From contig NZ_AUCB01000012.1 in the NCBI RefSeq assembly GCF_000429545.1, forward strand, positions 62,001 through 126,000: DNA of 64,000 bases, read 5' to 3'. This DNA comes from Arenibacter certesii DSM 19833 (GTDB taxonomy: Bacteria; Bacteroidota; Bacteroidia; Flavobacteriales; Flavobacteriaceae). The position numbers and the translations under genes are program-made. The notes below the pieces were generated by a model. It saw nothing but the letters and a program-made list of their open reading frames with translations, was not told the DNA's origin and did not search any database. How positions within the stretch are numbered: the stretch's first letter is position 1; each line of letters opens with the position of its first letter. Below, one piece after another: positions 1-64,000 of the stretch.

Positions 1-1241
1 ATGAAATTGTTGGTAACGATGTAAAGCTTAATCGTGCCATTGAAAAGGCTATTCAAGTTGCCCCTACCGACATTTCAGTACTAGTTACTGGAGAAAGCGG
101 GGTAGGTAAAGAGGCTATTCCCAAGATAATTCATTCTCTTTCCCATAGAAAGCACGCTAAGTATATAGCTGTAAACTGTGGAGCCATTCCGGAAGGGACC
201 ATAGACAGTGAGCTTTTTGGACACGAAAAAGGAGCTTTTACAGGAGCCACCGCCACTAGAAGCGGATATTTTGAAGTAGCTGATGGTGGAACTATTTTCC
301 TGGATGAAGTGGGCGAATTACCACTTACCACCCAGGTCCGCCTTTTAAGGGTACTGGAAAATGGAGAATTCTTAAAAGTAGGCTCATCCCAAGTACAAAA
401 AACGGATGTTAGAATTGTTGCTGCAACCAACGTTAATATGTTTGAAGCAATTAAAAATGAAAAGTTTCGAGAAGACCTTTACTACCGTTTAAGCACTGTA
501 GAGATCCATATTCCACCGCTAAGGGAACGAAAGGATGATATTCACTTGTTATTCCGAAAATTCGCTTCTGATTTTGGACAAAAATACAAGATGCCCACCA
601 TTAGATTGGAAGATGACGCAGTACAATTACTGGTTAAATATCGCTGGCCGGGCAACATCCGACAGTTGAGGAATATTGCTGAACAAATTTCTGTGCTGGA
701 AGGAAGTAGAAACATTTCTCTAGCCTCCCTAAATAGCTATCTGCCCAATGCAAGTAATACCAATCTGCCCGCAATTGTAGAGAAGGAAAAAAAGAAAAGT
801 GACTTTAGCAATGAAAGGGAGATCCTCTATAAAGTCTTGTTTGACATGAAGGGAGATCTAAACGATTTGAAAAAACTGACCTTAGAGCTTCTTAAAAACA
901 ACGATAGCGAAAAGGTACAGGAAGAAAATGAAAATCTGATCCGAAAAATATACGGAAAGGAAGAGGAAATATACACGGAAGAAGAGGAAGAAGTAACTTC
1001 CAATATTTTGGAGCTTCCCGAATCCTATATTGAAAACCCCAGCACCTCACCTGCAATAGGCGACAAGTATCATTTTGCTGAAGAAATAGAAGAAGAAGAA
1101 ACCTTATCTTTACAAGAAAAGGAAATAGAACTTATTAAAAAGGCTTTAGAAAGAAATAAGGGAAAAAGAAAGGCTGCATCCGCTGAATTGGGTATCTCGG
1201 AACGCACCTTATACCGAAAAATAAAACAGTACGACCTATAG
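1..1241 (+). CDS. Sigma-54 dependent transcriptional activator (5' end outside window)
   Basis: The frame is open from the first bases, so the start lies upstream of the window. Visible parts are the AAA+ domain with Walker A GESGVGKE (about 90-113), the sigma-54 contact loop GAFTGA (231-248) and Walker B FLDEVGEL (about 297-320). A Glu-rich linker and a C-terminal Fis-type helix-turn-helix (RKAASAELGISERTLYRKI) follow. Proteins of this family hydrolyse ATP to open promoters bound by RNA polymerase with sigma-54. Any N-terminal receiver domain cannot be seen. The gene heads a same-strand run with lptE, a TPR-like gene and secG. A -24/-12-like site lies 1.9 kb downstream before groES, which makes groESL a possible target; that link is inference. 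Confidence 0.93.
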   Translation, partial: EIVGNDVKLNRAIEKAIQVAPTDISVLVTGESGVGKEAIPKIIHSLSHRKHAKYIAVNCGAIPEGTIDSELFGHEKGAFTGATATRSGYFEVADGGTIFLDEVGELPLTTQVRLLRVLENGEFLKVGSSQVQKTDVRIVAATNVNMFEAIKNEKFREDLYYRLSTVEIHIPPLRERKDDIHLLFRKFASDFGQKYKMPTIRLEDDAVQLLVKYRWPGNIRQLRNIAEQISVLEGSRNISLASLNSYLPNASNTNLPAIVEKEKKKSDFSNEREILYKVLFDMKGDLNDLKKLTLELLKNNDSEKVQEENENLIRKIYGKEEEIYTEEEEEVTSNILELPESYIENPSTSPAIGDKYHFAEEIEEEETLSLQEKEIELIKKALERNKGKRKAASAELGISERTLYRKIKQYDL

Positions 1242-1265
1242 CGGTAGGCAAAAACAACAAAATTA

Positions 1266-1784
1266 ATGATCAGAAGTAAATACCTTATTATAGTACTTGT
1301 TTTGGTGGCAGGTATTTCTAGTTGTGGAATATACAATTTCACAGGGGGAGATGTAGGAACAGCAAAGACCTTTCAGATCCCTTATTTCCAAAACTATGCC
1401 TCTCAAAATCCAGGATCTACCTTTGAACCGGGAATGGATAGAGATTTCACCCTAGCACTTCAAGATTTAATCCTCAACCAGACCAGTCTTAACTTAGTCA
1501 CCGCAAACGGAGACTTAGTATACGAAGGCGAGATTGTAGAGTACCGTATCTCTCCAATGTCTGCCACGGCCCAACAGACAGCAGCCCAAAACAGATTAAC
1601 TATAAGGGTGAACGTAAGGTTCTTTAATAACACCAAAAAAGATGTAGATTTTGAGCAACCGTTCTCCTTCTTTTATGATTATCCGGCTAATTCCCAGTTT
1701 TCTTCAGTAAAGGATGAGGCACATCAAGTAATTTTTGAACGTATTACCCAAGATATTTTTAATAAATCATTGGCAGATTGGTAA
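1266..1784 (+). CDS. lptE: LptE-family LPS-assembly lipoprotein
   Basis: This 172-residue protein has a short hydrophobic N-terminus followed by a lipobox-like AGISSC, so it is probably lipidated at Cys20 and held in the outer membrane. The following sequence (GIYNFTGGDVGTAKTFQIPY) is typical of the Bacteroidota LptE family. In known systems LptE plugs the LptD barrel and helps insert lipopolysaccharide into the outer leaflet. The gene starts 24 bases after the sigma-54 activator and is followed at 3 bases by a TPR-like gene, so the genes are probably cotranscribed. lptC and lpxB elsewhere in the window belong to the same LPS pathway. Confidence 0.85.
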   Translation: MIRSKYLIIVLVLVAGISSCGIYNFTGGDVGTAKTFQIPYFQNYASQNPGSTFEPGMDRDFTLALQDLILNQTSLNLVTANGDLVYEGEIVEYRISPMSATAQQTAAQNRLTIRVNVRFFNNTKKDVDFEQPFSFFYDYPANSQFSSVKDEAHQVIFERITQDIFNKSLADW

Positions 1785-1787
1785 TTT

Positions 1788-2702
1788 ATGAACGTACAGG
1801 ACTTTACATATCTACTACAAAATCCCGATAAACTGGTCTCCCCTGTGCAGACCCATCAACTGGAAGATATTCTGGCAGAATACCCTTATTTCCAAGCCGC
1901 AAGGGCAATGCACCTAAAAGGACTAAAAAACCTGAACAGTTTTAAATACAACAACGCACTTAAAGTTACGGCCGCTTATACTGCTGATAGGGATATTCTG
2001 TTCGACTTTATTACTTCCAAGGATTTTCTTCAGAATACTATTGCAGATTCCATTTCGGGAAAAACCACCTCCCTAAGTGACACCTTAACTTTTTCTGAAG
2101 AAATCACATCCGAGTTTGAAGAAGAAAAATCCCTGATTAAAACATCAGATGATGAACCTTGGCCTCGCACCGCAAAAGATGCGGATCAAATTTTAGACCC
2201 CTCTCTTTTCACCTCTAAGGACCCCAAAATAGACGAATCTCTCGCAGAGGATAAAAAAAAAGCCATAGAAGTACTGGAAATAGGGAAGCCCCTTAATTTT
2301 TCAAGAGATGAAAAATACTCTTTTGGTGAATGGTTGCAGCTCACTAACAAAAAGAAGGAGAAGACCACATCAGCAACCATTTCTGAAAATAAAAACAACA
2401 AGCCTACCAAAAAAAATACGGAGCACAAAAAGAAAAAGTTTGAACTAATAGACAAGTTCATTCAGACCAACCCTAAGATAGTCCCCAAGGAGAATACAGC
2501 TAAGATATCCATTAAGGAATCATTGACCTTTGATCAGAATGAATTAATGACTGCGACTTTAGCGAAGGTATATGTTGAACAAAAAAAGTATAAGCAAGCG
2601 ATTCAAGCCTACAGAATTTTAAGTTTGAAATATCCAGAAAAAAGTAGTTTCTTTGCAGACCGAATAAAAGCGGTAGAAAAAATACAACAAGAAAAAACAT
2701 AA
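1788..2702 (+). CDS. Uncharacterised TPR-like protein of the lptE-secG locus
   Basis: This 304-residue protein has no obvious signal peptide and is probably cytosolic. The N-terminal part (about 1-90) is a helical module. The middle (about 95-240) is polar, rich in Lys, Glu and Asn, and looks unstructured. The C-terminal 45 residues (QNELMTATLAKVYVEQKKYK and the helix after it) resemble a single TPR hairpin. Its place between lptE and secG is a gene order seen in other Flavobacteriia. I do not recognise a specific function. It starts 3 bases after lptE and ends 4 bases before secG, so translation is probably coupled. Confidence 0.7.
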   Translation: MNVQDFTYLLQNPDKLVSPVQTHQLEDILAEYPYFQAARAMHLKGLKNLNSFKYNNALKVTAAYTADRDILFDFITSKDFLQNTIADSISGKTTSLSDTLTFSEEITSEFEEEKSLIKTSDDEPWPRTAKDADQILDPSLFTSKDPKIDESLAEDKKKAIEVLEIGKPLNFSRDEKYSFGEWLQLTNKKKEKTTSATISENKNNKPTKKNTEHKKKKFELIDKFIQTNPKIVPKENTAKISIKESLTFDQNELMTATLAKVYVEQKKYKQAIQAYRILSLKYPEKSSFFADRIKAVEKIQQEKT

Positions 2703-2706
2703 TTTA

Positions 2707-3072
2707 ATGAATACTACATTTACAATATTCTTGGTCCTAATCATTTTGGTAGCCCTTTTACTAATGCTAGTAATTATGGTTCAAAACCCTAAAGGTGGTG
2801 GATTATCTTCCTCTTTTGGAGGTGGCGGAAGTCAGGTTGTGGGCGGTGTTAAGAAAACGGGAGATTTTCTAGACAAAAGCACATGGACTTTAGCAACAAT
2901 TTTAGTGGTATTGATCTTACTTTCGAATATCGCAGTCAAAGGTAGCTTTAGCGATTCAGATTCTAAGCTTCTTAATGGCGAGCCAATAGAAAACACTACT
3001 CCAGGCGTTTTACCAGGTGCACCTTCAACACCAGCAGCAACACCTGCCAAAAACCCATCGGACAGTTTATAA
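2707..3072 (+). CDS. secG: Preprotein translocase subunit SecG
   Basis: SecG is a small accessory subunit of the SecYEG channel that supports SecA-driven export. The 121-residue protein has the expected two membrane helices (about 4-25 and 58-76) around a Gly-rich cytosolic loop containing QNPKGGGLSSSFGG, which is the family signature. The C-terminal tail is Pro, Ala and Thr rich, as in Bacteroidota SecG. It is the last gene of the run before a strong hairpin terminator at 3102-3134. Confidence 0.93.
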   Translation: MNTTFTIFLVLIILVALLLMLVIMVQNPKGGGLSSSFGGGGSQVVGGVKKTGDFLDKSTWTLATILVVLILLSNIAVKGSFSDSDSKLLNGEPIENTTPGVLPGAPSTPAATPAKNPSDSL

Positions 3073-3101
3073 TAGGGACTAAAAGACATACATTTTGTTA
3101 T

Positions 3102-3134
3102 AATGCCAGCTTTAATGACAAGCTGGCATTTTTA
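3102..3134 (+). terminator. Intrinsic terminator after secG
   Basis: A perfect 11-bp stem (3102-3112 pairing with 3120-3130) with a 7-base loop is followed by TTTA and TTTT. It separates the lptE-secG run from groESL, so groESL needs its own promoter. Confidence 0.85.
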
Positions 3135-3162
3135 TTTTAACAAAGTGGCAGTTTTTCAACAA

Positions 3163-3177
3163 TGGCATAATTTCTGC
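3163..3177 (+). promoter_or_regulatory. Candidate sigma-54 (-24/-12) promoter of groESL
   Basis: TGGCATAATTTCTGC matches the sigma-54 pattern TGGCA-N-TTGC. The GG and GC dinucleotides (3164-3165 and 3176-3177) have the canonical spacing; the single mismatch is CTGC for TTGC. It lies after the secG terminator and 42 bases before the groES ATG. No CIRCE-type inverted repeat was seen in this gap. The assignment is inference from the motif. Confidence 0.5.
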
Positions 3178-3218
3178 CTATTAGAAGGAAACTTAAAAAC
3201 AATTAAAATTTAAATAAT

Positions 3219-3497
3219 ATGGCTAAAGTTAGCATTAAACCATTAGCGGATAGAGTTCTTATTGAGCCTATGGCTGCCGAAACCAAGACCGCATCAGGTC
3301 TTTACATTCCAGATACTGCAAAAGAAAAGCCACAACAAGGCAAAGTAGTTGCTGTTGGACCTGGAACTAAGGATGATGAAGTAACCCTTAAAGTTGGTGA
3401 CACCGTTCTTTATGGAAAGTATGCCGGCACAGAGCTAAAATTGGAAGGTAACGAATACTTAATGATGCGTGAAAGCGACATCTTGGCAATCATCTAA
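3219..3497 (+). CDS. groES: Co-chaperonin GroES
   Basis: GroES is the heptameric lid of the GroEL folding chamber in the cytosol. The 92-residue length is normal. The opening [12 protein letters not shown], the mobile-loop region [12 protein letters not shown] and the closing [10 protein letters not shown] are all family hallmarks. It is followed at 106 bases by groEL. Transcription probably starts from the -24/-12-like site at 3163-3177, since a terminator precedes it. Confidence 0.98.
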
Positions 3498-3600
3498 ATG
3501 ATGCCTAAAGTTCCTAAAAAAGTGGGAACCTATTAATGCTTTATTACACTTATTTATTAAACAAGTTCCCGCCGAATCGGGACAGAACAACACAAAGTAA

Positions 3601-5235
<1,635 letters not shown>

Positions 5236-5263
5236 TGGCCACTTGCCAAATAAAGTAGTATTT

Positions 5264-5306
5264 AAAATGCCGTCCTTGAAATTTTCAAGAACGGCATTTT
5301 GCTTTT
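5264..5306 (+). terminator. Intrinsic terminator after groEL
   Basis: An 18-base arm (5264-5281) pairs with 5283-5300 with one mismatch and a very tight loop. A T-rich tract follows, and A-rich bases on the other side allow use from the minus strand too. It sits between groEL and the convergent HMA gene. Confidence 0.8.
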
Positions 5307-5329
5307 CATAGGTTTAATATTGAAACTCG

Positions 5330-5695
5330 CTAATGATGTTGCCCATCATCTGAATTGTCCTCCCTATACTTGCAGCAAGGATGAATTCCCTCATAGGCTT
5401 CCTCGGTTGCCTTCAGCTCTTTGGTATCATGCCCTACCCCCACAATTGCCGATTTCACCTTCATCGTATTTGTCTTTCGCTCATCCACAATAAGGGATAA
5501 CTGATGCGTAGGAATATCCCAAGACGCAAATTTCACCCCTTTCACACCCAAGGCAGCCTTTTCTATTCGCTCTTTGCACATGGAACATTTTCCGTTGACC
5601 TCAAAGCTCATCTTCTTATTTTTATCCTGCCCATAAGCCATCATTGATAATGTAGCAAAGGCAAATCCTACTATTGCATTTTTAATTTTCATCAT
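5330..5695 (-). CDS. Secreted heavy-metal-associated (HMA) domain protein
   Basis: The 121-residue protein has an N-terminal signal peptide (to about AYG, residue 22) and an HMA fold with the metal-binding GKCSMC motif (Cys37 and Cys40). The C-terminal part carries a CC pair and ends in HH, possible extra metal ligands. HMA proteins bind Cu(I), Zn or similar soft metals. Here it would act in the periplasm rather than as a cytosolic copper chaperone. It is the last gene of a minus-strand run after the HYC_CC_PP and TonB receptor genes, so a role in metal uptake or sensing is likely. The metal itself is not determined. Confidence 0.8.
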   Translation of the reverse strand: MMKIKNAIVGFAFATLSMMAYGQDKNKKMSFEVNGKCSMCKERIEKAALGVKGVKFASWDIPTHQLSLIVDERKTNTMKVKSAIVGVGHDTKELKATEEAYEGIHPCCKYREDNSDDGQHH

Positions 5696-5727
5696 TTTTA
5701 TATTTGAACGATTAGTAACCTTTAAAG

Positions 5728-7962
5728 TTATAATTTATATCTAAATCCTGTATAAAACATCCTCCCCATGGTTGGACCATAAATAATTGTAGTATCAAAA
5801 TTTGTACCGAAGGGATTTTCCGCACCTATTACGGGCAAATCCTGAACATAATCCGTTAAGTTTTCACCTCCAATATATATTTCAAAATTATCGGAAAACA
5901 CCTTGGTAATCTGAGCGTTCATCAAACTAAAGGAAGGGGAATATTCTCCCAATTGATACGCCGCGGGATTACTAGCCGTACTCGGCAGCCGCTGCTTCCC
6001 CAAAGTGTGCAACGTATAGTCTGCTCTCCATTGGGACCCATTCTCCTTCGCATTCGTAACGTAGCCTACATTAGCAAAGAATCTATGCTGGGCCTGCAAT
6101 GGTTTTTGTAGAGCCCCAGAGACATAATCCGTCTCCACATCATAAAATTTATACGCGGTTCTCACCTCTACATTCTCCAACAACTCATGATTCACTTCTA
6201 TCTGAAAACTTCGGGCGGCGCTTTTGCCTTCAAGATTATAAAAAGATATGGCCTGAGGATCTTCCCAGTCTACCACTACCTGATTATTAAAATCCGTAAT
6301 ATAATAATCCAGCGCAATATTTCCAGATCTTTGAAAGAGCGTAAAACCCTGTAGTATTCCGACCCCATAATTCCAAGCATCCTCAGCATCCAAACCATAG
6401 ATATTACCGTCTTGTCCGCTAATTTTTATTTCCCTTGCCGACCCAAACATTTGTTGGTTTTCTGCAAAAATATTAGCCGCTTTTCTACCACGACCAACCG
6501 AAGCCTTTATACTCCCCCGCTCCCAAGGAAGATAGCGAACATGGAGTCGTGGCGTAATAAAGCTCCCTAGGTTGTTATGACTATCTGCCCTCACGCCCGC
6601 GGTTAGGCTCAATTTTTTTAAATCATCATAACTATATTCAAAAAACGCACCGATAGACTTATCCACCCTGGAAAAATCCATAGCGTTTACCATTTCGGTA
6701 TAACCGTCATATGCAAAGGTGACACCGGTCTTAAACTTACTTCTGGTATCACCAATAATAGAACTAAACTGCAGGTTGGTATAACTACTTTCATGATCTA
6801 TATTATAGCGACTAAGTCCAAAATAGGAGTCCTGCTTATGCAAACTATAAGCAGATTGAAATCCAAGGCTCTGAAATGGGAGTTCAGGAAAAACATATCC
6901 TAATTTCAACGAAGAATCAAACCGTCTAGTATCAATCTCACTACCCCACGAGTTGTTGGTAAATTTATCCATTCTAGGGTCAAAATTCGTCTGCCCCGTC
7001 TGTTTTTCATCATTTAAAAAACGGACATTGATAAAACTCACCCACCCCTTTTCTACATTTTGGTATTGCCATCTATTTAAAATATTGATCTGATTACCCA
7101 ATGGAGCATCTAAGAATCCATCTTTATTTCCATCCTCTTCGGCGTTTCTATAATTACCATGCAAATAAAGCCCCGTACTCCATTTATCACTTAGCGCGTG
7201 ATTAACATGGGTATTTAACTCCAGCCTACCGTTCATGTTGGCATAGCCATTCACAAAAAGACGCTTATCCGTAAAAGGCTTTACCAACTCTGCATTTATC
7301 TGTCCGGAAATACTCTCGTACCCGTTTACAACACTCCCTCCCCCTTTGGTAATCTGGATGCTTTCTACCCAGGTCCCAGGCGTAAAACTTAATCCATATA
7401 CCTGGGACGCACCACGCACCATAGGAATATTCTCTTGGGTAATTAATAGATAAGGACTGGTTAACCCCAACATCTGAATCTGTTTTGTTCCAGTAAGGGC
7501 ATCGGAAAAATTAACATCTATGGACGGATTGGTTTCAAAACTTTCGGAAAGGTTACAACACGCCGCCTTAAGTAATTCCGCGCTATTGATAGTCACTACA
7601 TTCTGGGGACTAAAATAGGATTTCTGCAAAGCATCCCGCTTCTTCTGCACAACAACCTCCTCCAACTCATTAGAAGGCCTTAGCCGATGACGTAATTTCT
7701 GTGGCTCATTTATAATTAGGGTGTCGGAATGAAACCCAACATAACTTACCACCAATTGTGTATGTTCTGGAATAAATGGAATTGTAAAGCTCCCATCCTC
7801 CCCGCTAATAGTCCCTGTTTGGGAATTTAACCAATATATATTTGCACCTTGCAATCCTATATCTTTACCCCCAGAATCGGACTCTAAGATTACTCCCTCA
7901 ACATTTTGACTACATACCAGGTATGGCAAGCAGAATAAAGCAAACACAAAAAATTTCTTCAT
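5728..7962 (-). CDS. TonB-dependent receptor (metal-linked type)
   Basis: I chose the ATG at 7962 because it gives a clean signal peptide (MKKFFVFALFCLPYLVC); the open frame extends to 8022 with no signal. The 744-residue protein has a carboxypeptidase-regulatory-like domain (about 25-100), a plug domain (about 115-230) and a beta-barrel ending in an aromatic residue pattern (FYTGFRYKL). Such receptors import ligands across the outer membrane using TonB energy. The plug contains an unusual Cys pair (KAACCNLSE). Neighbours on both sides are Cys-rich metal-type proteins, which suggests copper or another soft metal as the ligand; this is inference. Confidence 0.88.
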   Translation of the reverse strand: MKKFFVFALFCLPYLVCSQNVEGVILESDSGGKDIGLQGANIYWLNSQTGTISGEDGSFTIPFIPEHTQLVVSYVGFHSDTLIINEPQKLRHRLRPSNELEEVVVQKKRDALQKSYFSPQNVVTINSAELLKAACCNLSESFETNPSIDVNFSDALTGTKQIQMLGLTSPYLLITQENIPMVRGASQVYGLSFTPGTWVESIQITKGGGSVVNGYESISGQINAELVKPFTDKRLFVNGYANMNGRLELNTHVNHALSDKWSTGLYLHGNYRNAEEDGNKDGFLDAPLGNQINILNRWQYQNVEKGWVSFINVRFLNDEKQTGQTNFDPRMDKFTNNSWGSEIDTRRFDSSLKLGYVFPELPFQSLGFQSAYSLHKQDSYFGLSRYNIDHESSYTNLQFSSIIGDTRSKFKTGVTFAYDGYTEMVNAMDFSRVDKSIGAFFEYSYDDLKKLSLTAGVRADSHNNLGSFITPRLHVRYLPWERGSIKASVGRGRKAANIFAENQQMFGSAREIKISGQDGNIYGLDAEDAWNYGVGILQGFTLFQRSGNIALDYYITDFNNQVVVDWEDPQAISFYNLEGKSAARSFQIEVNHELLENVEVRTAYKFYDVETDYVSGALQKPLQAQHRFFANVGYVTNAKENGSQWRADYTLHTLGKQRLPSTASNPAAYQLGEYSPSFSLMNAQITKVFSDNFEIYIGGENLTDYVQDLPVIGAENPFGTNFDTTIIYGPTMGRMFYTGFRYKL

Positions 7963-8010
7963 TAAATTAGTATTAATATTAGTAAAATAAAAACACACTA
8001 AAACCCACCA

Positions 8011-8034
8011 CATCCAACTCAAGGGAGCTGGATG
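8011..8034 (-). repeat. Inverted repeat between the HYC_CC_PP and TonB receptor genes
   Basis: CATCCA (8011-8016) pairs with TGGATG (8029-8034), with further CTC/GAG pairing inside after one mismatch. It lies in the 96-base gap of the operon, 49 bases ahead of the receptor start. No T-run follows on the minus strand. It could be a processing or attenuation hairpin. Confidence 0.4.
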
Positions 8035-8058
8035 GCAGCATCTTTACTAATATTAAAA

Positions 8059-8475
8059 TCAAAGTAGAAAAACCTGATGTAAAAGGTATATATCCCTACC
8101 TATATGAGGGGGCGAATTATTAATCCCAAGAATGGGAAGCTCGTAGATTATCTCTAATATTAGAGCGCTATTCTCCTTAGCCGCTGTAAAAATAAATGGA
8201 AAGACCAACTTTAAGTCTTTAACCGAATACGAAAGATCTTCCAAGCCCTTAATAGAAATAACCTCACTACTACAACAAGGAGGCTCTTCTAATTTAAAAA
8301 TAGCATTCCCATTGTTCCCAACAGCTATCATACCGCAGCTTTCCGCCTCTTGAAAAAAAGCAATATCCACTAGGTGCCCTAGACAATAATGTTTTTCCAC
8401 CGTCCAGGAAACGGTTGCAAACAAAATCAGCAGTGCCAACCAAAGGGAGGTTATTTTACGAACGACCTGTTTCAT
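8059..8475 (-). CDS. HYC_CC_PP family protein
   Basis: The 138-residue protein begins with a hydrophobic segment (about 9-26), then HYC (29-31), a CC pair (67-68) and a late PP (in NNSPPHIGRD). These are the three landmarks that name the HYC_CC_PP family of Bacteroidota. The function is unknown; the Cys and His suggest metal binding at the cell envelope. I prefer the ATG at 8475 over an in-frame GTG at 8481. A -7 element (TATTTTTG) ends at 8481, only 5 bases before that ATG, so the mRNA may be almost leaderless. It heads the run with the TonB receptor and HMA genes. Confidence 0.8.
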   Translation of the reverse strand: MKQVVRKITSLWLALLILFATVSWTVEKHYCLGHLVDIAFFQEAESCGMIAVGNNGNAIFKLEEPPCCSSEVISIKGLEDLSYSVKDLKLVFPFIFTAAKENSALILEIIYELPILGINNSPPHIGRDIYLLHQVFLL

Positions 8476-8480
8476 TGGCA

Positions 8481-8488
8481 CAAAAATA
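8481..8488 (-). promoter_or_regulatory. -7 element for the HYC_CC_PP/TonB/HMA operon
   Basis: On the minus strand this reads TATTTTTG, a full match to the Bacteroidota TAnnTTTG element. It stands immediately upstream of the chosen start at 8475. No clear -33 box is seen. Confidence 0.5.
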
Positions 8489-8542
8489 ATGAAATCTTAC
8501 ATACCTTATCTCCATCTCATAGAGAAATGCAAAATATAGAAT

Positions 8543-8565
8543 AACTTCAATACTACCTTGAAGTT
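8543..8565. promoter_or_regulatory. Perfect 8-bp dyad in the divergent region before the metal operon
   Basis: AACTTCAA (8543-8550) and TTGAAGTT (8558-8565) form a perfect inverted repeat with a 7-base spacer. It lies between the divergent HYC_CC_PP and fRMsr genes, about 55 bases upstream of the minus-strand -7 element. The arms resemble dyads bound by MerR-type metal regulators, but no regulator gene is adjacent. Operator function is inference. Confidence 0.4.
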
Positions 8566-8655
8566 GAAAATTGGAATTGAATATAGACGAATACTAAGTA
8601 ATTTATAATATTAACCCAATAACGTTAAACCTCGTGCAACAAATAGAATTATAGT

Positions 8656-8663
8656 TAATTTTG
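8656..8663 (+). promoter_or_regulatory. -7 element before the fRMsr gene
   Basis: TAATTTTG matches TAnnTTTG and lies 15 bases before the ATG at 8678. No good -33 box is visible. Confidence 0.45.
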
Positions 8664-8677
8664 CCTAAAATTTTATT

Positions 8678-9130
8678 ATGCTCGATCACTTAAAATTAAA
8701 GGCATCAGAACTATTAAAAGAACCCGGACAGAATACCGATCAGAAACTACAGGCCATTTGTGATTTACTAAAAGACAATGTACCCTATTATGACTGGGTT
8801 GGTTTTTATTTCAGAAACGGCAGCAAAGAAGAGCTTGTCTTAGGTCCTTATGCCGGTGCCCCAACGGATCATACGACCATACCTTTTGGGAAGGGTATAT
8901 GCGGCCAGGTAGCAGTATCCAACCAAAACTTTGTTGTCCCCGATGTTAAGGCCCAAGATAATTATATTGCCTGTAGCCTAACCGTTAAATCCGAAATTGT
9001 AGTACCCTTATTTGTGAATGGAGAAAACGTGGGCCAGATAGACATAGATTCTAACACCTTAGACCCCTTTTCTGAGGAAGACGAGCGCTTTTTAGAATAC
9101 ATTAATCATGAAGTTTCTAAATTTTATTAA
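8678..9130 (+). CDS. msrC: GAF-domain free methionine-(R)-sulfoxide reductase
   Basis: The 150-residue protein is a single GAF domain of the fRMsr type, which reduces free Met-R-sulfoxide using catalytic cysteines. Signature segments are GKGICG with Cys75, NYIACS with Cys99, and the following SEIVVPLFVNGENVGQIDID. Cys99 corresponds to the nucleophile and Cys75 to a resolving Cys in known enzymes. The extra Cys found ten residues after the first in E. coli MsrC is not present (Phe here). Cytosolic. It stands alone between the metal operon and purH, but msrB and msrA later in the window serve the same repair task. Confidence 0.85.
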   Translation: MLDHLKLKASELLKEPGQNTDQKLQAICDLLKDNVPYYDWVGFYFRNGSKEELVLGPYAGAPTDHTTIPFGKGICGQVAVSNQNFVVPDVKAQDNYIACSLTVKSEIVVPLFVNGENVGQIDIDSNTLDPFSEEDERFLEYINHEVSKFY

Positions 9131-9179
9131 ACTTTAAGGTGATTGTTGTTAATTCTGCTGTTTTTAAGCGCAAAAAAAC

Positions 9180-9187
9180 TACTTTTG
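9180..9187 (+). promoter_or_regulatory. -7 element before purH
   Basis: TACTTTTG matches TAnnTTTG and is followed by CACC. It lies 34 bases before the purH ATG. Confidence 0.5.
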
Positions 9188-9221
9188 CACCCTGATAATC
9201 CATAATAACAAGTACAAAAAA

Positions 9222-10754
9222 ATGAGCACCTCTAAAAAAGCTACATCGGCCCTTATTTCAGTATTCCATAAAGATGGCCTTGCACCCTTGGTAGAAAAGC
9301 TTAATGCATTGGGAATCACCATCTATTCTACTGGTGGTACAGAGAAATTTATCAAAGAATTAGGTATTGATGTAGTTCCCGTTGAGGACATTACAAGTTA
9401 CCCTTCCATTTTAGGAGGTAGGGTTAAAACCTTGCATCCAAAAGTATTTGGGGGAATCCTTAATCGCCAAGACAACCAAGGGGATCAGGATCAGCTTAAG
9501 GAATTTGGGATCCCTCAGTTAGATATTGTAATTGTGGATCTATATCCTTTTGAGAAAACGGTTGCTAGCGGTGCTTCTGAACAAGACATTATTGAAAAGA
9601 TAGATATAGGCGGTATTTCATTAATACGAGCGGCTGCCAAAAATTATAAGGACACGCTTTGTGTTTCCTCAATGGATGATTATGAGGAGGTACTGGAAAT
9701 AATGACGAATGGCAACGGAAGCACTACCTTGGAAGAGCGTAGGCGTTTTGCTACAAAATCTTTCAATGTTTCTTCCCATTACGATTCCGCGATCTTCAAT
9801 TATTTCAATAAAGATTTAAAAGAGCCTTCATTAAAATTAAGTGAAACAAATGGGCAAATCCTGCGATATGGTGAAAACCCACATCAAAAAGGATTTTTCT
9901 TTGGAGATTTTGATGCCCTGTTCCAAAAATTACACGGCAAAGAACTTTCCTACAATAACCTATTAGATGTAGATGCAGCAGTTAATTTAATTGAAGAGTT
10001 TAAACATGACGAGCCTACCTTTGCTATCTTAAAACACAACAACGCTTGTGGTCTTGCCTCTCGACCTACCATAAAACAAGCTTATTTAGATGCCTTGGCC
10101 GGGGACCCTGTTTCTGCTTTTGGTGGGGTTTTAATAAGCAACAAGGAAATTGACAAACCTACTGCGACAGAGATCCATACGCTTTTCTGTGAGGTGGTCA
10201 TTGCACCGAGCTATTCCGAAGAAGCATTGGAGATTTTAAAAGGGAAGAAGAACCGTATCTTATTAATACAAAAAGAAGTGGCATTACCAAGTACTACCGT
10301 AAGAACTTGTTTAAATGGTGTACTTTTACAAGATAAAGATGACAAGACGGACACCTTAGAGGACTTGACCAATGTTACAGAGAAAAATGCTTCCGATCAA
10401 GAATTAGAGGATTTAATATTTGCATCTAAATTATGTAAGCATACTAAAAGCAATACAATCGTCTTGGCCAAAAACAAGCAGTTGTGTGCAAGTGGAACTG
10501 GACAGACTTCTAGAGTAGACGCATTAAACCAAGCCATACACAAGGCTAAATCATTCAATTTCGACTTACAAGGAGCAGTAATGGCCAGTGATGCATTTTT
10601 TCCTTTTCCAGATTGTGTAGAAATTGCGCATAAAAGTGGTATTACGAGCGTTATACAACCGGGAGGGTCAATAAAAGACCAGTTGAGTATTGATTATTGT
10701 AATGAAAATGGGATTTCTATGGTAATGACGGGTACCCGCCATTTTAAACATTAA
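9222..10754 (+). CDS. purH: Bifunctional AICAR formyltransferase / IMP cyclohydrolase
   Basis: PurH catalyses the last two steps of purine synthesis: transfer of a formyl group from 10-formyl-THF to AICAR, then ring closure to IMP. The 510-residue length is normal. The N-terminal MGS-like IMP cyclohydrolase domain starts ALISVFHKDGL and contains STGGTEKFI. The C-terminal transformylase domain contains LRYGENPHQKG, KHNNACG and DAFFPFPD, with the usual ending MVMTGTRHFKH. It is monocistronic by spacing, with its own promoter element at 9180 and mreB starting 56 bases later behind another. Confidence 0.98.
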   Translation: MSTSKKATSALISVFHKDGLAPLVEKLNALGITIYSTGGTEKFIKELGIDVVPVEDITSYPSILGGRVKTLHPKVFGGILNRQDNQGDQDQLKEFGIPQLDIVIVDLYPFEKTVASGASEQDIIEKIDIGGISLIRAAAKNYKDTLCVSSMDDYEEVLEIMTNGNGSTTLEERRRFATKSFNVSSHYDSAIFNYFNKDLKEPSLKLSETNGQILRYGENPHQKGFFFGDFDALFQKLHGKELSYNNLLDVDAAVNLIEEFKHDEPTFAILKHNNACGLASRPTIKQAYLDALAGDPVSAFGGVLISNKEIDKPTATEIHTLFCEVVIAPSYSEEALEILKGKKNRILLIQKEVALPSTTVRTCLNGVLLQDKDDKTDTLEDLTNVTEKNASDQELEDLIFASKLCKHTKSNTIVLAKNKQLCASGTGQTSRVDALNQAIHKAKSFNFDLQGAVMASDAFFPFPDCVEIAHKSGITSVIQPGGSIKDQLSIDYCNENGISMVMTGTRHFKH

Positions 10755-10760
10755 TTTCCT

Positions 10761-10768
10761 TACTTTTG
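10761..10768 (+). promoter_or_regulatory. -7 element before mreB
   Basis: TACTTTTG matches TAnnTTTG and lies 42 bases upstream of the mreB ATG, just after purH ends. It probably drives the mreBCD-mrdA-rodA run. Confidence 0.5.
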
Positions 10769-10810
10769 ACGATAGAATTGACTTTTAATCCGAAAACAAA
10801 CAGCTAAAAA

Positions 10811-11839
10811 ATGGGATTTTTTGATTTCTTAACCGAGGAGATAGCGATAGATTTAGGAACCGCTAACACCCTGATTATTCACAATGACAAGGTTGCTGTG
10901 GACAGTCCCTCTATTGTTGCTAGGGACAGAATTACTGGCAAAATCATTGCGGTTGGGAAAGAAGCCAGTATGATGCAGGGGAAAACCCACGAAAATATTA
11001 AGACCATTAGGCCGTTAAAGGATGGAGTAATAGCGGATTTTGATGCCTCTGAAAAGATGATCAGTATGTTTATAAAAAACATACCCGCACTAAAGAAAAA
11101 GTGGTTTCCGCCCGCATTACGGATGGTAATCTGTATCCCTTCCGGAATAACGGAGGTAGAAATGAGAGCGGTAAAAGAATCTGCAGAGCGTGTAAATGGC
11201 AAGGAAGTATATCTTATTCACGAACCTATGGCAGCAGCTATAGGTATTGGATTGGATATTATGCAACCCAAGGGAAATATGATTGTGGATATAGGTGGGG
11301 GAACTACCGAGATTGCCGTAATTGCTCTTGGAGGAATTGTTTGTGATAAATCTGTTAAAATTGCGGGTGACGTATTTACTAATGATATTATCTATTATAT
11401 GCGTACGCAGCATAACTTATATGTTGGAGAGAGCACTGCAGAAAACATAAAGATTACTATTGGATCTGCAACGGAAGACTTACAATCACCTCCAGATGAA
11501 ATGTCTGTTCAGGGTAGAGACCTTCTCACCGGGAAACCAAAACAAGTATCTGTTTCTTATAGGGAAATAGCCAAAGCTTTGGACAAATCCATTTTAAGAG
11601 TAGAAGATGCTGTAATGGAAACCTTATCACAAACACCCCCAGAATTGGCAGCGGATATTTATAACACAGGAATTTATTTAGCAGGGGGCGGATCTATGCT
11701 AAGGGGCCTAGATAGACGTTTATCACAAAAAACTGACTTACCTGTATATATTGCAGAGGACCCATTAAGAGCTGTAGTAAGAGGCACCGGAATTGCTTTA
11801 AAGAATTTAGACCGCTACAAAAGCATTTTAATTAAGTAA
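10811..11839 (+). CDS. mreB: Rod shape-determining protein MreB
   Basis: MreB is the bacterial actin homologue. It forms membrane-associated filaments that guide side-wall peptidoglycan synthesis. The 342-residue protein has the phosphate-1 motif DLGTANTLI (about 14-22), the phosphate-2 motif VDIGGGTTEIAV and the adenosine motif YLAGGGSML. It is the first of five same-strand cell-elongation genes (mreB, mreC, mreD, PBP2, rodA). A 112-base gap to mreC holds no gene. Confidence 0.98.
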   Translation: MGFFDFLTEEIAIDLGTANTLIIHNDKVAVDSPSIVARDRITGKIIAVGKEASMMQGKTHENIKTIRPLKDGVIADFDASEKMISMFIKNIPALKKKWFPPALRMVICIPSGITEVEMRAVKESAERVNGKEVYLIHEPMAAAIGIGLDIMQPKGNMIVDIGGGTTEIAVIALGGIVCDKSVKIAGDVFTNDIIYYMRTQHNLYVGESTAENIKITIGSATEDLQSPPDEMSVQGRDLLTGKPKQVSVSYREIAKALDKSILRVEDAVMETLSQTPPELAADIYNTGIYLAGGGSMLRGLDRRLSQKTDLPVYIAEDPLRAVVRGTGIALKNLDRYKSILIK

Positions 11840-11951
11840 ATTTAAGATAAAGCATTTTCGGGATCATCCTATTGAACTGGTAGAAGCAACCAGACCTTAA
11901 TCCTTAAATTGACCTATTAAAAATGAAGGTTCAATAATTTAATTCAAGTAC

Positions 11952-12767
11952 ATGCAGCAGATTATTAATTTTATATTAAAATATAAAAACTTCTTGCTCT
12001 ATGTATTGTTAATGATCATTGCGCTAACATTTACCATCAGGGCACAGTCCTATCACCATTCCAAGTTTTTTAATTCGGCAAACTGGCTTACCGGTAATCT
12101 TTACGAATCTACAAACAGCGTTTCTACCTTTTTTAGCTTAGGCATAGAGAACAAAAAACTGGTAGAAGAAAACAAGCGGTTACGCCATCAACTATTCAAT
12201 CAGAAAAAAGACCCTGCAGTTTTATTAGATTCTACCAAAATTAATTATGAGGTACTATCCGGTCAGGTAATAAAAAATAGTTATTCTCTCCCGAGAAACT
12301 ATATCACCTTAGATAAAGGTAGTTCTGATGGGCTGGAGATAGATATGGGCGTCATTACCGCAGATGGAATTTTAGGTATAGTAGAACATACCTCCAAGAA
12401 TTTCTCTTTAGTACAGAGCATCTTAAACGTAAAGTCTAGGATTAATGCCAAAATAAAGAACACCAATCATTATGGCTCCTTAACCTGGGATACTGAAGAT
12501 TACCGTACCGCTCAATTGAACGATATAGAACGATTGGTACCCTTGAGTATTGGTGACACCATTGTTACTGGAGCAAGTTCAAGTATTTTTCCGGAAAACA
12601 TACCTATTGGAGTCATCGAGAACTTTGAAATTACCACTGCACAAAGTTCTTACCACATAGATGTTAGACTATTTAATGACATGACCACTGTAAAGAATGT
12701 GTATATCATAAAAAATACACAGCGTAAAGAGATTATTGAATTAGAATCCAAGATCCGTAATGACTAG
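11952..12767 (+). CDS. mreC: Rod shape-determining protein MreC
   Basis: The 271-residue protein has one N-terminal membrane helix (about 12-29), then a coiled-coil (about 64-85, ENKKLVEENKRLRHQL) and a periplasmic beta-rich domain with GSSDGLEIDMGVITADGILG, typical of MreC. MreC dimers in the periplasm contact PBP2 and activate it. It overlaps mreD by 8 bases, so translation is coupled. Confidence 0.95.
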   Translation: MQQIINFILKYKNFLLYVLLMIIALTFTIRAQSYHHSKFFNSANWLTGNLYESTNSVSTFFSLGIENKKLVEENKRLRHQLFNQKKDPAVLLDSTKINYEVLSGQVIKNSYSLPRNYITLDKGSSDGLEIDMGVITADGILGIVEHTSKNFSLVQSILNVKSRINAKIKNTNHYGSLTWDTEDYRTAQLNDIERLVPLSIGDTIVTGASSSIFPENIPIGVIENFEITTAQSSYHIDVRLFNDMTTVKNVYIIKNTQRKEIIELESKIRND

Positions 12768-13269
12768 CAATAGCACATTTATTATTGTTATTAGATTTAT
12801 ACTATTAATTTTAGTGCAGGTATTGGTATTCAATAATCTGAATTTTTTCGGATATATAAACCCCATGGTCTATATTCTATTTCTCTACTGGTATCCCATC
12901 AATGATCAACGGTTTTTCTTTATATTATTAAGTTTTCTATTAGGGCTAATGGTAGATTGGTTTTCAGACACTATGGCTATACATGCGGCAGCAACAGTAA
13001 CCATAGCTTATCTAAGACCAACAATAATGCGTTTCTGTTTTGGCGCCAACCTAGAATTCCAAAATTTCCGGATAGCCAATGCTACCCAAGCACAACAAAT
13101 AGTATTTCTTGTATTGCTAATTATTATACATCATTTGGTATTCTTTACCCTAGAAATTTTCAGTTTTGGAAATACTCTGCTAATTTTGAAAAAAGTACTT
13201 TTCACTAGTATGGCTACCATATTGCTGAGCCTACTTTTGAAGACACTTTTTAGCGTTAAAAAACAATGA
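12760..13269 (+). CDS. mreD: Rod shape-determining protein MreD
   Basis: The 169-residue protein is almost wholly hydrophobic, with about five membrane segments, and fits MreD in size and position. The FYWYPI-like stretch (FLYWYPINDQR) and GLMVDWFSDT are similar to other flavobacterial MreD proteins. Family similarity is low, so the call rests partly on gene order. It overlaps mreC at its start and the PBP2 gene by 4 bases at its end. Confidence 0.9.
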   Translation: MTSNSTFIIVIRFILLILVQVLVFNNLNFFGYINPMVYILFLYWYPINDQRFFFILLSFLLGLMVDWFSDTMAIHAAATVTIAYLRPTIMRFCFGANLEFQNFRIANATQAQQIVFLVLLIIIHHLVFFTLEIFSFGNTLLILKKVLFTSMATILLSLLLKTLFSVKKQ

Positions 13270-15134
13270 GAAAAATACTGTTATCCTCAATAATCTTATT
13301 GGCGGGATTAACTTTTATAGCCAGATTATCCTATCTGCAAATATTTAGTTTCTCCCCTAACCAGATATTGGAAGATCCGGCCATTAAAGCGGTCTATGAC
13401 TACCCGGAAAGAGGATATATCTATGACAGAAACGGTGAGTTATTGGTAGCCAACCAACCCGCCTATGATGTTATGGTGATTCCGGGCGAGGTTAAATCAC
13501 TGGATACCCTAGAATTTTGTGGCCTTCTGGGAATTGAAAAAGAACACTTTCTTGAGCAACTGAGCAAGGCTCGAGTATATTCCCCAAGACTCCCATCGGT
13601 ATTGGTACCTCAACTCTCCAAGGAAGACTATGGTCGACTACAAGAGAAAATGAGACGATTTGATGGTTTTTACATTCAAAAACGATCGTTGCGCTACTAC
13701 GATACCGAAAGCGGCGCAAATGTCCTAGGTTACATAAGTGAGGTAAATCCATGGGATGTTGCTAAAAACCCATCCTATGCCGCTGGAGAATTAAAGGGCA
13801 CCACCGGTATAGAAAAGGAATACGAAGAAGTCTTACGGGGACAAAAAGGGGTTAAATACATACAGAAAGACCGTTTTAATAGAGACATTGGTCCCTATAA
13901 AGATGGAGCTTTGGATACGCTTCCAGTACAAGGACAAGAAATTACGGTTACCATAGATAAGATTCTGCAAGAGTATGGAGAGAAATTAATGGTAGGTAAA
14001 CATGGGGGCATAGTGGCTTTAGAACCTAGTACAGGTGAAATACTAGCCTTAATTTCCGGCCCTAGTTATGACCCCTCAATTTTAGTTGGCCGAGAAAGAT
14101 CTAAAAACTATAGTAAATTACATTACGACAGCATTACTAAACCCACCTTTGATCGCTCCTTGCTAGCTTCACAATCTCCAGGCTCCCCTTTTAAAACTTT
14201 AAATGCACTTGTGGGACTACAAGAAGGAGCCATTGATACAGAAACAACTATTCAATGTTTTAACGGATTCTTTGTTGGTAGAAGAAAACGAGGTTGCCAT
14301 TGTGGAGGCGGTCTCCGAAATTTACATTCCGGTCTTTACCGATCGTGTAACGCGTTTTCTGCTGGTGTTTTCCGGAGATTTTATGACAAGTTCAACACCA
14401 CTGGTGAAGCTCAGGATGCTTGGGAAAAACACATGAAAAGTTTTGGCCTTGGCACTTTTCTAGGATATGACCTACCTATCGGAAGACCAGGTAGAATTCC
14501 AAGTCGAGAATATTACGATAGGGTATATGGCGCCAATAGATGGGCATCTACTTATATTATATCAAATTCCATTGGACAGGGAGAGGTAGAAACTACTCCA
14601 ATCCAATTAGCAAATATGACCGCAGCAATAGCAAATAGAGGTCATTATTTTACCCCTCACGTGATTAAAAAAATTGGTGATGAAGAAATTTCTATTCCAA
14701 AATTCACTGAAGCAAAACATACTACCATAGACAAGCGCCATTTTGAACCAGTAGTACAAGCTATGGCAGAGGTATATAAAATGGGAACCGCTAGGTGGTT
14801 ACAAGTAAAAGACTTAGACATAGCAGGAAAAACCGGCACAGTAGAAAACTTCACCAGAATTAATGGAGTACGAACCCAGTTAACGGACAATTCCGTTTTT
14901 GTAGCGTTTGCTCCCGTGAACAATCCTAAAATTGCCATAGCGGTATATGTAGAGAATGGTTATTTTGGAAGTAGATATGCTGGACATATTGCCACACTAA
15001 TGATCGAAAAATACCTAAAAGGTGAGATTACCAGAACAGATTTGGAGAAAAGAATGCTAGAGAAAACATTGGAACACGAATATGCCAAACCCTATAGTGG
15101 GCAACCTTTTAAAATAAACGAACGTGCCTGGTAA
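13266..15134 (+). CDS. mrdA: Penicillin-binding protein 2 (elongation transpeptidase)
   Basis: PBP2 is the DD-transpeptidase that crosslinks new side-wall peptidoglycan with RodA. The 622-residue protein has an N-terminal membrane anchor (about 4-24), a dimerisation domain opening YPERGYIYDRNGELL (about 46-60) and a transpeptidase domain. All three active-site motifs are present: SPFK with nucleophile Ser307, SCN at 360-362 and KTGT at 522-525. The Cys-containing segment GCHCGGGLRNLHSG just before SCN is usual in flavobacterial PBP2. It overlaps rodA by 11 bases. Confidence 0.97.
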   Translation: MRKILLSSIILLAGLTFIARLSYLQIFSFSPNQILEDPAIKAVYDYPERGYIYDRNGELLVANQPAYDVMVIPGEVKSLDTLEFCGLLGIEKEHFLEQLSKARVYSPRLPSVLVPQLSKEDYGRLQEKMRRFDGFYIQKRSLRYYDTESGANVLGYISEVNPWDVAKNPSYAAGELKGTTGIEKEYEEVLRGQKGVKYIQKDRFNRDIGPYKDGALDTLPVQGQEITVTIDKILQEYGEKLMVGKHGGIVALEPSTGEILALISGPSYDPSILVGRERSKNYSKLHYDSITKPTFDRSLLASQSPGSPFKTLNALVGLQEGAIDTETTIQCFNGFFVGRRKRGCHCGGGLRNLHSGLYRSCNAFSAGVFRRFYDKFNTTGEAQDAWEKHMKSFGLGTFLGYDLPIGRPGRIPSREYYDRVYGANRWASTYIISNSIGQGEVETTPIQLANMTAAIANRGHYFTPHVIKKIGDEEISIPKFTEAKHTTIDKRHFEPVVQAMAEVYKMGTARWLQVKDLDIAGKTGTVENFTRINGVRTQLTDNSVFVAFAPVNNPKIAIAVYVENGYFGSRYAGHIATLMIEKYLKGEITRTDLEKRMLEKTLEHEYAKPYSGQPFKINERAW

Positions 15135-16407
15135 AAGTACCCTTAAACGTCTGGATTGGATCTGTGTATTCTTTTACATCTGTCTAGTCTTCATGGGCTG
15201 GATCAATATCTATTCTACTGCATTTGACGAGAACAATCCCTCCATCTTTAATTTTGCAGCACTTTACGGCAAACAATTGTTCTTTGTTGGTGCAAGTATA
15301 TTAACAATAGTGATCATACTAGGTTTGGAAGCAAACTTTTATGAACGTTTTGCCACCCTATTTTACTTAATTTCATTGGTACTTCTTTTAGGGTTATACC
15401 CCTGTGGAAGAACTATTAACGGAGCAACCGCTTGGTACGATTTAGGCTTCTTTAACCTACAGCCTGCAGAACTTGCAAAGATGACCACTGCATTGGCATT
15501 GGCTAAATATTTGAATGATATACAGACCGATATTAAACGCTTCAAAGATCAACTCTATGCTTTGGGCATCATCATAGTTCCTTCCATCCTAATCCTTTTA
15601 CAACCCGACCCCGGAAGTGCCCTAACCTTCTTTTTCTTAATTTTTGTAATTTTTAGAGAGGGTCTGCCTCTGTATTACTTAGGCCTAGGAGTAACGGTAA
15701 TTGTTATTTTCATCACTACCCTAATGTTTGGCACTATTTGGCTGGCCATAGGATTAGGACTCGCCTTAGGACTATTTATACTTCTTAAGAAGCCCTCATT
15801 TAGGATTTCTATATTACCCATATCATTAAGTTATATTGCGATAATAGTTTTCTCCCTTTCTGTTGATTTTGTTTATGATTCCGTTTTACAACAACACCAC
15901 CGAGATAGATTTAGCTTGTGGTTACGGCTGGAAAAAGATCCGAAAAAAATGGCTGAAATTCAGAAAACCATTGGATATAACACCCACCAGTCTGAAAAAG
16001 CCATTGAATCTGGAGGTTTTTCGGGTAAAGGCTTTATGCAAGGAACACGAACCAAAGGAAACTTTGTACCCGAACAACACACAGATTATATCTTTAGTAC
16101 TGTTGGGGAGGAATGGGGATTTTTAGGGACTGCAAGCGTGGTTATAATTTTCACCCTACTACTACTTCGGTTGGCCTTTTTAGCGGAACGCCAAAAGAAC
16201 CCCTTTAGCCGAATGTATGGTTATGGCGTGATCTGCATTCTTTTTATCCATTATTTTATTAACGTAGGAATGGTGATAGGAATTTTACCCACAATAGGAA
16301 TCCCACTTCCCTTTTTTAGTTATGGCGGATCTGGACTGGTATTTTTCAGCGCATTGCTTTTTATCTTCCTTAAATTGGACGCTAATAGGATGAACGAATT
16401 AGGTTAG
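15124..16407 (+). CDS. rodA: Rod shape peptidoglycan glycosyltransferase RodA
   Basis: RodA is the SEDS-family enzyme that polymerises lipid II during elongation, paired with PBP2. The 427-residue polytopic protein contains family motifs FNLQPAELAK (early), LQPDPGSAL (middle) and the late block containing GIPLPFFSYGGSGL. The start is a GTG at 15124 inside the end of the PBP2 gene (11-base overlap). It ends the elongation operon and meets a minus-strand nuclease gene tail to tail with a 4-base overlap. Confidence 0.97.
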   Translation: MPGKSTLKRLDWICVFFYICLVFMGWINIYSTAFDENNPSIFNFAALYGKQLFFVGASILTIVIILGLEANFYERFATLFYLISLVLLLGLYPCGRTINGATAWYDLGFFNLQPAELAKMTTALALAKYLNDIQTDIKRFKDQLYALGIIIVPSILILLQPDPGSALTFFFLIFVIFREGLPLYYLGLGVTVIVIFITTLMFGTIWLAIGLGLALGLFILLKKPSFRISILPISLSYIAIIVFSLSVDFVYDSVLQQHHRDRFSLWLRLEKDPKKMAEIQKTIGYNTHQSEKAIESGGFSGKGFMQGTRTKGNFVPEQHTDYIFSTVGEEWGFLGTASVVIIFTLLLLRLAFLAERQKNPFSRMYGYGVICILFIHYFINVGMVIGILPTIGIPLPFFSYGGSGLVFFSALLFIFLKLDANRMNELG

Positions 16408-17216
16408 AACCTCCAGCCTTTTGTGTTTACTTCAGATTCCAATTTCTCTTGTATCTCATATGGCAAACCCTGAAAAAAATCGATACTCGTTAACTTCTCT
16501 ATTTGATCTACGGTAACTACAAAATCTTTTAAATTTGCATCCAACTTCTTATGGGGAATTAAGAAAGCTATTATTTTTAGGTCCTTCCCCTCTCCCTTTG
16601 CCACAATTTTATAAAAATATTTTGGGACGGCCACATCCTCTTTCCCTATTGTGGGCAGATCCTCTGATAAAACACCTGCTGTAATAATTACCAATGGCCC
16701 CTCCCTTTTTGCCCAGCTTCTTATTTGCTGCTCTAATCTATTCCAAATTCCCCCATTAAAATCGCCTATTTGAGGACTAATATTACTGGTATAAAAAGTC
16801 TCGTTATAAGCTTCCTCTGAAAACCTTCTATCCCCTGCCGGACATAAATGTCCCCGTTCATACCCAGATCCCTTATAATTCCTCCAATCTGCAGATGTTG
16901 TTTTCACTTTAGGATCCTGAATGAAATAAGGTCTTTTTCTGTCATCATATGTTAAATGGGATTTATCTATAAGATAAGCTACCCACTCTGCCTGTTCATG
17001 TTCTTCGCTGTAGGAGAACATATAATGATTATGTTGCACTAAAGCACCGGTGGTAGAACTGGGCCAATAATCCTTTGGGACCAAGGTCTGCGTCCCTGCG
17101 TAAGAAGGTGAAGAAACGGTAGTTGGCGTGTAATAATTATCAAACCACCAAAATACCACTATACAAAGGACCATTAAAGCAGTATAAATAATCTTATTTT
17201 TCCTATTTTTATTCAT
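16404..17216 (-). CDS. DNA/RNA non-specific endonuclease (beta-beta-alpha metal type)
   Basis: The 270-residue protein has an N-terminal membrane segment (about 9-25), so it is exported and either anchored or secreted. The catalytic block is YERGHLCPAGDR with His123 as general base; the common form is DRGH, and an ERGH variant is used here. Asn residues in FYTSNISPQ and GGIWNRLE supply Mg binding. It would degrade extracellular or periplasmic nucleic acid for nutrition or biofilm control. The gene stands alone, convergent with rodA. A possible partner is comEC for DNA handling, but nothing links them here. Confidence 0.9.
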   Translation of the reverse strand: MNKNRKNKIIYTALMVLCIVVFWWFDNYYTPTTVSSPSYAGTQTLVPKDYWPSSTTGALVQHNHYMFSYSEEHEQAEWVAYLIDKSHLTYDDRKRPYFIQDPKVKTTSADWRNYKGSGYERGHLCPAGDRRFSEEAYNETFYTSNISPQIGDFNGGIWNRLEQQIRSWAKREGPLVIITAGVLSEDLPTIGKEDVAVPKYFYKIVAKGEGKDLKIIAFLIPHKKLDANLKDFVVTVDQIEKLTSIDFFQGLPYEIQEKLESEVNTKGWRF

Positions 17217-17391
17217 ATGTCAAATATAAATGAAAACACTAGAATAGGCACTAGCACAAAATGTAAGCCTTATGGTGTTTATACGACTATTAGTAGACGG
17301 ATATAAATGAGTAGCCAGTATCTGTGAAAAGCTAACTCCGGATCATATAGCGGGGTATTATACTTAAAAATCTAAAGAAAGACGATATACT

Positions 17392-17853
17392 ATGTTAACA
17401 TGGAAAGATATTATAAGTTTTAGTGCAAAAGGAAATCCTACCCCAGATAAAAGAGTGGAAAAAAGTGAGGAAGAATGGAAAAACCTACTTACTCCGGAAC
17501 AATATAGGATTACAAGAAACAAAGGCACGGAGGCGCCACATAGCGGAGCACATTGCACCTCTTACGATGAGGGCGAATACGGGTGCATCTGTTGTGGAAC
17601 ACCTTTGTTTGATTCAACAATTAAGTTTAACTCCGGCACAGGATGGCCCAGTTTCACGCAACCTATAAAAGAAAATGCAGTTAAATACCACAAAGATACA
17701 TCCTATGGAATGGTAAGAGTTGAAGCAATGTGCAATACCTGTGATGCCCATCTAGGCCATGTGTTTCCAGATGGCCCAGAGCCAAGTGGCTTAAGATATT
17801 GCATTAATTCAGAATCCATGAAATTAATTAAGGAAGGAGTAACCAATGAATAG
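17392..17853 (+). CDS. msrB: Peptide methionine-(R)-sulfoxide reductase MsrB
   Basis: MsrB repairs Met-R-sulfoxide in proteins. The 153-residue protein has two zinc CxxC pairs (Cys65/Cys68 in GCICCG and Cys114/Cys117 in CNTCDAHLGH) and the catalytic Cys137 in RYCINSESM. GTGWPSF is also conserved. No signal peptide is seen, so it acts in the cytosol. It overlaps msrA by 8 bases, which couples repair of both sulfoxide epimers. Confidence 0.97.
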   Translation: MLTWKDIISFSAKGNPTPDKRVEKSEEEWKNLLTPEQYRITRNKGTEAPHSGAHCTSYDEGEYGCICCGTPLFDSTIKFNSGTGWPSFTQPIKENAVKYHKDTSYGMVRVEAMCNTCDAHLGHVFPDGPEPSGLRYCINSESMKLIKEGVTNE

Positions 17854-18397
17854 TAAGGATATGGAATTAGCCACATTTGGAGGAGGATGCTTTTGGTGTG
17901 TTGAAGCAGTATTTCAAGAAGTAGAGGGAGTAGATAAAGTGATCTCGGGTTACACTGGTGGCAATGCCCCGGGAAAACCTACCTATAGGGAGGTTTGCTC
18001 TGGTTTAACAGGACATGCCGAAGTAGTACAGGTAACCTTTGATCCAGAGATAATCTCGTATGAAGATATCCTGACTATTTTTATGACAACCCATGATCCC
18101 ACTACGCTTAACCGCCAAGGGGCAGATGTGGGAACACAATACAGATCGGCAATCTATTACCACAACGATAAACAAAAGGAGATTGCTAAGGCAGTAAAGC
18201 AAAAAATATCCGCTTACTATCCACAACCAATAGTGACGGAAACAAGCCCACTTTCTATCTTTTATGAGGCCGAGGAAGACCATCAGGATTATTATAGAAA
18301 TAATAAAGCACAGGGGTATTGTAGGGCCGTGATTTCTCCCAAATTGGCAAAATTGCGCCAGCTACATGCCAATAAATTGAAAAAAGAAAACACCTAG
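17846..18397 (+). CDS. msrA: Peptide methionine-(S)-sulfoxide reductase MsrA
   Basis: MsrA reduces Met-S-sulfoxide in proteins. The 183-residue protein carries the catalytic motif GCFWC with Cys15 as nucleophile, the substrate loop SGYTGG, and HAEVVQVTFDP and GTQYRSAIYY blocks. It is cytosolic and translationally coupled to msrB. A weak hairpin overlapping its stop codon may end the transcript. Confidence 0.97.
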   Translation: MNSKDMELATFGGGCFWCVEAVFQEVEGVDKVISGYTGGNAPGKPTYREVCSGLTGHAEVVQVTFDPEIISYEDILTIFMTTHDPTTLNRQGADVGTQYRSAIYYHNDKQKEIAKAVKQKISAYYPQPIVTETSPLSIFYEAEEDHQDYYRNNKAQGYCRAVISPKLAKLRQLHANKLKKENT

Positions 18398-18416
18398 AGA
18401 AGCTAGTGTTTTATCT
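18389..18416 (+). terminator. Weak hairpin terminator after msrA
   Basis: AACACCTAG (18389-18397, including the msrA stop) pairs imperfectly with CTAGTGTT (18403-18410) and is followed by TTATCTATTTG. One bulged base makes it weak. Confidence 0.35.
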
Positions 18417-18567
18417 ATTTGTTATTCGCTACTTCTCCACAGTATAATTAACTTGCTTTCATCGGGAAATGGGACAGTCAGGAAGAGAAAAACATTAATG
18501 ACCTTGAACTGCATAACTTATTGAATAAAATGGGGAAATTATTCCATAATAGGAAAGGAGAATAGCT

Positions 18568-19059
18568 ATGGAGCAAAAACCATGGGAAAAACCTGGTCTT
18601 TTTACCGCAACGGAACTGGAAGTTACGCAATGGATAGATGCTAATGGATGTGCAACAGATCCCATATTATTGTCAGATTATAAAGATAAATTTAAGGTAA
18701 TATATTGTTACCAGTACTGGTGCAAAGGATGCCAAACAAGAGGTTTTCCTTCTCTTTAAAAATGATCAATGAAAATCAGCACAGGAACGATATCCTATTT
18801 TTGGCCATTCAGACTGTTTTTGAAGGACATAAAGAAAATACCTATGATACATTGGTAGCAACGCAAAAAGAATATGGATTAAAAATCCCATTTGGCCACG
18901 ATGCTGGTGATGCTAGCACTAATAATATCTCAAAAATAATGATCAATTATCGCACCATGGGCACTCCTTGGTTTATCTTAATAAATGAAGAAGACAGAGT
19001 GGTTTTTTCAGATTTCATCTAAATGTTAATTAAAGGATACTATAAAAAAATCATTATGA
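18568..19059 (+). pseudogene. Frameshifted thioredoxin-like (TlpA/AhpC-type) gene
   Basis: The frame opening at 18568 (after a strong AGGAAAGGAG ribosome site) encodes a redox fold with WCKGCQ and stops at 18759. The family sequence resumes one frame back from about 18756 (LKMINENQHRNDILFLAIQT) and continues through IPFGHD and RTMGTPW to a stop at 19022. A second -1 shift at about 19013 would give DFHLNVN, and a third at about 19030 gives LKDTIKKSL and a TGA at 19057. That TGA overlaps the next gene's ATG as ATGA. All three are apparent single-base losses in T/A runs. The phase of TTTAAAA does not suit programmed frameshifting, because a TAA lies in the zero frame. It is either a decayed gene or a local sequence error. 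Confidence 0.75.
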
Positions 19060-19325
19060 CAGTAAGACACGAAAAAGAAAAAAATAGGTTCACCATGGAT
19101 ATTAATGGTGATATAGCCAGAGTTGATTATCAGTTAAAGGACAATAAAATGTATTTAACCTACTCTGAAATACCCTATCACTTAAGAGGTCAAGGATATG
19201 GAAAGATCCTTGTAGAAAAAACTTTTGAGCAATTGACCAAAGAGGGATATAATGCCAAGGCAGTATGCTCCTATATAAGAGCCGTAGCAAGAAGAAGTGA
19301 TAAATGGAATACTATAATTGAATAG
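19056..19325 (+). CDS. Small GNAT-type N-acetyltransferase (YjdJ/GTN1 family)
   Basis: I chose the ATG at 19056 (MTVRHEKEKNRFTMDING), giving 89 residues; an upstream in-frame ATG at 19023 lies inside the broken redox gene. The protein matches the compact YjdJ-like GNAT family: the substrate strand DIARVDYQL, then YHLRGQGYGKILVEKTFEQ, where RGQGYG is the acetyl-CoA pyrophosphate loop, then the closing helix with SYIRAVARRSDKW. The substrate is unknown. It starts on the reconstructed stop of the upstream pseudogene, which suggests they were once translationally coupled. Confidence 0.82.
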   Translation: MTVRHEKEKNRFTMDINGDIARVDYQLKDNKMYLTYSEIPYHLRGQGYGKILVEKTFEQLTKEGYNAKAVCSYIRAVARRSDKWNTIIE

Positions 19326-19361
19326 ACCGCCACTTTTAGAGGGGCACATGAAAACAAAACA

Positions 19362-20927
19362 ATGAAATTTAATATTAAAGATACCTTCACTAAGGAACTA
19401 CCTGCTGATCCCATTTTAGAAAATTTTAGGAGACCGGTCCATGCTTGCTTTTCCTATGTAAGCCCAAAAAAAACAGCGTATCCCGTATTAGTTCATGCTT
19501 CCCGAGTATTAGCTAAGGAACTAGGTATTACCGAAGAAGATTTACAATCAGAACCATTTTTACAAGTTTTTTCTGGCAATGAACTGGTTCCCAATACTAC
19601 CCCTTATGCAATGTGTTATGGTGGACATCAATTTGGGAATTGGGCAGGTCAGTTAGGTGATGGTAGAGCAATCAATTTATTCGAAATGGAACACCAGAAT
19701 AAACATTGGGCGCTACAGCTAAAGGGAGCTGGCGAAACCCCCTATTCTAGAAATGCCGATGGTTTGGCTGTATTACGCTCTTCCATTAGAGAATATTTAT
19801 GTTCCGAAGCTATGTTTCATTTGAATGTCCCCACTACTAGAGCACTTTCCTTATGTGAAACGGGAGATAAAGTACTACGAGATATCCTTTATACCGGCCA
19901 TCCAGAATATGAAAACGGGGCTGTGGTATGCCGAGTAGCACCTTCATTTATACGTTTTGGAAATTTTGAAATTTTAATGGCCAGGGATGATAACGCAACC
20001 CTTAAGAAATTAACAGATTACACCATCAAACATTTCTTCCCCCATATTACAAGTGGAAGTAAGGAACGGTATATCCAGTTTTTTCAGGAAGTTACGGATC
20101 GCACTTTGGAAATGTTGATCCATTGGCAACGTGTGGGCTTTGTGCACGGAGTGATGAACACAGATAACATGTCCATTTTAGGTTTAACCATTGATTACGG
20201 ACCTTACGGTTGGTTAGAGGGTTATGATGAGGGCTGGACTCCAAACACCACGGATAACAGGGATAAACGTTATAGATATGGTAACCAGATACATATTGGA
20301 TTATGGAACCTCTATAGATTAGCGAGTTCTCTAATGCCATTAATTGGTGAGGTTGCCCCTCTTGAAGCTATCCTTGACGGATATCGCGACGCCTATGAAC
20401 AACAATATCTAAAGATGATGAAATCTAAGATTGGTCTCTATGCTGAGGATACGGGAGATATTGTTCTCATAAGAACCTTAGAAGAGAATTTACATTTGAC
20501 GGAAACAGATATGACCATTTTCTTTAGGAATCTAAGTAATATTGATAAGCAAACACCAGATAATGCTAATTTCTTATCCACAGTTATGGATGCTTTTTAT
20601 TTGCCAGAAGAGCTTACCGACAGTGTAAGGGAAACATGGAATAATTGGTTTGTAGCTTATGTTGCACGACTACTACGGGAAGATCTAACGAATTTGGAAA
20701 GAAGAAAAAGAATGAATAAGGTAAACCCCAAATACGTCCTTCGGAATTATATGGCACAATTGGCTATAGAGGCAGCGGAAAAAGGGGATTATTCACTGGT
20801 GGAGGAATTATACCAATTACTTTTGGATCCCTATGGAGAACAGAATGAAGCAGAAAAATGGTTTGCAAAACGACCGGATTGGGCACGCAACAAAATTGGT
20901 TGCTCCATGCTTTCCTGCAGTTCTTAA
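19362..20927 (+). CDS. selO: SelO/YdiU family protein adenylyltransferase
   Basis: SelO is a pseudokinase-like enzyme that transfers AMP to protein Ser, Thr or Tyr residues, linked to redox stress in the studied members. The 521-residue protein has the family blocks YGGHQFGNWAGQLGDGRA, LKGAGETPYSR, HGVMNTDNMSILGLTIDYGP and the C-terminal CSMLSCSS, where many eukaryotic members carry Sec. The Asn and Asp of the metal site are in NTDNMS and IDYGP. It lies downstream of the msr genes and the broken redox gene, a loose oxidative-stress neighbourhood. Confidence 0.95.
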   Translation: MKFNIKDTFTKELPADPILENFRRPVHACFSYVSPKKTAYPVLVHASRVLAKELGITEEDLQSEPFLQVFSGNELVPNTTPYAMCYGGHQFGNWAGQLGDGRAINLFEMEHQNKHWALQLKGAGETPYSRNADGLAVLRSSIREYLCSEAMFHLNVPTTRALSLCETGDKVLRDILYTGHPEYENGAVVCRVAPSFIRFGNFEILMARDDNATLKKLTDYTIKHFFPHITSGSKERYIQFFQEVTDRTLEMLIHWQRVGFVHGVMNTDNMSILGLTIDYGPYGWLEGYDEGWTPNTTDNRDKRYRYGNQIHIGLWNLYRLASSLMPLIGEVAPLEAILDGYRDAYEQQYLKMMKSKIGLYAEDTGDIVLIRTLEENLHLTETDMTIFFRNLSNIDKQTPDNANFLSTVMDAFYLPEELTDSVRETWNNWFVAYVARLLREDLTNLERRKRMNKVNPKYVLRNYMAQLAIEAAEKGDYSLVEELYQLLLDPYGEQNEAEKWFAKRPDWARNKIGCSMLSCSS

Positions 20928-20940
20928 TGGCAATAAACAA

Positions 20941-20977
20941 AGCGCCCTTTATCAAAAATTGATAAAGGGCGCTTTTA
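20941..20977. terminator. Bidirectional terminator between selO and the ctp gene
   Basis: A perfect 14-15 bp stem (20941-20955 with 20959-20973) is followed by TTT on the plus strand, and TTGTTTATTG follows on the minus strand. It separates two convergent genes and can serve both. Confidence 0.88.
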
Positions 20978-20996
20978 AATAAATGTGTTGTTGAAG

Positions 20997-23207
20997 TTAT
21001 CCTTTTACGCTGGCCAACCTAGCTTTATTTACAGAACTCTTTTTTAAATCCTCTAAAACATTTACCGCTTCTTCAACGTAAATATCCTTAGTCAAATCTT
21101 TGTGCCAACGGATACGTTTTTCTTTTAAAACGGTATCTTGTGCAAATAGTTCCTGTTCATATTTTAAAGACTCAAAAGTAAGCTTGGAATCGTATTCCGA
21201 GATCTTTTTAAAATATTTAGCTCTATCTCTATTTTCCTCTAGCTCCTTTTTAAAATCCTCATGGTTCAAGGAAACTGTCGTCTCATCCTGCCCCTTTTTT
21301 ATCCACCTGGCATTTTCTTCTATTAATTTTAATTGTTCGCTCTGGGCCATTCTTTTCATACTATTGGCAACAGTAGCTTCATAATCTATAAAACCGTCCC
21401 AAGGCGTATAGGAAGCTGGAGGAATTTTATCCCAGCCCAACGGGTTTTCCTGATCCTTTTCTCCAATATCTATATAGCTGTACCTATCTGGCACCACTAC
21501 ATCGCTCTTTACCCCTTCCAATTGAGTAGACCCCCCATTAATTCTATAGAATTTTTGCGTTGTAAGTTTTATAGCACCTAAATCACCATGTTCGTTACTG
21601 CGTACTATATTCTCCAATGGGATTACATTTTGTACGGTACCCTTACCAAAAGTTTGTTTACTACCAATAACTATAGCTCTTTTGTAATCTTGCATAGCAG
21701 CAGCTAAAATTTCTGAGGCAGAGGCAGATAATTCATTGACTAAAATAACCAAGGGACCATCCCATTGGATGCGTTCGTCCTTATCATCGTACACCTCGGG
21801 TTTTTTACCTGTAGATCTAACTTGGACAATAGGCCCTTTCTCAATGAAAAGTCCAGCCATTTCAATGACTGTTTTTAAGGATCCCCCTCCGTTATCACGT
21901 AGATCCAAGATTAGCCCTTCGGCACCCGCTTCTTTTAAACGTTCTACCTCTTTAGCAACATCGGTAGCGGCATTTCTTTCGCTGTAATCTTCAAAGTCCA
22001 CATAAAATTTCGGCAAATTAATTAATCCAAACTTATGATCGTCCTTTAATATTTTAGCGGACTTAGCATAGGATTCTTCTAATTCTACAACATCACGGGT
22101 AATGGAAATAACAACAACAGAACCATCTACTTTTTTAACGGTAAGATCTACTACAGTACCTTTGGGGCCTTTAATAAATTTAATAGCATCATCTAAACGC
22201 ATCCCCACAATGTCTACTGGGGTTTCTCCATTCTGTCCCACCTTAAGGATTTCATCTCCTACCTCTAACCGCTGATCTCTCCAAACGGGTCCACCAGAAA
22301 TAACTTCCATTATTTTGGTCTGATCTCTTTTCTTCTGTAGTCTAGCACCTATACCTTCAAACTTACCGGACATACTTGTATCAAATTTCTCCTTATCATC
22401 CGGAGCAAAATAAAAGGTGTGAGGATCAAATACCTCTACTATCGTATTCAAATATTGTACATACCAATCCTTGCGCTCTAACTCATCAATAAAATCGAAA
22501 TAGTCATTCAAGGTATTCATTGTATCTTCCCTAGATTTCTTCTCGGCTTCCACAGGTGTTAAAGGTTCTGTACTTCCCGTCTCCTCCTCTAGGGCAACCA
22601 CATCAATATCCTCTTCAAAAGGCATCACTTCCTTGTCTTCTTCCGAAGCATCTGCTTTTTCAGCCACATCATTAGACGTAAGCTTGGAATTATAGTTACC
22701 TAAAGTCGCATACTTCAATTGTTTTCTCCAACGCTCTTTTAATTCTTTCCGAGAAGCTGAATACCCCAACTCTTTATAATTAACATCTATGCTTTCTTTT
22801 ATTGAATAATCAAACGGCTCACTAAGTACTTCCTTGTAAATTACCTTAGCCTCTTCCATCCGCTTTATCAATCGCTCATGAACCATATCAAAAAAGGAAA
22901 TATCTTTATTCTTTATTTGGTCATCTATCTGAAACTTGTATTTCTCAAATTCTTGAATATCACTTTCTAAAAAATAGCGTTTTGAGGGATCAAGAACTTC
23001 AAAAAAGCCGTTGAAGACCTGTACGGAAAAATCATCATTGATATCCTTTGGCTGATAATGGCCCCGTTCCAAAACGTAGGTAATAAGATCCAACAACAGC
23101 TTATCCTTATCATCAGTTTCGAAAGATTTATTGATTTTACTTGTAAAACTACATGAGGTAACCGCAATCAGCATTATTAATAATGCATAGGCTAAATTCT
23201 TTTTCAT
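20997..23207 (-). CDS. prc: Carboxy-terminal (tail-specific) processing protease
   Basis: The 736-residue S41 protease cleaves proteins from the C-terminus in the periplasm. The N-terminus has a lipobox-like IAVTSC, so it is likely a lipoprotein. A PDZ domain lies at about 280-365 (GKFEGIGARL). The catalytic Ser498 is in NELSASASEI and Lys522 in TFGKGTVQ, followed by a C-terminal DUF3340-like region. An acidic, Ser-rich insertion at about 183-225 separates the N-terminal helical domain from the rest. It stands alone and is convergent with selO. Members of this family process envelope proteins and peptidoglycan hydrolases. Confidence 0.95.
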   Translation of the reverse strand: MKKNLAYALLIMLIAVTSCSFTSKINKSFETDDKDKLLLDLITYVLERGHYQPKDINDDFSVQVFNGFFEVLDPSKRYFLESDIQEFEKYKFQIDDQIKNKDISFFDMVHERLIKRMEEAKVIYKEVLSEPFDYSIKESIDVNYKELGYSASRKELKERWRKQLKYATLGNYNSKLTSNDVAEKADASEEDKEVMPFEEDIDVVALEEETGSTEPLTPVEAEKKSREDTMNTLNDYFDFIDELERKDWYVQYLNTIVEVFDPHTFYFAPDDKEKFDTSMSGKFEGIGARLQKKRDQTKIMEVISGGPVWRDQRLEVGDEILKVGQNGETPVDIVGMRLDDAIKFIKGPKGTVVDLTVKKVDGSVVVISITRDVVELEESYAKSAKILKDDHKFGLINLPKFYVDFEDYSERNAATDVAKEVERLKEAGAEGLILDLRDNGGGSLKTVIEMAGLFIEKGPIVQVRSTGKKPEVYDDKDERIQWDGPLVILVNELSASASEILAAAMQDYKRAIVIGSKQTFGKGTVQNVIPLENIVRSNEHGDLGAIKLTTQKFYRINGGSTQLEGVKSDVVVPDRYSYIDIGEKDQENPLGWDKIPPASYTPWDGFIDYEATVANSMKRMAQSEQLKLIEENARWIKKGQDETTVSLNHEDFKKELEENRDRAKYFKKISEYDSKLTFESLKYEQELFAQDTVLKEKRIRWHKDLTKDIYVEEAVNVLEDLKKSSVNKARLASVKG

Positions 23208-23509
23208 TTATTCATTTTTTATTTTGCCCCATAACATGGGTAATGATTACACATGGCAGGTTTGGTTATAATCTAATAAAATTAATCAAACGGCCATTGC
23301 CAACCAAGTTTTGCTATTCAAAACCTTAATTAAATACCATTTTGCATAAAATAAGGAAAAAATCGTGCCACTTTACGCATTGCTGCCATTAATCTTTTGT
23401 TAATATACTTAAAGACCTCTTATTTCAGATGCCTATTATCAACTGCATATAAAGTGGGATTAATCAATAACATTTTAAAAACGTATTTTTGTACCTTTAA
23501 TTATACACT
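23208..23509. other. Divergent intergenic region between prc and surE (302 bases)
   Basis: This AT-rich stretch holds no ORF with a recognisable product and no strong dyad. The only signal I can support is the plus-strand -7 element at 23484-23491 before surE. No minus-strand TAnnTTTG was found ahead of prc. Confidence 0.6.
23484..23491 (+). promoter_or_regulatory. -7 element before surE
   Basis: TATTTTTG matches TAnnTTTG and lies 18 bases before the surE ATG. Confidence 0.5.
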
Positions 23510-24289
23510 ATGGCAAAACCTTTGATTTTAGTGACCAATGATGACGGAATTACCGCTCCAGGTTTACGGGCGTTAATACGTTTTATGAAAGAGATAGGCG
23601 ATGTAATTGTAGTTGCACCAAATAGTCCACAGTCCGGAATGGGGCATGCGATTACCATAGATAGCACATTATATATAGAAGAAGAGACTATAAATAGAGA
23701 AGATGGGGCAATAGCCGAATACAGTTGTAGCGGAACTCCGGCAGATTGTGTAAAATTGGGCCTAAGAGAACTCTTGGATAGAAAACCTGATCTGTGTGTC
23801 AGCGGAATTAACCATGGCTCTAACTCCTCAATCAATGTAATTTATTCTGGGACTATGAGTGCCGCAATAGAAGCGGGGATCGAAGGCATTCCTGCTATTG
23901 GCTTTTCCCTTTGTGATTTTAGTTGGAATGCCAATTTTGAACCTGCCAAAGAAGCAATTCAACAAATTGTTAGACAAGCACTAGAACATGGAATTCCAAA
24001 GGGGGTGGTACTAAATGTAAATATCCCTAAAACCAAGACTGCTTCACCTAAAGGCATTAAAATATGCAGACAAGCTAGAGCGAATTGGAAGGAAAAGTTT
24101 GATAAGCGGATTAGCCCCAATGGCAAGGAATATTACTGGCTTACAGGGGAGTTCGAATTATTGGACAATGGTGAGGATACGGATGAGCACGCACTTTCAA
24201 AAGGCTTTATCGCTGTAGTGCCCACACAATTCGACTTAACGGCCTACCATGCTATACACCGACTAAACAACTGGAAACTAAATGATTAA
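23510..24289 (+). CDS. surE: 5'/3'-nucleotidase SurE
   Basis: SurE is a metal-dependent phosphatase of nucleoside monophosphates. The 259-residue protein opens with ILVTNDDGITAPGL, whose Asp11-Asp12 bind the metal. The conserved NSPQSGMGHAIT and CSGTPADCVKLGL blocks and SGINHGSN follow. It is cytosolic. It overlaps a small membrane-protein gene by 8 bases and sits upstream of lpxB, an arrangement common in Flavobacteriia. Confidence 0.97.
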   Translation: MAKPLILVTNDDGITAPGLRALIRFMKEIGDVIVVAPNSPQSGMGHAITIDSTLYIEEETINREDGAIAEYSCSGTPADCVKLGLRELLDRKPDLCVSGINHGSNSSINVIYSGTMSAAIEAGIEGIPAIGFSLCDFSWNANFEPAKEAIQQIVRQALEHGIPKGVVLNVNIPKTKTASPKGIKICRQARANWKEKFDKRISPNGKEYYWLTGEFELLDNGEDTDEHALSKGFIAVVPTQFDLTAYHAIHRLNNWKLND

Positions 24290-24563
24290 AAAGGAGATTC
24301 TTATCGGATTTATTGTAGGGATCATTGCCAATACTTTTGGCACCTTGCTTTACATTGTTATTTTTTCGGACTTCGGAATTGCAGAAACCTATAATGCTGC
24401 CATTGAACAAGGGCATGTGGGAAGTTTATTAGCGCTAGGAGCCGTCCTAAACCTCGTGGCATTTTTTGGTTTTTTAAAAATAAAAAGAGATTATAGGGCC
24501 CGCGGTGTAATGATTGCCACCGTTATGACCGCCTTTCTTATCTTATATTATAAGATTTTTTAG
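24282..24563 (+). CDS. Small membrane protein, function unknown
   Basis: The 93-residue protein has three predicted membrane helices (about 6-28, 45-64 and 75-92). I do not recognise a characterised family. The start overlaps surE by 8 bases and lpxB begins 61 bases later, so it is part of the surE-lpxB run. Its composition and codon use look like those of its neighbours. A role in the membrane or in lipid metabolism would be a guess. Confidence 0.65.
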   Translation: MIKKEILIGFIVGIIANTFGTLLYIVIFSDFGIAETYNAAIEQGHVGSLLALGAVLNLVAFFGFLKIKRDYRARGVMIATVMTAFLILYYKIF

Positions 24564-24624
24564 AATCTCAAATGGTCCTGCAAAACAAAACCAAATACTA
24601 CGGCAACACCAATAAATAAGTCCA

Positions 24625-25752
24625 ATGAAATATTATATCATTGCCGGTGAGGCATCCGGGGACCTGCACGGGTCCAACCTGATTAAAGCTATTAAAACCA
24701 AAGATTCCGAAGCCAATATTCGTTGTTGGGGGGGCGATTTAATGCAGATGGCCGGAGGCACCTTAGTAAAGCACTATAAAGAAATGGCTTTTATGGGCTT
24801 TTTTGAAGTTGTAGCGAACATCAATCAAATATTTAAAAATATTGCATTCTGTAAAAAGGATATTACCCATTTTAACCCGGATATCATTTTATTTATAGAT
24901 TACTCAGGTTTCAACCTCCGAATTGCTTCTTGGGCCAAGGAGCAAGCATTCCAAACCAATTATTATATTTCACCTCAAATATGGGCCTCCAGGGAAGGGA
25001 GAATCAGTAAAATAAAACGCGATATAGATGCCATGCACGTTATCCTTCCGTTTGAAAAGGATTTTTATGAGAAGAAGCATAATTTTCCGGTCAATTTTGT
25101 AGGCCACCCTCTTATAGATGCCATTGGTGAACTCCCTAGAACTGCTGAAAATAAATTTAGGGAGCAGAATCAATTAGATAGTGAAAAGCCTATTATTGCC
25201 CTATTGCCCGGTAGCAGGAAACAAGAGGTGCAAAAAATGCTGACCTTAATGCTTTCCATAACGGAGTCATTCCCCAATTATCAATTTGTAATTGCAGGTG
25301 CCCCAAGTCTGGAACACGATTTTTACCAGCCGTTTTTAAAATCGTCCCAAGTAGGTATAGTCTTCAATAAAACATACGACTTATTAAGCATATCGCACGC
25401 GGCATTAGTAACTAGCGGGACCGCGACGTTAGAGACGGCACTGTTTAAGGTTCCCCAAGTGGTATGCTATAAGGCCAATTGGATTTCCTATCAAATTGCA
25501 AAACGGATCATAACCTTAAAATTTATTTCGTTGGTAAACCTAATTATGGATAAAGAGGTGGTAAAAGAACTTATCCAAAGTGATTTAAACATAGCCAATC
25601 TTAAAAAGGAACTTTCCAAGATACTAGAAGGACCTTATAGAGAAAATCAACTTAAAGCCTATACAACATTAGAGAAAAAACTTGGTGGTAAAGGCGCAAG
25701 CGCAAAGGCTGCAGCCCTAATTGTGGAGAATGCCCAAAAAGCATCACATTAA
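24625..25752 (+). CDS. lpxB: Lipid-A-disaccharide synthase
   Basis: LpxB condenses UDP-2,3-diacylglucosamine with lipid X to form the lipid A disaccharide at the inner membrane. The 375-residue length is normal. Signatures are IIAGEASGDLHGS at the N-terminus, GFFEVVANI, IDYSGFNLRIA, YISPQIWASREGR, VGHPLID and the GT-B donor site with LLPGSRKQEV and TSGTATLETAL. It lies downstream of surE and the small membrane protein. The LPS export genes lptE and lptC are also in this window. Confidence 0.97.
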   Translation: MKYYIIAGEASGDLHGSNLIKAIKTKDSEANIRCWGGDLMQMAGGTLVKHYKEMAFMGFFEVVANINQIFKNIAFCKKDITHFNPDIILFIDYSGFNLRIASWAKEQAFQTNYYISPQIWASREGRISKIKRDIDAMHVILPFEKDFYEKKHNFPVNFVGHPLIDAIGELPRTAENKFREQNQLDSEKPIIALLPGSRKQEVQKMLTLMLSITESFPNYQFVIAGAPSLEHDFYQPFLKSSQVGIVFNKTYDLLSISHAALVTSGTATLETALFKVPQVVCYKANWISYQIAKRIITLKFISLVNLIMDKEVVKELIQSDLNIANLKKELSKILEGPYRENQLKAYTTLEKKLGGKGASAKAAALIVENAQKASH

Positions 25753-25780
25753 AAATCCATGGATGTTAAATTATTTTTTT

Positions 25781-25788
25781 TAAATTTG
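25781..25788 (+). promoter_or_regulatory. -7 element before the NlpC/P60 gene
   Basis: TAAATTTG matches TAnnTTTG and lies 29 bases before the ATG at 25818. Confidence 0.45.
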
Positions 25789-25817
25789 ACCAGATAGGTC
25801 CACTAACTTTTAATTTA

Positions 25818-26378
25818 ATGATAAGAAAATTTCTTTCTATAGCAGTAGTTTTTTTAGTTGTTAGCTGCGGAGCCTCCAAGAAGAAATCCATTGCTCAAAC
25901 CGAAAGAAAAATAAGCGTTGCCCCAACTAAAGTTTCTGTAGCACCATCAAAAGAAGAATCTAGCTTAGTTGAAGCAAAAACTGTAACCACTACAAGTAAA
26001 TCCAAACAAATCATCAACACAGCGCTTACCTTCTCAGGTACTCGATATAAATTTGGAGGGACTACCACTAAAGGAATGGATTGCTCTGGTCTGCTATATG
26101 TCTCCTTTGGGGAGCACGATATAGATCTTCCAAGAGCCTCATACCAAATAGCAAAAGAAGGAGAAAGTATTGATTTAAGACAAGTCTCAGAAGGCGACCT
26201 ACTTTTTTTTGGCACCTCCAATAGAAGGAAGACAATAAACCATGTAGGCCTAGTGGTCTCGGTAGACGGAAATGACATCAAATTTATTCATTCTACAACC
26301 TCTAGGGGTGTTATAGTTTCCTCGTTACGGGAAGGATATTGGAATTCTGCCTTTATTAAGGCAACCAGGATCCTTTAA
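25818..26378 (+). CDS. NlpC/P60 family (C40) peptidase lipoprotein
   Basis: The 186-residue protein has a lipobox (FLVVSC, Cys17), a polar linker to about 60, then a papain-like C40 domain. The catalytic triad is visible: Cys89 in GMDCSGLLY, His142 in INHVGLVVS and His158 in FIHSTT. These enzymes cut D-Glu to meso-DAP type bonds in peptidoglycan stem peptides. It would act from the outer or inner membrane facing the wall. Its stop overlaps the comEC start by one base (TAATG). Confidence 0.93.
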   Translation: MIRKFLSIAVVFLVVSCGASKKKSIAQTERKISVAPTKVSVAPSKEESSLVEAKTVTTTSKSKQIINTALTFSGTRYKFGGTTTKGMDCSGLLYVSFGEHDIDLPRASYQIAKEGESIDLRQVSEGDLLFFGTSNRRKTINHVGLVVSVDGNDIKFIHSTTSRGVIVSSLREGYWNSAFIKATRIL

Positions 26379-28399
26379 TGCGGCTGCTGCAATTTACAGC
26401 CATAAAACTCAGCCTTTGTCTGATCCTCGGGATTATATTGGGCAGTTACATTAGCCCATCGCTTATCAGTGCAGCCATTTTCTGCTTGCTACTTCTACTT
26501 CTATTAGGACTGGAGCATTTCATTGTTAAGAAACATAGATTACTTTTCGGAGCGCTCTGTGCCTTATTAACTATTAGTATTGGTGTTTTAAGTATCAGCT
26601 TAAAAGACGTCAAAAATACCTCTACACATTATTCTCATCTTAATATAGACCAAACTAGGATCTATACGATAAAAATCCATGAAGTCTTAAAAGCCAATAA
26701 TTTTTCGGAACGTTATATCGCCAAAGTCCATTACATGGATAGCCTTAAGGTGACTGGCAAAATATTATTAGACATAAGCAAGGATCCGCAACACAACAGT
26801 TTTAAAGTAGATGATGAAATTATAACCTATACTTCCCTCCAAGATATTTCGCCGCCTTTAAATCCACATCAATTTGATTATAGAAAATACCTGGAAGGTT
26901 TGGGAATAAACCATCAATTACGGTTATCCAATGATCAATTTGTTTTAAGTAAAAGCAGTGATGCTACCATATTTGGGATCGCGGCAAGCATACGGGACCA
27001 AATTACCAATAAATTAAGGCAAGAAGCCTTTGGAGAAAATGAATTAGCTATTATCCAAGCCTTGCTTTTAGGTGAACGTAATGAGCTTACCAAAGCAATC
27101 AATACAGATTATAAAGATGCTGGGGCCTTTCATATTTTGGCCCTCTCTGGATTGCATGTAGGTATAATATTGGGATTATTACACTTTATACTATCTCCTT
27201 TAAAATTCCTTCCTAAAGGAAGAATTATAAAGCTGGCAACCATAGTAATTTTATTATGGGGTTTTGCATTTTTAGCAGGTATGTCTGCCTCTATTTTAAG
27301 AGCTGTTACCATGTTCAGCTTTGTTGCTTATGCCCTTTACTTAAATAGGCCTACTAGCCATTATAACATTCTTGCACTATCACTTTTATTTATCCTTCTT
27401 CTTTTTGATCCTTTATTATTGTTTCAAGTAGGATTTCAACTAAGTTATATCGCCGTATTTTCAATATTATGGATTTATCCACTACTCCAAAATTTCTGGT
27501 CACCCAAAAACTGGATTTTAAAAAGGGGTTGGGAACTCCTTTCGGTCAGTATTGCCGCCCAATTGGGTGTGCTGCCACTAAGTCTATATTACTTTCATCA
27601 GTTTCCAGGGCTATTCTTTGTGTCTAGCCTTTTAATCCTTCCCTTTTTGGCAATTATCCTAGGCATGGGAATTCTTGTTATTACTTTGGCATTGAGCAAT
27701 GCTCTGCCTACTTTTTTAGTTGTTATTTACGACACCACTATCCGATGGATGAATACTGTAATTGCTTGGGTAGCACAACAGGAAGGTTTTATTTTCAGAA
27801 ATATCTCCTTTGATGCTGTTCAACTGCTCTTGGGCTATAGCATTATCATTTCACTGATATCGATGTTGCAAAAGGCATCGTTTAAAAGAACAACTATCTT
27901 CTTTATCACCATAATCTGCTTTCAATTATGGGTGCTGGGAGTTAGATACCACGGTAATAAAGAAGAGCACATAGTAGTAGGACATACAGGCAGGAACACC
28001 ACCTTATTGCATCAGAAAGGTGAAAAAGTAATGGTGTATACCAACAATTGGGCCCATTCAGAAAGAATGGCCACGGACTACGCCGTTGCTAAACTCACTA
28101 CAAAAGTAGCGCATCAACCCTTAAAAAACAGTTTTAAAATAGGAACAGAACGGGTATTGGTGCTAGACAGTTCCTTTGCTTCCCTCCCCAGCAACTATAA
28201 TGTGGGTACCATATTATTGACCCAATCCCCAAAAATAAATTTAGAGCGCTTATTAGACTCGGTTCAGCCACAAATAATCCTTGCAGATGGCAGCAATTAC
28301 CACAGTTATATAGTACGCTGGAAAGCTACCTGTTTAAAAAGAAAACTCCCTTTTCACTATACTGGTGAAAAGGGAGCCTATAAATTTAAAATTCAGTAA
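26378..28399 (+). CDS. comEC: ComEC/Rec2 family DNA-uptake channel protein
   Basis: ComEC forms the inner-membrane pore for single-stranded DNA in natural transformation. The 673-residue protein has N-terminal helices, a DUF4131-type extracytoplasmic domain (about 90-200), then the competence domain with ALSGLHVGIILGLL and multiple helices. The C-terminal part after about 520 begins IVVGHTGRNTTLLHQ and resembles a metallo-beta-lactamase remnant; no HxHxDH motif is seen, so it is unlikely to be a nuclease. The 3' end contains a terminator hairpin used by the convergent operon. Confidence 0.9.
   Translation: MRLLQFTAIKLSLCLILGIILGSYISPSLISAAIFCLLLLLLLGLEHFIVKKHRLLFGALCALLTISIGVLSISLKDVKNTSTHYSHLNIDQTRIYTIKIHEVLKANNFSERYIAKVHYMDSLKVTGKILLDISKDPQHNSFKVDDEIITYTSLQDISPPLNPHQFDYRKYLEGLGINHQLRLSNDQFVLSKSSDATIFGIAASIRDQITNKLRQEAFGENELAIIQALLLGERNELTKAINTDYKDAGAFHILALSGLHVGIILGLLHFILSPLKFLPKGRIIKLATIVILLWGFAFLAGMSASILRAVTMFSFVAYALYLNRPTSHYNILALSLLFILLLFDPLLLFQVGFQLSYIAVFSILWIYPLLQNFWSPKNWILKRGWELLSVSIAAQLGVLPLSLYYFHQFPGLFFVSSLLILPFLAIILGMGILVITLALSNALPTFLVVIYDTTIRWMNTVIAWVAQQEGFIFRNISFDAVQLLLGYSIIISLISMLQKASFKRTTIFFITIICFQLWVLGVRYHGNKEEHIVVGHTGRNTTLLHQKGEKVMVYTNNWAHSERMATDYAVAKLTTKVAHQPLKNSFKIGTERVLVLDSSFASLPSNYNVGTILLTQSPKINLERLLDSVQPQIILADGSNYHSYIVRWKATCLKRKLPFHYTGEKGAYKFKIQ
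28336..28376 (-). terminator. Terminator of the peptide-transport operon, inside comEC
   Basis: A perfect 12-bp stem (28346-28357 with 28365-28376) and 7-base loop lies within the last codons of comEC. Read on the minus strand it is followed by TTTTCTTTTT, so it should stop the POT operon 27 bases after its last stop codon at 28403. On the plus strand no T-run follows. Confidence 0.8.
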
Positions 28400-28402
28400 T
28401 TG

Positions 28403-30187
28403 CTATCTTACTCCATGCATCAATTTCTTTAGTATGGGATTCAAAATAATAGAAATCAAACCCACAGCAGCAGGTACCAACGCAAAGATCAAAAAGAACG
28501 TACCCAATGAGTATTCTTCCGATATTTTATCGATCATTCCTCCCATAGTTCCTGCAGCTTTTTGTCCAATGGCAATAGCCAAATACCAGATTCCAAACAT
28601 AAAACCAATCATTCTTCCTGGCACTAACTTACTTAAGTATGACAATCCAACTGGGGACAAGCATAGCTCTCCCATGGTGTGAAATAAGTAAGCAAAAATT
28701 AAGAAGATCATACTTACCGAAGCGGTTTGTGCTCCTGAAGGTATCCCAACAGTACCAAAAGCTAAAATTCCAAATCCTAATCCCAATAAAATTAATCCCA
28801 AACCATATTTCATCGCAGCACTGGGATTATATTTACTTTCCCACCATTTAGAGAAAAACGGCGCCAAACTAATTATAAAAAAAGAATTTAAAATCCCAAA
28901 CCATGATGCACCAACCTCAGTGGTATCTTGACTAAACTCCCTGTCAATTTTCCAAATTACGATACTCCATAGAAAGATAAATGCTAGAGCCAGAACAATA
29001 TTGGAATAAAGTATTTTGGAATAGGTCTTCTTAAACAATAGATATAACACCCAAGTAATAACGGCGAGCGGACCAACAGTAAGAATCAGGTCTATGATCT
29101 TAAATACTAAGGCTGAATTCCCTGCTAATTCCCTTGCAGTATAATCCCTTGCAAAAATAGTCATTGAGCCTAAAGACTGTTCAAAAGCCGCAAAGAAAAA
29201 TACGGTGAAAATTCCGAAAATTGATACAGCAATAATTCTATCGCGCACAATCCTAGAGTACCTAAAAATTCTACTAATAATAAGGAACAGGAACATAGCC
29301 AATGCCAAAAGAACGGTAACAGTGGATCCATCCATTGTTCCAATACTAAAATTCAGCAAATTAATGTCTCCTACTTTGGACATAGGATCATTAAACAAAT
29401 ACAATAATCCTCCTAGGGAAGATAGTACCATTAGCACCATATCCAATGTAGTGAACGGATTGGGCTTTTCTTCCTCCTGCCGCTTTTCACCCCCTATTTC
29501 GGCTGCATCTAGCAAATCTTGCTGTAATTTAGCCTCTTTTACTACACTAGGCTTCTCTCCAATCTTACCAAATAAATCTTTAGCTAACCAGAACTGTAAC
29601 ATTCCAAGGAACATAAAGATACCGGCAAGTCCAAAACCATAGCTCCAACCAATATTTTCTGCCAAATACCCACATAGCATCATTCCAAAAAAGGCACCCG
29701 CGTTTACCCCCATATAAAATATGGTATAAGCTCCATCTTTCTTAGACTCCTTGCCCTTGTACATTTCAGAAATCATAGAAGTGATATTAGGCTTAAAAAA
29801 ACCTGTCCCTATCACCAACAATGCCAGCCCAAGATATAAAGCAAAAGGGGTTTCAACTGCCATGGAAGCATGTCCCAACATCATAATAAAACAACCTATG
29901 ATTACTGCCCACTTGTAGCCTGTAAACTTATCAGCTATATATCCTCCGATTATTGGGGTTAGATAAAGTAGTGAAGCGTAGGTACCTATTAAGGATAAAG
30001 CATGTTCTCTAGGCCATTCCCATCCCGGGTTATCGCTAATTATAGGTGCGGTTAGAAATAAAACCAAAAGGATTCGCATTCCATAAAAGGAAAAGCGCTC
30101 CCACATCTCAGTAAAAAACAATACAAAAAGTCCGGCCGGATGACCAATAACACTATCCTTGAATAATTTTTCAATATCGGTATTCAT
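28403..30187 (-). CDS. POT/PTR family peptide:H+ symporter (first copy)
   Basis: The 594-residue polytopic protein has the POT signature EMWERFSFYGMR near the N-terminus, GGYIADKFTGYKWAV and GTGFFKPNITSM, and about 14 helices. It would import di- or tripeptides with protons across the inner membrane. It ends with a charged tail after LNPILKKLMHG. It is the last gene of the minus-strand run DPP IV, POT, POT. The two POT proteins differ in length and central region, so they are not a recent duplication. Confidence 0.93.
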   Translation of the reverse strand: MNTDIEKLFKDSVIGHPAGLFVLFFTEMWERFSFYGMRILLVLFLTAPIISDNPGWEWPREHALSLIGTYASLLYLTPIIGGYIADKFTGYKWAVIIGCFIMMLGHASMAVETPFALYLGLALLVIGTGFFKPNITSMISEMYKGKESKKDGAYTIFYMGVNAGAFFGMMLCGYLAENIGWSYGFGLAGIFMFLGMLQFWLAKDLFGKIGEKPSVVKEAKLQQDLLDAAEIGGEKRQEEEKPNPFTTLDMVLMVLSSLGGLLYLFNDPMSKVGDINLLNFSIGTMDGSTVTVLLALAMFLFLIISRIFRYSRIVRDRIIAVSIFGIFTVFFFAAFEQSLGSMTIFARDYTARELAGNSALVFKIIDLILTVGPLAVITWVLYLLFKKTYSKILYSNIVLALAFIFLWSIVIWKIDREFSQDTTEVGASWFGILNSFFIISLAPFFSKWWESKYNPSAAMKYGLGLILLGLGFGILAFGTVGIPSGAQTASVSMIFLIFAYLFHTMGELCLSPVGLSYLSKLVPGRMIGFMFGIWYLAIAIGQKAAGTMGGMIDKISEEYSLGTFFLIFALVPAAVGLISIILNPILKKLMHGVR

Positions 30188-30223
30188 AACTGCGTATTTG
30201 TTAAAAACTTCTTTAACTAGGGT

Positions 30224-32059
30224 TTAATTAGATTTATTGATATCGGGATCACCAAGTTCATAAGGCTCATTATCCTTTATTATATGCTCATGATCCTCCG
30301 CGCCGTGGGTAAGTTTTTTCAGCTTTTTCAAAAATAAGATTAGAAGGAATCCAAAACTAACGGTGAAAATAGTTAGCCACATAAAAGTGCTAAATTCCTG
30401 TTCGCTTTGTTCCTCTTCTAGCACAAAAGAAACGTTATAATTATTACCGTCACCTTTGTTTTCAAGATTTTGTGCAGCATCCTTATCCTTTTCAAATACT
30501 AGTTTAGCGTGATATGGATTACTAGCAATAGCCCCGTTTTCGCTTAAGGTTTCTTTTAATTTGGAAAGATCAGCATTCGCCGAGTCGGATAGTCTAAACA
30601 GGCTATTGAGTGCTTCCCCTGATTTCATTTCCTGGAATACCACAGCGTCATTATCCAAATATACCTGACTTTTAATACTGAAATTTTTATCCTCGTTAAT
30701 AGGATAGTCATATATCTTAACAATCTTTTTATCTAAACTTTTTATTTCCATAGTGTCCTTGGAAATAAATGGCAGAATACCCTCCTTGTTAACAATCATC
30801 TCTCCTTGATAAGGATGCAACTGGGAAGATTCCCCTATAGTTCCTGCCAGCATATTACCAAATCCGGTAGCCGCAAAATATACTCCCATCATTATAGAAG
30901 CGTATTTAACTGGTGCTAATTTAGTAATAAATGAGAGTGATACGGGCGAGGTACATAGTTCTCCCAAAGTATGAAAAAGATAGGCCAAAAAGATCCATAT
31001 CATGGCGGCCTTACCAAAAACCTCCGCACTGGCTTCCTTAGAGGCAAACATCATAAAAACATAACCAAGTCCCATGATAATAGTACCTATAGCCATTTTG
31101 AAGAGAGAGGATGATTCCTTTCCGCTTTTTTTCCACCATATCCAAAAACCTCCCACTATAGTTCCAAAAATGATGATATATCCTGCATTTAAAGATTGGA
31201 AAACAGCAGCAGGTATCTCTTGCAGTCCACTTAATCCAATATACCTATCTACTTTGGCATCCGTGTACAAATTCATTAAACCTCCAGCTTGCTCAAATGC
31301 ACCCCAGAAAACAATTACGATAAGGAACGATATTAATAATACGAGTACCCTATCCTTTTCAACCTTATTAAGCGGACGTTTGGCCGCTAGGCGTTCCTCT
31401 TCTGAAACATTTTTTCCCCCACTGAATTCTCCGACTCCCTTTAAATATTTTTGTCCCCATATAAAAACGGCCTGACCTATCAACATCCCTATTCCTGCAA
31501 GTCCAAAACCAAAATGCCAACCGTAATAGTAGGCAACTAAACCTACTGAAATACTTGATAAAAAGGCCCCTATATTAATCCCTATATAGAAAATGGTGAA
31601 CCCGCTATCCCTTCTTAAATCTCCTTCTTGGTATAGACCACCTACCATGGTAGAGATATTAGGCTTAAGACCACCAACACCTAAAATAATTAGAATTAAA
31701 CCAGTAAAAAAGGCCCAGTCTTGAGGAATGGCCAGAGTAATGTGACCCAAACAGAGCAATAATCCACCAAGCATTACTGTTTTTTTCTGACCTAAGAACT
31801 TGTCGGCTACCCATCCACCAGGGATTGAGGCTACATAAACCAGCATGGTATACCATCCATAAAGCCATAATGCATCTTTATTTGACCAACCTAATCCAGG
31901 ATCAATGGCAGTAGCAGAGGTAGCAACATAAAGCACCAATATACCGCGCATTCCATAGTAGGAGAAACGCTCCCACATTTCCGTGAAAAACAATATAAAA
32001 AGTCCAACAGGATGTCCAAAAAGTTCTTTTCGAGACATTTGTGATTGTGAAGTTTGCAT
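30224..32059 (-). CDS. POT/PTR family peptide:H+ symporter with large C-terminal loop
   Basis: The 611-residue protein carries EMWERFSYYGMR, GGWVADKFLG and GVGGLKPNISTM, all POT hallmarks. Between the last two helices (about residues 411 and 557) lies a polar loop of nearly 150 residues, which the neighbouring POT protein lacks. The loop probably faces the periplasm and could help capture peptides. The gene follows the DPP IV gene by 15 bases and precedes the other POT by 36, so they form one unit. Confidence 0.92.
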   Translation of the reverse strand: MQTSQSQMSRKELFGHPVGLFILFFTEMWERFSYYGMRGILVLYVATSATAIDPGLGWSNKDALWLYGWYTMLVYVASIPGGWVADKFLGQKKTVMLGGLLLCLGHITLAIPQDWAFFTGLILIILGVGGLKPNISTMVGGLYQEGDLRRDSGFTIFYIGINIGAFLSSISVGLVAYYYGWHFGFGLAGIGMLIGQAVFIWGQKYLKGVGEFSGGKNVSEEERLAAKRPLNKVEKDRVLVLLISFLIVIVFWGAFEQAGGLMNLYTDAKVDRYIGLSGLQEIPAAVFQSLNAGYIIIFGTIVGGFWIWWKKSGKESSSLFKMAIGTIIMGLGYVFMMFASKEASAEVFGKAAMIWIFLAYLFHTLGELCTSPVSLSFITKLAPVKYASIMMGVYFAATGFGNMLAGTIGESSQLHPYQGEMIVNKEGILPFISKDTMEIKSLDKKIVKIYDYPINEDKNFSIKSQVYLDNDAVVFQEMKSGEALNSLFRLSDSANADLSKLKETLSENGAIASNPYHAKLVFEKDKDAAQNLENKGDGNNYNVSFVLEEEQSEQEFSTFMWLTIFTVSFGFLLILFLKKLKKLTHGAEDHEHIIKDNEPYELGDPDINKSN

Positions 32060-32074
32060 AGGTAGTTTTGTTTA

Positions 32075-34261
32075 TTACAGATTTAGTTTTATAAAATTGG
32101 TCATTTTAGTATAAAGGTGGAGACGCGTATTCCCTCCGTATATTCCATGATTTTTATCGGGATAAATAGCCCATTCGAACTGCTTATTTGCTTGCACCAA
32201 TGCCTCAACCATTCTCATGGCATTCTGCACATGCACATTATCATCACTGCTACCATGAACCAATAAATATTTCCCTTTTAGAAGTTCAGGGTAATTAAAG
32301 GGCGAATTCTCATCATAACCAGTAGGATTCTCTTGGGGCGTACGCATAAAGCGTTCGGTGTAAATAGTATCATAAAACCTCCATGAGGTTACTGGTGCCA
32401 CGGCAATCGCCATCTCAAACGTGTCATTCCCTTTTAACAAACAATTGGTAGACATAAAACCTCCATAGCTCCATCCCCATATTCCGGTTCTATCTTCATC
32501 TATATAAGGCAACTCACTTAATTTTTTAGCGGCATCTATTTGATCTTCCACTTCGTATTTTCCCAGCTCTTTATAGGTCACTTTTTTAAATTCGGCGCCT
32601 TTAAATCCCGTACCTCTACCATCCACGCAGACAACTATATAGCCTTCATCTGCCAACATCTGATACCAATAATCGTTGCTACCCCTCCACGAATTGGAAA
32701 CGGATTGAGATCCGGGACCACTGTACTGGGTCATAAACATGGGGTACTCTTTATTGACATCGAAATCTGTAGGTTTTATCATCCACATATTTAATTCGTT
32801 GCCATTAATTTTTATGGTTGAAAATTCTTTGGGGCTTAAATTATAATTTTCAAGATGCACTAATAGATCCCTATTATCTAAAATATCCTTTATTTTATTT
32901 CCATTGGAAGCAAGGTGCAGTGTAAATTCTGGAGGAGTAGCAGCACTAGAATAGGTATTTATAAAATAAGTGAAATCAGCACTAAAATCAGCTGAATTCC
33001 TTCCTATCTTGTGTGATAGCCTTTTTTTACTTTTGCCATTGCTGCGAATGCTGTAGACATCCCTGTTAATTGAACCATTTTCGGTAGACTGATAATAAAT
33101 TCGGCCGGACTTTGGATCATATCCATAATAATTGGTCACTTCCCATGGTCCTTTGGTAACTTGGGACTTTAATTTTCCATTGGAATCGTACAAATAAATA
33201 TGATTGTACCCGTCTTGCTCACTGGTCCAAATAAAACCATCATCTTTAAGAAAAGTAAGATTGTCTGTTATGTCTAAATAGGCATTATCCGTTTCCTCCA
33301 ATAAGATTTTGGTAGTACCGTTTTGGGCATTTACTTGTACTAATTTTAAATTATTCTGGTGTCTATTCAGCGTCTGTACACTTAAAAAATCGGGATTGTT
33401 CATCCATTTAATCCTTGGAATATAGTAGGGCTCATTAAGATCTATTGTAGATATTCTTCCCGAATTAACATCAAACATGTGAAGGGAAACTAGCGCATTA
33501 TCCTCCCCGGCTTTTGGATATTTAAATACGGTTTGGGTTTGATATAGATCACTCCCATACACGTCCATTGAAAACTCGGGCACATTGGTCTCATCAAATC
33601 GTATAAAGGCCAATTTACTACCATTTGAATTCCATTCAAATGCCCGTACGAATGCGAATTCCTCTTCGTAAACCCAATCGGTAACCCCATTAATTATCTT
33701 GTTTTTTTCTCCATCATTAGTAATCTGCACAGTCGTATTCGAAATGAGGTCGAATAGGTAGATGTTATTATCCCTTACATAGGCAACCTTACTCCCATCA
33801 GGAGATAAGGAGGGTTCCTGGATTTTATCATCAGAAATTTTGGTGATTTGTTTTGTGTTGATGTCGTATACGAAATAAACCCCCAAGGTAGACCTTCTAA
33901 AAATGGGCCTAATTTCCGTTGCCAAAAGCAATTTAGATTCATCATTGTTAAATTCATATGAGGTGAAGAATGGAATGCCATTCTCTTTTGATGAACTTAG
34001 TATGGTCTCTGCCTTTTCTAAGGTTTTATAATCATACTTGTCTATAGAAGACACTCCATTTTTCCTGTCTAAGTTAAGTATAGTGTACTGATCTCCGTTT
34101 TGAAGTGATCGCAACCTATCCATTCCTTTGGTACCAAATGTTCCGCTATAGATTTCCTCAAGGGTAATTTTCTTATTTTGGGCAATAAGCGCTGTACAGG
34201 AGGCAACAACAAAAATCAATAATAAAAAATGTGCTTTTTTCACAAGACTCAGAGATTTCAT
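32075..34261 (-). CDS. S9B dipeptidyl peptidase IV-type peptidase
   Basis: I chose the ATG at 34261, which opens a signal peptide (MKSLSLVKKAHFLLLIFVV) with a possible lipobox Cys (VVASC). The open frame reaches 34285 without one. The 728-residue protein has the DPP IV N-terminal beta-propeller, then an alpha/beta hydrolase domain with GWSYGG (nucleophile Ser), HGSSDDNVH (Asp) and DKNHGIYGG (His). It removes dipeptides, typically after Pro or Ala, outside the cytoplasm. Two peptide symporters downstream can import the products. Confidence 0.93.
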   Translation of the reverse strand: MKSLSLVKKAHFLLLIFVVASCTALIAQNKKITLEEIYSGTFGTKGMDRLRSLQNGDQYTILNLDRKNGVSSIDKYDYKTLEKAETILSSSKENGIPFFTSYEFNNDESKLLLATEIRPIFRRSTLGVYFVYDINTKQITKISDDKIQEPSLSPDGSKVAYVRDNNIYLFDLISNTTVQITNDGEKNKIINGVTDWVYEEEFAFVRAFEWNSNGSKLAFIRFDETNVPEFSMDVYGSDLYQTQTVFKYPKAGEDNALVSLHMFDVNSGRISTIDLNEPYYIPRIKWMNNPDFLSVQTLNRHQNNLKLVQVNAQNGTTKILLEETDNAYLDITDNLTFLKDDGFIWTSEQDGYNHIYLYDSNGKLKSQVTKGPWEVTNYYGYDPKSGRIYYQSTENGSINRDVYSIRSNGKSKKRLSHKIGRNSADFSADFTYFINTYSSAATPPEFTLHLASNGNKIKDILDNRDLLVHLENYNLSPKEFSTIKINGNELNMWMIKPTDFDVNKEYPMFMTQYSGPGSQSVSNSWRGSNDYWYQMLADEGYIVVCVDGRGTGFKGAEFKKVTYKELGKYEVEDQIDAAKKLSELPYIDEDRTGIWGWSYGGFMSTNCLLKGNDTFEMAIAVAPVTSWRFYDTIYTERFMRTPQENPTGYDENSPFNYPELLKGKYLLVHGSSDDNVHVQNAMRMVEALVQANKQFEWAIYPDKNHGIYGGNTRLHLYTKMTNFIKLNL

Positions 34262-34344
34262 AAAAATTAAGAGCGCATAAGTCACGTAGGACCCTGCTTA
34301 TTTAATTAAATTGATTAAAAGTGTCAAGATTACTAAAAAATTCA

Positions 34345-34352
34345 CAAAAATA
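34345..34352 (-). promoter_or_regulatory. -7 element before the DPP IV operon
   Basis: On the minus strand this reads TATTTTTG, matching TAnnTTTG, 83 bases upstream of the chosen start. The rest of the 200-base divergent gap to mvaA shows no other clear signal. Confidence 0.4.
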
Positions 34353-34463
34353 AGCGATTTAAGCTAATATTATAATGTGCTAATTGCGTAAAAATACACT
34401 TTTCAATCTCATTATTCCTTGTTCTTGTAATTACTATCTTTACCGGATGAAATCGATGCAACT

Positions 34464-35786
34464 ATGATTAAACCAATAGAAGGTTTTTCCAAATTGTCCA
34501 AAGAGGAAAAAATTAAGTGGGTAGCAAATACGTATACCAACAATAGTGAGGAAACCATAGAAATCCTAAAAAAGTACTGGAGCAATGATAAGAAACTACA
34601 GCAATTACACGATGAGTTTATAGAAAACACAATAACCAACTTTTATCTCCCACTCGGAATCGCTCCCAATTTTTTAATAAACAACAAACTTTACGCTATC
34701 CCTATGGCCATAGAGGAAAGCTCAGTTGTTGCCGCGGCAAGCAAAGCAGCAAAATTTTGGCAAAACAGGGGTGGCTTTAAAACCAGTATTATTGGAACTG
34801 AAAAGGTAGGCCAAGTGCACTTTATGTATCATGGTGACACCGCTAAACTATCAAGCTTCTTTACCAAGATAAAACCTAAACTACTTTCTAATGTTGCCTC
34901 CATAATTAAAAACATGGAGAAACGTGGAGGAGGCATAAACAACATTGAATTAAGGGATAAGAGTGTAGACCTTCCCAACTACCATCAAATACACTGTACT
35001 TTTGAGACACTGGACGCCATGGGAGCCAATTTTATCAACTCCTGTTTAGAAAGCTTTGCAGACACCTTAAAAGAAGAGGCATTAAACTACTCTAATTTTA
35101 CGGAGCGCGAACGCAGAATCGAAATTGTAATGAGTATTCTCTCCAATAATACTCCTAATTGTTTGGTAAGGGCAGAAGTAAGCTGCCCCGTAGATGATTT
35201 AAAGGAACATCACGATATTTCCCCATTAGAATTTGCGGAAAAGATGGTGAGAGCGGTTGCCATAGCAAAGGTAGAGCCATATAGAGCTGTTACCCACAAT
35301 AAGGGTATTATGAATGGTGTAGATGCAGTAATCCTGGCAACGGGTAATGATTTTAGGGCTATAGAAGCCGGAGCACATGCTTATGCCGCCAAAGATGGAA
35401 AATACACCAGCCTTACCCATGCCAGCATTGAAAACAATATTTTCCGATTTTGGATAGAAATACCTTTAGCTTTAGGAACTGTTGGGGGGCTAACAAGCCT
35501 TCACCCCATGGTAAGGATGGCTCTTGAAATCCTTCAAAGACCAAACGCAAAAGAGCTTATGCAGATTGTGGCATCTGCCGGATTAGCGCAGAACTTTGGT
35601 GCACTTAGATCACTTATTACTACAGGGATCCAGCAAGGACACATGAAAATGCACCTTCTAAACATCCTTAACCAACTGGGAGCAACAACAGCTGAAAAGA
35701 AAACCCTTACTACTTATTTCAAAAAGCATACGGCTACCCACAGCGCTGTGGTAGCAGCTTTTGAAAACTTAAGAACACAAAAATGA
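34464..35786 (+). CDS. mvaA: Hydroxymethylglutaryl-CoA reductase, class II (degradative type)
   Basis: HMG-CoA reductase interconverts HMG-CoA and mevalonate. The 440-residue protein is the class II form, starting IEGFSKLSKEEKI and containing PMAIEESSVVAAASKAAKF, where the catalytic Glu lies. Further blocks are THNKGIMNGVDAV, TGNDFRAIEAGAHAYA and the closing GHMKMHLLN. Despite the class name, in Bacteroidota it probably works in the biosynthetic mevalonate direction, because a GHMP kinase gene overlaps its end by 4 bases. Cytosolic. Confidence 0.95.
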   Translation: MIKPIEGFSKLSKEEKIKWVANTYTNNSEETIEILKKYWSNDKKLQQLHDEFIENTITNFYLPLGIAPNFLINNKLYAIPMAIEESSVVAAASKAAKFWQNRGGFKTSIIGTEKVGQVHFMYHGDTAKLSSFFTKIKPKLLSNVASIIKNMEKRGGGINNIELRDKSVDLPNYHQIHCTFETLDAMGANFINSCLESFADTLKEEALNYSNFTERERRIEIVMSILSNNTPNCLVRAEVSCPVDDLKEHHDISPLEFAEKMVRAVAIAKVEPYRAVTHNKGIMNGVDAVILATGNDFRAIEAGAHAYAAKDGKYTSLTHASIENNIFRFWIEIPLALGTVGGLTSLHPMVRMALEILQRPNAKELMQIVASAGLAQNFGALRSLITTGIQQGHMKMHLLNILNQLGATTAEKKTLTTYFKKHTATHSAVVAAFENLRTQK

Positions 35787-36730
35787 TGACTTCTTTCTAT
35801 AGCAACGGAAAACTATTGATCACCGGAGAATACGTAGTATTGGATGGAGCCTTAAGCTTGGCTGTCCCCACGGTATATGGTCAATCCTTATCCGTGAAAT
35901 CAGTTCAAGGACGACACCTAAATTGGAAAAGTTTAGATGAAAAAGGAAAAGTCTGGTTTCAAGAAACCTATGACCTTAGTTCAACGGGAAATAACACTTT
36001 ACAAGTCACAACTCCTACAGATAATCCTAACCCATCTATAAATAAAGCGGAAGTCTCCAACACGCTTCGATCTATTTTAAATGAAGCAAAAAAGTTAAAC
36101 CCTTCATTTCTTAAGGAAGAAGACGGCTACGAAGTTACAAGCTCATTAAACTTCCCTAGGGAATGGGGACTAGGATCGTCCTCCACACTGATCAACAATA
36201 TTGCACAATGGGCCAAAGTAGATGCCTATACGCTACTGTGGAATTCGTTTTCTGGTAGTGGATATGATATTGCCTGCGCTCAAAATAATAGCCCAATTAC
36301 CTATCAACTAAAAGATAAACAACCCACAGTAAAAACGGTTCCCTTTGATCCCTCTTTTAGAAATGAACTATACTTTATATATTTAAACGAAAAACAGAAT
36401 AGCAGGGAGGGTATTGCCGCCTACCGATCTAAGGAACTAGACCTTTATACGATACTACCAAAAATAAATAGCATTACCCAAAGAATCCTTACCTGCACTA
36501 AACGTCAGCAGTTTGAGAAACTAATCCATAAACATGAAGCTATCATAAGTGAAATACTGGATACTCCTACGGTAAAAGAGCAGTTTTTTCCTGATTTTAA
36601 AGGAGCTATAAAAAGTTTGGGAGCTTGGGGAGGCGATTTTATATTGGTAGCAGGCAATAAGAATACCGCAGATTACTTTAGGGATAAGGGATATCATACT
36701 ATTATCCCCTATACCAAAATGGTGAGGTAA
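35783..36730 (+). CDS. GYDIA family GHMP kinase
   Basis: The 315-residue protein begins SNGKLLITGEYVVLDGALSL, the usual N-terminus of GHMP small-molecule kinases. It has the ATP loop variant EWGLGSSSTLINN and the motif GSGYDIACA that names this Bacteroidota family. The likely substrate is mevalonate or phosphomevalonate, inferred from its overlap with mvaA (ATGA). Two ATGs in tandem (35783 and 35786) could start it. A strong terminator follows. Confidence 0.9.
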   Translation: MMTSFYSNGKLLITGEYVVLDGALSLAVPTVYGQSLSVKSVQGRHLNWKSLDEKGKVWFQETYDLSSTGNNTLQVTTPTDNPNPSINKAEVSNTLRSILNEAKKLNPSFLKEEDGYEVTSSLNFPREWGLGSSSTLINNIAQWAKVDAYTLLWNSFSGSGYDIACAQNNSPITYQLKDKQPTVKTVPFDPSFRNELYFIYLNEKQNSREGIAAYRSKELDLYTILPKINSITQRILTCTKRQQFEKLIHKHEAIISEILDTPTVKEQFFPDFKGAIKSLGAWGGDFILVAGNKNTADYFRDKGYHTIIPYTKMVR

Positions 36731-36798
36731 AATAAGCAGCTATTTTGAGCAGATAACTTTTTTACACATACCTGAATTTACAATTCTATAATAAACAA

Positions 36799-36834
36799 AA
36801 AAGAGGCGATCCATTTGGATCGCCTCTTTTGTTA
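36799..36834. terminator. Bidirectional terminator between the GYDIA kinase and PPIase genes
   Basis: A perfect 14-bp stem (36799-36812 with 36817-36830) has a 4-base loop. T-rich sequence follows on the plus strand (TTTT then GTT) and on the minus strand (TTTTGTTTAT). It serves both convergent genes. Confidence 0.9.
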
Positions 36835-36855
36835 TAACTGTTTTCTTTAAGCTAA

Positions 36856-38973
36856 CTAGTAAAAAGTAGCCCTTTTATCTTCAATCTCTGATGCTTCTTT
36901 AAGTGCATTGTAAACAGACAAGTTGACTCTACCTACGGCAGATGCTTGAAGATTGTTGGCATAAGTACTATAATTATCCAATTTTGGAGCTTCCTCTTTT
37001 TTAGTAACTGTAACCATATACACGCCAGTTTCACCTTCTAAGAGTCCAGAAGTAGCGCCTTGATCCATAGCAAAAGCTGAACCTACTACATAAGCCTCCG
37101 CTCCTGCACCAGGAATAATTGGCGATTTCATGGTTAAAGCTGTAGCTGTAGAAACACTGACATTGTTATCCTTAAAGAAAGCATCCATAGACTTGCCTTT
37201 ATTGGCACTTATAATCTGGGCCGCTTTCTTTTCCTTTCTAATCTTAGGCAACACCAATACAGAAGCATCTTCTGCTGCCATTAATCCTTCCTTATATTTT
37301 GCAGTTAATTGCACTACGGCATATCCCTTATTAATATCGAACCTCTTAACTTCACCAAGCTTCGTATTTTCGTTGAAGGCCCATTGCACGATGGCGCGTT
37401 GCGCAGACAATCCAGGTAGATTTTCATCCATGGCATTAATCTTATTTACAGGTCTTACCACAAAATTTCCTGTTTTGGCCGTTGCTGCAAAATCCTTACT
37501 ATCAATAGCGTCCATCTCAAATTTTGTAGCTTCTGTAAACAGTGCATTAACCGTCTCCTCTGAAGGCTCTAATTCTCTTGCCAAAGTAGCTATTTGAACT
37601 ACATCTTGTTTATCGTCTACCTTAACTACGTGGAATCCGAAATCGGTTTCCACCAATCCTATAGTCCCAACGGCATTTTTAAAAGCAAAATCGTTAAACT
37701 CTTCAACCATAACACCTTCTTGGAAGTATCCAAGATCGCCACCGCTTGGAGCAGATGGTCCGTCTGAATTATCTCTAGCCAATTGAGTAAAGATAGTAGT
37801 ATTCTGCTTAGCTTCGCTTAATAATTCCTTGGCTTTTTTCTCAGCTTCCTCCTTAGTCCTCGTTACATCAGGATTAGCATTTTGGGCACCCTCATAAGCG
37901 ATTAAAATATGACTTGCCTTTACAGAACCATTTGGCTTCCTATCTATCATCTTAGAAACCTTATAAAAATTACCATCTTTATATGGACCGAAGATAGCAC
38001 CTTTAGGCAATGCCATAAGGGTATCAGCAAATTTTGCAGACAATTCGTTCTTAGCTTTATAGATAGAGTCAAATTTCTGATCAGAATTCCTATCTAAGAA
38101 GGCTACAATATCCTTAGTGGTTCTAAAACCAAGGATAGTATCATTGGCATCCTTCTGGGTATTGTACTCTACTTGATCCTCTAAAAGACTTGTGATCTCA
38201 TCCTTTACTTGAGTATCATCCGCTACAGAAGGCTTCTCCTCAAAATACACAAATTGGATATCCCTTGACGCACTTTGTTTAAAATCTTCTTTATGCGCAT
38301 TAACGTACGCTTCAATTTCTTTTTTGCTAACCGCTATAGTAGAATCCGGTATCGAAGTATAAGGAACCCTGACATATTTGATGTCTACCTTGTTATTGGC
38401 CAAATTATATTCCAACTCACCTTCTTTTAGTGTAGATGCCACACCGGCTCTCACCAAGTTAAAGTAGGTTTGTTCTTTTGCATTCTGAATAATGGCTTGC
38501 TCGTCTTGCAACCATAGATTATAACGAGCTGGATTATTTGCCTTCCAATCTGCCACTGCCGCTTTAAATCTGTTTTCATCAAAAATGCCATTAGCATTGT
38601 GAAACTCCGGATTTTGAACGTAAGATGGTATAGTTTTAATGTAATTTATGATTTGATCATGACCTACCTGAATCCCCAATTCCTCGAACTGCTGATCTAA
38701 AATAGTGTTACGCAATTCTCTTTCCCATACTTGATTTACTACTAGCATAGAAGAAGCTGATGGCCCGGCCATTCTAGAATATGCTTCCACGTTACGTCTA
38801 AATTGATCAATGGAAATTTTATCCCCATTTACTTCTCCCACAGAGGAACCCACTTTGGCACCGCCACCCATATCATTACTGAGCACTCCTGAAATCACAA
38901 ATGCGAACAAGGCCAAACCTATGATCAAAATTAACACGGTCGTCCGTTTCCTTATATTCTCTAATACTGCCAT
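36856..38973 (-). CDS. PpiD/SurA-type peptidylprolyl isomerase
   Basis: The 705-residue protein has one N-terminal membrane helix (about 12-32), a SurA_N-like chaperone domain (about 40-180) and a parvulin rotamase domain (about 353-452, starting KASHILIAYEG). A long C-terminal region resembles a second, degenerate unit. Facing the periplasm from the inner membrane, it would assist folding of outer-membrane proteins. Its own -7 element lies upstream at 39015-39022, in the 103-base gap from the CBS protein gene. It is the last gene of the coaX-lptC block. Confidence 0.92.
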   Translation of the reverse strand: MAVLENIRKRTTVLILIIGLALFAFVISGVLSNDMGGGAKVGSSVGEVNGDKISIDQFRRNVEAYSRMAGPSASSMLVVNQVWERELRNTILDQQFEELGIQVGHDQIINYIKTIPSYVQNPEFHNANGIFDENRFKAAVADWKANNPARYNLWLQDEQAIIQNAKEQTYFNLVRAGVASTLKEGELEYNLANNKVDIKYVRVPYTSIPDSTIAVSKKEIEAYVNAHKEDFKQSASRDIQFVYFEEKPSVADDTQVKDEITSLLEDQVEYNTQKDANDTILGFRTTKDIVAFLDRNSDQKFDSIYKAKNELSAKFADTLMALPKGAIFGPYKDGNFYKVSKMIDRKPNGSVKASHILIAYEGAQNANPDVTRTKEEAEKKAKELLSEAKQNTTIFTQLARDNSDGPSAPSGGDLGYFQEGVMVEEFNDFAFKNAVGTIGLVETDFGFHVVKVDDKQDVVQIATLARELEPSEETVNALFTEATKFEMDAIDSKDFAATAKTGNFVVRPVNKINAMDENLPGLSAQRAIVQWAFNENTKLGEVKRFDINKGYAVVQLTAKYKEGLMAAEDASVLVLPKIRKEKKAAQIISANKGKSMDAFFKDNNVSVSTATALTMKSPIIPGAGAEAYVVGSAFAMDQGATSGLLEGETGVYMVTVTKKEEAPKLDNYSTYANNLQASAVGRVNLSVYNALKEASEIEDKRATFY

Positions 38974-39014
38974 TCTGTAATCTATTTAAAATTAACCCTA
39001 TACCTATCGGGTGG

Positions 39015-39022
39015 CAAAACTA
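39015..39022 (-). promoter_or_regulatory. -7 element before the PPIase gene
   Basis: On the minus strand this reads TAGTTTTG, a match to TAnnTTTG, 41 bases upstream of the ATG at 38973. It suggests separate transcription from the upstream genes. Confidence 0.45.
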
Positions 39023-39076
39023 CTACTTTCTTTTGAAATAATAAAAACTAAAAAACACCAATAATTAGGACTTTCT

Positions 39077-40366
39077 TCAATCTTTTTCAAACACCTTTAA
39101 TAAAACAAGATCTATTTTATTGCTAGAAACTTCCAATACGGTAAAAAGAAAATTCTCGATTTTAATTTCTGAGTTTTTCTCTGGGATTTCTCCAGTTTCA
39201 TTCATTATCAATCCGCCCAAAGTTTCGTATACGTCACTTTCAGGTAGATTTAATTTATAATGCTCATTTACATAATCTACATCTAACCTGCCCGAAAACT
39301 TAAAAGTAGCATCATCCAATTGCTCTTCATGGAGATCAGTGGTATCGTGTTCATCTTCTATCTCACCAAATAACTCCTCTACAATGTCCTCTACGGTCAT
39401 TACCCCAGAAGTCCCTCCATACTCATCTAACACCACTGCAATACTCTTTCTTTTTTTTGTTAGAATGTTTAAGATATCATTGATAAGCATAGTTTCCGGA
39501 ACAAATTCTACCGGCATTAGAATACTCTTAATGGTCTTTGGTTTTCTAAACAGCTCATAGGAGTGCACATATCCAATTACATTGTCTACCGTATCTTTAA
39601 AAACCAATATTTTTGAGAACCCAGTTTCAACAAAGAGTTTCTTTAAGTTTTTAGGGGTATCATGAAGCTCCACAGCCGCAATTTCGGTCCTTGGCACCAT
39701 TACCTCCCGAGCTTTTACAGCAGAAAATTCTAATGCATTCTGGAATATTTGTATTTCAGAGTCAATCATATCCTCCTTCTCCACCGCTTCCATTTGCTCT
39801 GTAATATAGTCTCCCAATTCTATTTTGCTAAATGCCAATTGTACCTCATCGCCATCGGTTTTAAAAAATACTTTAAGGATAAAATCAGAAATCCATATCA
39901 CAAAATCTGATATAAAGGAAAAAATCACATAAAAAATAAACGCAGGAAACGCCAATATTCTTAAAAGCGTATTGCTATAAATTTGAAATAGCACCTTAGG
40001 CAAGAATTCTGCCGTTAATAAAATGATTAAGGTAGAAATAACAGTATTGGTGACCAGACTGAAATCTGTAAACATCAGTCTTATAAAGCCAAAATCGGAA
40101 GTTTTAAAATCCGCAAACAACGCCATTAGCAGGTCACCCATAAATAACCCGTACACCACAAGGGCAATATTATTGCCGATTAACATAGTGGCAATAAACT
40201 TAGAGGGTTTTTTAGTTAGGCGCGCAAGCACCTTAGGCATAAACCCTTCTTGCTTTTTCTCTATCTCTATATGGATTTTATTCGCGGAAATAAACGCGAT
40301 CTCCATCCCCGAGAAAAATGCGGAAAAAAGCAAGGAAATAACAATAACGATTATTGTTGGCTCCAA
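39077..40366 (-). CDS. Hemolysin-type CNNM/CBS-domain transport protein
   Basis: The 429-residue protein has an N-terminal DUF21/CNNM membrane domain with about four helices (to about 165), a CBS pair (about 200-330, containing VMVPRTEIAAVE and VVLDEYGGTSGVMTVEDI) and a C-terminal CorC_HlyC domain. Related proteins export Mg or Co ions or support gliding (GldE); no gldD gene is near, so the GldE identity is not supported here. It is annotated hemolysin in many genomes, but no lytic role is shown. It starts 2 bases after the small upstream membrane protein gene. Confidence 0.9.
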   Translation of the reverse strand: MEPTIIVIVISLLFSAFFSGMEIAFISANKIHIEIEKKQEGFMPKVLARLTKKPSKFIATMLIGNNIALVVYGLFMGDLLMALFADFKTSDFGFIRLMFTDFSLVTNTVISTLIILLTAEFLPKVLFQIYSNTLLRILAFPAFIFYVIFSFISDFVIWISDFILKVFFKTDGDEVQLAFSKIELGDYITEQMEAVEKEDMIDSEIQIFQNALEFSAVKAREVMVPRTEIAAVELHDTPKNLKKLFVETGFSKILVFKDTVDNVIGYVHSYELFRKPKTIKSILMPVEFVPETMLINDILNILTKKRKSIAVVLDEYGGTSGVMTVEDIVEELFGEIEDEHDTTDLHEEQLDDATFKFSGRLDVDYVNEHYKLNLPESDVYETLGGLIMNETGEIPEKNSEIKIENFLFTVLEVSSNKIDLVLLKVFEKD

Positions 40367-40368
40367 GG

Positions 40369-40572
40369 CTACTTTTTGTTGTTTTTTTGACGGTCCTCAA
40401 ACCGTTTTCTATAGGTTTTTTTAAAAATAAACATCCCTACTGAGACTACAGCAAAGAAAACGAACAAATAGGCTCTTTCCCTATCCAAGTTCCACTCCGC
40501 GTAAATCTCAAAAATAGATATTACTGCCACTGCTAGGTAAATATACTCCGTATACCTTAATATTTTAATCAT
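40369..40572 (-). CDS. Small two-helix membrane protein, unknown
   Basis: The 67-residue protein has two membrane helices (about 7-26 and 36-53) and a basic C-terminus (RKRFEDRQKNNKK). I recognise no named family. It overlaps lptC by 8 bases upstream and abuts the CBS protein gene downstream, so it is translated within the operon. Its position between lptC and the CBS protein recurs in related genomes. Confidence 0.7.
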   Translation of the reverse strand: MIKILRYTEYIYLAVAVISIFEIYAEWNLDRERAYLFVFFAVVSVGMFIFKKTYRKRFEDRQKNNKK

Positions 40573-41173
40573 CTTTCTTCTCTTTTATACTCATTAATCC
40601 ATAGGTTCTGTTGGCATGTAAGAAACTGAAAGATCTATTAAAATCCATTCCTTCTCCATCCATAACGGTACCTTCTTCGGGATTAGTATATTTAAATTTT
40701 TCCTGAGTAAAAATCCAATCGTTGTTCCTGTCCCAGAATATTTGAGGCGCCTCCAACTTTTTACCGTCCTCAGTTTCTATAACCACATTTCCCTGCAAAT
40801 CTATCAAATTTGTTTTAGAATATATTATACCAAAATCTGCTGTAACAGTACTTTTCATCCCTTTATCATCAAAAAACTCAACCTTTAATCCGTCCGGGAA
40901 AGTCCTATATGAAAAGGATAAATTATCAAAATCGTTACTAACAGCACTCTTTAAAACAGCAACAACCCGGGAAACTACCTCTCCATCTTCCTCCTTCTCC
41001 CCATTGGTCTCTGTATAGGTCAATGTGAAATCTTCTGCAATTCCACTGGGAAATATATTTTTTATCGCCTCATCGCCTACCCTCTTATAATTATCGGCAC
41101 AAGAACAAAAAAGCATTGCCATAGAAATGACTATGGCAATGCTAGTTGTATTATATATTTTTTTCGATATCAT
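40565..41173 (-). CDS. lptC: LPS export periplasmic protein LptC
   Basis: The 202-residue protein has an N-terminal hydrophobic segment with a lipobox-like AMLFCSC, then a beta-jellyroll (Lpt fold). FFDDKGMKSTVTADFGIIYS and the strand LIDLQGNVVIETEDGKKLEA are characteristic of LptC in Bacteroidota. It carries LPS from the LptBFG pump to LptA. It overlaps the next gene by 8 bases and starts 1 base after the TPR gene stop. Confidence 0.88.
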   Translation of the reverse strand: MISKKIYNTTSIAIVISMAMLFCSCADNYKRVGDEAIKNIFPSGIAEDFTLTYTETNGEKEEDGEVVSRVVAVLKSAVSNDFDNLSFSYRTFPDGLKVEFFDDKGMKSTVTADFGIIYSKTNLIDLQGNVVIETEDGKKLEAPQIFWDRNNDWIFTQEKFKYTNPEEGTVMDGEGMDFNRSFSFLHANRTYGLMSIKEKKDD

Positions 41174-41174
41174 C

Positions 41175-42545
41175 TTATAAGCTAGGCACCTTTACGCTAC
41201 CACCAACCCAACAAGAGAAATTTACTGTTTTACCAGCCATTCCAGAGTTGAAAATATCTGTTTTGGAAGGAGCTTTAGCATCATAGCTTTTTGCTGCTTG
41301 TGCAGCGCTACCACTTACCGCTGGATCTACACGACCAGCCTGACGAGCCATTTCTGCAGCTTTCCAGTATACTGCTCTCTTTTCAAAAGGAGTATTACCA
41401 CACTCATTAGCACTAGAGGCATATAAACTAGCGATTAACAAATATGCTTTTCCATTTGCAGGGTTAGCATCAATAGCTTTTTGAGCATAACTCCTAGCAG
41501 TAGACTTACTAGATCTCCTGTAACTGGTTGCTATCCTATAGGCAATATTGGATTTCTTTTTAGAATCGGTCTCCAATTCCAATGCCTTGTTAAAATCTGC
41601 AATCGCACCTTTAGTGTCCCCAGCATTATTTTTTAGAGCACCTCCATACATATAGGCACTTGCAGATGGCTCCATAGCCAATTGCGCCTCAAATAATTTT
41701 TTAAACAATGGATCTTCCGTACATTCCTTGCTATACATTCTTCCTACTGCCCTCTTCACCCAAGTGATATCGCCCTTCTTTTCTTCAAAGCTCTTATTGT
41801 AAAGTGGAATTAAGTTTTCACAGTTCGCCAAAGCTCCAAGCTTACTATCTATACTCTCTGCTATTTTACCATAGCTTTCAGAATAACTATTATAAGATCT
41901 CAACTGGCTTGCTTCCTTTTTGGACAAAGTACCTGCATCCTCTTTAGGCAAGAGCTTAGCTATTGCACCCGTGAGCATGTCATTTTCTGCTTCAATTTTT
42001 TCCGTAATAGCATCATATCTTTCAAATACTTCTTCTACCTCCCTTTTACCCTCGTTATGAAGATCTACCAAACTGGAGAAATACAGATAAAGTGCTTTTG
42101 GATTCTTATAATGTGTATTATCATCCTTAAATGCCTTATCCAATTCCGAATAAACCTCCTCATTGGTGGTCATTTTTTCATCATACTTCAACAACACCTT
42201 ATCGATAACAGTTTCGGCAGGACTAGTTTTAGATGCGAAATACTTTATACGATTGTCATAAAGCTCCAATAACTCATTAATGCTAGCTGTTTTAGCTGCT
42301 CCTGTAGATTTTGCCACCTTATCTTTTAATATTCTCTCTCCATAAAGAATATTGGCCCAGTTTAACGTAGGACAATTTTCGTACACCATTTTCCAGGGCG
42401 TATAGGCAGCATCATAATTCTTAACCTTTACATGTTCTGTATATATAGATAAATTTGTCATGCATTCTGGGTTTTGCGCCTGTGCATGCCCTAAACCTAT
42501 AACCCCCATTACGGTTATAGCTGTGATGTAGAGTTTCTTTTTCAT
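41175..42545 (-). CDS. Secreted TPR-repeat protein
   Basis: The 456-residue protein has a signal peptide (to about GHAQAQ, residue 24), an N-terminal helical domain beginning TNLSIYTEHVKVKNYDAAY, and TPR units at about 295-390 (GDTKGAIADFNKALEL). The periplasmic location suggests a scaffold role. It lies between an outer-membrane protein gene and lptC, an order conserved in Flavobacteriia, so a role in envelope assembly is plausible. No enzyme motif is seen. Confidence 0.8.
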   Translation of the reverse strand: MKKKLYITAITVMGVIGLGHAQAQNPECMTNLSIYTEHVKVKNYDAAYTPWKMVYENCPTLNWANILYGERILKDKVAKSTGAAKTASINELLELYDNRIKYFASKTSPAETVIDKVLLKYDEKMTTNEEVYSELDKAFKDDNTHYKNPKALYLYFSSLVDLHNEGKREVEEVFERYDAITEKIEAENDMLTGAIAKLLPKEDAGTLSKKEASQLRSYNSYSESYGKIAESIDSKLGALANCENLIPLYNKSFEEKKGDITWVKRAVGRMYSKECTEDPLFKKLFEAQLAMEPSASAYMYGGALKNNAGDTKGAIADFNKALELETDSKKKSNIAYRIATSYRRSSKSTARSYAQKAIDANPANGKAYLLIASLYASSANECGNTPFEKRAVYWKAAEMARQAGRVDPAVSGSAAQAAKSYDAKAPSKTDIFNSGMAGKTVNFSCWVGGSVKVPSL

Positions 42546-42583
42546 CTGTCTGAATATTTTAATAGTGGTTAATGTAGTTATTA

Positions 42584-43858
42584 TTAATTAATTCTACGCT
42601 TTACAAACCAATCTAGATCAGTTAACGATAGACCTAAATTGACCTTGAAATAATTTTCTTCGACTAAATCGCCATATTTGGTTCCTCTTTTACCAAGTTC
42701 AAAACCAATATTTACGTTGGAAAAATTATATCCTTGACCTAGCGGTAGACCTATACCAAAAGTTATGCCAAAATCATTTATCTCTTTATTATCTACCACG
42801 ATCCCAGAGGTTGAAACCTTTGCTCCAGCCCTATATACAATGCGTTTTAGGTAACTCGTAAAAGAAGTATATTCTGGAATATAATATCCACCAAACCTTA
42901 TTGTATTTGCATTTTGATATACCAAATTACTAGAAGGCGATAACTCATTCTCAAATTTACTCAATTCTTGAAAGCTGTATTCCGCACCTAAAAACCACTT
43001 CTTATCCTGTCCATAACCAAGCCCTAGGGTGGTTGTGGTAGGAATCTGAACACCCGTCCTTGCAAGTCCTTGTCTTTCCAAATCCACATCTATGACCTCT
43101 ACATCCATCCCATTAGCAGTAGAAAAGGAACCAATGGCACGTGTATTTCTAGAAATTAGATTTGCCTGGGTATTTACAATCACACTAGTAAATAGCGTAT
43201 GTTTTTCATCTATCTTAGGAGTATAATTAAGTGCGAAATTAAAATCGAACCCATTTATTCTAGAATTCACCCTATTAAAGGAACCTAATTGAACCCCTTC
43301 AATGGCCTGAATACTGCTACTTTCCTGATTTCCAAAATTAAAGTTGGAAGTCACCCCTAAACTTAAATTCTTAACCACTTCGTACCCCAAAGAGAGATAC
43401 ACCCTATTTATTCCCCCGGATCCAGAAAACGACTCTCTAATCGTATCTTGACCGGCCGGAGCTCGTTCTGACTGAAAATTATATCCTACCGAAGAATAAG
43501 GCATAATCCCAAAACCAAGTCCAACTTTCTTTCCCAAACTAAAACCTAGGGACAAGTAATCCAAATTGGATACAGAAGCACTTTCCTTAGAGGAATTAGT
43601 CTTAAAGCTATACTCGTTCCTTGAAAGCCCCGCAGTATAAGTTGTCCATCGTAATTTACTATAGGCAGCGGGGTTATTTAAATTGATATGGATACTATCT
43701 CCATACACACTTAAACCTCCCATCATATTGTTTTCCACCGAATTGGTTGCCCTTAAATCCCCTATACCGAAATAAGAATATGGAGACACCGTACTGTTCT
43801 GGGCATGAATGCTAACCGAAGTTACGCATAAAAATGCAATTATAAAATTTTTGATCAT
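42584..43858 (-). CDS. Outer-membrane beta-barrel protein of unknown role
   Basis: The 424-residue protein has a signal peptide (to about VSIHAQ), followed by NSTVSPYSYFGIGDLR, the usual opening of a flavobacterial outer-membrane protein family related in shape to FadL/PorV. Alternating strands and a final aromatic-containing strand suggest a beta-barrel. It abuts coaX with no gap (stop at 43859) and is 38 bases from the TPR gene. The transported or bound substrate is unknown. Confidence 0.8.
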   Translation of the reverse strand: MIKNFIIAFLCVTSVSIHAQNSTVSPYSYFGIGDLRATNSVENNMMGGLSVYGDSIHINLNNPAAYSKLRWTTYTAGLSRNEYSFKTNSSKESASVSNLDYLSLGFSLGKKVGLGFGIMPYSSVGYNFQSERAPAGQDTIRESFSGSGGINRVYLSLGYEVVKNLSLGVTSNFNFGNQESSSIQAIEGVQLGSFNRVNSRINGFDFNFALNYTPKIDEKHTLFTSVIVNTQANLISRNTRAIGSFSTANGMDVEVIDVDLERQGLARTGVQIPTTTTLGLGYGQDKKWFLGAEYSFQELSKFENELSPSSNLVYQNANTIRFGGYYIPEYTSFTSYLKRIVYRAGAKVSTSGIVVDNKEINDFGITFGIGLPLGQGYNFSNVNIGFELGKRGTKYGDLVEENYFKVNLGLSLTDLDWFVKRRIN

Positions 43859-44587
43859 CTAGCGTTTGTTGTATTCTAGCAAATGATTTAACCCCAATAG
43901 GAGAAAATTAGAATGCGCAAATATGGTATTTTTTAATCGTTTTGACAAAAATTGCTCATCACCGCCTGTTAAAATAACTGTTAAATCTGTAAATCTACTT
44001 TGATATTGTGAAATTACACCATCAATTTCGTTACAAATACCATTTACCACTCCACTATGGATACTAGTTTCGGTAGTATTCCCAATAAAATCAGCAATTT
44101 CCTCTTGTTCCAAAAACGGTAATTTTGCTGTCTGCGTGTGCAAGGCCTTATATCTCATGGCTACCCCTGGCGAGATTGCTCCCCCCAAATACTCACCATA
44201 ATCGTTTATCAGATCATAAGTTACGCAGCTACCAGCATCTATCACCAAGGTATTGCCATTGGGATTATAATAAAATGCTGCTGCTGCCAGAGCTATACGA
44301 TCTACCCCTAAGGTTTGAGGAGTAGCGTAGGAGTTTTTAAAAGGAATTTTGGTAGCATGACTCAAGACATGCACACCGCAAAAAACAGACACCATGTCTA
44401 TTTCAGCCTGACTTAAAGCGCCTACGGTAGAAAGCATGGCATATTGAATACTTCTGAACTCAGAAAAAATAGATCTTACATTTTTAGCAAAATCTTTCAA
44501 AGGAATTTTCTGGTCATACACTATGTCCCGACCCTTGAAAACCGCCATTTTAACTAGGGTATTACCCGCATCGATAATTAAATTCAT
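43859..44587 (-). CDS. coaX: Type III pantothenate kinase
   Basis: CoaX phosphorylates pantothenate in the first step of CoA synthesis. I chose the ATG at 44587, which starts MNLIIDAGNTLVK, the phosphate-binding motif expected at the extreme N-terminus. The open frame upstream runs through the tRNA gene and is not coding. The 242-residue protein also has GVDRIALAAAA and IDAGSCVTYD, both family signatures, and a late ILTGGDEQFL. It is the first gene of the minus-strand run to lptC. This type needs no feedback by CoA in known members. Confidence 0.95.
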   Translation of the reverse strand: MNLIIDAGNTLVKMAVFKGRDIVYDQKIPLKDFAKNVRSIFSEFRSIQYAMLSTVGALSQAEIDMVSVFCGVHVLSHATKIPFKNSYATPQTLGVDRIALAAAAFYYNPNGNTLVIDAGSCVTYDLINDYGEYLGGAISPGVAMRYKALHTQTAKLPFLEQEEIADFIGNTTETSIHSGVVNGICNEIDGVISQYQSRFTDLTVILTGGDEQFLSKRLKNTIFAHSNFLLLGLNHLLEYNKR

Positions 44588-44639
44588 ATTGCAAAGATCA
44601 AAAAATGTAAAAAAAGAACCTCCTTTTTTTACATTTTTG

Positions 44640-44670
44640 TTTGTATATATTAAAATTGAATTTATATTTG
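44640..44670 (+). promoter_or_regulatory. Complete Bacteroidota-type promoter of tRNA-Phe
   Basis: TTTG at 44640-44643 and TATATTTG at 44663-44670 are separated by 19 bases, matching the TTTG-N17-19-TAnnTTTG consensus exactly. The tRNA begins 19 bases after the -7 element. Confidence 0.8.
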
Positions 44671-44688
44671 CACCCGCTAACAGCAATT

Positions 44689-44761
44689 GGTGCCTTAGCT
44701 CAGTTGGTAGAGCAATGGACTGAAAATCCATGTGTCCCTGGTTCGATTCCTGGAGGCACCA
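44689..44761 (+). tRNA. tRNA-Phe (anticodon GAA)
   Basis: The 73-base cloverleaf starts GGTGCCT and ends AGGCACC-A, a perfect 7-bp acceptor stem. The D arm is GCTC AGTTGGTAG AGC. The anticodon stem ATGGA/TCCAT encloses the loop CTGAAAA, giving anticodon GAA. The T arm CCTGG TTCGATT CCTGG is standard. No CCA is encoded. A terminator follows closely. Confidence 0.97.
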
Positions 44762-44765
44762 CCTC

Positions 44766-44796
44766 AAAAGCCCTTGATTTTCAAGGGCTTTTTTTA
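44766..44796 (+). terminator. Terminator after tRNA-Phe
   Basis: A perfect 12-bp stem (44766-44777 with 44781-44792), 3-base loop and T-run. Confidence 0.88.
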
Positions 44797-44971
44797 TTTC
44801 CGCCTTTTTCTTTACTAATTTAATGGGTTTTATTCAATTTAAATCGAAAGATTTGGCAGAACATGCACTTAACTCACTCTTTAGTAGTGGGACGCATATC
44901 TAATATCTTTCTATCAATGCAATATCATTATAACGCCGTAAAATTGGTATATGTAATGATCGTAGGTTTAG

Positions 44972-44979
44972 TATATTTG
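44972..44979 (+). promoter_or_regulatory. -7 element before the rhodanese gene
   Basis: TATATTTG matches TAnnTTTG and lies 21 bases before the ATG at 45001, which supports that start over upstream in-frame ATGs. Confidence 0.5.
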
Positions 44980-45000
44980 TTGATTGACACAGACCTTACA

Positions 45001-45423
45001 ATGAAAATTTTATTACCCCTTGTTGCATTCTTTCTTTGCTTTCTTAACAGCCATGGTCAGCAGGACATAGAAAACACCCTGCAAAAATTAAATAATCACA
45101 GTGTCCCCTATATCACAACCGATGAACTAAATCTCCAATCTCAATTCACCCTGTTAGATGCTAGAGAAAAACAAGAGTATGCCGTAAGCAAACTACCAGG
45201 AGCAGTCAGGATAGGGTATACTAATTTTAACCCGACTAATATCCAGACCATAATCCCAGATAAAAACACCCCTATTGTAGTGTATTGCTCCATTGGAGTA
45301 AGATCCGAGAAAATCGGTGAAGAACTGATTAAATTAGGATATACCCAAGTACTAAATTTATATGGCGGCATCTTCGATTGGAAAAATAAAGGCTACCTAG
45401 TATACAATTCCAAAGGTCAATAA
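45001..45423 (+). CDS. Secreted rhodanese-like protein, apparently truncated by a stop codon
   Basis: The 140-residue product has a signal peptide (to about SHGQ) and one rhodanese domain with the catalytic-type loop VVYCSIGVRSE (Cys96). I chose 45001 because it opens the signal peptide just after a -7 element. After the TAA at 45421 the same frame stays open to the TAG at 45529-45531. It encodes TDSIHAFNKHWGKLLTNGEK, which resembles the normal C-terminus of this family. A single substitution (for example CAA or AAA to TAA) would explain this. The rhodanese fold itself is complete. It heads the arsenosugar-type gene group. Rhodanese domains move sulfur; the role in this group is not established. 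Confidence 0.8.
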   Translation: MKILLPLVAFFLCFLNSHGQQDIENTLQKLNNHSVPYITTDELNLQSQFTLLDAREKQEYAVSKLPGAVRIGYTNFNPTNIQTIIPDKNTPIVVYCSIGVRSEKIGEELIKLGYTQVLNLYGGIFDWKNKGYLVYNSKGQ

Positions 45424-45569
45424 ACCGACAGCATACATGCTTTTAATAAACACTGGGGAAAACTACTGACCAATGGAGAGAAAGCATATAATAAAGATTC
45501 ACGCCATAGCGCTAAGAAATCTTCTTCTTAGTCACATTCATCAAACTAATCTAGAAAATACGCTACCCT
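45424..45569 (+). other. Gap where arsS would be expected
   Basis: The 146 bases hold the in-frame remnant tail of the rhodanese gene (to 45531) and a weak 7-bp hairpin (45512-45518 with 45525-45531). No radical-SAM CxxxCxxC motif or other gene is present. Confidence 0.6.
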
Positions 45570-46181
45570 ATGTTAAATCGTAAAAACCTACTTTTAATTT
45601 TCACCCGTAATCCTATCTTGGGCAAATGCAAAACAAGGCTAGCCGCTAGTATTGGTGATAAAAATGCATTGGATATTTACAAATTCCTACTTTTACATAC
45701 CCAAAACATAACCAAAGACTTAAACGTTGATAAATGGGTATGCTACTCCGATTACATTGGTGAAGACGATATCTGGAATTCTACTCATTATACAAAAAAA
45801 TTGCAGCATGGAATAGATTTGGGAGAACGGATGGCCAATGCTTTTAAGGATGGTTTTGAAGAGGGCTATGAAAAGATCATAGTTATTGGAAGCGATATGT
45901 ATGACTTGGATCAAAAGGAAATTAATGCGGCTTTCAACGCCTTTGACACTCATGATTACGTAGTAGGTCCTGCTTTAGACGGCGGCTATTACTTATTGGG
46001 AATGAAAAAACTTATGCCCCAATTATTTAAGGGCAAGACCTGGGGAACAGATACCGTACTAAACAACACATTAGAACATTTACGAGATGAAAAGTTTTTT
46101 CTGTTATCCCCTAAAAATGACATCGACCACTATGACGACATAAAAGACATAGCAGTGTTTAAACCTTTTTTAAAAAAATAA
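45570..46181 (+). CDS. TIGR04282-type glycosyltransferase of arsenosugar synthesis
   Basis: The 203-residue protein is a small GT-A-like transferase with LLIFTRNPILGKCKTRLA at the N-terminus, IVIGSDMYDLDQ (metal-binding Asp region) and VVGPALDGGYYLLGM, all typical of the TIGR04282 family. This family is found with arsM and arsS in arsenosugar clusters. It probably handles the ribose moiety or a nucleotide donor; the exact step is not proven. It ends 8 bases before the purine-nucleoside phosphorylase ATG. Confidence 0.88.
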   Translation: MLNRKNLLLIFTRNPILGKCKTRLAASIGDKNALDIYKFLLLHTQNITKDLNVDKWVCYSDYIGEDDIWNSTHYTKKLQHGIDLGERMANAFKDGFEEGYEKIIVIGSDMYDLDQKEINAAFNAFDTHDYVVGPALDGGYYLLGMKKLMPQLFKGKTWGTDTVLNNTLEHLRDEKFFLLSPKNDIDHYDDIKDIAVFKPFLKK

Positions 46182-46189
46182 TAGTGTAT

Positions 46190-47005
46190 ATGACAAGCAA
46201 ACAATTAAACGAATCCGTAGAATATCTTATTGAAAAAGGATTCGACAAACCCGAAATTGGGGTGGTTCTAGGAACAGGATTAGGAAAATTGGCCGAGGAT
46301 ATTGAAAGTCCCATTGAAGCCTTCTACAACCACATTCCCTATTTTCCACTGGCCACTGTAGAATTCCATGCAGGAAAATTGATTTATGGAATTTTAGAGG
46401 ATAAAAAAGTGGTGGTTATGCAAGGGAGATTCCATCTCTATGAGGGATACGACCTAGTGGATGTTACCTACCCAATTAGAGTAATGCAACGCTTGGGTAT
46501 TAAGAAACTTTTTATCTCCAACGCAGCCGGCGCCATAAATTTAAATTACAAAAAAGGCGAGATTATGCTCCTTGAAGATCATATCAATTTGCAGGGAGGA
46601 TCACCTTTAGCTTTTAAAAACGTGGGGGAATTTGGCAATCGATTTACGGATATGAGTGAACCCTATGATCCTGAGATGCGTCAAAAACTTATAAAAATAG
46701 CAGAGCAAGAAAAGATAACCCTTCGCCAAGGTGTTTACGTTTCCGTTCTAGGTCCTCAACTGGAAACTAAAGCGGAATACCGAATGTTAAAAATGATGGG
46801 AGCAGATGCGGTAGGCATGAGCACCGTACCTGAAGTTATTGTTGCCAACCATTTAAAATTGCCCGTGGTTGCCGTCTCCGTACTGACAGACGAATGCGAT
46901 CCTGAGAAATTACAACCGGTAAACATTGCCGAAATTATTGAGATTGCCGCTAACACAGAACCTAAAATGATAAAGTTGTTCCGTGAATTAATAAAGGAAA
47001 TCTAG
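46190..47005 (+). CDS. punA: Purine-nucleoside phosphorylase
   Basis: The enzyme cleaves purine nucleosides with phosphate to base and ribose-1-phosphate. I chose the ATG at 46190; an in-frame GTG lies at 46184. The 271-residue protein has GVVLGTGLGKLAEDIE, VVMQGRFHLYEGYD, the FISNAAGAINL block and GADAVGMSTVPEV with the base-binding Asn/Glu region typical of trimeric PNP. It sits between the TIGR04282 transferase and arsM genes. In such clusters it is proposed to process adenosyl-arsenical intermediates, which is inference here. Confidence 0.95.
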   Translation: MTSKQLNESVEYLIEKGFDKPEIGVVLGTGLGKLAEDIESPIEAFYNHIPYFPLATVEFHAGKLIYGILEDKKVVVMQGRFHLYEGYDLVDVTYPIRVMQRLGIKKLFISNAAGAINLNYKKGEIMLLEDHINLQGGSPLAFKNVGEFGNRFTDMSEPYDPEMRQKLIKIAEQEKITLRQGVYVSVLGPQLETKAEYRMLKMMGADAVGMSTVPEVIVANHLKLPVVAVSVLTDECDPEKLQPVNIAEIIEIAANTEPKMIKLFRELIKEI

Positions 47006-47126
47006 ATAGTATTGAGTATTCAGATGGGTGTGTGTTCCTGATATAGGTTGACGCTAAAACAATAAATATTCCTGATTACGAAAGCTTTTAAAAGTAATAA
47101 CGACAAATAAATTGATGAAATAAACT

Positions 47127-47155
47127 ACGGTGTAGAGCAATAGCTCTCTAACCGT
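47127..47155 (+). repeat. Two-part hairpin just before arsM
   Basis: Outer arms ACGGT (47127-47131) and ACCGT (47151-47155) enclose inner arms AGAGC (47134-47138) and GCTCT (47143-47147). It lies 21 bases before the arsM ATG within a 170-base gap. Without a T-run it is not a terminator; it may affect translation or bind a regulator. Confidence 0.4.
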
Positions 47156-47175
47156 TAACCCCTAATACTATTCCC

Positions 47176-48141
47176 ATGAGCTATTTAAATGCAACGAATG
47201 AATTATATAAGGAAGCCGCATTAACCCCAGATGTGGGGCTTTGCTGCACTACCAACCCTACATGGCAATTCCCAGGACTTTCCATCCCCAAAATAATGCA
47301 AGAAATGAATTATGGATGTGGGAGTACTATTTCGCCACAAGACCTTACCAATAACCCAAAAGTCCTTTATGTAGGTGTTGGTGGAGGCATGGAGTTACTT
47401 CAGTTCGCGTACTTCTCTAGACAAGTAGAAGGTGTTATTGGCGTAGATATTGTAGATGAAATGCTTGAAGCATCTCGTAAAAACTTTGAAGTAGCAGAAA
47501 AAGAAAATCCGTGGTTTAAAAGCGAATTTGTAAACCTCCTTAAAGGGGATGCGCTAAACCTACCTATTCCAAATGCAAGCATAGATGTAGCGGCACAAAA
47601 CTGCCTCTTCAACATATTTAAAGCCGAAGATTTAAAGAAAGCAGTTTCCGAAATGTACCGGGTTTTAAAACCACACGGTCGGTTAGTAATGAGCGACCCT
47701 ATTTGTGAGCAGCCCATGAACGATACCCTTAGGAACGATGATCGCCTACGCGCTCTTTGCCTAAGTGGGAGCATTCCACTAAAAGAATATGTAAAAGTAC
47801 TTACCGATGCTGGCTTTGGAACCATCGAAATTAGAGCTAGAAAATCGTACCGAGTGCTATCTCCAAACCATTATCCTACAGACGAACTCATTTTTATTGA
47901 GTCCATTGAAATTGCCGCTATAAAAGATCCAGTGCCAAAGGACGGACCTTGTATTTTTACAGGAAAGACCGCTATATACTATGGTGATGAGGAATATTTT
48001 GATGATAAAGATGGTCATGTATTAATGCAAAATCAGCCCCTAGCAGTTTGTGATAAAACAGCCGCTGCGCTACAAAAGAGCAATGCAGAAATACATATAA
48101 GCGAAAGCACTTTTCATTATAATGGAGGCGGATGTTGCTAA
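47176..48141 (+). CDS. arsM: Arsenite methyltransferase ArsM (arsenosugar type)
   Basis: ArsM uses SAM to methylate As(III), the first steps of arsenic detoxification or arsenosugar synthesis. The 321-residue protein has the SAM motif VLYVGVGGGMELLQF, an early Cys pair (GLCCTT, residues 23-24), a further Cys in MNYGCGST and one in AAQNCLFNIF, candidates for arsenic ligands. It ends in GGGCC, as is typical for the arsenosugar subtype. It is cytosolic. It stands in a cluster with PNP, DUF547 and two glycosyltransferases, but the usual arsS gene is missing from this window. Confidence 0.92.
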   Translation: MSYLNATNELYKEAALTPDVGLCCTTNPTWQFPGLSIPKIMQEMNYGCGSTISPQDLTNNPKVLYVGVGGGMELLQFAYFSRQVEGVIGVDIVDEMLEASRKNFEVAEKENPWFKSEFVNLLKGDALNLPIPNASIDVAAQNCLFNIFKAEDLKKAVSEMYRVLKPHGRLVMSDPICEQPMNDTLRNDDRLRALCLSGSIPLKEYVKVLTDAGFGTIEIRARKSYRVLSPNHYPTDELIFIESIEIAAIKDPVPKDGPCIFTGKTAIYYGDEEYFDDKDGHVLMQNQPLAVCDKTAAALQKSNAEIHISESTFHYNGGGCC

Positions 48142-48203
48142 TGTTTTAGAAATAGATATGTAGTAGCCCTATCGATCGCTAAAATAAGGGTTAATCTTAA
48201 ATT

Positions 48204-48959
48204 ATGTTACGTAAAACCACTTTTGTCTTATTGCTATTAATTGTAAATGGACTTTCCATAAATGCGACCAACGGGTCGGTTTTAGGAAATATCCACACGG
48301 GTCCAAAGATGCAATTAAATCATTCACTTTGGGATAGCTTACTACAGAAGCATGTGGACAAAAGTGGTAACGTAAATTATAAAAGCTTCAAAAAAGACCA
48401 AGCCATCCTTGTACAGTATTTAGGCTATTTAAGAAACAATAAACCTACGGAAGGCGCTAACCGCCAAGAGCAATTAGCCTATTACATTAATCTTTACAAT
48501 GCGGTCACCGTAAGTCTTATTTTGGATAATTACCCACTAAAGAGCATAAAAGACATAAAAAATCCTTGGGGACTGAAAATTGTAGCTATCGGGCACCAAG
48601 AAATTTCCCTAGGAGACCTAGAACATAAAATATTGCGCAAAATGAACGATCCCCGTATTCATTTTGCCATTAATTGCGCTTCCTATTCGTGTCCAAAATT
48701 ACTAAACCAAGCCTTTACATCGTCTAACTTAGAAGCACTTCTAGAGCAAACTGCAGTAGACTTTATAAATGATAAGCAACGCAATACACTAGATAACAAT
48801 GAGGCTTCCCTTTCCGCAGTTTTTAAATGGTTTAAAAAAGATTTCACTAAAGAAGGTTCCTTAGTTGAATATATTAATAAATACGCAAGGATAAAGCTAG
48901 ATTCCAATACTAGAATTAAATATTCAACCTACAACTGGGCACTAAATGAAGCTAAATAA
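48204..48959 (+). CDS. Exported DUF547 protein
   Basis: The 251-residue protein has a signal peptide (to about SINA) and a DUF547 domain with QLAYYINLYNAVTV, the block containing NPRIHFAINCASYSCP-like residues (here DPRIHFAINCASYSCPK), and a Cys pair in that block. The function is unknown; the fold is papain-like in some analyses. It occurs repeatedly in arsenosugar clusters. The last 14 bases overlap the next glycosyltransferase gene, so the two are coupled. Confidence 0.88.
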   Translation: MLRKTTFVLLLLIVNGLSINATNGSVLGNIHTGPKMQLNHSLWDSLLQKHVDKSGNVNYKSFKKDQAILVQYLGYLRNNKPTEGANRQEQLAYYINLYNAVTVSLILDNYPLKSIKDIKNPWGLKIVAIGHQEISLGDLEHKILRKMNDPRIHFAINCASYSCPKLLNQAFTSSNLEALLEQTAVDFINDKQRNTLDNNEASLSAVFKWFKKDFTKEGSLVEYINKYARIKLDSNTRIKYSTYNWALNEAK

Positions 48960-49653
48960 GCACTACAGCATTAGTATCATTATCCCAGTTTTTAATGAGG
49001 CCCCAAATATTAAAAGGCTTCTAAAATATCTTCGAGAAAATAGCATCACCCAAACAGTTAAAGAAGTTATTGTAGTAGATGGTGGCAGCACCGACCAAAC
49101 CGTTACTATCTCCCAAAACGAGGGTGCCACAGTGTTACTATCAGATAAAGGCCGCGCCAAACAAATGAACCTAGGGGCACTACATGCTTTAGGAGACATT
49201 CTTTACTTTCTGCATGCCGACACCTTTCCCCCTAAAGGTTACGATGAATTTATTCTAAACGCCATCAACAAAGGTTTTAAAGCAGGCTGTTTCAGGATGA
49301 AATTTGATACCTCCAAAAAATTCCTACAATTTTTCGCTTGGTTTAGTAGAATAAACCACAAATTATGTCGCGGTGGCGATCAATCTTTATTTGTTAAAAA
49401 TAACCTCTTTCGAAAAATACAGGGGTATAGTGAGGCTTATATTATTTATGAAGACACCGAATTTATTAGCCGCCTATATCAAAATACAAAGTTCACGGTA
49501 TTACCTCAATTTGTAATCACTTCGGCAAGAAAATATGAGGAACTTGGATCAGTGAGATTACAATATCATTTTGGAATGATTCATCTGCAAAGCCTTCTTG
49601 GCTTGGACCCAGACCAGTTATACAACTACTACAAAAAACATATTGCAAGTTAA
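48946..49653 (+). CDS. TIGR04283-type glycosyltransferase of arsenosugar synthesis
   Basis: The 235-residue GT2 enzyme starts SISIIIPVFNEAPNIKRLL and has VVDGGSTDQTV and LHADTFPP, where the DxD-like acid binds the sugar-nucleotide metal. RGGDQSLFVKNNLF is typical of the TIGR04283 family. The family co-occurs with arsM and is thought to add the sugar-linked group; the exact donor is not known. It is the last gene of the cluster and meets the amidase gene tail to tail. Confidence 0.9.
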   Translation: MKLNKHYSISIIIPVFNEAPNIKRLLKYLRENSITQTVKEVIVVDGGSTDQTVTISQNEGATVLLSDKGRAKQMNLGALHALGDILYFLHADTFPPKGYDEFILNAINKGFKAGCFRMKFDTSKKFLQFFAWFSRINHKLCRGGDQSLFVKNNLFRKIQGYSEAYIIYEDTEFISRLYQNTKFTVLPQFVITSARKYEELGSVRLQYHFGMIHLQSLLGLDPDQLYNYYKKHIAS

Positions 49654-49657
49654 CCTC

Positions 49658-50725
49658 TTAACGCGACTTTCTGGTGCGATCCAAAATAATCCCTTCAGAA
49701 ATCCAATTTGCAACGGCCTGCCTATTATTAGGATCTAAAATTCGTCTCTGATCTTTTTTGTTCCTTATATTACCCACTTCTATATAAGCCATAGCCGGCA
49801 AAGTATTCTTAACCATGTACAAGCCACTACGATCACCAAAAGTGCCTTCGTAAACTCTATTGGGCTGATATTTCCTGTATTTATTTAAGAATGTTTCATG
49901 GATACTCTCTGCCAAGTGTTTTCCATTTATACTCTTTTCATGATGGTAGAAAAACACATCTATATTTTGCCCTTTGCTTCTACTATCTACATGGGTTACG
50001 ATCAATCGCTGATATTTACCCTTATTTTTCAGGTAAAGCTTATTCACTATATCTACCCTTTGCCTTAATCTCTGTAATTGGTTTAAGGGAATCTCTTGGC
50101 TGGGATAGACTACTTCATCCCTATCTACCTCTAAAACTCCATAATCCCTAATTCCATCATTGGGATCTTGGATTATTATATAAGTCTCGGCACCATGACT
50201 CATTAGCTCTTTGGCCAATCTTAGGGTAATATCATATGCATACTCGTCTTCAGCAATCATTTTCCCCTTATAAGTAGCCACTGCTCCAGGATCTGGACCA
50301 CCATTCCCAGAAACCAAATAATACACCGCCCCATTTAGTTTGTTACTTTTTACTGGCACCAAAGTGTGCTCTTTTCCAAACAAACTTTCCTCTACTACCT
50401 GAGGCATCTTTTTTATTTCGGTAGTGTTCTCCTGAACAGAATCGGCTACCATTACAGAGTCTACAACAACAGGTGGCAGAATATATTCCCTGCCCTGAAA
50501 AAGATGAATACTATCCCATAAATTGTCTTTGTTAAGAGCAATAAAATGCCCGTAATGCTTTGCCGGGCTCAATCCTTGTTTTCTAAGAAGGGAATATATT
50601 CCATCTCCTTTCTCTGCAACGACTGTCTTTAAGGATGTTTGTGAATATCCAGAAAGTATCATTAATCCAAGCAAGCAGAATAATAGGTATGTTTTTTTGT
50701 TCAACACTAGTGTAATTTTAAACAA
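49658..50725 (-). CDS. N-acetylmuramoyl-L-alanine amidase (Amidase_3) with altered zinc ligand
   Basis: The 355-residue protein has a signal segment (about 9-28), a LysM-like wall-binding stretch (about 33-85, VVAEKGDGIYSLLRKQGLS) and a C-terminal Amidase_3 domain. Expected zinc and catalytic sites are Glu159/161 (IAEDEYAYDI), His245 (IVTHVDSRS) and Glu316 (YIEVGN). The first ligand, normally His in the GHGG-type motif, is Asn141 here (SGNGGPDPGA; codon AAT at 50303-50305). That may weaken or abolish zinc binding. A regulatory or wall-binding role is possible. It is convergent with TIGR04283 across 4 bases. Confidence 0.87.
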   Translation of the reverse strand: MFKITLVLNKKTYLLFCLLGLMILSGYSQTSLKTVVAEKGDGIYSLLRKQGLSPAKHYGHFIALNKDNLWDSIHLFQGREYILPPVVVDSVMVADSVQENTTEIKKMPQVVEESLFGKEHTLVPVKSNKLNGAVYYLVSGNGGPDPGAVATYKGKMIAEDEYAYDITLRLAKELMSHGAETYIIIQDPNDGIRDYGVLEVDRDEVVYPSQEIPLNQLQRLRQRVDIVNKLYLKNKGKYQRLIVTHVDSRSKGQNIDVFFYHHEKSINGKHLAESIHETFLNKYRKYQPNRVYEGTFGDRSGLYMVKNTLPAMAYIEVGNIRNKKDQRRILDPNNRQAVANWISEGIILDRTRKSR

Positions 50726-50857
50726 ATGTTATCAAAAATTCTGCCGAATTCCAATACAGTTAGGAGGGCATTAACATTTATGCATCATTGTTCTATAAAA
50801 TTATAACAGCATTGGATTAAGGCTGTCCCCCTAATACATTATCATCACGACACCAAA

Positions 50858-51865
50858 CTAAGATGTTCTTTTATAAAAATTCTTAATCACTTCTTGTGCC
50901 GGTTTGTTTTGTGGGGTAAATCGGTTATCCATAGGTCCACCTGATCTTTCATGATCTATAAACCATTTCCAGACAAAGCCTCCCGCAAACCATTCTTCGC
51001 TCCAGAACTCCTCAAAAATAGCTTGGGTAGCATTCACTTGGGCTTCCAGATTAACATCATCCTGACTATGGTCTACCAACCAGGGTTTTTTAGCCGTATA
51101 ATTATTACTTCTATAACCATATTCCGTAAACAAGACTGGCTTATCCTTGGCTACAGACAAAAACCTGATCTCCTCTTTATGTTGCTGCCAGCCTTGTCGC
51201 AACTCCGCTACCGTTGGTGTTTTTTGGTCCGATAAGGGGAAGTAAGCATCTATCCCAATAAAATCTAACTGCTCCCAAAAAGGAACTCTGCCATATTCGT
51301 CCCAATTAGCAGCATAGGTCAGTTTCCCTCCGTACACACCCCTTATCTTTTTTATTAGGGACATCCAATAAGCAGGACGGTGTTTTACAAATTGCTCCAA
51401 TTCCGTTCCTATACAAAAAGCATCGGCTTTGGTTTCCTGCGCAAGGGAAGCATAGGCCATAATAAATTTCTCATAGGAAGATTCCAAAGCTTTCCATTTC
51501 TGTTCGGAATCCATTTTCAGATTTCCAGTAAACTCTCCCCTAGAAATCCAAATTTGTGGTTTCAACATCACCTTTAATCCGTTTTCATGTAACAAATCCA
51601 CGTATTGCCTCGCCCCTGTGCGGGTTTCACCAAACCACTGCCTAGAAGTATTAAAAATTATTTCAGGTGAATCCTTATCCCTTATAAATCCAAAAGGCAT
51701 TATAGCCGCACATTTAGCATGTATTTCTCGTACGGCATCTACATCTTTTTGCGTCACTGGGTTGTGAGAAGCAACAAAACTCACCCCATTCAATTTTTCT
51801 TGTTGAGGGCTGTCTGCACACCCCACCAAGAACAAACTTATAACAAAGCCCCAAAACTGTTTCAT
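50858..51865 (-). CDS. GH113-like glycoside hydrolase lipoprotein
   Basis: The 335-residue protein has a lipobox (LFLVGC, Cys16) and a single TIM-barrel domain. Two carboxylates stand where GH113-type enzymes have theirs: Glu155 in CIGTELEQF and Glu248 in VLFTEYGYRS. GH113 members act on beta-mannan. Aromatic residues near FAGGFVWKWF suit sugar binding. Being a lipoprotein, it would face the periplasm or surface. No polysaccharide utilisation locus surrounds it, so the natural substrate is uncertain. Confidence 0.82.
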   Translation of the reverse strand: MKQFWGFVISLFLVGCADSPQQEKLNGVSFVASHNPVTQKDVDAVREIHAKCAAIMPFGFIRDKDSPEIIFNTSRQWFGETRTGARQYVDLLHENGLKVMLKPQIWISRGEFTGNLKMDSEQKWKALESSYEKFIMAYASLAQETKADAFCIGTELEQFVKHRPAYWMSLIKKIRGVYGGKLTYAANWDEYGRVPFWEQLDFIGIDAYFPLSDQKTPTVAELRQGWQQHKEEIRFLSVAKDKPVLFTEYGYRSNNYTAKKPWLVDHSQDDVNLEAQVNATQAIFEEFWSEEWFAGGFVWKWFIDHERSGGPMDNRFTPQNKPAQEVIKNFYKRTS

Positions 51866-51946
51866 TCAGAAAGATTTACGCCTCAATTTAAGATATTCAT
51901 GGCTGATTAAAAAATACATCTTCCGAGCATTTAATTCCTTTATCCG

Positions 51947-51954
51947 TACATTTG
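51947..51954 (+). promoter_or_regulatory. -7 element before the FAD oxidoreductase gene
   Basis: TACATTTG matches TAnnTTTG, 92 bases before the ATG at 52047. Confidence 0.4.
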
Positions 51955-52046
51955 AGTTATACCTATAATTAAATCTATTCTAAATTAGAATTATTATTTT
52001 AAGTTTTATCAATTAAGTCCGACTTAGCCTACACAACCATTTATCT

Positions 52047-53393
52047 ATGGAACACGTTGTTATTATTGGTAACGGAATTGCGGGGATTACCGCTGCCCGA
52101 CATATCCGGAAATTATCGAACAAGAAAATCACAGTAATTTCCGCTGAAAGCGATTACTTTTTTTCCCGAACTGCACTTATGTATGTTTATATGGGGCATA
52201 TGAAGTTTGAGCACACTCAGCCCTATGAAAATTGGTTTTGGAAAAAAAATCGCATCGAACTTGTTAATGCTTATGTAAACAAAGTAGATACCGAAAACAA
52301 AACCCTACTGCTTCAAAATTCGCAACCAATAAAATTTGATAAACTAATTATCGCCACAGGCTCTAAACCAAATATGTTTGGATGGCCAGGGCAAGATCTA
52401 AAAGGGGTGCAGGGATTATATTCCAAACAAGACCTAGAATTATTGGAAGCAAATGCTCCAAATAAAGAGATTTGTAAAAGGGCAGTCATTGTAGGGGGCG
52501 GATTAATTGGAATAGAAATGGCGGAAATGCTCCGCAGCAGAGACATCCCGGTTACCTTTTTGGTGCGGGAAGCTAGTTTTTGGGATATTGTTTTACCACA
52601 AGGAGAGTCCCAGATGATTAATGAGCATATCCGAGAACATCATATTGATCTTCAACTGAATACCAATTTGGTGGAAATTATTCCTGATGAGAATGGGAGG
52701 GCCAAGGCCGTGACCACAGACAAGGGGGAAACCATAGAATGTAATGTAGTTGGATTAACAGCAGGGGTTTCGCCCAACATCAACTTCTTAAAGGACTCTG
52801 GAATAACACTAGGAAAAGGCGTATTAGTGAACCAATTTTTAGAAACCAATATTAAAGATATATACGCCATTGGAGATTGCGCAGAACAACATCGGGCCAT
52901 AGGGAGCCGTAGACCTGTAGAAGCAGTGTGGTACACAGGCAGAATGATGGGTGAAGCACTGGCACAGACTATCTGTGGCCGTAAAACACCCTACAATCCC
53001 GGCCACTGGTTTAATTCAGCGAAATTCCTGGATATAGAATATCAAACTTACGGATGGGTTTTTCCAGCAGACTCAAAAAAAGAACACGAACAGCATTTTC
53101 ATTGGAGACACCCCAAAGAAAAGATTTGCATTACCGTAGCTTACCATAAGCACAGTAATCAATTATTAGGGATTAATACTTTCGGGATTAGAATGCGACA
53201 CAAAATAATAGATCGATGGCTAACGGAGGAAAGGGAGATTGGTTATGCGATGGAACATTTAAGGGATGCCAATTTTGATCCCGAATTTTATTCCCGCCAT
53301 GAAAAAGCCATAGTGGCACATTACAATAGCACCTATGGCACTAACCTTGCCCCTAAAAAGAAAAGTTGGAAACGAATTTTTAGCAACGCCTAG
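52047..53393 (+). CDS. NAD(P)/FAD-dependent oxidoreductase
   Basis: The 448-residue protein has an N-terminal FAD dinucleotide fold (VIIGNGIAGITAARHIR), a second fold (RAVIVGGGLIGIEMAEMLR) and the FAD motif IYAIGDCAEQ. It resembles rubredoxin or nitrite reductase-type flavoproteins. A C-terminal extension of about 110 residues (after about 335) is unlike simple disulfide reductases. No signal peptide is seen. It is 9 bases from a membrane polyferredoxin, which suggests electron transfer between them; the partner and substrate are not known. Confidence 0.9.
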   Translation: MEHVVIIGNGIAGITAARHIRKLSNKKITVISAESDYFFSRTALMYVYMGHMKFEHTQPYENWFWKKNRIELVNAYVNKVDTENKTLLLQNSQPIKFDKLIIATGSKPNMFGWPGQDLKGVQGLYSKQDLELLEANAPNKEICKRAVIVGGGLIGIEMAEMLRSRDIPVTFLVREASFWDIVLPQGESQMINEHIREHHIDLQLNTNLVEIIPDENGRAKAVTTDKGETIECNVVGLTAGVSPNINFLKDSGITLGKGVLVNQFLETNIKDIYAIGDCAEQHRAIGSRRPVEAVWYTGRMMGEALAQTICGRKTPYNPGHWFNSAKFLDIEYQTYGWVFPADSKKEHEQHFHWRHPKEKICITVAYHKHSNQLLGINTFGIRMRHKIIDRWLTEEREIGYAMEHLRDANFDPEFYSRHEKAIVAHYNSTYGTNLAPKKKSWKRIFSNA

Positions 53394-53402
53394 CATAAAA
53401 TA

Positions 53403-54986
53403 ATGAAAGCAATAAAATATATAGGCCTACTCATTTTCCTGATCGGTTTAAGCATCTTCACCTTACTACCATTAACCGGGACATTTACATTGAGTGCGGA
53501 CAATCTTCAAAAAGTAGTCACAGATCAAAATCTAAAGAGTGAAATTTTTGTCCAAGAATTAGAAAACACTGTGGTAGACAAATCTTTTAACGGGGTAAGC
53601 GCACTATCTTCTAAAATTACGACCGCTCTTGAAAATGCGAATGCCCATCATAGAAAAAATAAGGAATACAATAAGGTCATGTACGTTGGTCCTCACGATA
53701 TGGCTGCTACCTTAGCTAAAGCTTCCGGGGAAGGCTTTTTAGTGAACAATAAAATATTGATGTGGTTCCTCACTTTTGGACTCGGCATCATTGGCGCGTT
53801 GCTATTTATTCTGCCCAATGTAGTATTATTGGGTAAAAAGGGAATTAAAAATGACGGCATATATCATGAAAACGCAACGAATAGAGGATGGATCGCCTGG
53901 CTGGTATTTATATACTTGGTCTCATTTTATCTGTTACTTTACTTCCGTCCAGAATATGCGGTTAACTGGACCTTTACCCTAGACCCCTTTAGCCAATGGT
54001 TAAGTGGAAACCCGGCTGGACATTGGTTTGTTTACGGTTTTATGTATAGCATTGTAATGACAGTAATGGCTGTACGGATGTATATTAAATACCGGCACAA
54101 CACCTATCAAATGGTCAGGACTACTTCCGTTCTTTTCTTTCAGATTGTTTTTGCCTTTCTGATACCGGAAATAATGGTGCGACTCCAAATGCCCTATTAC
54201 GATTTCAAGAATATCTTTCCGTTGGATTACGATTTCTTTTTCCAATGGAATCTAAGGTCCTTATTGAATAGTGGAGGGATTGGACTATTTATTTTGGTGT
54301 GGGGCATTGCCCTCACCTTGGTTGCAGTTCCGGTATTGGTCTATTTTTTTGGAAAGCGATGGTACTGCTCATGGGTATGTGGATGTGGAGGATTGGCGGA
54401 AACTTTGGGCGACCCTTACCGCCAACATTCCAGCAAATCCTTATTTTCATGGAAAGTAGAGCGCTGGCTAATACATGGAGTCCTTGTTTTTGCCGTAGGA
54501 ATGACCCTGATGACGCTCTACAGCTTTTTTACCGCGTCTAATACTGTAATAGGTATAAAAACGCAGAGCGTGCAGAATGCCTATAGCTTCTTAATCGGTG
54601 CTATTTTCGCCGGAGTGATTGGCACAGGTTTTTACCCCATTTTTGGCAATAGGGTATGGTGCCGTTTTGGTTGCCCGCTTGCCGCCTATCTAGGATTCGT
54701 TCAACGATTTAAATCGCGCTTTAGAATTACAACTAATGGCGGACAGTGTATTTCTTGCGGAAACTGCTCAACCTACTGCGAACAGGGCATAGATGTTAGG
54801 GCCTATGCACAGAAAGGAGAGAACATAGTTAGATCTAGCTGCGTAGGCTGCGGAATATGTTCTGCTGTTTGCCCAAGAGGAGTGTTAAATTTGGAAAATG
54901 GACCTTTAGAAGGGAGAATCAACCCTACAGAGGTATTGCTGGGCAACGATGTAGACTTAATGGATTTGGTGAATAAAAAATCCTAA
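53403..54986 (+). CDS. Membrane polyferredoxin with two [4Fe-4S] sites (NapH/CcoG-like)
   Basis: The 527-residue protein has an N-terminal helix (5-25), an extracytoplasmic domain (about 30-115), then several helices. A Cys-rich block WYCSWVCGCGG (Cys322, 326, 328) and WCRFGCP (Cys420, 424) precede two ferredoxin motifs, Cys449/452/455/459 and Cys480/483/486/490. This layout is like NapH, NosR or CcoG. The extracytoplasmic domain has no recognised match. With the preceding FAD protein it could move electrons between cytosol and membrane or periplasm. Confidence 0.88.
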   Translation: MKAIKYIGLLIFLIGLSIFTLLPLTGTFTLSADNLQKVVTDQNLKSEIFVQELENTVVDKSFNGVSALSSKITTALENANAHHRKNKEYNKVMYVGPHDMAATLAKASGEGFLVNNKILMWFLTFGLGIIGALLFILPNVVLLGKKGIKNDGIYHENATNRGWIAWLVFIYLVSFYLLLYFRPEYAVNWTFTLDPFSQWLSGNPAGHWFVYGFMYSIVMTVMAVRMYIKYRHNTYQMVRTTSVLFFQIVFAFLIPEIMVRLQMPYYDFKNIFPLDYDFFFQWNLRSLLNSGGIGLFILVWGIALTLVAVPVLVYFFGKRWYCSWVCGCGGLAETLGDPYRQHSSKSLFSWKVERWLIHGVLVFAVGMTLMTLYSFFTASNTVIGIKTQSVQNAYSFLIGAIFAGVIGTGFYPIFGNRVWCRFGCPLAAYLGFVQRFKSRFRITTNGGQCISCGNCSTYCEQGIDVRAYAQKGENIVRSSCVGCGICSAVCPRGVLNLENGPLEGRINPTEVLLGNDVDLMDLVNKKS

Positions 54987-54995
54987 AACTAATGA

Positions 54996-55003
54996 TACCT
55001 TTG
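54996..55003 (+). promoter_or_regulatory. -7 element before the GT2 gene pair
   Basis: TACCTTTG matches TAnnTTTG, immediately after the polyferredoxin gene and 118 bases before the GT2 ATG. Confidence 0.4.
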
Positions 55004-55120
55004 CACCCGCTATTTAACTATTAATTCGATGTGTTTTTCAATACAGCTGTTAAGATCATTGGCCTCATCGCAAATGGAAAACAAATTGAACAAACATAAA
55101 AATTACCCCCTCCATATACA

Positions 55121-55810
55121 ATGACGGATATTAAAGTTATTATCCCCGCTTATAACGAAGCCGATTCTATTGCCAAAGTAATAAAAGATATACCTAAAAT
55201 AGTATCAGAGGTAATTGTAGTAAACAACAATTCTACGGATGCAACTGCAGAAAATGCAGCGTTAGCTGGAGCTACTGTTCTCACGGAAAACAGAAAAGGA
55301 TATGGTTACGCTTGCCTTAAAGGAATTAATTACCTCTCCAAACAATCCAAACAGCCTAATATTATCGTATTTATGGATGGAGACTATTCTGACTATCCAG
55401 AGGAACTACCCAAAGTGATACAACCTATATTGGAAAATAATGTTGATTTGGTAATTGGCTCTAGGGTAAAGGAATTAAGAGAAGATGGATCTATGACACC
55501 ACAACAGGTTTTTGGCAATGCCCTTGCTACTACGCTGATGAAGTGGTTTTTTGGAGCCAGATTTACAGACCTTGGTCCGTTCCGAGCAATTAAGTACGAA
55601 ACACTATTGGCGCTCGAAATGGAGGATAAAACCTATGGCTGGACGGTAGAGATGCAATTAAAAACCATTAAACGACGTTTTACATATGCCGAAGTACCAG
55701 TTCGTTACAAAAAAAGAATTGGAGTTTCAAAAGTATCAGGAACGCTAAAAGGTAGTATATTTGCAGGCGCAAAAATCCTAGGTTGGATATTTAAATACAG
55801 CATAAAATAA
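55121..55810 (+). CDS. Family 2 glycosyltransferase (DPM1-like)
   Basis: The 229-residue GT2 protein starts DIKVIIPAYNEADSIAKVI and has VNNNSTDATAE and FMDGDYSDYPEELP, the DxD region. FGARFTDLGPFRAIKY is close to dolichyl- or polyprenyl-phosphate mannose synthases. It has no membrane helix. Probable role is transfer of a sugar from a nucleotide donor to a lipid or envelope acceptor. It is 3 bases before a second GT2 gene. Confidence 0.88.
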   Translation: MTDIKVIIPAYNEADSIAKVIKDIPKIVSEVIVVNNNSTDATAENAALAGATVLTENRKGYGYACLKGINYLSKQSKQPNIIVFMDGDYSDYPEELPKVIQPILENNVDLVIGSRVKELREDGSMTPQQVFGNALATTLMKWFFGARFTDLGPFRAIKYETLLALEMEDKTYGWTVEMQLKTIKRRFTYAEVPVRYKKRIGVSKVSGTLKGSIFAGAKILGWIFKYSIK

Positions 55811-55813
55811 AAA

Positions 55814-57298
55814 ATGGGAATAACAATTACTTACCTTATCATTACCGTTTACAGTGTATCCTTATTATTAATTTTCTTTTATAGTTTGGCCCAATTAAAT
55901 CTATTGGTCAACTATCTAGGGCAAAAACGAAAAAATAAAGAAGCCCCTAAATACAATTTACTAGATCCAAAAGAGATTCCTTTCGTCACCATACAGTTAC
56001 CTGTTTACAACGAGGAATATGTGATGGAACGCTTACTGGACAACATTGCTAAAATAGAATACCCCAAAAGCAAGTTAGAGATTCAAGTTTTAGACGATTC
56101 TACGGACGAGTCTGTATTGGAGACTGCCAAAAGAATAGAAGCACTACAAGAAACTGGGCTGGATATACAACATATCCGTAGAACCAATAGACAAGGTTTT
56201 AAAGCAGGCGCTTTAAAAGAAGGACTTGTTACTGCCAAAGGGGAGTTTATAGCTATTTTTGATGCCGATTTTCTTCCTTCTAGCGATTGGTTAAAGAAAA
56301 CTGTCATCTACTTTAAAGACGCGGAAATTGGCGTGGTACAAACCCGATGGGGACATATCAACAGAGATTATTCTACCTTAACTAAAATTCAGGCATTCGC
56401 CTTGGATGCACATTTTACTTTAGAACAGGTAGGTAGAAATGCTAAAGGCCATTTCATCAACTTTAACGGTACCGCTGGTATTTGGAGAAAAGAATGCATA
56501 CTGGATGCTGGGAACTGGGAAGGGGATACCCTTACCGAAGATTTGGATCTTAGCTACCGTGCACAATTAAAAAACTGGAAATTTAAATACTTGGAAGATG
56601 TAGAAACCCCTGCAGAGCTTCCAGTAGTAATCAGTGCCGCACGTTCCCAACAGTTCCGTTGGAACAAAGGAGGTGCAGAGAACTTTAAAAAAACAGTTTG
56701 GAGCGTGGTTAGCGCTAAAAATATTTCTTTTAAGACTAAGTTCCACGGAGTTATGCACTTGTTAAATAGCTCTATGTTCCTTTGTGTCTTTTTGGTTGCA
56801 CTATTAAGTATCCCTATGATGTACATTAAGAACACCTATGATCATTTGGGATGGATTTTTGAAGCTACCAAGTTCTTTATACTTAGTACCATTATACTAT
56901 TTGTATGTTACTGGTTTACCTATAAGAGTATACAGGGCAGTAGCCTTGATAGTTTTGTAGACTATATACGGATATTCTTTACCTTTTTCTCCGTTGCCCT
57001 CGGATTTTCTTTGCATAATTCTATTGCCGTATTGGAAGGTCATATGGGAAAGAGAAGTGAATTTGTAAGGACTCCAAAATTTAACCTGAATAATATAAAG
57101 GACAGCTGGAAGGGCAATAAGTACTTAGCAACCAAATTATCACCCAACATGATTTTAGAAGCATTATTAATGGTCTATTTTCTTTTTGGAATGTATAGTG
57201 CTATTCCTTTAAATGACTTTGGGTTGTTCCCATTTCATTTTATGCTTTTCTTAGGTTTTGGATATGTATTCTTTAAATCCCTTTTTGCACGGGCCTAG
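55814..57298 (+). CDS. Membrane family 2 glycosyltransferase (ceramide glucosyltransferase/cellulose synthase-like)
   Basis: The 494-residue protein has an N-terminal helix (about 4-28), a GT-A core with FVTIQLPVYNEEYVMERLL, LDDSTDES, FDADFLPS and the QxxRW motif QQFRWNKGG, then about four C-terminal helices. The layout matches processive or lipid-linked transferases. The product is unknown. It is coupled with the upstream GT2 and followed by a terminator. Confidence 0.9.
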   Translation: MGITITYLIITVYSVSLLLIFFYSLAQLNLLVNYLGQKRKNKEAPKYNLLDPKEIPFVTIQLPVYNEEYVMERLLDNIAKIEYPKSKLEIQVLDDSTDESVLETAKRIEALQETGLDIQHIRRTNRQGFKAGALKEGLVTAKGEFIAIFDADFLPSSDWLKKTVIYFKDAEIGVVQTRWGHINRDYSTLTKIQAFALDAHFTLEQVGRNAKGHFINFNGTAGIWRKECILDAGNWEGDTLTEDLDLSYRAQLKNWKFKYLEDVETPAELPVVISAARSQQFRWNKGGAENFKKTVWSVVSAKNISFKTKFHGVMHLLNSSMFLCVFLVALLSIPMMYIKNTYDHLGWIFEATKFFILSTIILFVCYWFTYKSIQGSSLDSFVDYIRIFFTFFSVALGFSLHNSIAVLEGHMGKRSEFVRTPKFNLNNIKDSWKGNKYLATKLSPNMILEALLMVYFLFGMYSAIPLNDFGLFPFHFMLFLGFGYVFFKSLFARA

Positions 57299-57342
57299 TT
57301 AAGTAAAGAATACTAAGAATATTCTAGAAATTCAAAAACATA

Positions 57343-57385
57343 AAAATCCGGTTCCTTATCCCCTTTTGGAACCGGATTTTTTTTG
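57343..57385 (+). terminator. Terminator after the GT2 pair
   Basis: A perfect 13-bp stem (57343-57355 with 57368-57380), 12-base loop, and a T-run of eight. Confidence 0.9.
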
Positions 57386-57473
57386 TTACTACTCTAGTTC
57401 CAGACTACTTTTCCACTCTATTTCCACCAGCTTTCCCACACAAATTGCTTTGCCTTATATGTTCCTATTTAGT

Positions 57474-57492
57474 TATATTTGATTTAAATTTG
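57474..57492 (+). promoter_or_regulatory. Tandem -7 elements before the polytopic transferase gene
   Basis: TATATTTG (57474-57481) and TAAATTTG (57485-57492) both match TAnnTTTG. TTTG at 57449-57452 lies 21 bases before the first. The ATG is at 57543. Confidence 0.4.
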
Positions 57493-57542
57493 AGGATCGG
57501 CCATTGTATCATTTTGCCGATACCATTTAGATATGATACCTT

Positions 57543-58910
57543 ATGATAGATAAAGCCATTTCTTATTGGAAACTTCACACCTTTCCAATTTTAATGGTCC
57601 TTACCTCCCTTCTATTTTATTCCACCTTTGGCTATCATTTACCACGAACAGATTTTATAAAGCTAATTTCTCTGTATTTCGCGCTGTTCTTTTTATGCTA
57701 TAAACTGATTCAGTTCGAGAAATGGAACTTTACCTTTCTAATTGTTTCTGGCACCTTATTCAGGATGGTTTTTCTCTTTTCCGAACCCAATCTATCGCAG
57801 GATTTCTATAGATTTGTTTGGGATGGACAACTGATTATCAATGGCATTAACCCTTACTTACATTTACCCAAAGATCTAGTACTGGATCTCCACCGAAAAT
57901 TCCCCAATGCCATGGAGTTATATAATGGAATGGGCGATTTAAGTGCATCCAACTACAGTAATTACCCACCATTAAACCAACTTATTTTTGCATTATCTGC
58001 TTTACTAACAGGTAACAGTACCATGGGTAGTATAATTATAATGCGAATTATCATAATTCTTGCAGATTTGGGCATCCTTTATTATGGAAGAAAGTTGCTC
58101 AAAAAACTGAATAAGTCATCCCATCTCATATTTTGGTATTTTTTAAATCCGCTGGTCATTTTAGAACTAACAGGCAACCTCCATTTTGAAGGAGTAATGT
58201 TATTCTTTTTTATCTGCTCCCTATACTTACTAAATCAAAATAAATGGATTTTAGCTGCAGTGGTTTACGCCTTGTCCATTTCTATAAAACTTGTCCCTCT
58301 GATGTTTCTGCCCCTATTTCTGAAATACCTTGGATTAAAAAGAAGTATGATGTTCTACGTGCTAGTAGGCGGAGTTACACTTTTACTAGCACTCCCTTTT
58401 TATGCGCCAGAATTTATCTCCAATTACTCTCAGACCATAGGGCTTTGGTTCTCCAATTTCGAGTTTAATGCCAGTATCTATAAAATGGTGAAATATATTG
58501 GAGTCCAATGGGATGCCAAACCTTGGGAGCTAATTAAAACATACGGCAAAATCATTCCCATAATTATTATTGCTTGGGTTGGCCTTATTACTTATATACG
58601 GAACAACAAAAACGTAAACAGCTTAATAACTTCCATGTTATGGATACTTAGTCTCTATTACTTTTTATCTGCTACCGTTCATCCCTGGTACATTATATTT
58701 TTAGTACTACTCGGTCTGTTTTCCAAGTTCAGATTTCCATTATTATGGTCTTTAACTATCTTTTTAAGCTATTTCGCCTATTCCAATGCTGCCTATAAAG
58801 AAAGCGGACTAATATTGATTCTTGAGTATATTGTTATTTACGGCTTTATGTTTTATGAAATAAGTAGATTACAAGTTAAAAATCAACTATTTCATAAAAA
58901 TTCACTCTAG
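57543..58910 (+). CDS. Polytopic GT87/mannosyltransferase-like membrane protein
   Basis: The 455-residue protein has about ten membrane helices and a first loop with SEPNLSQDFYRFVWDGQLI, where acidic residues match the catalytic loop of GT-C lipid-phosphate-sugar transferases (DUF2029/GT87). NPYLHLPKD also resembles that class. It would use a polyprenyl-phosphate sugar on the outer face of the inner membrane. The two upstream GT2 genes could supply such a donor. The sugar and acceptor are unknown. Confidence 0.78.
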   Translation: MIDKAISYWKLHTFPILMVLTSLLFYSTFGYHLPRTDFIKLISLYFALFFLCYKLIQFEKWNFTFLIVSGTLFRMVFLFSEPNLSQDFYRFVWDGQLIINGINPYLHLPKDLVLDLHRKFPNAMELYNGMGDLSASNYSNYPPLNQLIFALSALLTGNSTMGSIIIMRIIIILADLGILYYGRKLLKKLNKSSHLIFWYFLNPLVILELTGNLHFEGVMLFFFICSLYLLNQNKWILAAVVYALSISIKLVPLMFLPLFLKYLGLKRSMMFYVLVGGVTLLLALPFYAPEFISNYSQTIGLWFSNFEFNASIYKMVKYIGVQWDAKPWELIKTYGKIIPIIIIAWVGLITYIRNNKNVNSLITSMLWILSLYYFLSATVHPWYIIFLVLLGLFSKFRFPLLWSLTIFLSYFAYSNAAYKESGLILILEYIVIYGFMFYEISRLQVKNQLFHKNSL

Positions 58911-58935
58911 GAAGGACATAAATAAAATTTATTTG

Positions 58936-58943
58936 TACTTTTG
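58936..58943 (+). promoter_or_regulatory. -7 element before the arginine leader peptide
   Basis: TACTTTTG matches TAnnTTTG. It ends 9 bases before the leader ATG at 58953, so the transcript would start almost at the leader. No clear -33 box is seen. Confidence 0.5.
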
Positions 58944-58952
58944 ATATCAGCA

Positions 58953-59036
58953 ATGAATAAAACTACACACATATTAAATTATAACGAGGTGTCTAACCTT
59001 GCTTATTCATTTACGCCTACACGTCGTCGCCCGTAA
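58953..59036 (+). CDS. Candidate arginine-sensing leader peptide
   Basis: A 27-codon ORF too short for routine gene calling. It ends with three consecutive Arg codons (CGT CGT CGC) followed by Pro and stop (SFTPTRRRP). It stands just before the arginine operon and 9 bases after a -7 element. Downstream are competing short stems: CGCCC/GGGTG (59028-59032 with 59037-59041), CCAT/ATGG (59042-59045 with 59052-59055) and GGAAAT/ATTTCC (59054-59059 with 59070-59075). Slow decoding at the Arg codons when arginine is scarce could choose among them. No strong GC-rich terminator with T-run is seen, so the control may be translational. Confidence 0.7.
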   Translation: MNKTTHILNYNEVSNLAYSFTPTRRRP

Positions 59037-59075
59037 GGGTGCCATTCTGTTATGGAAATAGGTGAGTCCATTTCC
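59028..59075 (+). promoter_or_regulatory. Candidate attenuator stems of the arginine operon
   Basis: The three short stems overlap or share bases, so ATGG at 59052-59055 can pair with CCAT either upstream (59042-59045) or downstream (59068-59071). An in-frame ATG for the GNAT gene (59052) lies in the contested arm. Confidence 0.45.
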
Positions 59076-59123
59076 GCTCTCAAAAAACATCAATTTTTAA
59101 TTTCTAATTTAAAGCAACATTCA

Positions 59124-59744
59124 ATGAAGATTGTTATTGCTAACGACTCCCATTTTAAATATGCCGAGATCATCTGTGATACTATTGCGGAATCGGCCAA
59201 AGTTAGGGGCACAGGGATTGCAAAACGTACTCCCGAATATATTCAAAAAAGACTTCATAACGGAAATGCAGTCATTGCACTGGATGGTGATAAGTTTGCC
59301 GGTTTCTGTTATATTGAAGTTTGGGGACATGAGAAATTTGTCGCTAATTCTGGGCTTATCGTTCACCCTGATTATAGAAATCAGGGATTGGCCAAAAGAA
59401 TAAAAAAAGAAATTTTTAATCTTTCTAGGTCCAAGTTTCCAGATGCAAAAATATTTGGTATCACAACCGGATTGGCCGTAATGAAAATGAATTACGAATT
59501 GGGCTATAAACCAGTCACCTTTTCGGAGCTTACCACAGATCCAGAATTTTGGAAAGGTTGCCAAACCTGTAAGAACTTCGATATTCTGACCAGAACGGAG
59601 CAGAAAATGTGCCTTTGTACTGGTATGTTATACGACCCTGCCATAAAAACAAAAGCTAGCGGAATGGAAAAAGTAAATTCTAAGGCTTTTAAAAGGCTGA
59701 AAAGCATAAAAGAAAGCCTTTTCTTAAGTAAGAAAACTAAATAA
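59124..59744 (+). CDS. GNAT N-acyltransferase at the head of the arginine operon
   Basis: I chose the ATG at 59124 (MKIVIANDSHFKYAEII); an in-frame ATG at 59052 gives an unusual 24-residue extension. The 206-residue protein has a GNAT fold with the acetyl-CoA loop HPDYRNQGLAKRI (about 81-93). A C-terminal Cys cluster, CQTC (146, 149) and CLC (163, 165), could bind zinc. Its place just before argG and argC suggests that it acylates glutamate in the first step of arginine synthesis. Bacteroidota are known to use N-succinyl intermediates; the acyl donor here is not proven. Confidence 0.85.
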   Translation: MKIVIANDSHFKYAEIICDTIAESAKVRGTGIAKRTPEYIQKRLHNGNAVIALDGDKFAGFCYIEVWGHEKFVANSGLIVHPDYRNQGLAKRIKKEIFNLSRSKFPDAKIFGITTGLAVMKMNYELGYKPVTFSELTTDPEFWKGCQTCKNFDILTRTEQKMCLCTGMLYDPAIKTKASGMEKVNSKAFKRLKSIKESLFLSKKTK

Positions 59745-59789
59745 GGGATCGCAAACATCGCCTTCCCAATAACTATATAAACGAGTAAG

Positions 59790-60980
59790 ATGAAAAAATT
59801 AGTTTTGGCCTATAGTGGAGGATTAGACACCTCTTATTGCGCAAAATATTTATCTAAAGACAAAGGGTTTGAAGTACATGCCGTTAGTGTTAATACGGGA
59901 GGATTCCCACAGGAAGAAATAGATCGCATCCACAAAAAAGCATTGGAGCTTGGTGCTACCAGCTATACCTCTATAGACGCAGTACAGACGTTCTATGAGC
60001 AGGTAGTTAAGTATTTAATTTACGGAAATGTACTGAAAAATAATACCTACCCACTTTCTGTTAGTGCAGAACGAATTGTGCAGGCCATAGAAATAGTAAA
60101 TCACGCCAAAAAAATAGGCGCTAAATATATTGCCCACGGTAGCACAGGCGCTGGAAATGACCAAGTGAGGTTTGATATGATATTTCAGATTGTAGCCCCA
60201 GAAATAGAAATTATCACCCCTATTAGGGACAATAAACTATCTAGGGAAGTAGAGATAGAATATCTAAAAAGCAATGGTGTGGATTATCCATGGGAAAAGG
60301 CCAAATACTCCATTAACAGAGGACTTTGGGGCACTTCCGTTGGTGGAGACGAGACACTCACCTCCCACAAACCGTTACCAGACCATGCTTTCCCAAGTCA
60401 ATTACAGGAAACTGAGCCCACCCAAATTAAATTAACATTCCACAAAGGAGAACTTATTGCGTTAGATGGCGACAATGACACCCCAGTAAACAATATTGTA
60501 AAATTAGAAGCCTTAGCCTCCAAATATGCCATTGGTAGAGATATCCATGTTGGTGATACCATTATTGGTATTAAAGGTAGAGTAGGTTTTGAGGCTCCGG
60601 CATCACTAATCATCATAAAGGCGCACCATTTACTGGAAAAACATACCCTTAGCAAATGGCAACAGTTTCAAAAAGAGCAACAAGCAAGTTTTTATGGCAT
60701 GCTTTTGCACGAAGGAAACTATATGGATGAGGTAATGCGCAACATAGAAGCTTTCCTTACCGATACCCAGAGAAATGTATCAGGCGATGTTTTTGTTACT
60801 CTTCACCCATACCGATTTGAATTGGACGGAATATCTTCTCCTCACGACCTGATGAATGCTTCTTTTGGCAGTTATGGGGAAATGAACGAAGATTGGACGG
60901 CTGATGACGCCAAAGGTTTTATAAAAATCCTTTCCAATCCTGGGAAAATATACAATCATGTAAATCAACAAGATGACTAA
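59790..60980 (+). CDS. argG: Argininosuccinate synthase
   Basis: ArgG joins citrulline and aspartate with ATP. The 396-residue protein opens KLVLAYSGGLDTSYCAKYL, the ATP-pyrophosphatase motif. It also has AHGSTGAGNDQVRFD and KYSINRGLWGTSVGG, both family blocks. It is cytosolic. It starts 45 bases after the GNAT gene and overlaps argC by 8 bases. Expression is probably set by the upstream leader region. Confidence 0.97.
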   Translation: MKKLVLAYSGGLDTSYCAKYLSKDKGFEVHAVSVNTGGFPQEEIDRIHKKALELGATSYTSIDAVQTFYEQVVKYLIYGNVLKNNTYPLSVSAERIVQAIEIVNHAKKIGAKYIAHGSTGAGNDQVRFDMIFQIVAPEIEIITPIRDNKLSREVEIEYLKSNGVDYPWEKAKYSINRGLWGTSVGGDETLTSHKPLPDHAFPSQLQETEPTQIKLTFHKGELIALDGDNDTPVNNIVKLEALASKYAIGRDIHVGDTIIGIKGRVGFEAPASLIIIKAHHLLEKHTLSKWQQFQKEQQASFYGMLLHEGNYMDEVMRNIEAFLTDTQRNVSGDVFVTLHPYRFELDGISSPHDLMNASFGSYGEMNEDWTADDAKGFIKILSNPGKIYNHVNQQDD

Positions 60981-61947
60981 AGTAGGAATCATAGGGGGAT
61001 CCGGATATACAGGCGGCGAACTTATTCGAATTCTTTTAAACCACCCTAAAGCGAAAATAGACTTTGTCTATAGCACCACTAGGGCAGACAAAAAGATTAC
61101 GACTGCCCATCCCGACCTGTTGGGGACAACAGATCTAAAATTTACAGGCACCGTAAATCCAAATGTAGATGTAGTATTCTTATGCCTAGGACATGGTAAT
61201 TCCACTAAGTTCTTAGAGGAAAACCCATTTTCTGAAGCTACCAAGATCATAGATCTAAGCAACGACTTCAGACTGGCGGAAGATGCGCTTTTTAATGGTA
61301 AAAACTTTGTATACGGGCTGCCCGAGCTAAAGAAAGAGGAAATTAAATCTGCTAATTATATCGCAAATCCTGGCTGTTTTGCTACTGCAATACAATTGGC
61401 TTTACTACCCTTGGCAAAGGCAAAACTATTGAATAGCCCAGTTCATATTAATGCCGTAACCGGCAGTACCGGTGCAGGCGCAAGCCTTTCCCCAACTGCT
61501 CACTATAGCTGGAGGAACAATAACGTATCTTGGTATAAACCCTTTACCCATCAGCACCTTGGGGAAATTGAAGAAAGCTTGCATAGCCTTCAGGATGATA
61601 CCGGGGAATTGTTCTTTCTGCCCAATAGAGGAAACTTCACTAGAGGTATTTTGGCAACTGCTTATACTGAATTTAAAGGAAGTCTAGAAGAGGCCTACGC
61701 CTTGTATTCTGATTTTTATAAGGATGCTGTATTTACTCAAGTTACGGAGGAAGACCTCAACCTAAAACAAGTGGTGAATACCAACCAATGTCACATTCAT
61801 TTGCATAAGCACAATAATACCCTCCTAGTCACCTCCGCAATAGATAACCTCTTAAAAGGAGCATCGGGACAGGCAGTGCAAAACATGAACTTGGCTTTTG
61901 GCTTCGAAGAGAATACAGGTTTGCAATTAAAAGCAGGTGTCTTTTAG
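60973..61947 (+). CDS. argC: N-acyl-gamma-glutamyl-phosphate reductase
   Basis: ArgC reduces N-acylglutamyl phosphate to the semialdehyde with NADPH. The 324-residue protein has the nucleotide motif GIIGGSGYTGGELIRIL and the catalytic Cys135 in YIANPGCFATAIQ. In Bacteroidota the natural substrate may be the N-succinyl form. It overlaps argG by 8 bases. An 11-bp inverted repeat follows before proC. Confidence 0.96.
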   Translation: MTKVGIIGGSGYTGGELIRILLNHPKAKIDFVYSTTRADKKITTAHPDLLGTTDLKFTGTVNPNVDVVFLCLGHGNSTKFLEENPFSEATKIIDLSNDFRLAEDALFNGKNFVYGLPELKKEEIKSANYIANPGCFATAIQLALLPLAKAKLLNSPVHINAVTGSTGAGASLSPTAHYSWRNNNVSWYKPFTHQHLGEIEESLHSLQDDTGELFFLPNRGNFTRGILATAYTEFKGSLEEAYALYSDFYKDAVFTQVTEEDLNLKQVVNTNQCHIHLHKHNNTLLVTSAIDNLLKGASGQAVQNMNLAFGFEENTGLQLKAGVF

Positions 61948-61963
61948 TCTACCTACCAAGCCA

Positions 61964-62000
61964 TGGAGCTCATTCCTGTCAACAGCAAAAATGAGCTCCA
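61964..62000 (+). repeat. Perfect 11-bp inverted repeat between argC and proC
   Basis: TGGAGCTCATT (61964-61974) pairs with AATGAGCTCCA (61990-62000), with a 15-base loop. No T-run follows, so it is not a typical terminator. It may stabilise or process the operon mRNA, or bind a regulator. Confidence 0.6.
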
Positions 62001-62071
62001 CTAATACCCATCAAACTTTTTCGAAATGGGCCTACCGTAAATGTCCAAATCGGTAATTAAATAATTAGGAA

Positions 62072-62866
62072 ATGAAAATAGCCATTATAGGTGCCGGAAA
62101 TTTAGGAATGTCCATTGCCGAAGGTGTTTTAAGCACTAACGGAGCCACCTCCATGATCCTCACTAAAAGAAATCTGGGCGATCTTAAAGAATTGGAAAAA
62201 TATGGTATCGTAAGTACCACCTCCGATAATAGAGAGGCAGTAAGTAAATCTGATATATTGATTTTTACTGTGCAACCAGGGCAATTCACAAAAATTTTGA
62301 ATGAGGTAAAGGACCTTCTCACAGACAAGCATGTGATTATCTCCACCATAACTGGATTTAGTATTGCCAAAATAGAAGAAGTTATTGGGCCCGACAACTA
62401 TATTATTAGGGCCATGCCCAATACCGCTATTTCAGTAGGAAAATCCATGACCTGTATATGTAGCAATGAAAAGGGTCAAAAACGTATAGAATTAGCTAAA
62501 GCTATTTTCAACAGAATGGGTCATACTCTACAAATTCCCGAGCAACAAATGCAGGCCGCTACCGTTATCTGCGCCAGTGGAATCGCTTTTTGGATGCGTA
62601 TGATACGTGCCACCACTCAAGGTGCCATACAACTTGGTTTCGATGCTAAGGAGGCTCAGGAATTGGCCATGCATACCTGTAATGGGGCCGCAAGCCTATT
62701 AATTGAATCGGATAGCCATCCAGAATATGAAATAGATAAGGTTACCACTCCAAGGGGTTGTACCATATCTGGACTTAACGAAATGGAACACCAGGGCCTA
62801 AGCTCCTCTCTAATTAGGGGAATTTTAGCGTCATTTGATAAAATAAACGAAATTAAAAAAGAATAG
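62072..62866 (+). CDS. proC: Pyrroline-5-carboxylate reductase
   Basis: ProC makes proline from pyrroline-5-carboxylate. The 264-residue protein starts KIAIIGAGNLGMSIAEGVL (NADPH fold) and has IIRAMPNTAISVGKSMT and a late TTPRGCTISGLNEME block, as expected. Its place inside the arginine operon links proline and arginine synthesis, both from glutamate. It lies 124 bases after argC and 59 before argD. Confidence 0.95.
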   Translation: MKIAIIGAGNLGMSIAEGVLSTNGATSMILTKRNLGDLKELEKYGIVSTTSDNREAVSKSDILIFTVQPGQFTKILNEVKDLLTDKHVIISTITGFSIAKIEEVIGPDNYIIRAMPNTAISVGKSMTCICSNEKGQKRIELAKAIFNRMGHTLQIPEQQMQAATVICASGIAFWMRMIRATTQGAIQLGFDAKEAQELAMHTCNGAASLLIESDSHPEYEIDKVTTPRGCTISGLNEMEHQGLSSSLIRGILASFDKINEIKKE

Positions 62867-62925
62867 CCTTTTACTAAATTCGCATAGAAACAAGCCTTTT
62901 AGAGAGCAAAAACGAATTATAACAG

Positions 62926-64000
62926 ATGAAATTATTTGATGTATATCCGCTTTACGATGTAACCCCCGTTTCGGCAAAGGGAATTGTAGTTACCGATGAT
63001 AAAGGACAAGATTATTTAGATTTTTATGGAGGTCACGCCGTAATTTCTATAGGGCACTCCCACCCCACCTACGTAAACCGATTAAAAGATCAGTTAGAGA
63101 AAATTGGTTTTTATAGCAATGCCATCCAAAACCCTATTCAGGAAGAGCTGGCGAACAAATTGGGTAAACTTTCCAATTGTGAGGACTACAATCTATTCCT
63201 TTGTAATTCTGGTGCAGAAGCCAATGAAAATGCTTTAAAACTAGCTTCGTTCCAAAATGGAAAATCACGTGTCATTTCCTTTAAAAATGGATTTCATGGT
63301 AGAACCTCCGCAGCGGTGGCGGTTACCGATAATGAAAAGATTAATGCCCCTCTCAACAAACAACAAAAGGTAAGCATCCTCCCCTTTAATGACCTGCAAG
63401 GCTTTATCAGCGAGATTAGCAAAGGGGACGTTTGTGCGGTTATCATAGAAACTATACAAGGAGTTGGTGGTTTAGATATGCCCTCACCCGAATTTTATGA
63501 GAACATCGCAAAATTGTGTAAGGAGCATGATGTAATCCTTATTGCAGACGAAGTTCAATGTGGTTATGGAAGAAGCGGTAAATTCTTTGCTTTCCAACAT
63601 TTTAATATTAAACCAGATATTATCACCATAGCTAAGGGTATGGGGAACGGATTTCCCATTGGAGGGGTACTGATCCATGACAGCATAAAAGCTTCTTACG
63701 GACTTTTAGGTACCACTTTCGGTGGAAACCATTTAGCCTGCGCTGCAGGACTAGCAGTTTTAGAGGTAATTGAAAAAGAAAATCTCATAGAGAATTCAGC
63801 GGAACTTTTTGATTACTTCATGTTAAAAGCAGCTACAATTCCTCAAGTGAAACAGGTAAAAGGAATGGGACTTATGTTGGGGCTAGAATTTGATTTTGAG
63901 GTAGGAGAATTGAGAAAAAAACTAATTCATAATCAGCATATGTTTACAGGAGGTGCCAATAATAAACATGTATTGCGAATATTACCAGCACTGAATATAT
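62926..64000 (+). CDS. argD: Acylornithine aminotransferase (3' end outside window)
   Basis: The gene runs off the window end after 358 codons. The class III aminotransferase has FYGGHAVISIGHSHP, CNSGAEANENALKLA, HGRTSAA, the Asp208 of LIADEVQCGYGRSG and the PLP Lys237 in TIAKGMGNGFPIGG. It moves an amino group to N-acylglutamate semialdehyde in arginine synthesis. It is the fifth gene of the operon. Family members also act on succinylornithine or GABA, but the context favours ArgD. Confidence 0.93.
   Translation, partial: MKLFDVYPLYDVTPVSAKGIVVTDDKGQDYLDFYGGHAVISIGHSHPTYVNRLKDQLEKIGFYSNAIQNPIQEELANKLGKLSNCEDYNLFLCNSGAEANENALKLASFQNGKSRVISFKNGFHGRTSAAVAVTDNEKINAPLNKQQKVSILPFNDLQGFISEISKGDVCAVIIETIQGVGGLDMPSPEFYENIAKLCKEHDVILIADEVQCGYGRSGKFFAFQHFNIKPDIITIAKGMGNGFPIGGVLIHDSIKASYGLLGTTFGGNHLACAAGLAVLEVIEKENLIENSAELFDYFMLKAATIPQVKQVKGMGLMLGLEFDFEVGELRKKLIHNQHMFTGGANNKHVLRILPALNI

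Follow-up and report, generated by a model that had tools for sequence, protein, structure and literature searches.

A conserved arginine-codon leader and RNA hairpins upstream of an arginine-synthesis operon in Arenibacter certesii: a probable attenuator without a strong terminator

Introduction

Arginine synthesis is usually described as being controlled by ArgR, while the trp, his, leu, and thr attenuators rely on a leader ORF with a run of codons for the product amino acid, and on hairpins that overlap the end of that ORF. Arenibacter certesii DSM 19833 (Flavobacteriaceae) has a short ORF ending in three consecutive Arg codons directly upstream of a set of arginine-synthesis genes, which raises the question of whether this is a regulatory leader and, if so, how it might work. 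We consider it here from the sequence of a 64,000-nt stretch of contig NZ_AUCB01000012.1 (“the window,” to which all coordinates refer), and from the corresponding loci in its relatives. An arginine-responsive leader-peptide attenuator of the first arginine-synthesis operon, operating without a strong terminator, seems the best reading, with a probability of about 0.7; that the leader senses arginine, by whatever output, appears highly probable from the comparisons.

The locus and its genes

The leader ORF (MNKTTHILNYNEVSNLAYSFTPTRRRP; 27 codons, 58953–59036, + strand) ends with CGT CGT CGC CCG TAA; the putative sensor codons, the Arg run, occupy 59022–59030 (+). Its ATG is 9 bases 3′ of a TAnnTTTG box, TACTTTTG (58936–58943, +), which, by its sequence and the flavobacterial −7 consensus (TAnnTTTG), is a likely −7 promoter element. 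Transcription would then probably begin at the leader ATG or within a few bases of it. Among 106 rows, which count 13 places twice, 64 have the strict TAnnTTTG form, and the box matches [TC]GTACNTT in 91 of 93 places, with the first ATG 8–11 bases 3′ of it in 87. A preliminary description of this DNA had placed a 27-codon ORF, with three Arg codons and a Pro at its end, between a −7-like box and the genes GNAT-argG-argC-proC-argD; both the ORF and these positions are borne out.

The first of these genes (59127–59744, +) encodes a GNAT acetyltransferase (Pfam Acetyltransf_1). Its start had been put at 59052, but TAA codons fall within the would-be upstream extension in 13 of 18 matches from the genus, so that the ATG at 59127 is, by this comparison, most likely the start. 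The protein is 98% identical to its Arenibacter latericius counterpart, and its nearest solved structures are distant GNATs (E 4e-4); gene order, together with what passages of two papers report on BT3761 (PMC7311316, PMC9026213), suggests that it is likely an N-acylglutamate synthase of the ArgA2/BT3761 type. The arginine-synthesis genes that follow 3′ of the leader, all on the + strand, were identified by NCBIfam profiles: argG (59790–60980; TIGR00032), argC (60973–61947; TIGR01850), and proC (62072–62866; TIGR00112) score above their cut-offs, while argD (62926–64000; TIGR00707, E 1.5e-106) scores below the whole-protein cut-off because the gene runs off the end of the window. Three genomes of the family (G525, G557, and G529; loci L199–L201, E 7e-67 to 4e-65) have a second GNAT relative.

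Among named genomes, a search with the GNAT protein found 542 relatives, of which the best 80 were compared; these come from genera including Arenibacter, Maribacter, Zobellia, Muricauda/Allomuricauda, Flagellimonas, Pricia, Cellulophaga, and Eudoraea. The order GT-GNAT-argG-argC-proC-argD is found in 75 of these best 80; in the remaining five the sequence stops short, 690 to 3655 bases past the first base of GNAT. The gene upstream of the leader (57543–58910) encodes a membrane protein, presumably a glycosyltransferase (GT), and holds this position in all 80 of the best 80 of 542, making the neighborhood unusually constant.

Conservation of the leader

The exact leader pattern is found in 16 of 18 genomes of the genus, the other two having the variants TTRTRRRP-stop and SFTPTRTRRRP-stop. 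Across the family, a strict 27-base pattern occurs in 8 of 397 genomes, in 6 of 237 genera, with no hits for the reversed-pattern control among the matches listed; at each of the loci L023–L027, and at four loci of the genus, this GNAT gene and argG lie 3′ of the leader. Among the best 80 of the 542 GNAT relatives the leader ends in RRP-stop in 77, and in RPRP-stop in three Eudoraea loci, assigned by eye. Ahead of the Arg run the peptide differs greatly from one genus to another; within the genus SFTPT is mostly kept. The expectation raised in the preliminary description, that the Arg run and stems would be conserved while the rest drifts, thus describes these loci well: most other residues drift, and the stems are kept. 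The refuting case named there, an Arg run lost in relatives, did not arise.

The reading frame is conserved along with the codons, and comparison establishes both. In a test beginning at the promoter box and allowing any frame (loci L099 and L105, which have no box by pattern, were excluded), 87 of 91 places have a first ATG whose frame runs open into the Arg run, and in four the first ATG is out of frame; the closest four first ATGs are 2–4 bases after the box. Of the alternative frames, +1 is closed in 87 of these places and +2 in 45. In 46 non-redundant leaders, Arg fills the codon directly before the fixed CGC (−1) in 43, the one before that (−2) also in 43, and −3 in 18; each of the three positions uses CGT in some leaders and CGC in others.

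The choice of Arg codons is also distinctive. Arg makes up 149 of 1141 codons in the leaders, as opposed to 317 of 8200 in GNAT of the non-redundant named loci; CGT and CGC account for 138 of those 149, versus 77 of the 317 in GNAT, where AGA is commonest (122 of 317). CGT and CGC are decoded by one tRNA-Arg (ICG), and given this preference the leader looks like a sensor tuned to a single tRNA. The conservation of the leader is far beyond chance, and the idea that the ORF is a chance one, contradicted by its conservation across genera, can be dismissed.

RNA hairpins in and after the leader

Four hairpins, P1–P4, can be proposed on the + strand. P1 (58952–59011), predicted by folding and by comparison of swapped arms, would pair the start region AATGAATAA (58952–58960) with TTATTCATT (59003–59011); P2 (58985–59001) is a hairpin inside the ORF, CGAGG...CCTTG; P3 (59028–59041), from the predicted fold and conservation of pairing, is CGCCC-GUAA-GGGUG around the stop codon; and P4 (59054–59075), from covariation, is a bulged hairpin, GGAAAU-A-GG-UGAGU-CC-AUUUCC. 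A short ACATAT sequence between the P1 and P2 arms (58969–58974) is kept in many leaders.

A co-evolution scan of 1240 window pairs in 46 leaders, in which cognate arms were compared with arms swapped between leaders, gave its strongest signal for P2 (t −6.6), which also has double-sided changes. P1 windows, with cognate arms pairing better than swapped ones, gave t −3.8 to −3.2 and P4 t −2.9, while the opposite tail of the scan reached +4.4, so that P1 alone (t −3.8) is within its noise. P1 is backed by a run of neighboring windows and by folding of the ORF body, which is better than in shuffles (mean z −1.38; 63 of 73 leaders below zero), and with this moderate support is likely a start-region helix. 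The full leader of the window by itself is ordinary against shuffles (z −1.43). Column covariation on a sequence alignment was dominated by ancestry, with P1 and P2 misaligned, and RNAalifold on that alignment kept only P3 and P4.

P3 and P4 were tested for covariation in a diverse set of 45 sequences drawn from 101 loci; relatedness can inflate such shuffle tests. Jointly, 95.2% of their cells are paired, as opposed to at most 60.7% in slid versions; there are 18 double-change cells (5.1 in shuffles; reached in 0 of 500), a covariation of 0.123 (0.056; 0 of 500), 4 pairs with double changes (1.8; 9 of 500), and 10 further pair types (7.7; 25 of 500). All four double-change pairs belong to P4, which has them in 4 of its 8 pairs and 97.2% of cells paired. 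P3 has 92.0% paired and no double changes, and its outermost pair is lost in 16 of the 45. P2 and P4 are established by comparison. The preliminary description had proposed mutually exclusive stems after the ORF; the stems (P3 and P4) are real, but they fold together.

Within P4, AGGUGAGUCC is near-invariant: the apex AGGUG.GUCC is unchanged in all 45 diverse sequences, and GGTG[AT]GTCC is found in 101 of 101 loci (L028–L128), 96 of them with A. A second register, ATGGA/TCCAT, is possible inside P4, but covariation tracks GGAAAT/ATTTCC instead. No Rfam family was found for these hairpins: within the window only a tRNA, located away from the leader, reaches the gathering level, and three weak matches, to eukaryotic RNA families (E 0.74–2.8), are far below the cut-offs. 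P4 is thus a conserved RNA motif not in the Rfam copy searched. The only tRNA in the window is a tRNA-Phe (GAA) at 44689–44763.

Two broader roles for P4 were considered and set aside. AGGUGA[G]UCC is complementary to the 16S 3′ end with one bulge, but a mimic of the 16S tail is left as an idea, the loop being UGUGU in 5 of 101 loci. As a genome-wide module, AGGTGAGTCC occurs ten times in the A. certesii genome (once for the reversed control), but 8 of the nine other copies have at most 3 of 6 flanking pairs. An intergenic copy (L133; G000:C4:88096–88105) has 5 of 6.

How the leader might act

That the leader senses arginine, which way it controls the operon, and what P3 does we infer along the following lines. 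A ribosome would load at once on the nearly leaderless ORF. With charged tRNA-Arg reading CGY scarce, it would stall on the CGT/CGC run near the ORF end, covering the P1 3′ arm and the P3 5′ arm; neither hairpin would fold, and the operon would be on. With arginine plentiful, it would reach the stop codon inside P3 and depart, P1–P4 would fold, and expression would fall.

Masked folding of 41 leaders, with an assumed ribosome footprint, is consistent with this scheme. The expected number of P1 pairs is 3.72 in free RNA, drops to 0.29 when the A site holds an Arg codon, and is 3.86 when it holds the stop; P3 is at 0.85 in free RNA and 0.00 under the ribosome, the latter by construction. Weighing against the scheme, P4 is predicted to form similarly in every ribosome state (0.58–0.69), and its near-invariant loop is left unaccounted for. 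By the P1 and P3 values a ribosome stalled on the Arg run would open both P1 and P3, and one that has departed would allow both. Also against the scheme, P3 has no double changes, and since a ribosome at the stop codon covers it too, it would separate bound from released rather than starved from fed; only P1, lost under an Arg-stalled ribosome and kept under one at the stop, would separate starved from fed.

As output, the nascent transcript would be lost prematurely, at P3/P4 or shortly beyond, through a pause, a weak terminator, or Rho. P3, perhaps with P4, would act as a weak polymerase stop or pause, blocked by the stalled ribosome with no need for an antiterminator. A terminator scan flags P3 and P2 (2 found, vs 0.2 in shuffles), but their stems are short and their U-runs broken, in keeping with the earlier remark that no strong terminator is visible; the ten bases after P3, a five-pair hairpin, average 49% T in the 41 leaders. 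A T directly precedes P4 in 97 of 101 loci, 11–13 bases after P3 at the commonest spacings. A T at 11–13 bases after a hairpin fits a hairpin pause, and as a conjecture this could be a pause site after P3. With a stalled ribosome in place, the 3′ arm of P3 had no partner that recurred among the 41 leaders, and the 1240 window pairs yielded no co-evolving partner beyond P1, P2, and P4, though alternatives formed by invariant parts would escape such a scan. The arginine attenuator layout first proposed for this DNA is therefore upheld in its conserved Arg run, its stems, and its arginine operon, but not in any recurring antiterminator-like alternative. If the leader does sense arginine, a co-transcriptional output has slightly better than even odds.

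One rival is that the leader ribosome acts on translation, refolding the RNA so as to open or close the GNAT start, or feeding ribosomes to it. The missing strong terminator, which led the preliminary description to suggest a translational mechanism, would suit this, and a link of leader codons to a start site is proposed for the LEU element in part of an actinobacterial survey (PMC1262725). The suggestion is weakened by the predicted openness of the GNAT start, 0.53 in free RNA and 0.52 in three ribosome-bound states (41 leaders), and by the unconstrained frame from the Arg run to GNAT (28, 21, and 29 of 78 in the three frames), on which grounds readthrough into GNAT was also rejected. We regard it as rather unlikely, and judge premature transcript loss likelier than occlusion of the GNAT start.

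Control of mRNA stability is an equally modest contender: the stalled ribosome, or the folded P3–P4, would change how fast the operon mRNA decays, as has been suggested for Salmonella speF with RNase G, where passages of the report have the orf34 Arg codons acting partly through mRNA decay (PMC6386406). A ribosome stalled here would be placed near the 5′ end, but the sequence indicates no particular nuclease.

TnaC and SpeFL are nascent-peptide arrest systems that respond to a metabolite, and a peptide ending in RRP, rather than tRNA shortage, might similarly hold the ribosome at the Pro-stop, the signal being free arginine or a related metabolite. RP does precede the stop in all 80 of the best 80 of 542 named relatives, and the SFTPT mostly kept within the genus could be read the same way. 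Pairing in P3, however, accounts for the fixed CGC CCG; the residues before the Arg run differ widely between genera; and in five distant loci (L124, L127, L164, L165, and L171) the stop has moved beyond P3 and a hairpin is kept, which favors RNA structure over arrest at Pro-stop. Arrest is thus improbable, somewhat more so than either of the preceding alternatives.

Least likely among the functional alternatives is a ligand- or protein-binding RNA centered on P4, with the ORF incidental. A stem that covaries around a near-invariant bulge and loop is typical of a recognized motif, but such an RNA would leave the conserved reading frame, Arg codons, and CGY choice unaccounted for, and we give it little credence.

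Relation to known leaders

Returning to the ribosome-sensing attenuator, the leader resembles those of trp, his, leu, and thr in having product codons before a biosynthetic operon and hairpins overlapping the ORF end. It differs from them in having no long-U-run terminator and no recurring antiterminator, and in the extra hairpin, P4, with its near-invariant loop. Searched against Pfam up to E 1, the leader peptide matches nothing, the SpeFL/orf34 family PF10940 included, though a 27-residue query gives such a search little power.

One of the closest parallels is orf34 of Salmonella speF, whose consecutive Arg codons, in the passages available from that report (PMC6386406), transmit the arginine level without an intrinsic terminator. 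Short leader ORFs with such codons, folding of the mRNA altered by ribosome pausing at low arginine, hairpins at and after the stop codon, and a stop whose position matters are all points of likeness between orf34 and the model proposed here (PMC6386406). In the same passages, orf34 controls polyamine (ornithine decarboxylase) genes in gammaproteobacteria, as opposed to arginine synthesis; the speF start lies 516 nt into the mRNA, whereas the Arenibacter leader is short and nearly at the presumed transcript end; the orf34 peptide has a conserved domain, unlike the Arenibacter leader, with no Pfam match; and Rho and RNase G have been shown to act on speF (PMC6386406).

Leader peptides without obvious terminators are also described in parts of the actinobacterial survey, where the cys leaders and the LEU element similarly combine regulatory codons with missing attenuator components, but for another amino acid, in another phylum, and with other RNA structures; elsewhere, in its account, arginine genes are RNA-controlled by T-boxes (PMC1262725). 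Within the Flavobacteriaceae, clues for leader-peptide attenuation upstream of amino-acid operons are reported for Flavobacterium psychrophilum, and in the passages of that report on conserved 5′ elements pheA and hisG are named and arginine is not (PMC9723704). A search for histidine runs in the A. certesii genome itself was unspecific (39 matches, vs 26 in the reversed control). No arginine attenuator of this operon was found in the open-access literature, searched by titles and the beginnings of abstracts, and as far as literature and database searches show the element is new in its operon, lineage, and RNA anatomy. It offers a defined, conserved case in which to study the action of Bacteroidota leader peptides that have a near-leaderless start and no strong terminator.

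Distribution, ArgR, and tandem leaders

An RNA model of the element, R2, has matches at E ≤ 0.05 in 56 of 395 genomes of the order. Strong matches (E ≤ 3.1e-7) are found in 33 of the 395, one each and all in the family of the window; in the other 23 E is at least 3.3e-4, and in the 14 of these 23 that were examined the weak match is never near GNAT. A full-length model, R1, matches 21 of the 395. GNAT is present in 16 of 16 family genomes without a strong R2 match, one of which (L178) does carry the element, so the filtered search misses some. All 14 tested genomes of one genus, g128, which may be Flavobacterium, have GNAT and lack the element.

The Arg leader is a likely replacement for ArgR, reading arginine through the ribosome: a search of the order found no ArgR (PF02863) in any of 65 genomes, of which 33 carry the element, and 8 of 14 control genomes, including a Bacteroides, have it. 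The members of g128 searched have no ArgR either and yet do not carry the element, so that absence of ArgR is not by itself a predictor of the leader, and some other control must exist there.

In 14 distant places (L121–L124, L126–L128, L160, L162, L164–L166, L171, and L178; some assigned by eye) leaders are arranged in tandem, an Arg-rich ORF that ends in RRR, RRRF, RRC, or similar preceding a second ORF that carries P3 and P4. Four other distant places (L125, L155, L168, and L169) have a single leader. It is possible, though doubtful, that P3–P4 form a terminator-free output module, in which the leader ribosome would set the folding of P1 and P3, P4 (AGGUGAGUCC) would be recognized by a protein or by the machinery of transcription or translation, and, in those family members that have tandem Arg leaders, the upstream one might open the other. 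Translation of leader 1 may open leader 2, going by predicted folds. In several of 11 folds of the tandem loci, early codons of leader 1 can pair, 3′ of its stop codon, with a U-rich stretch that extends towards the start of leader 2.
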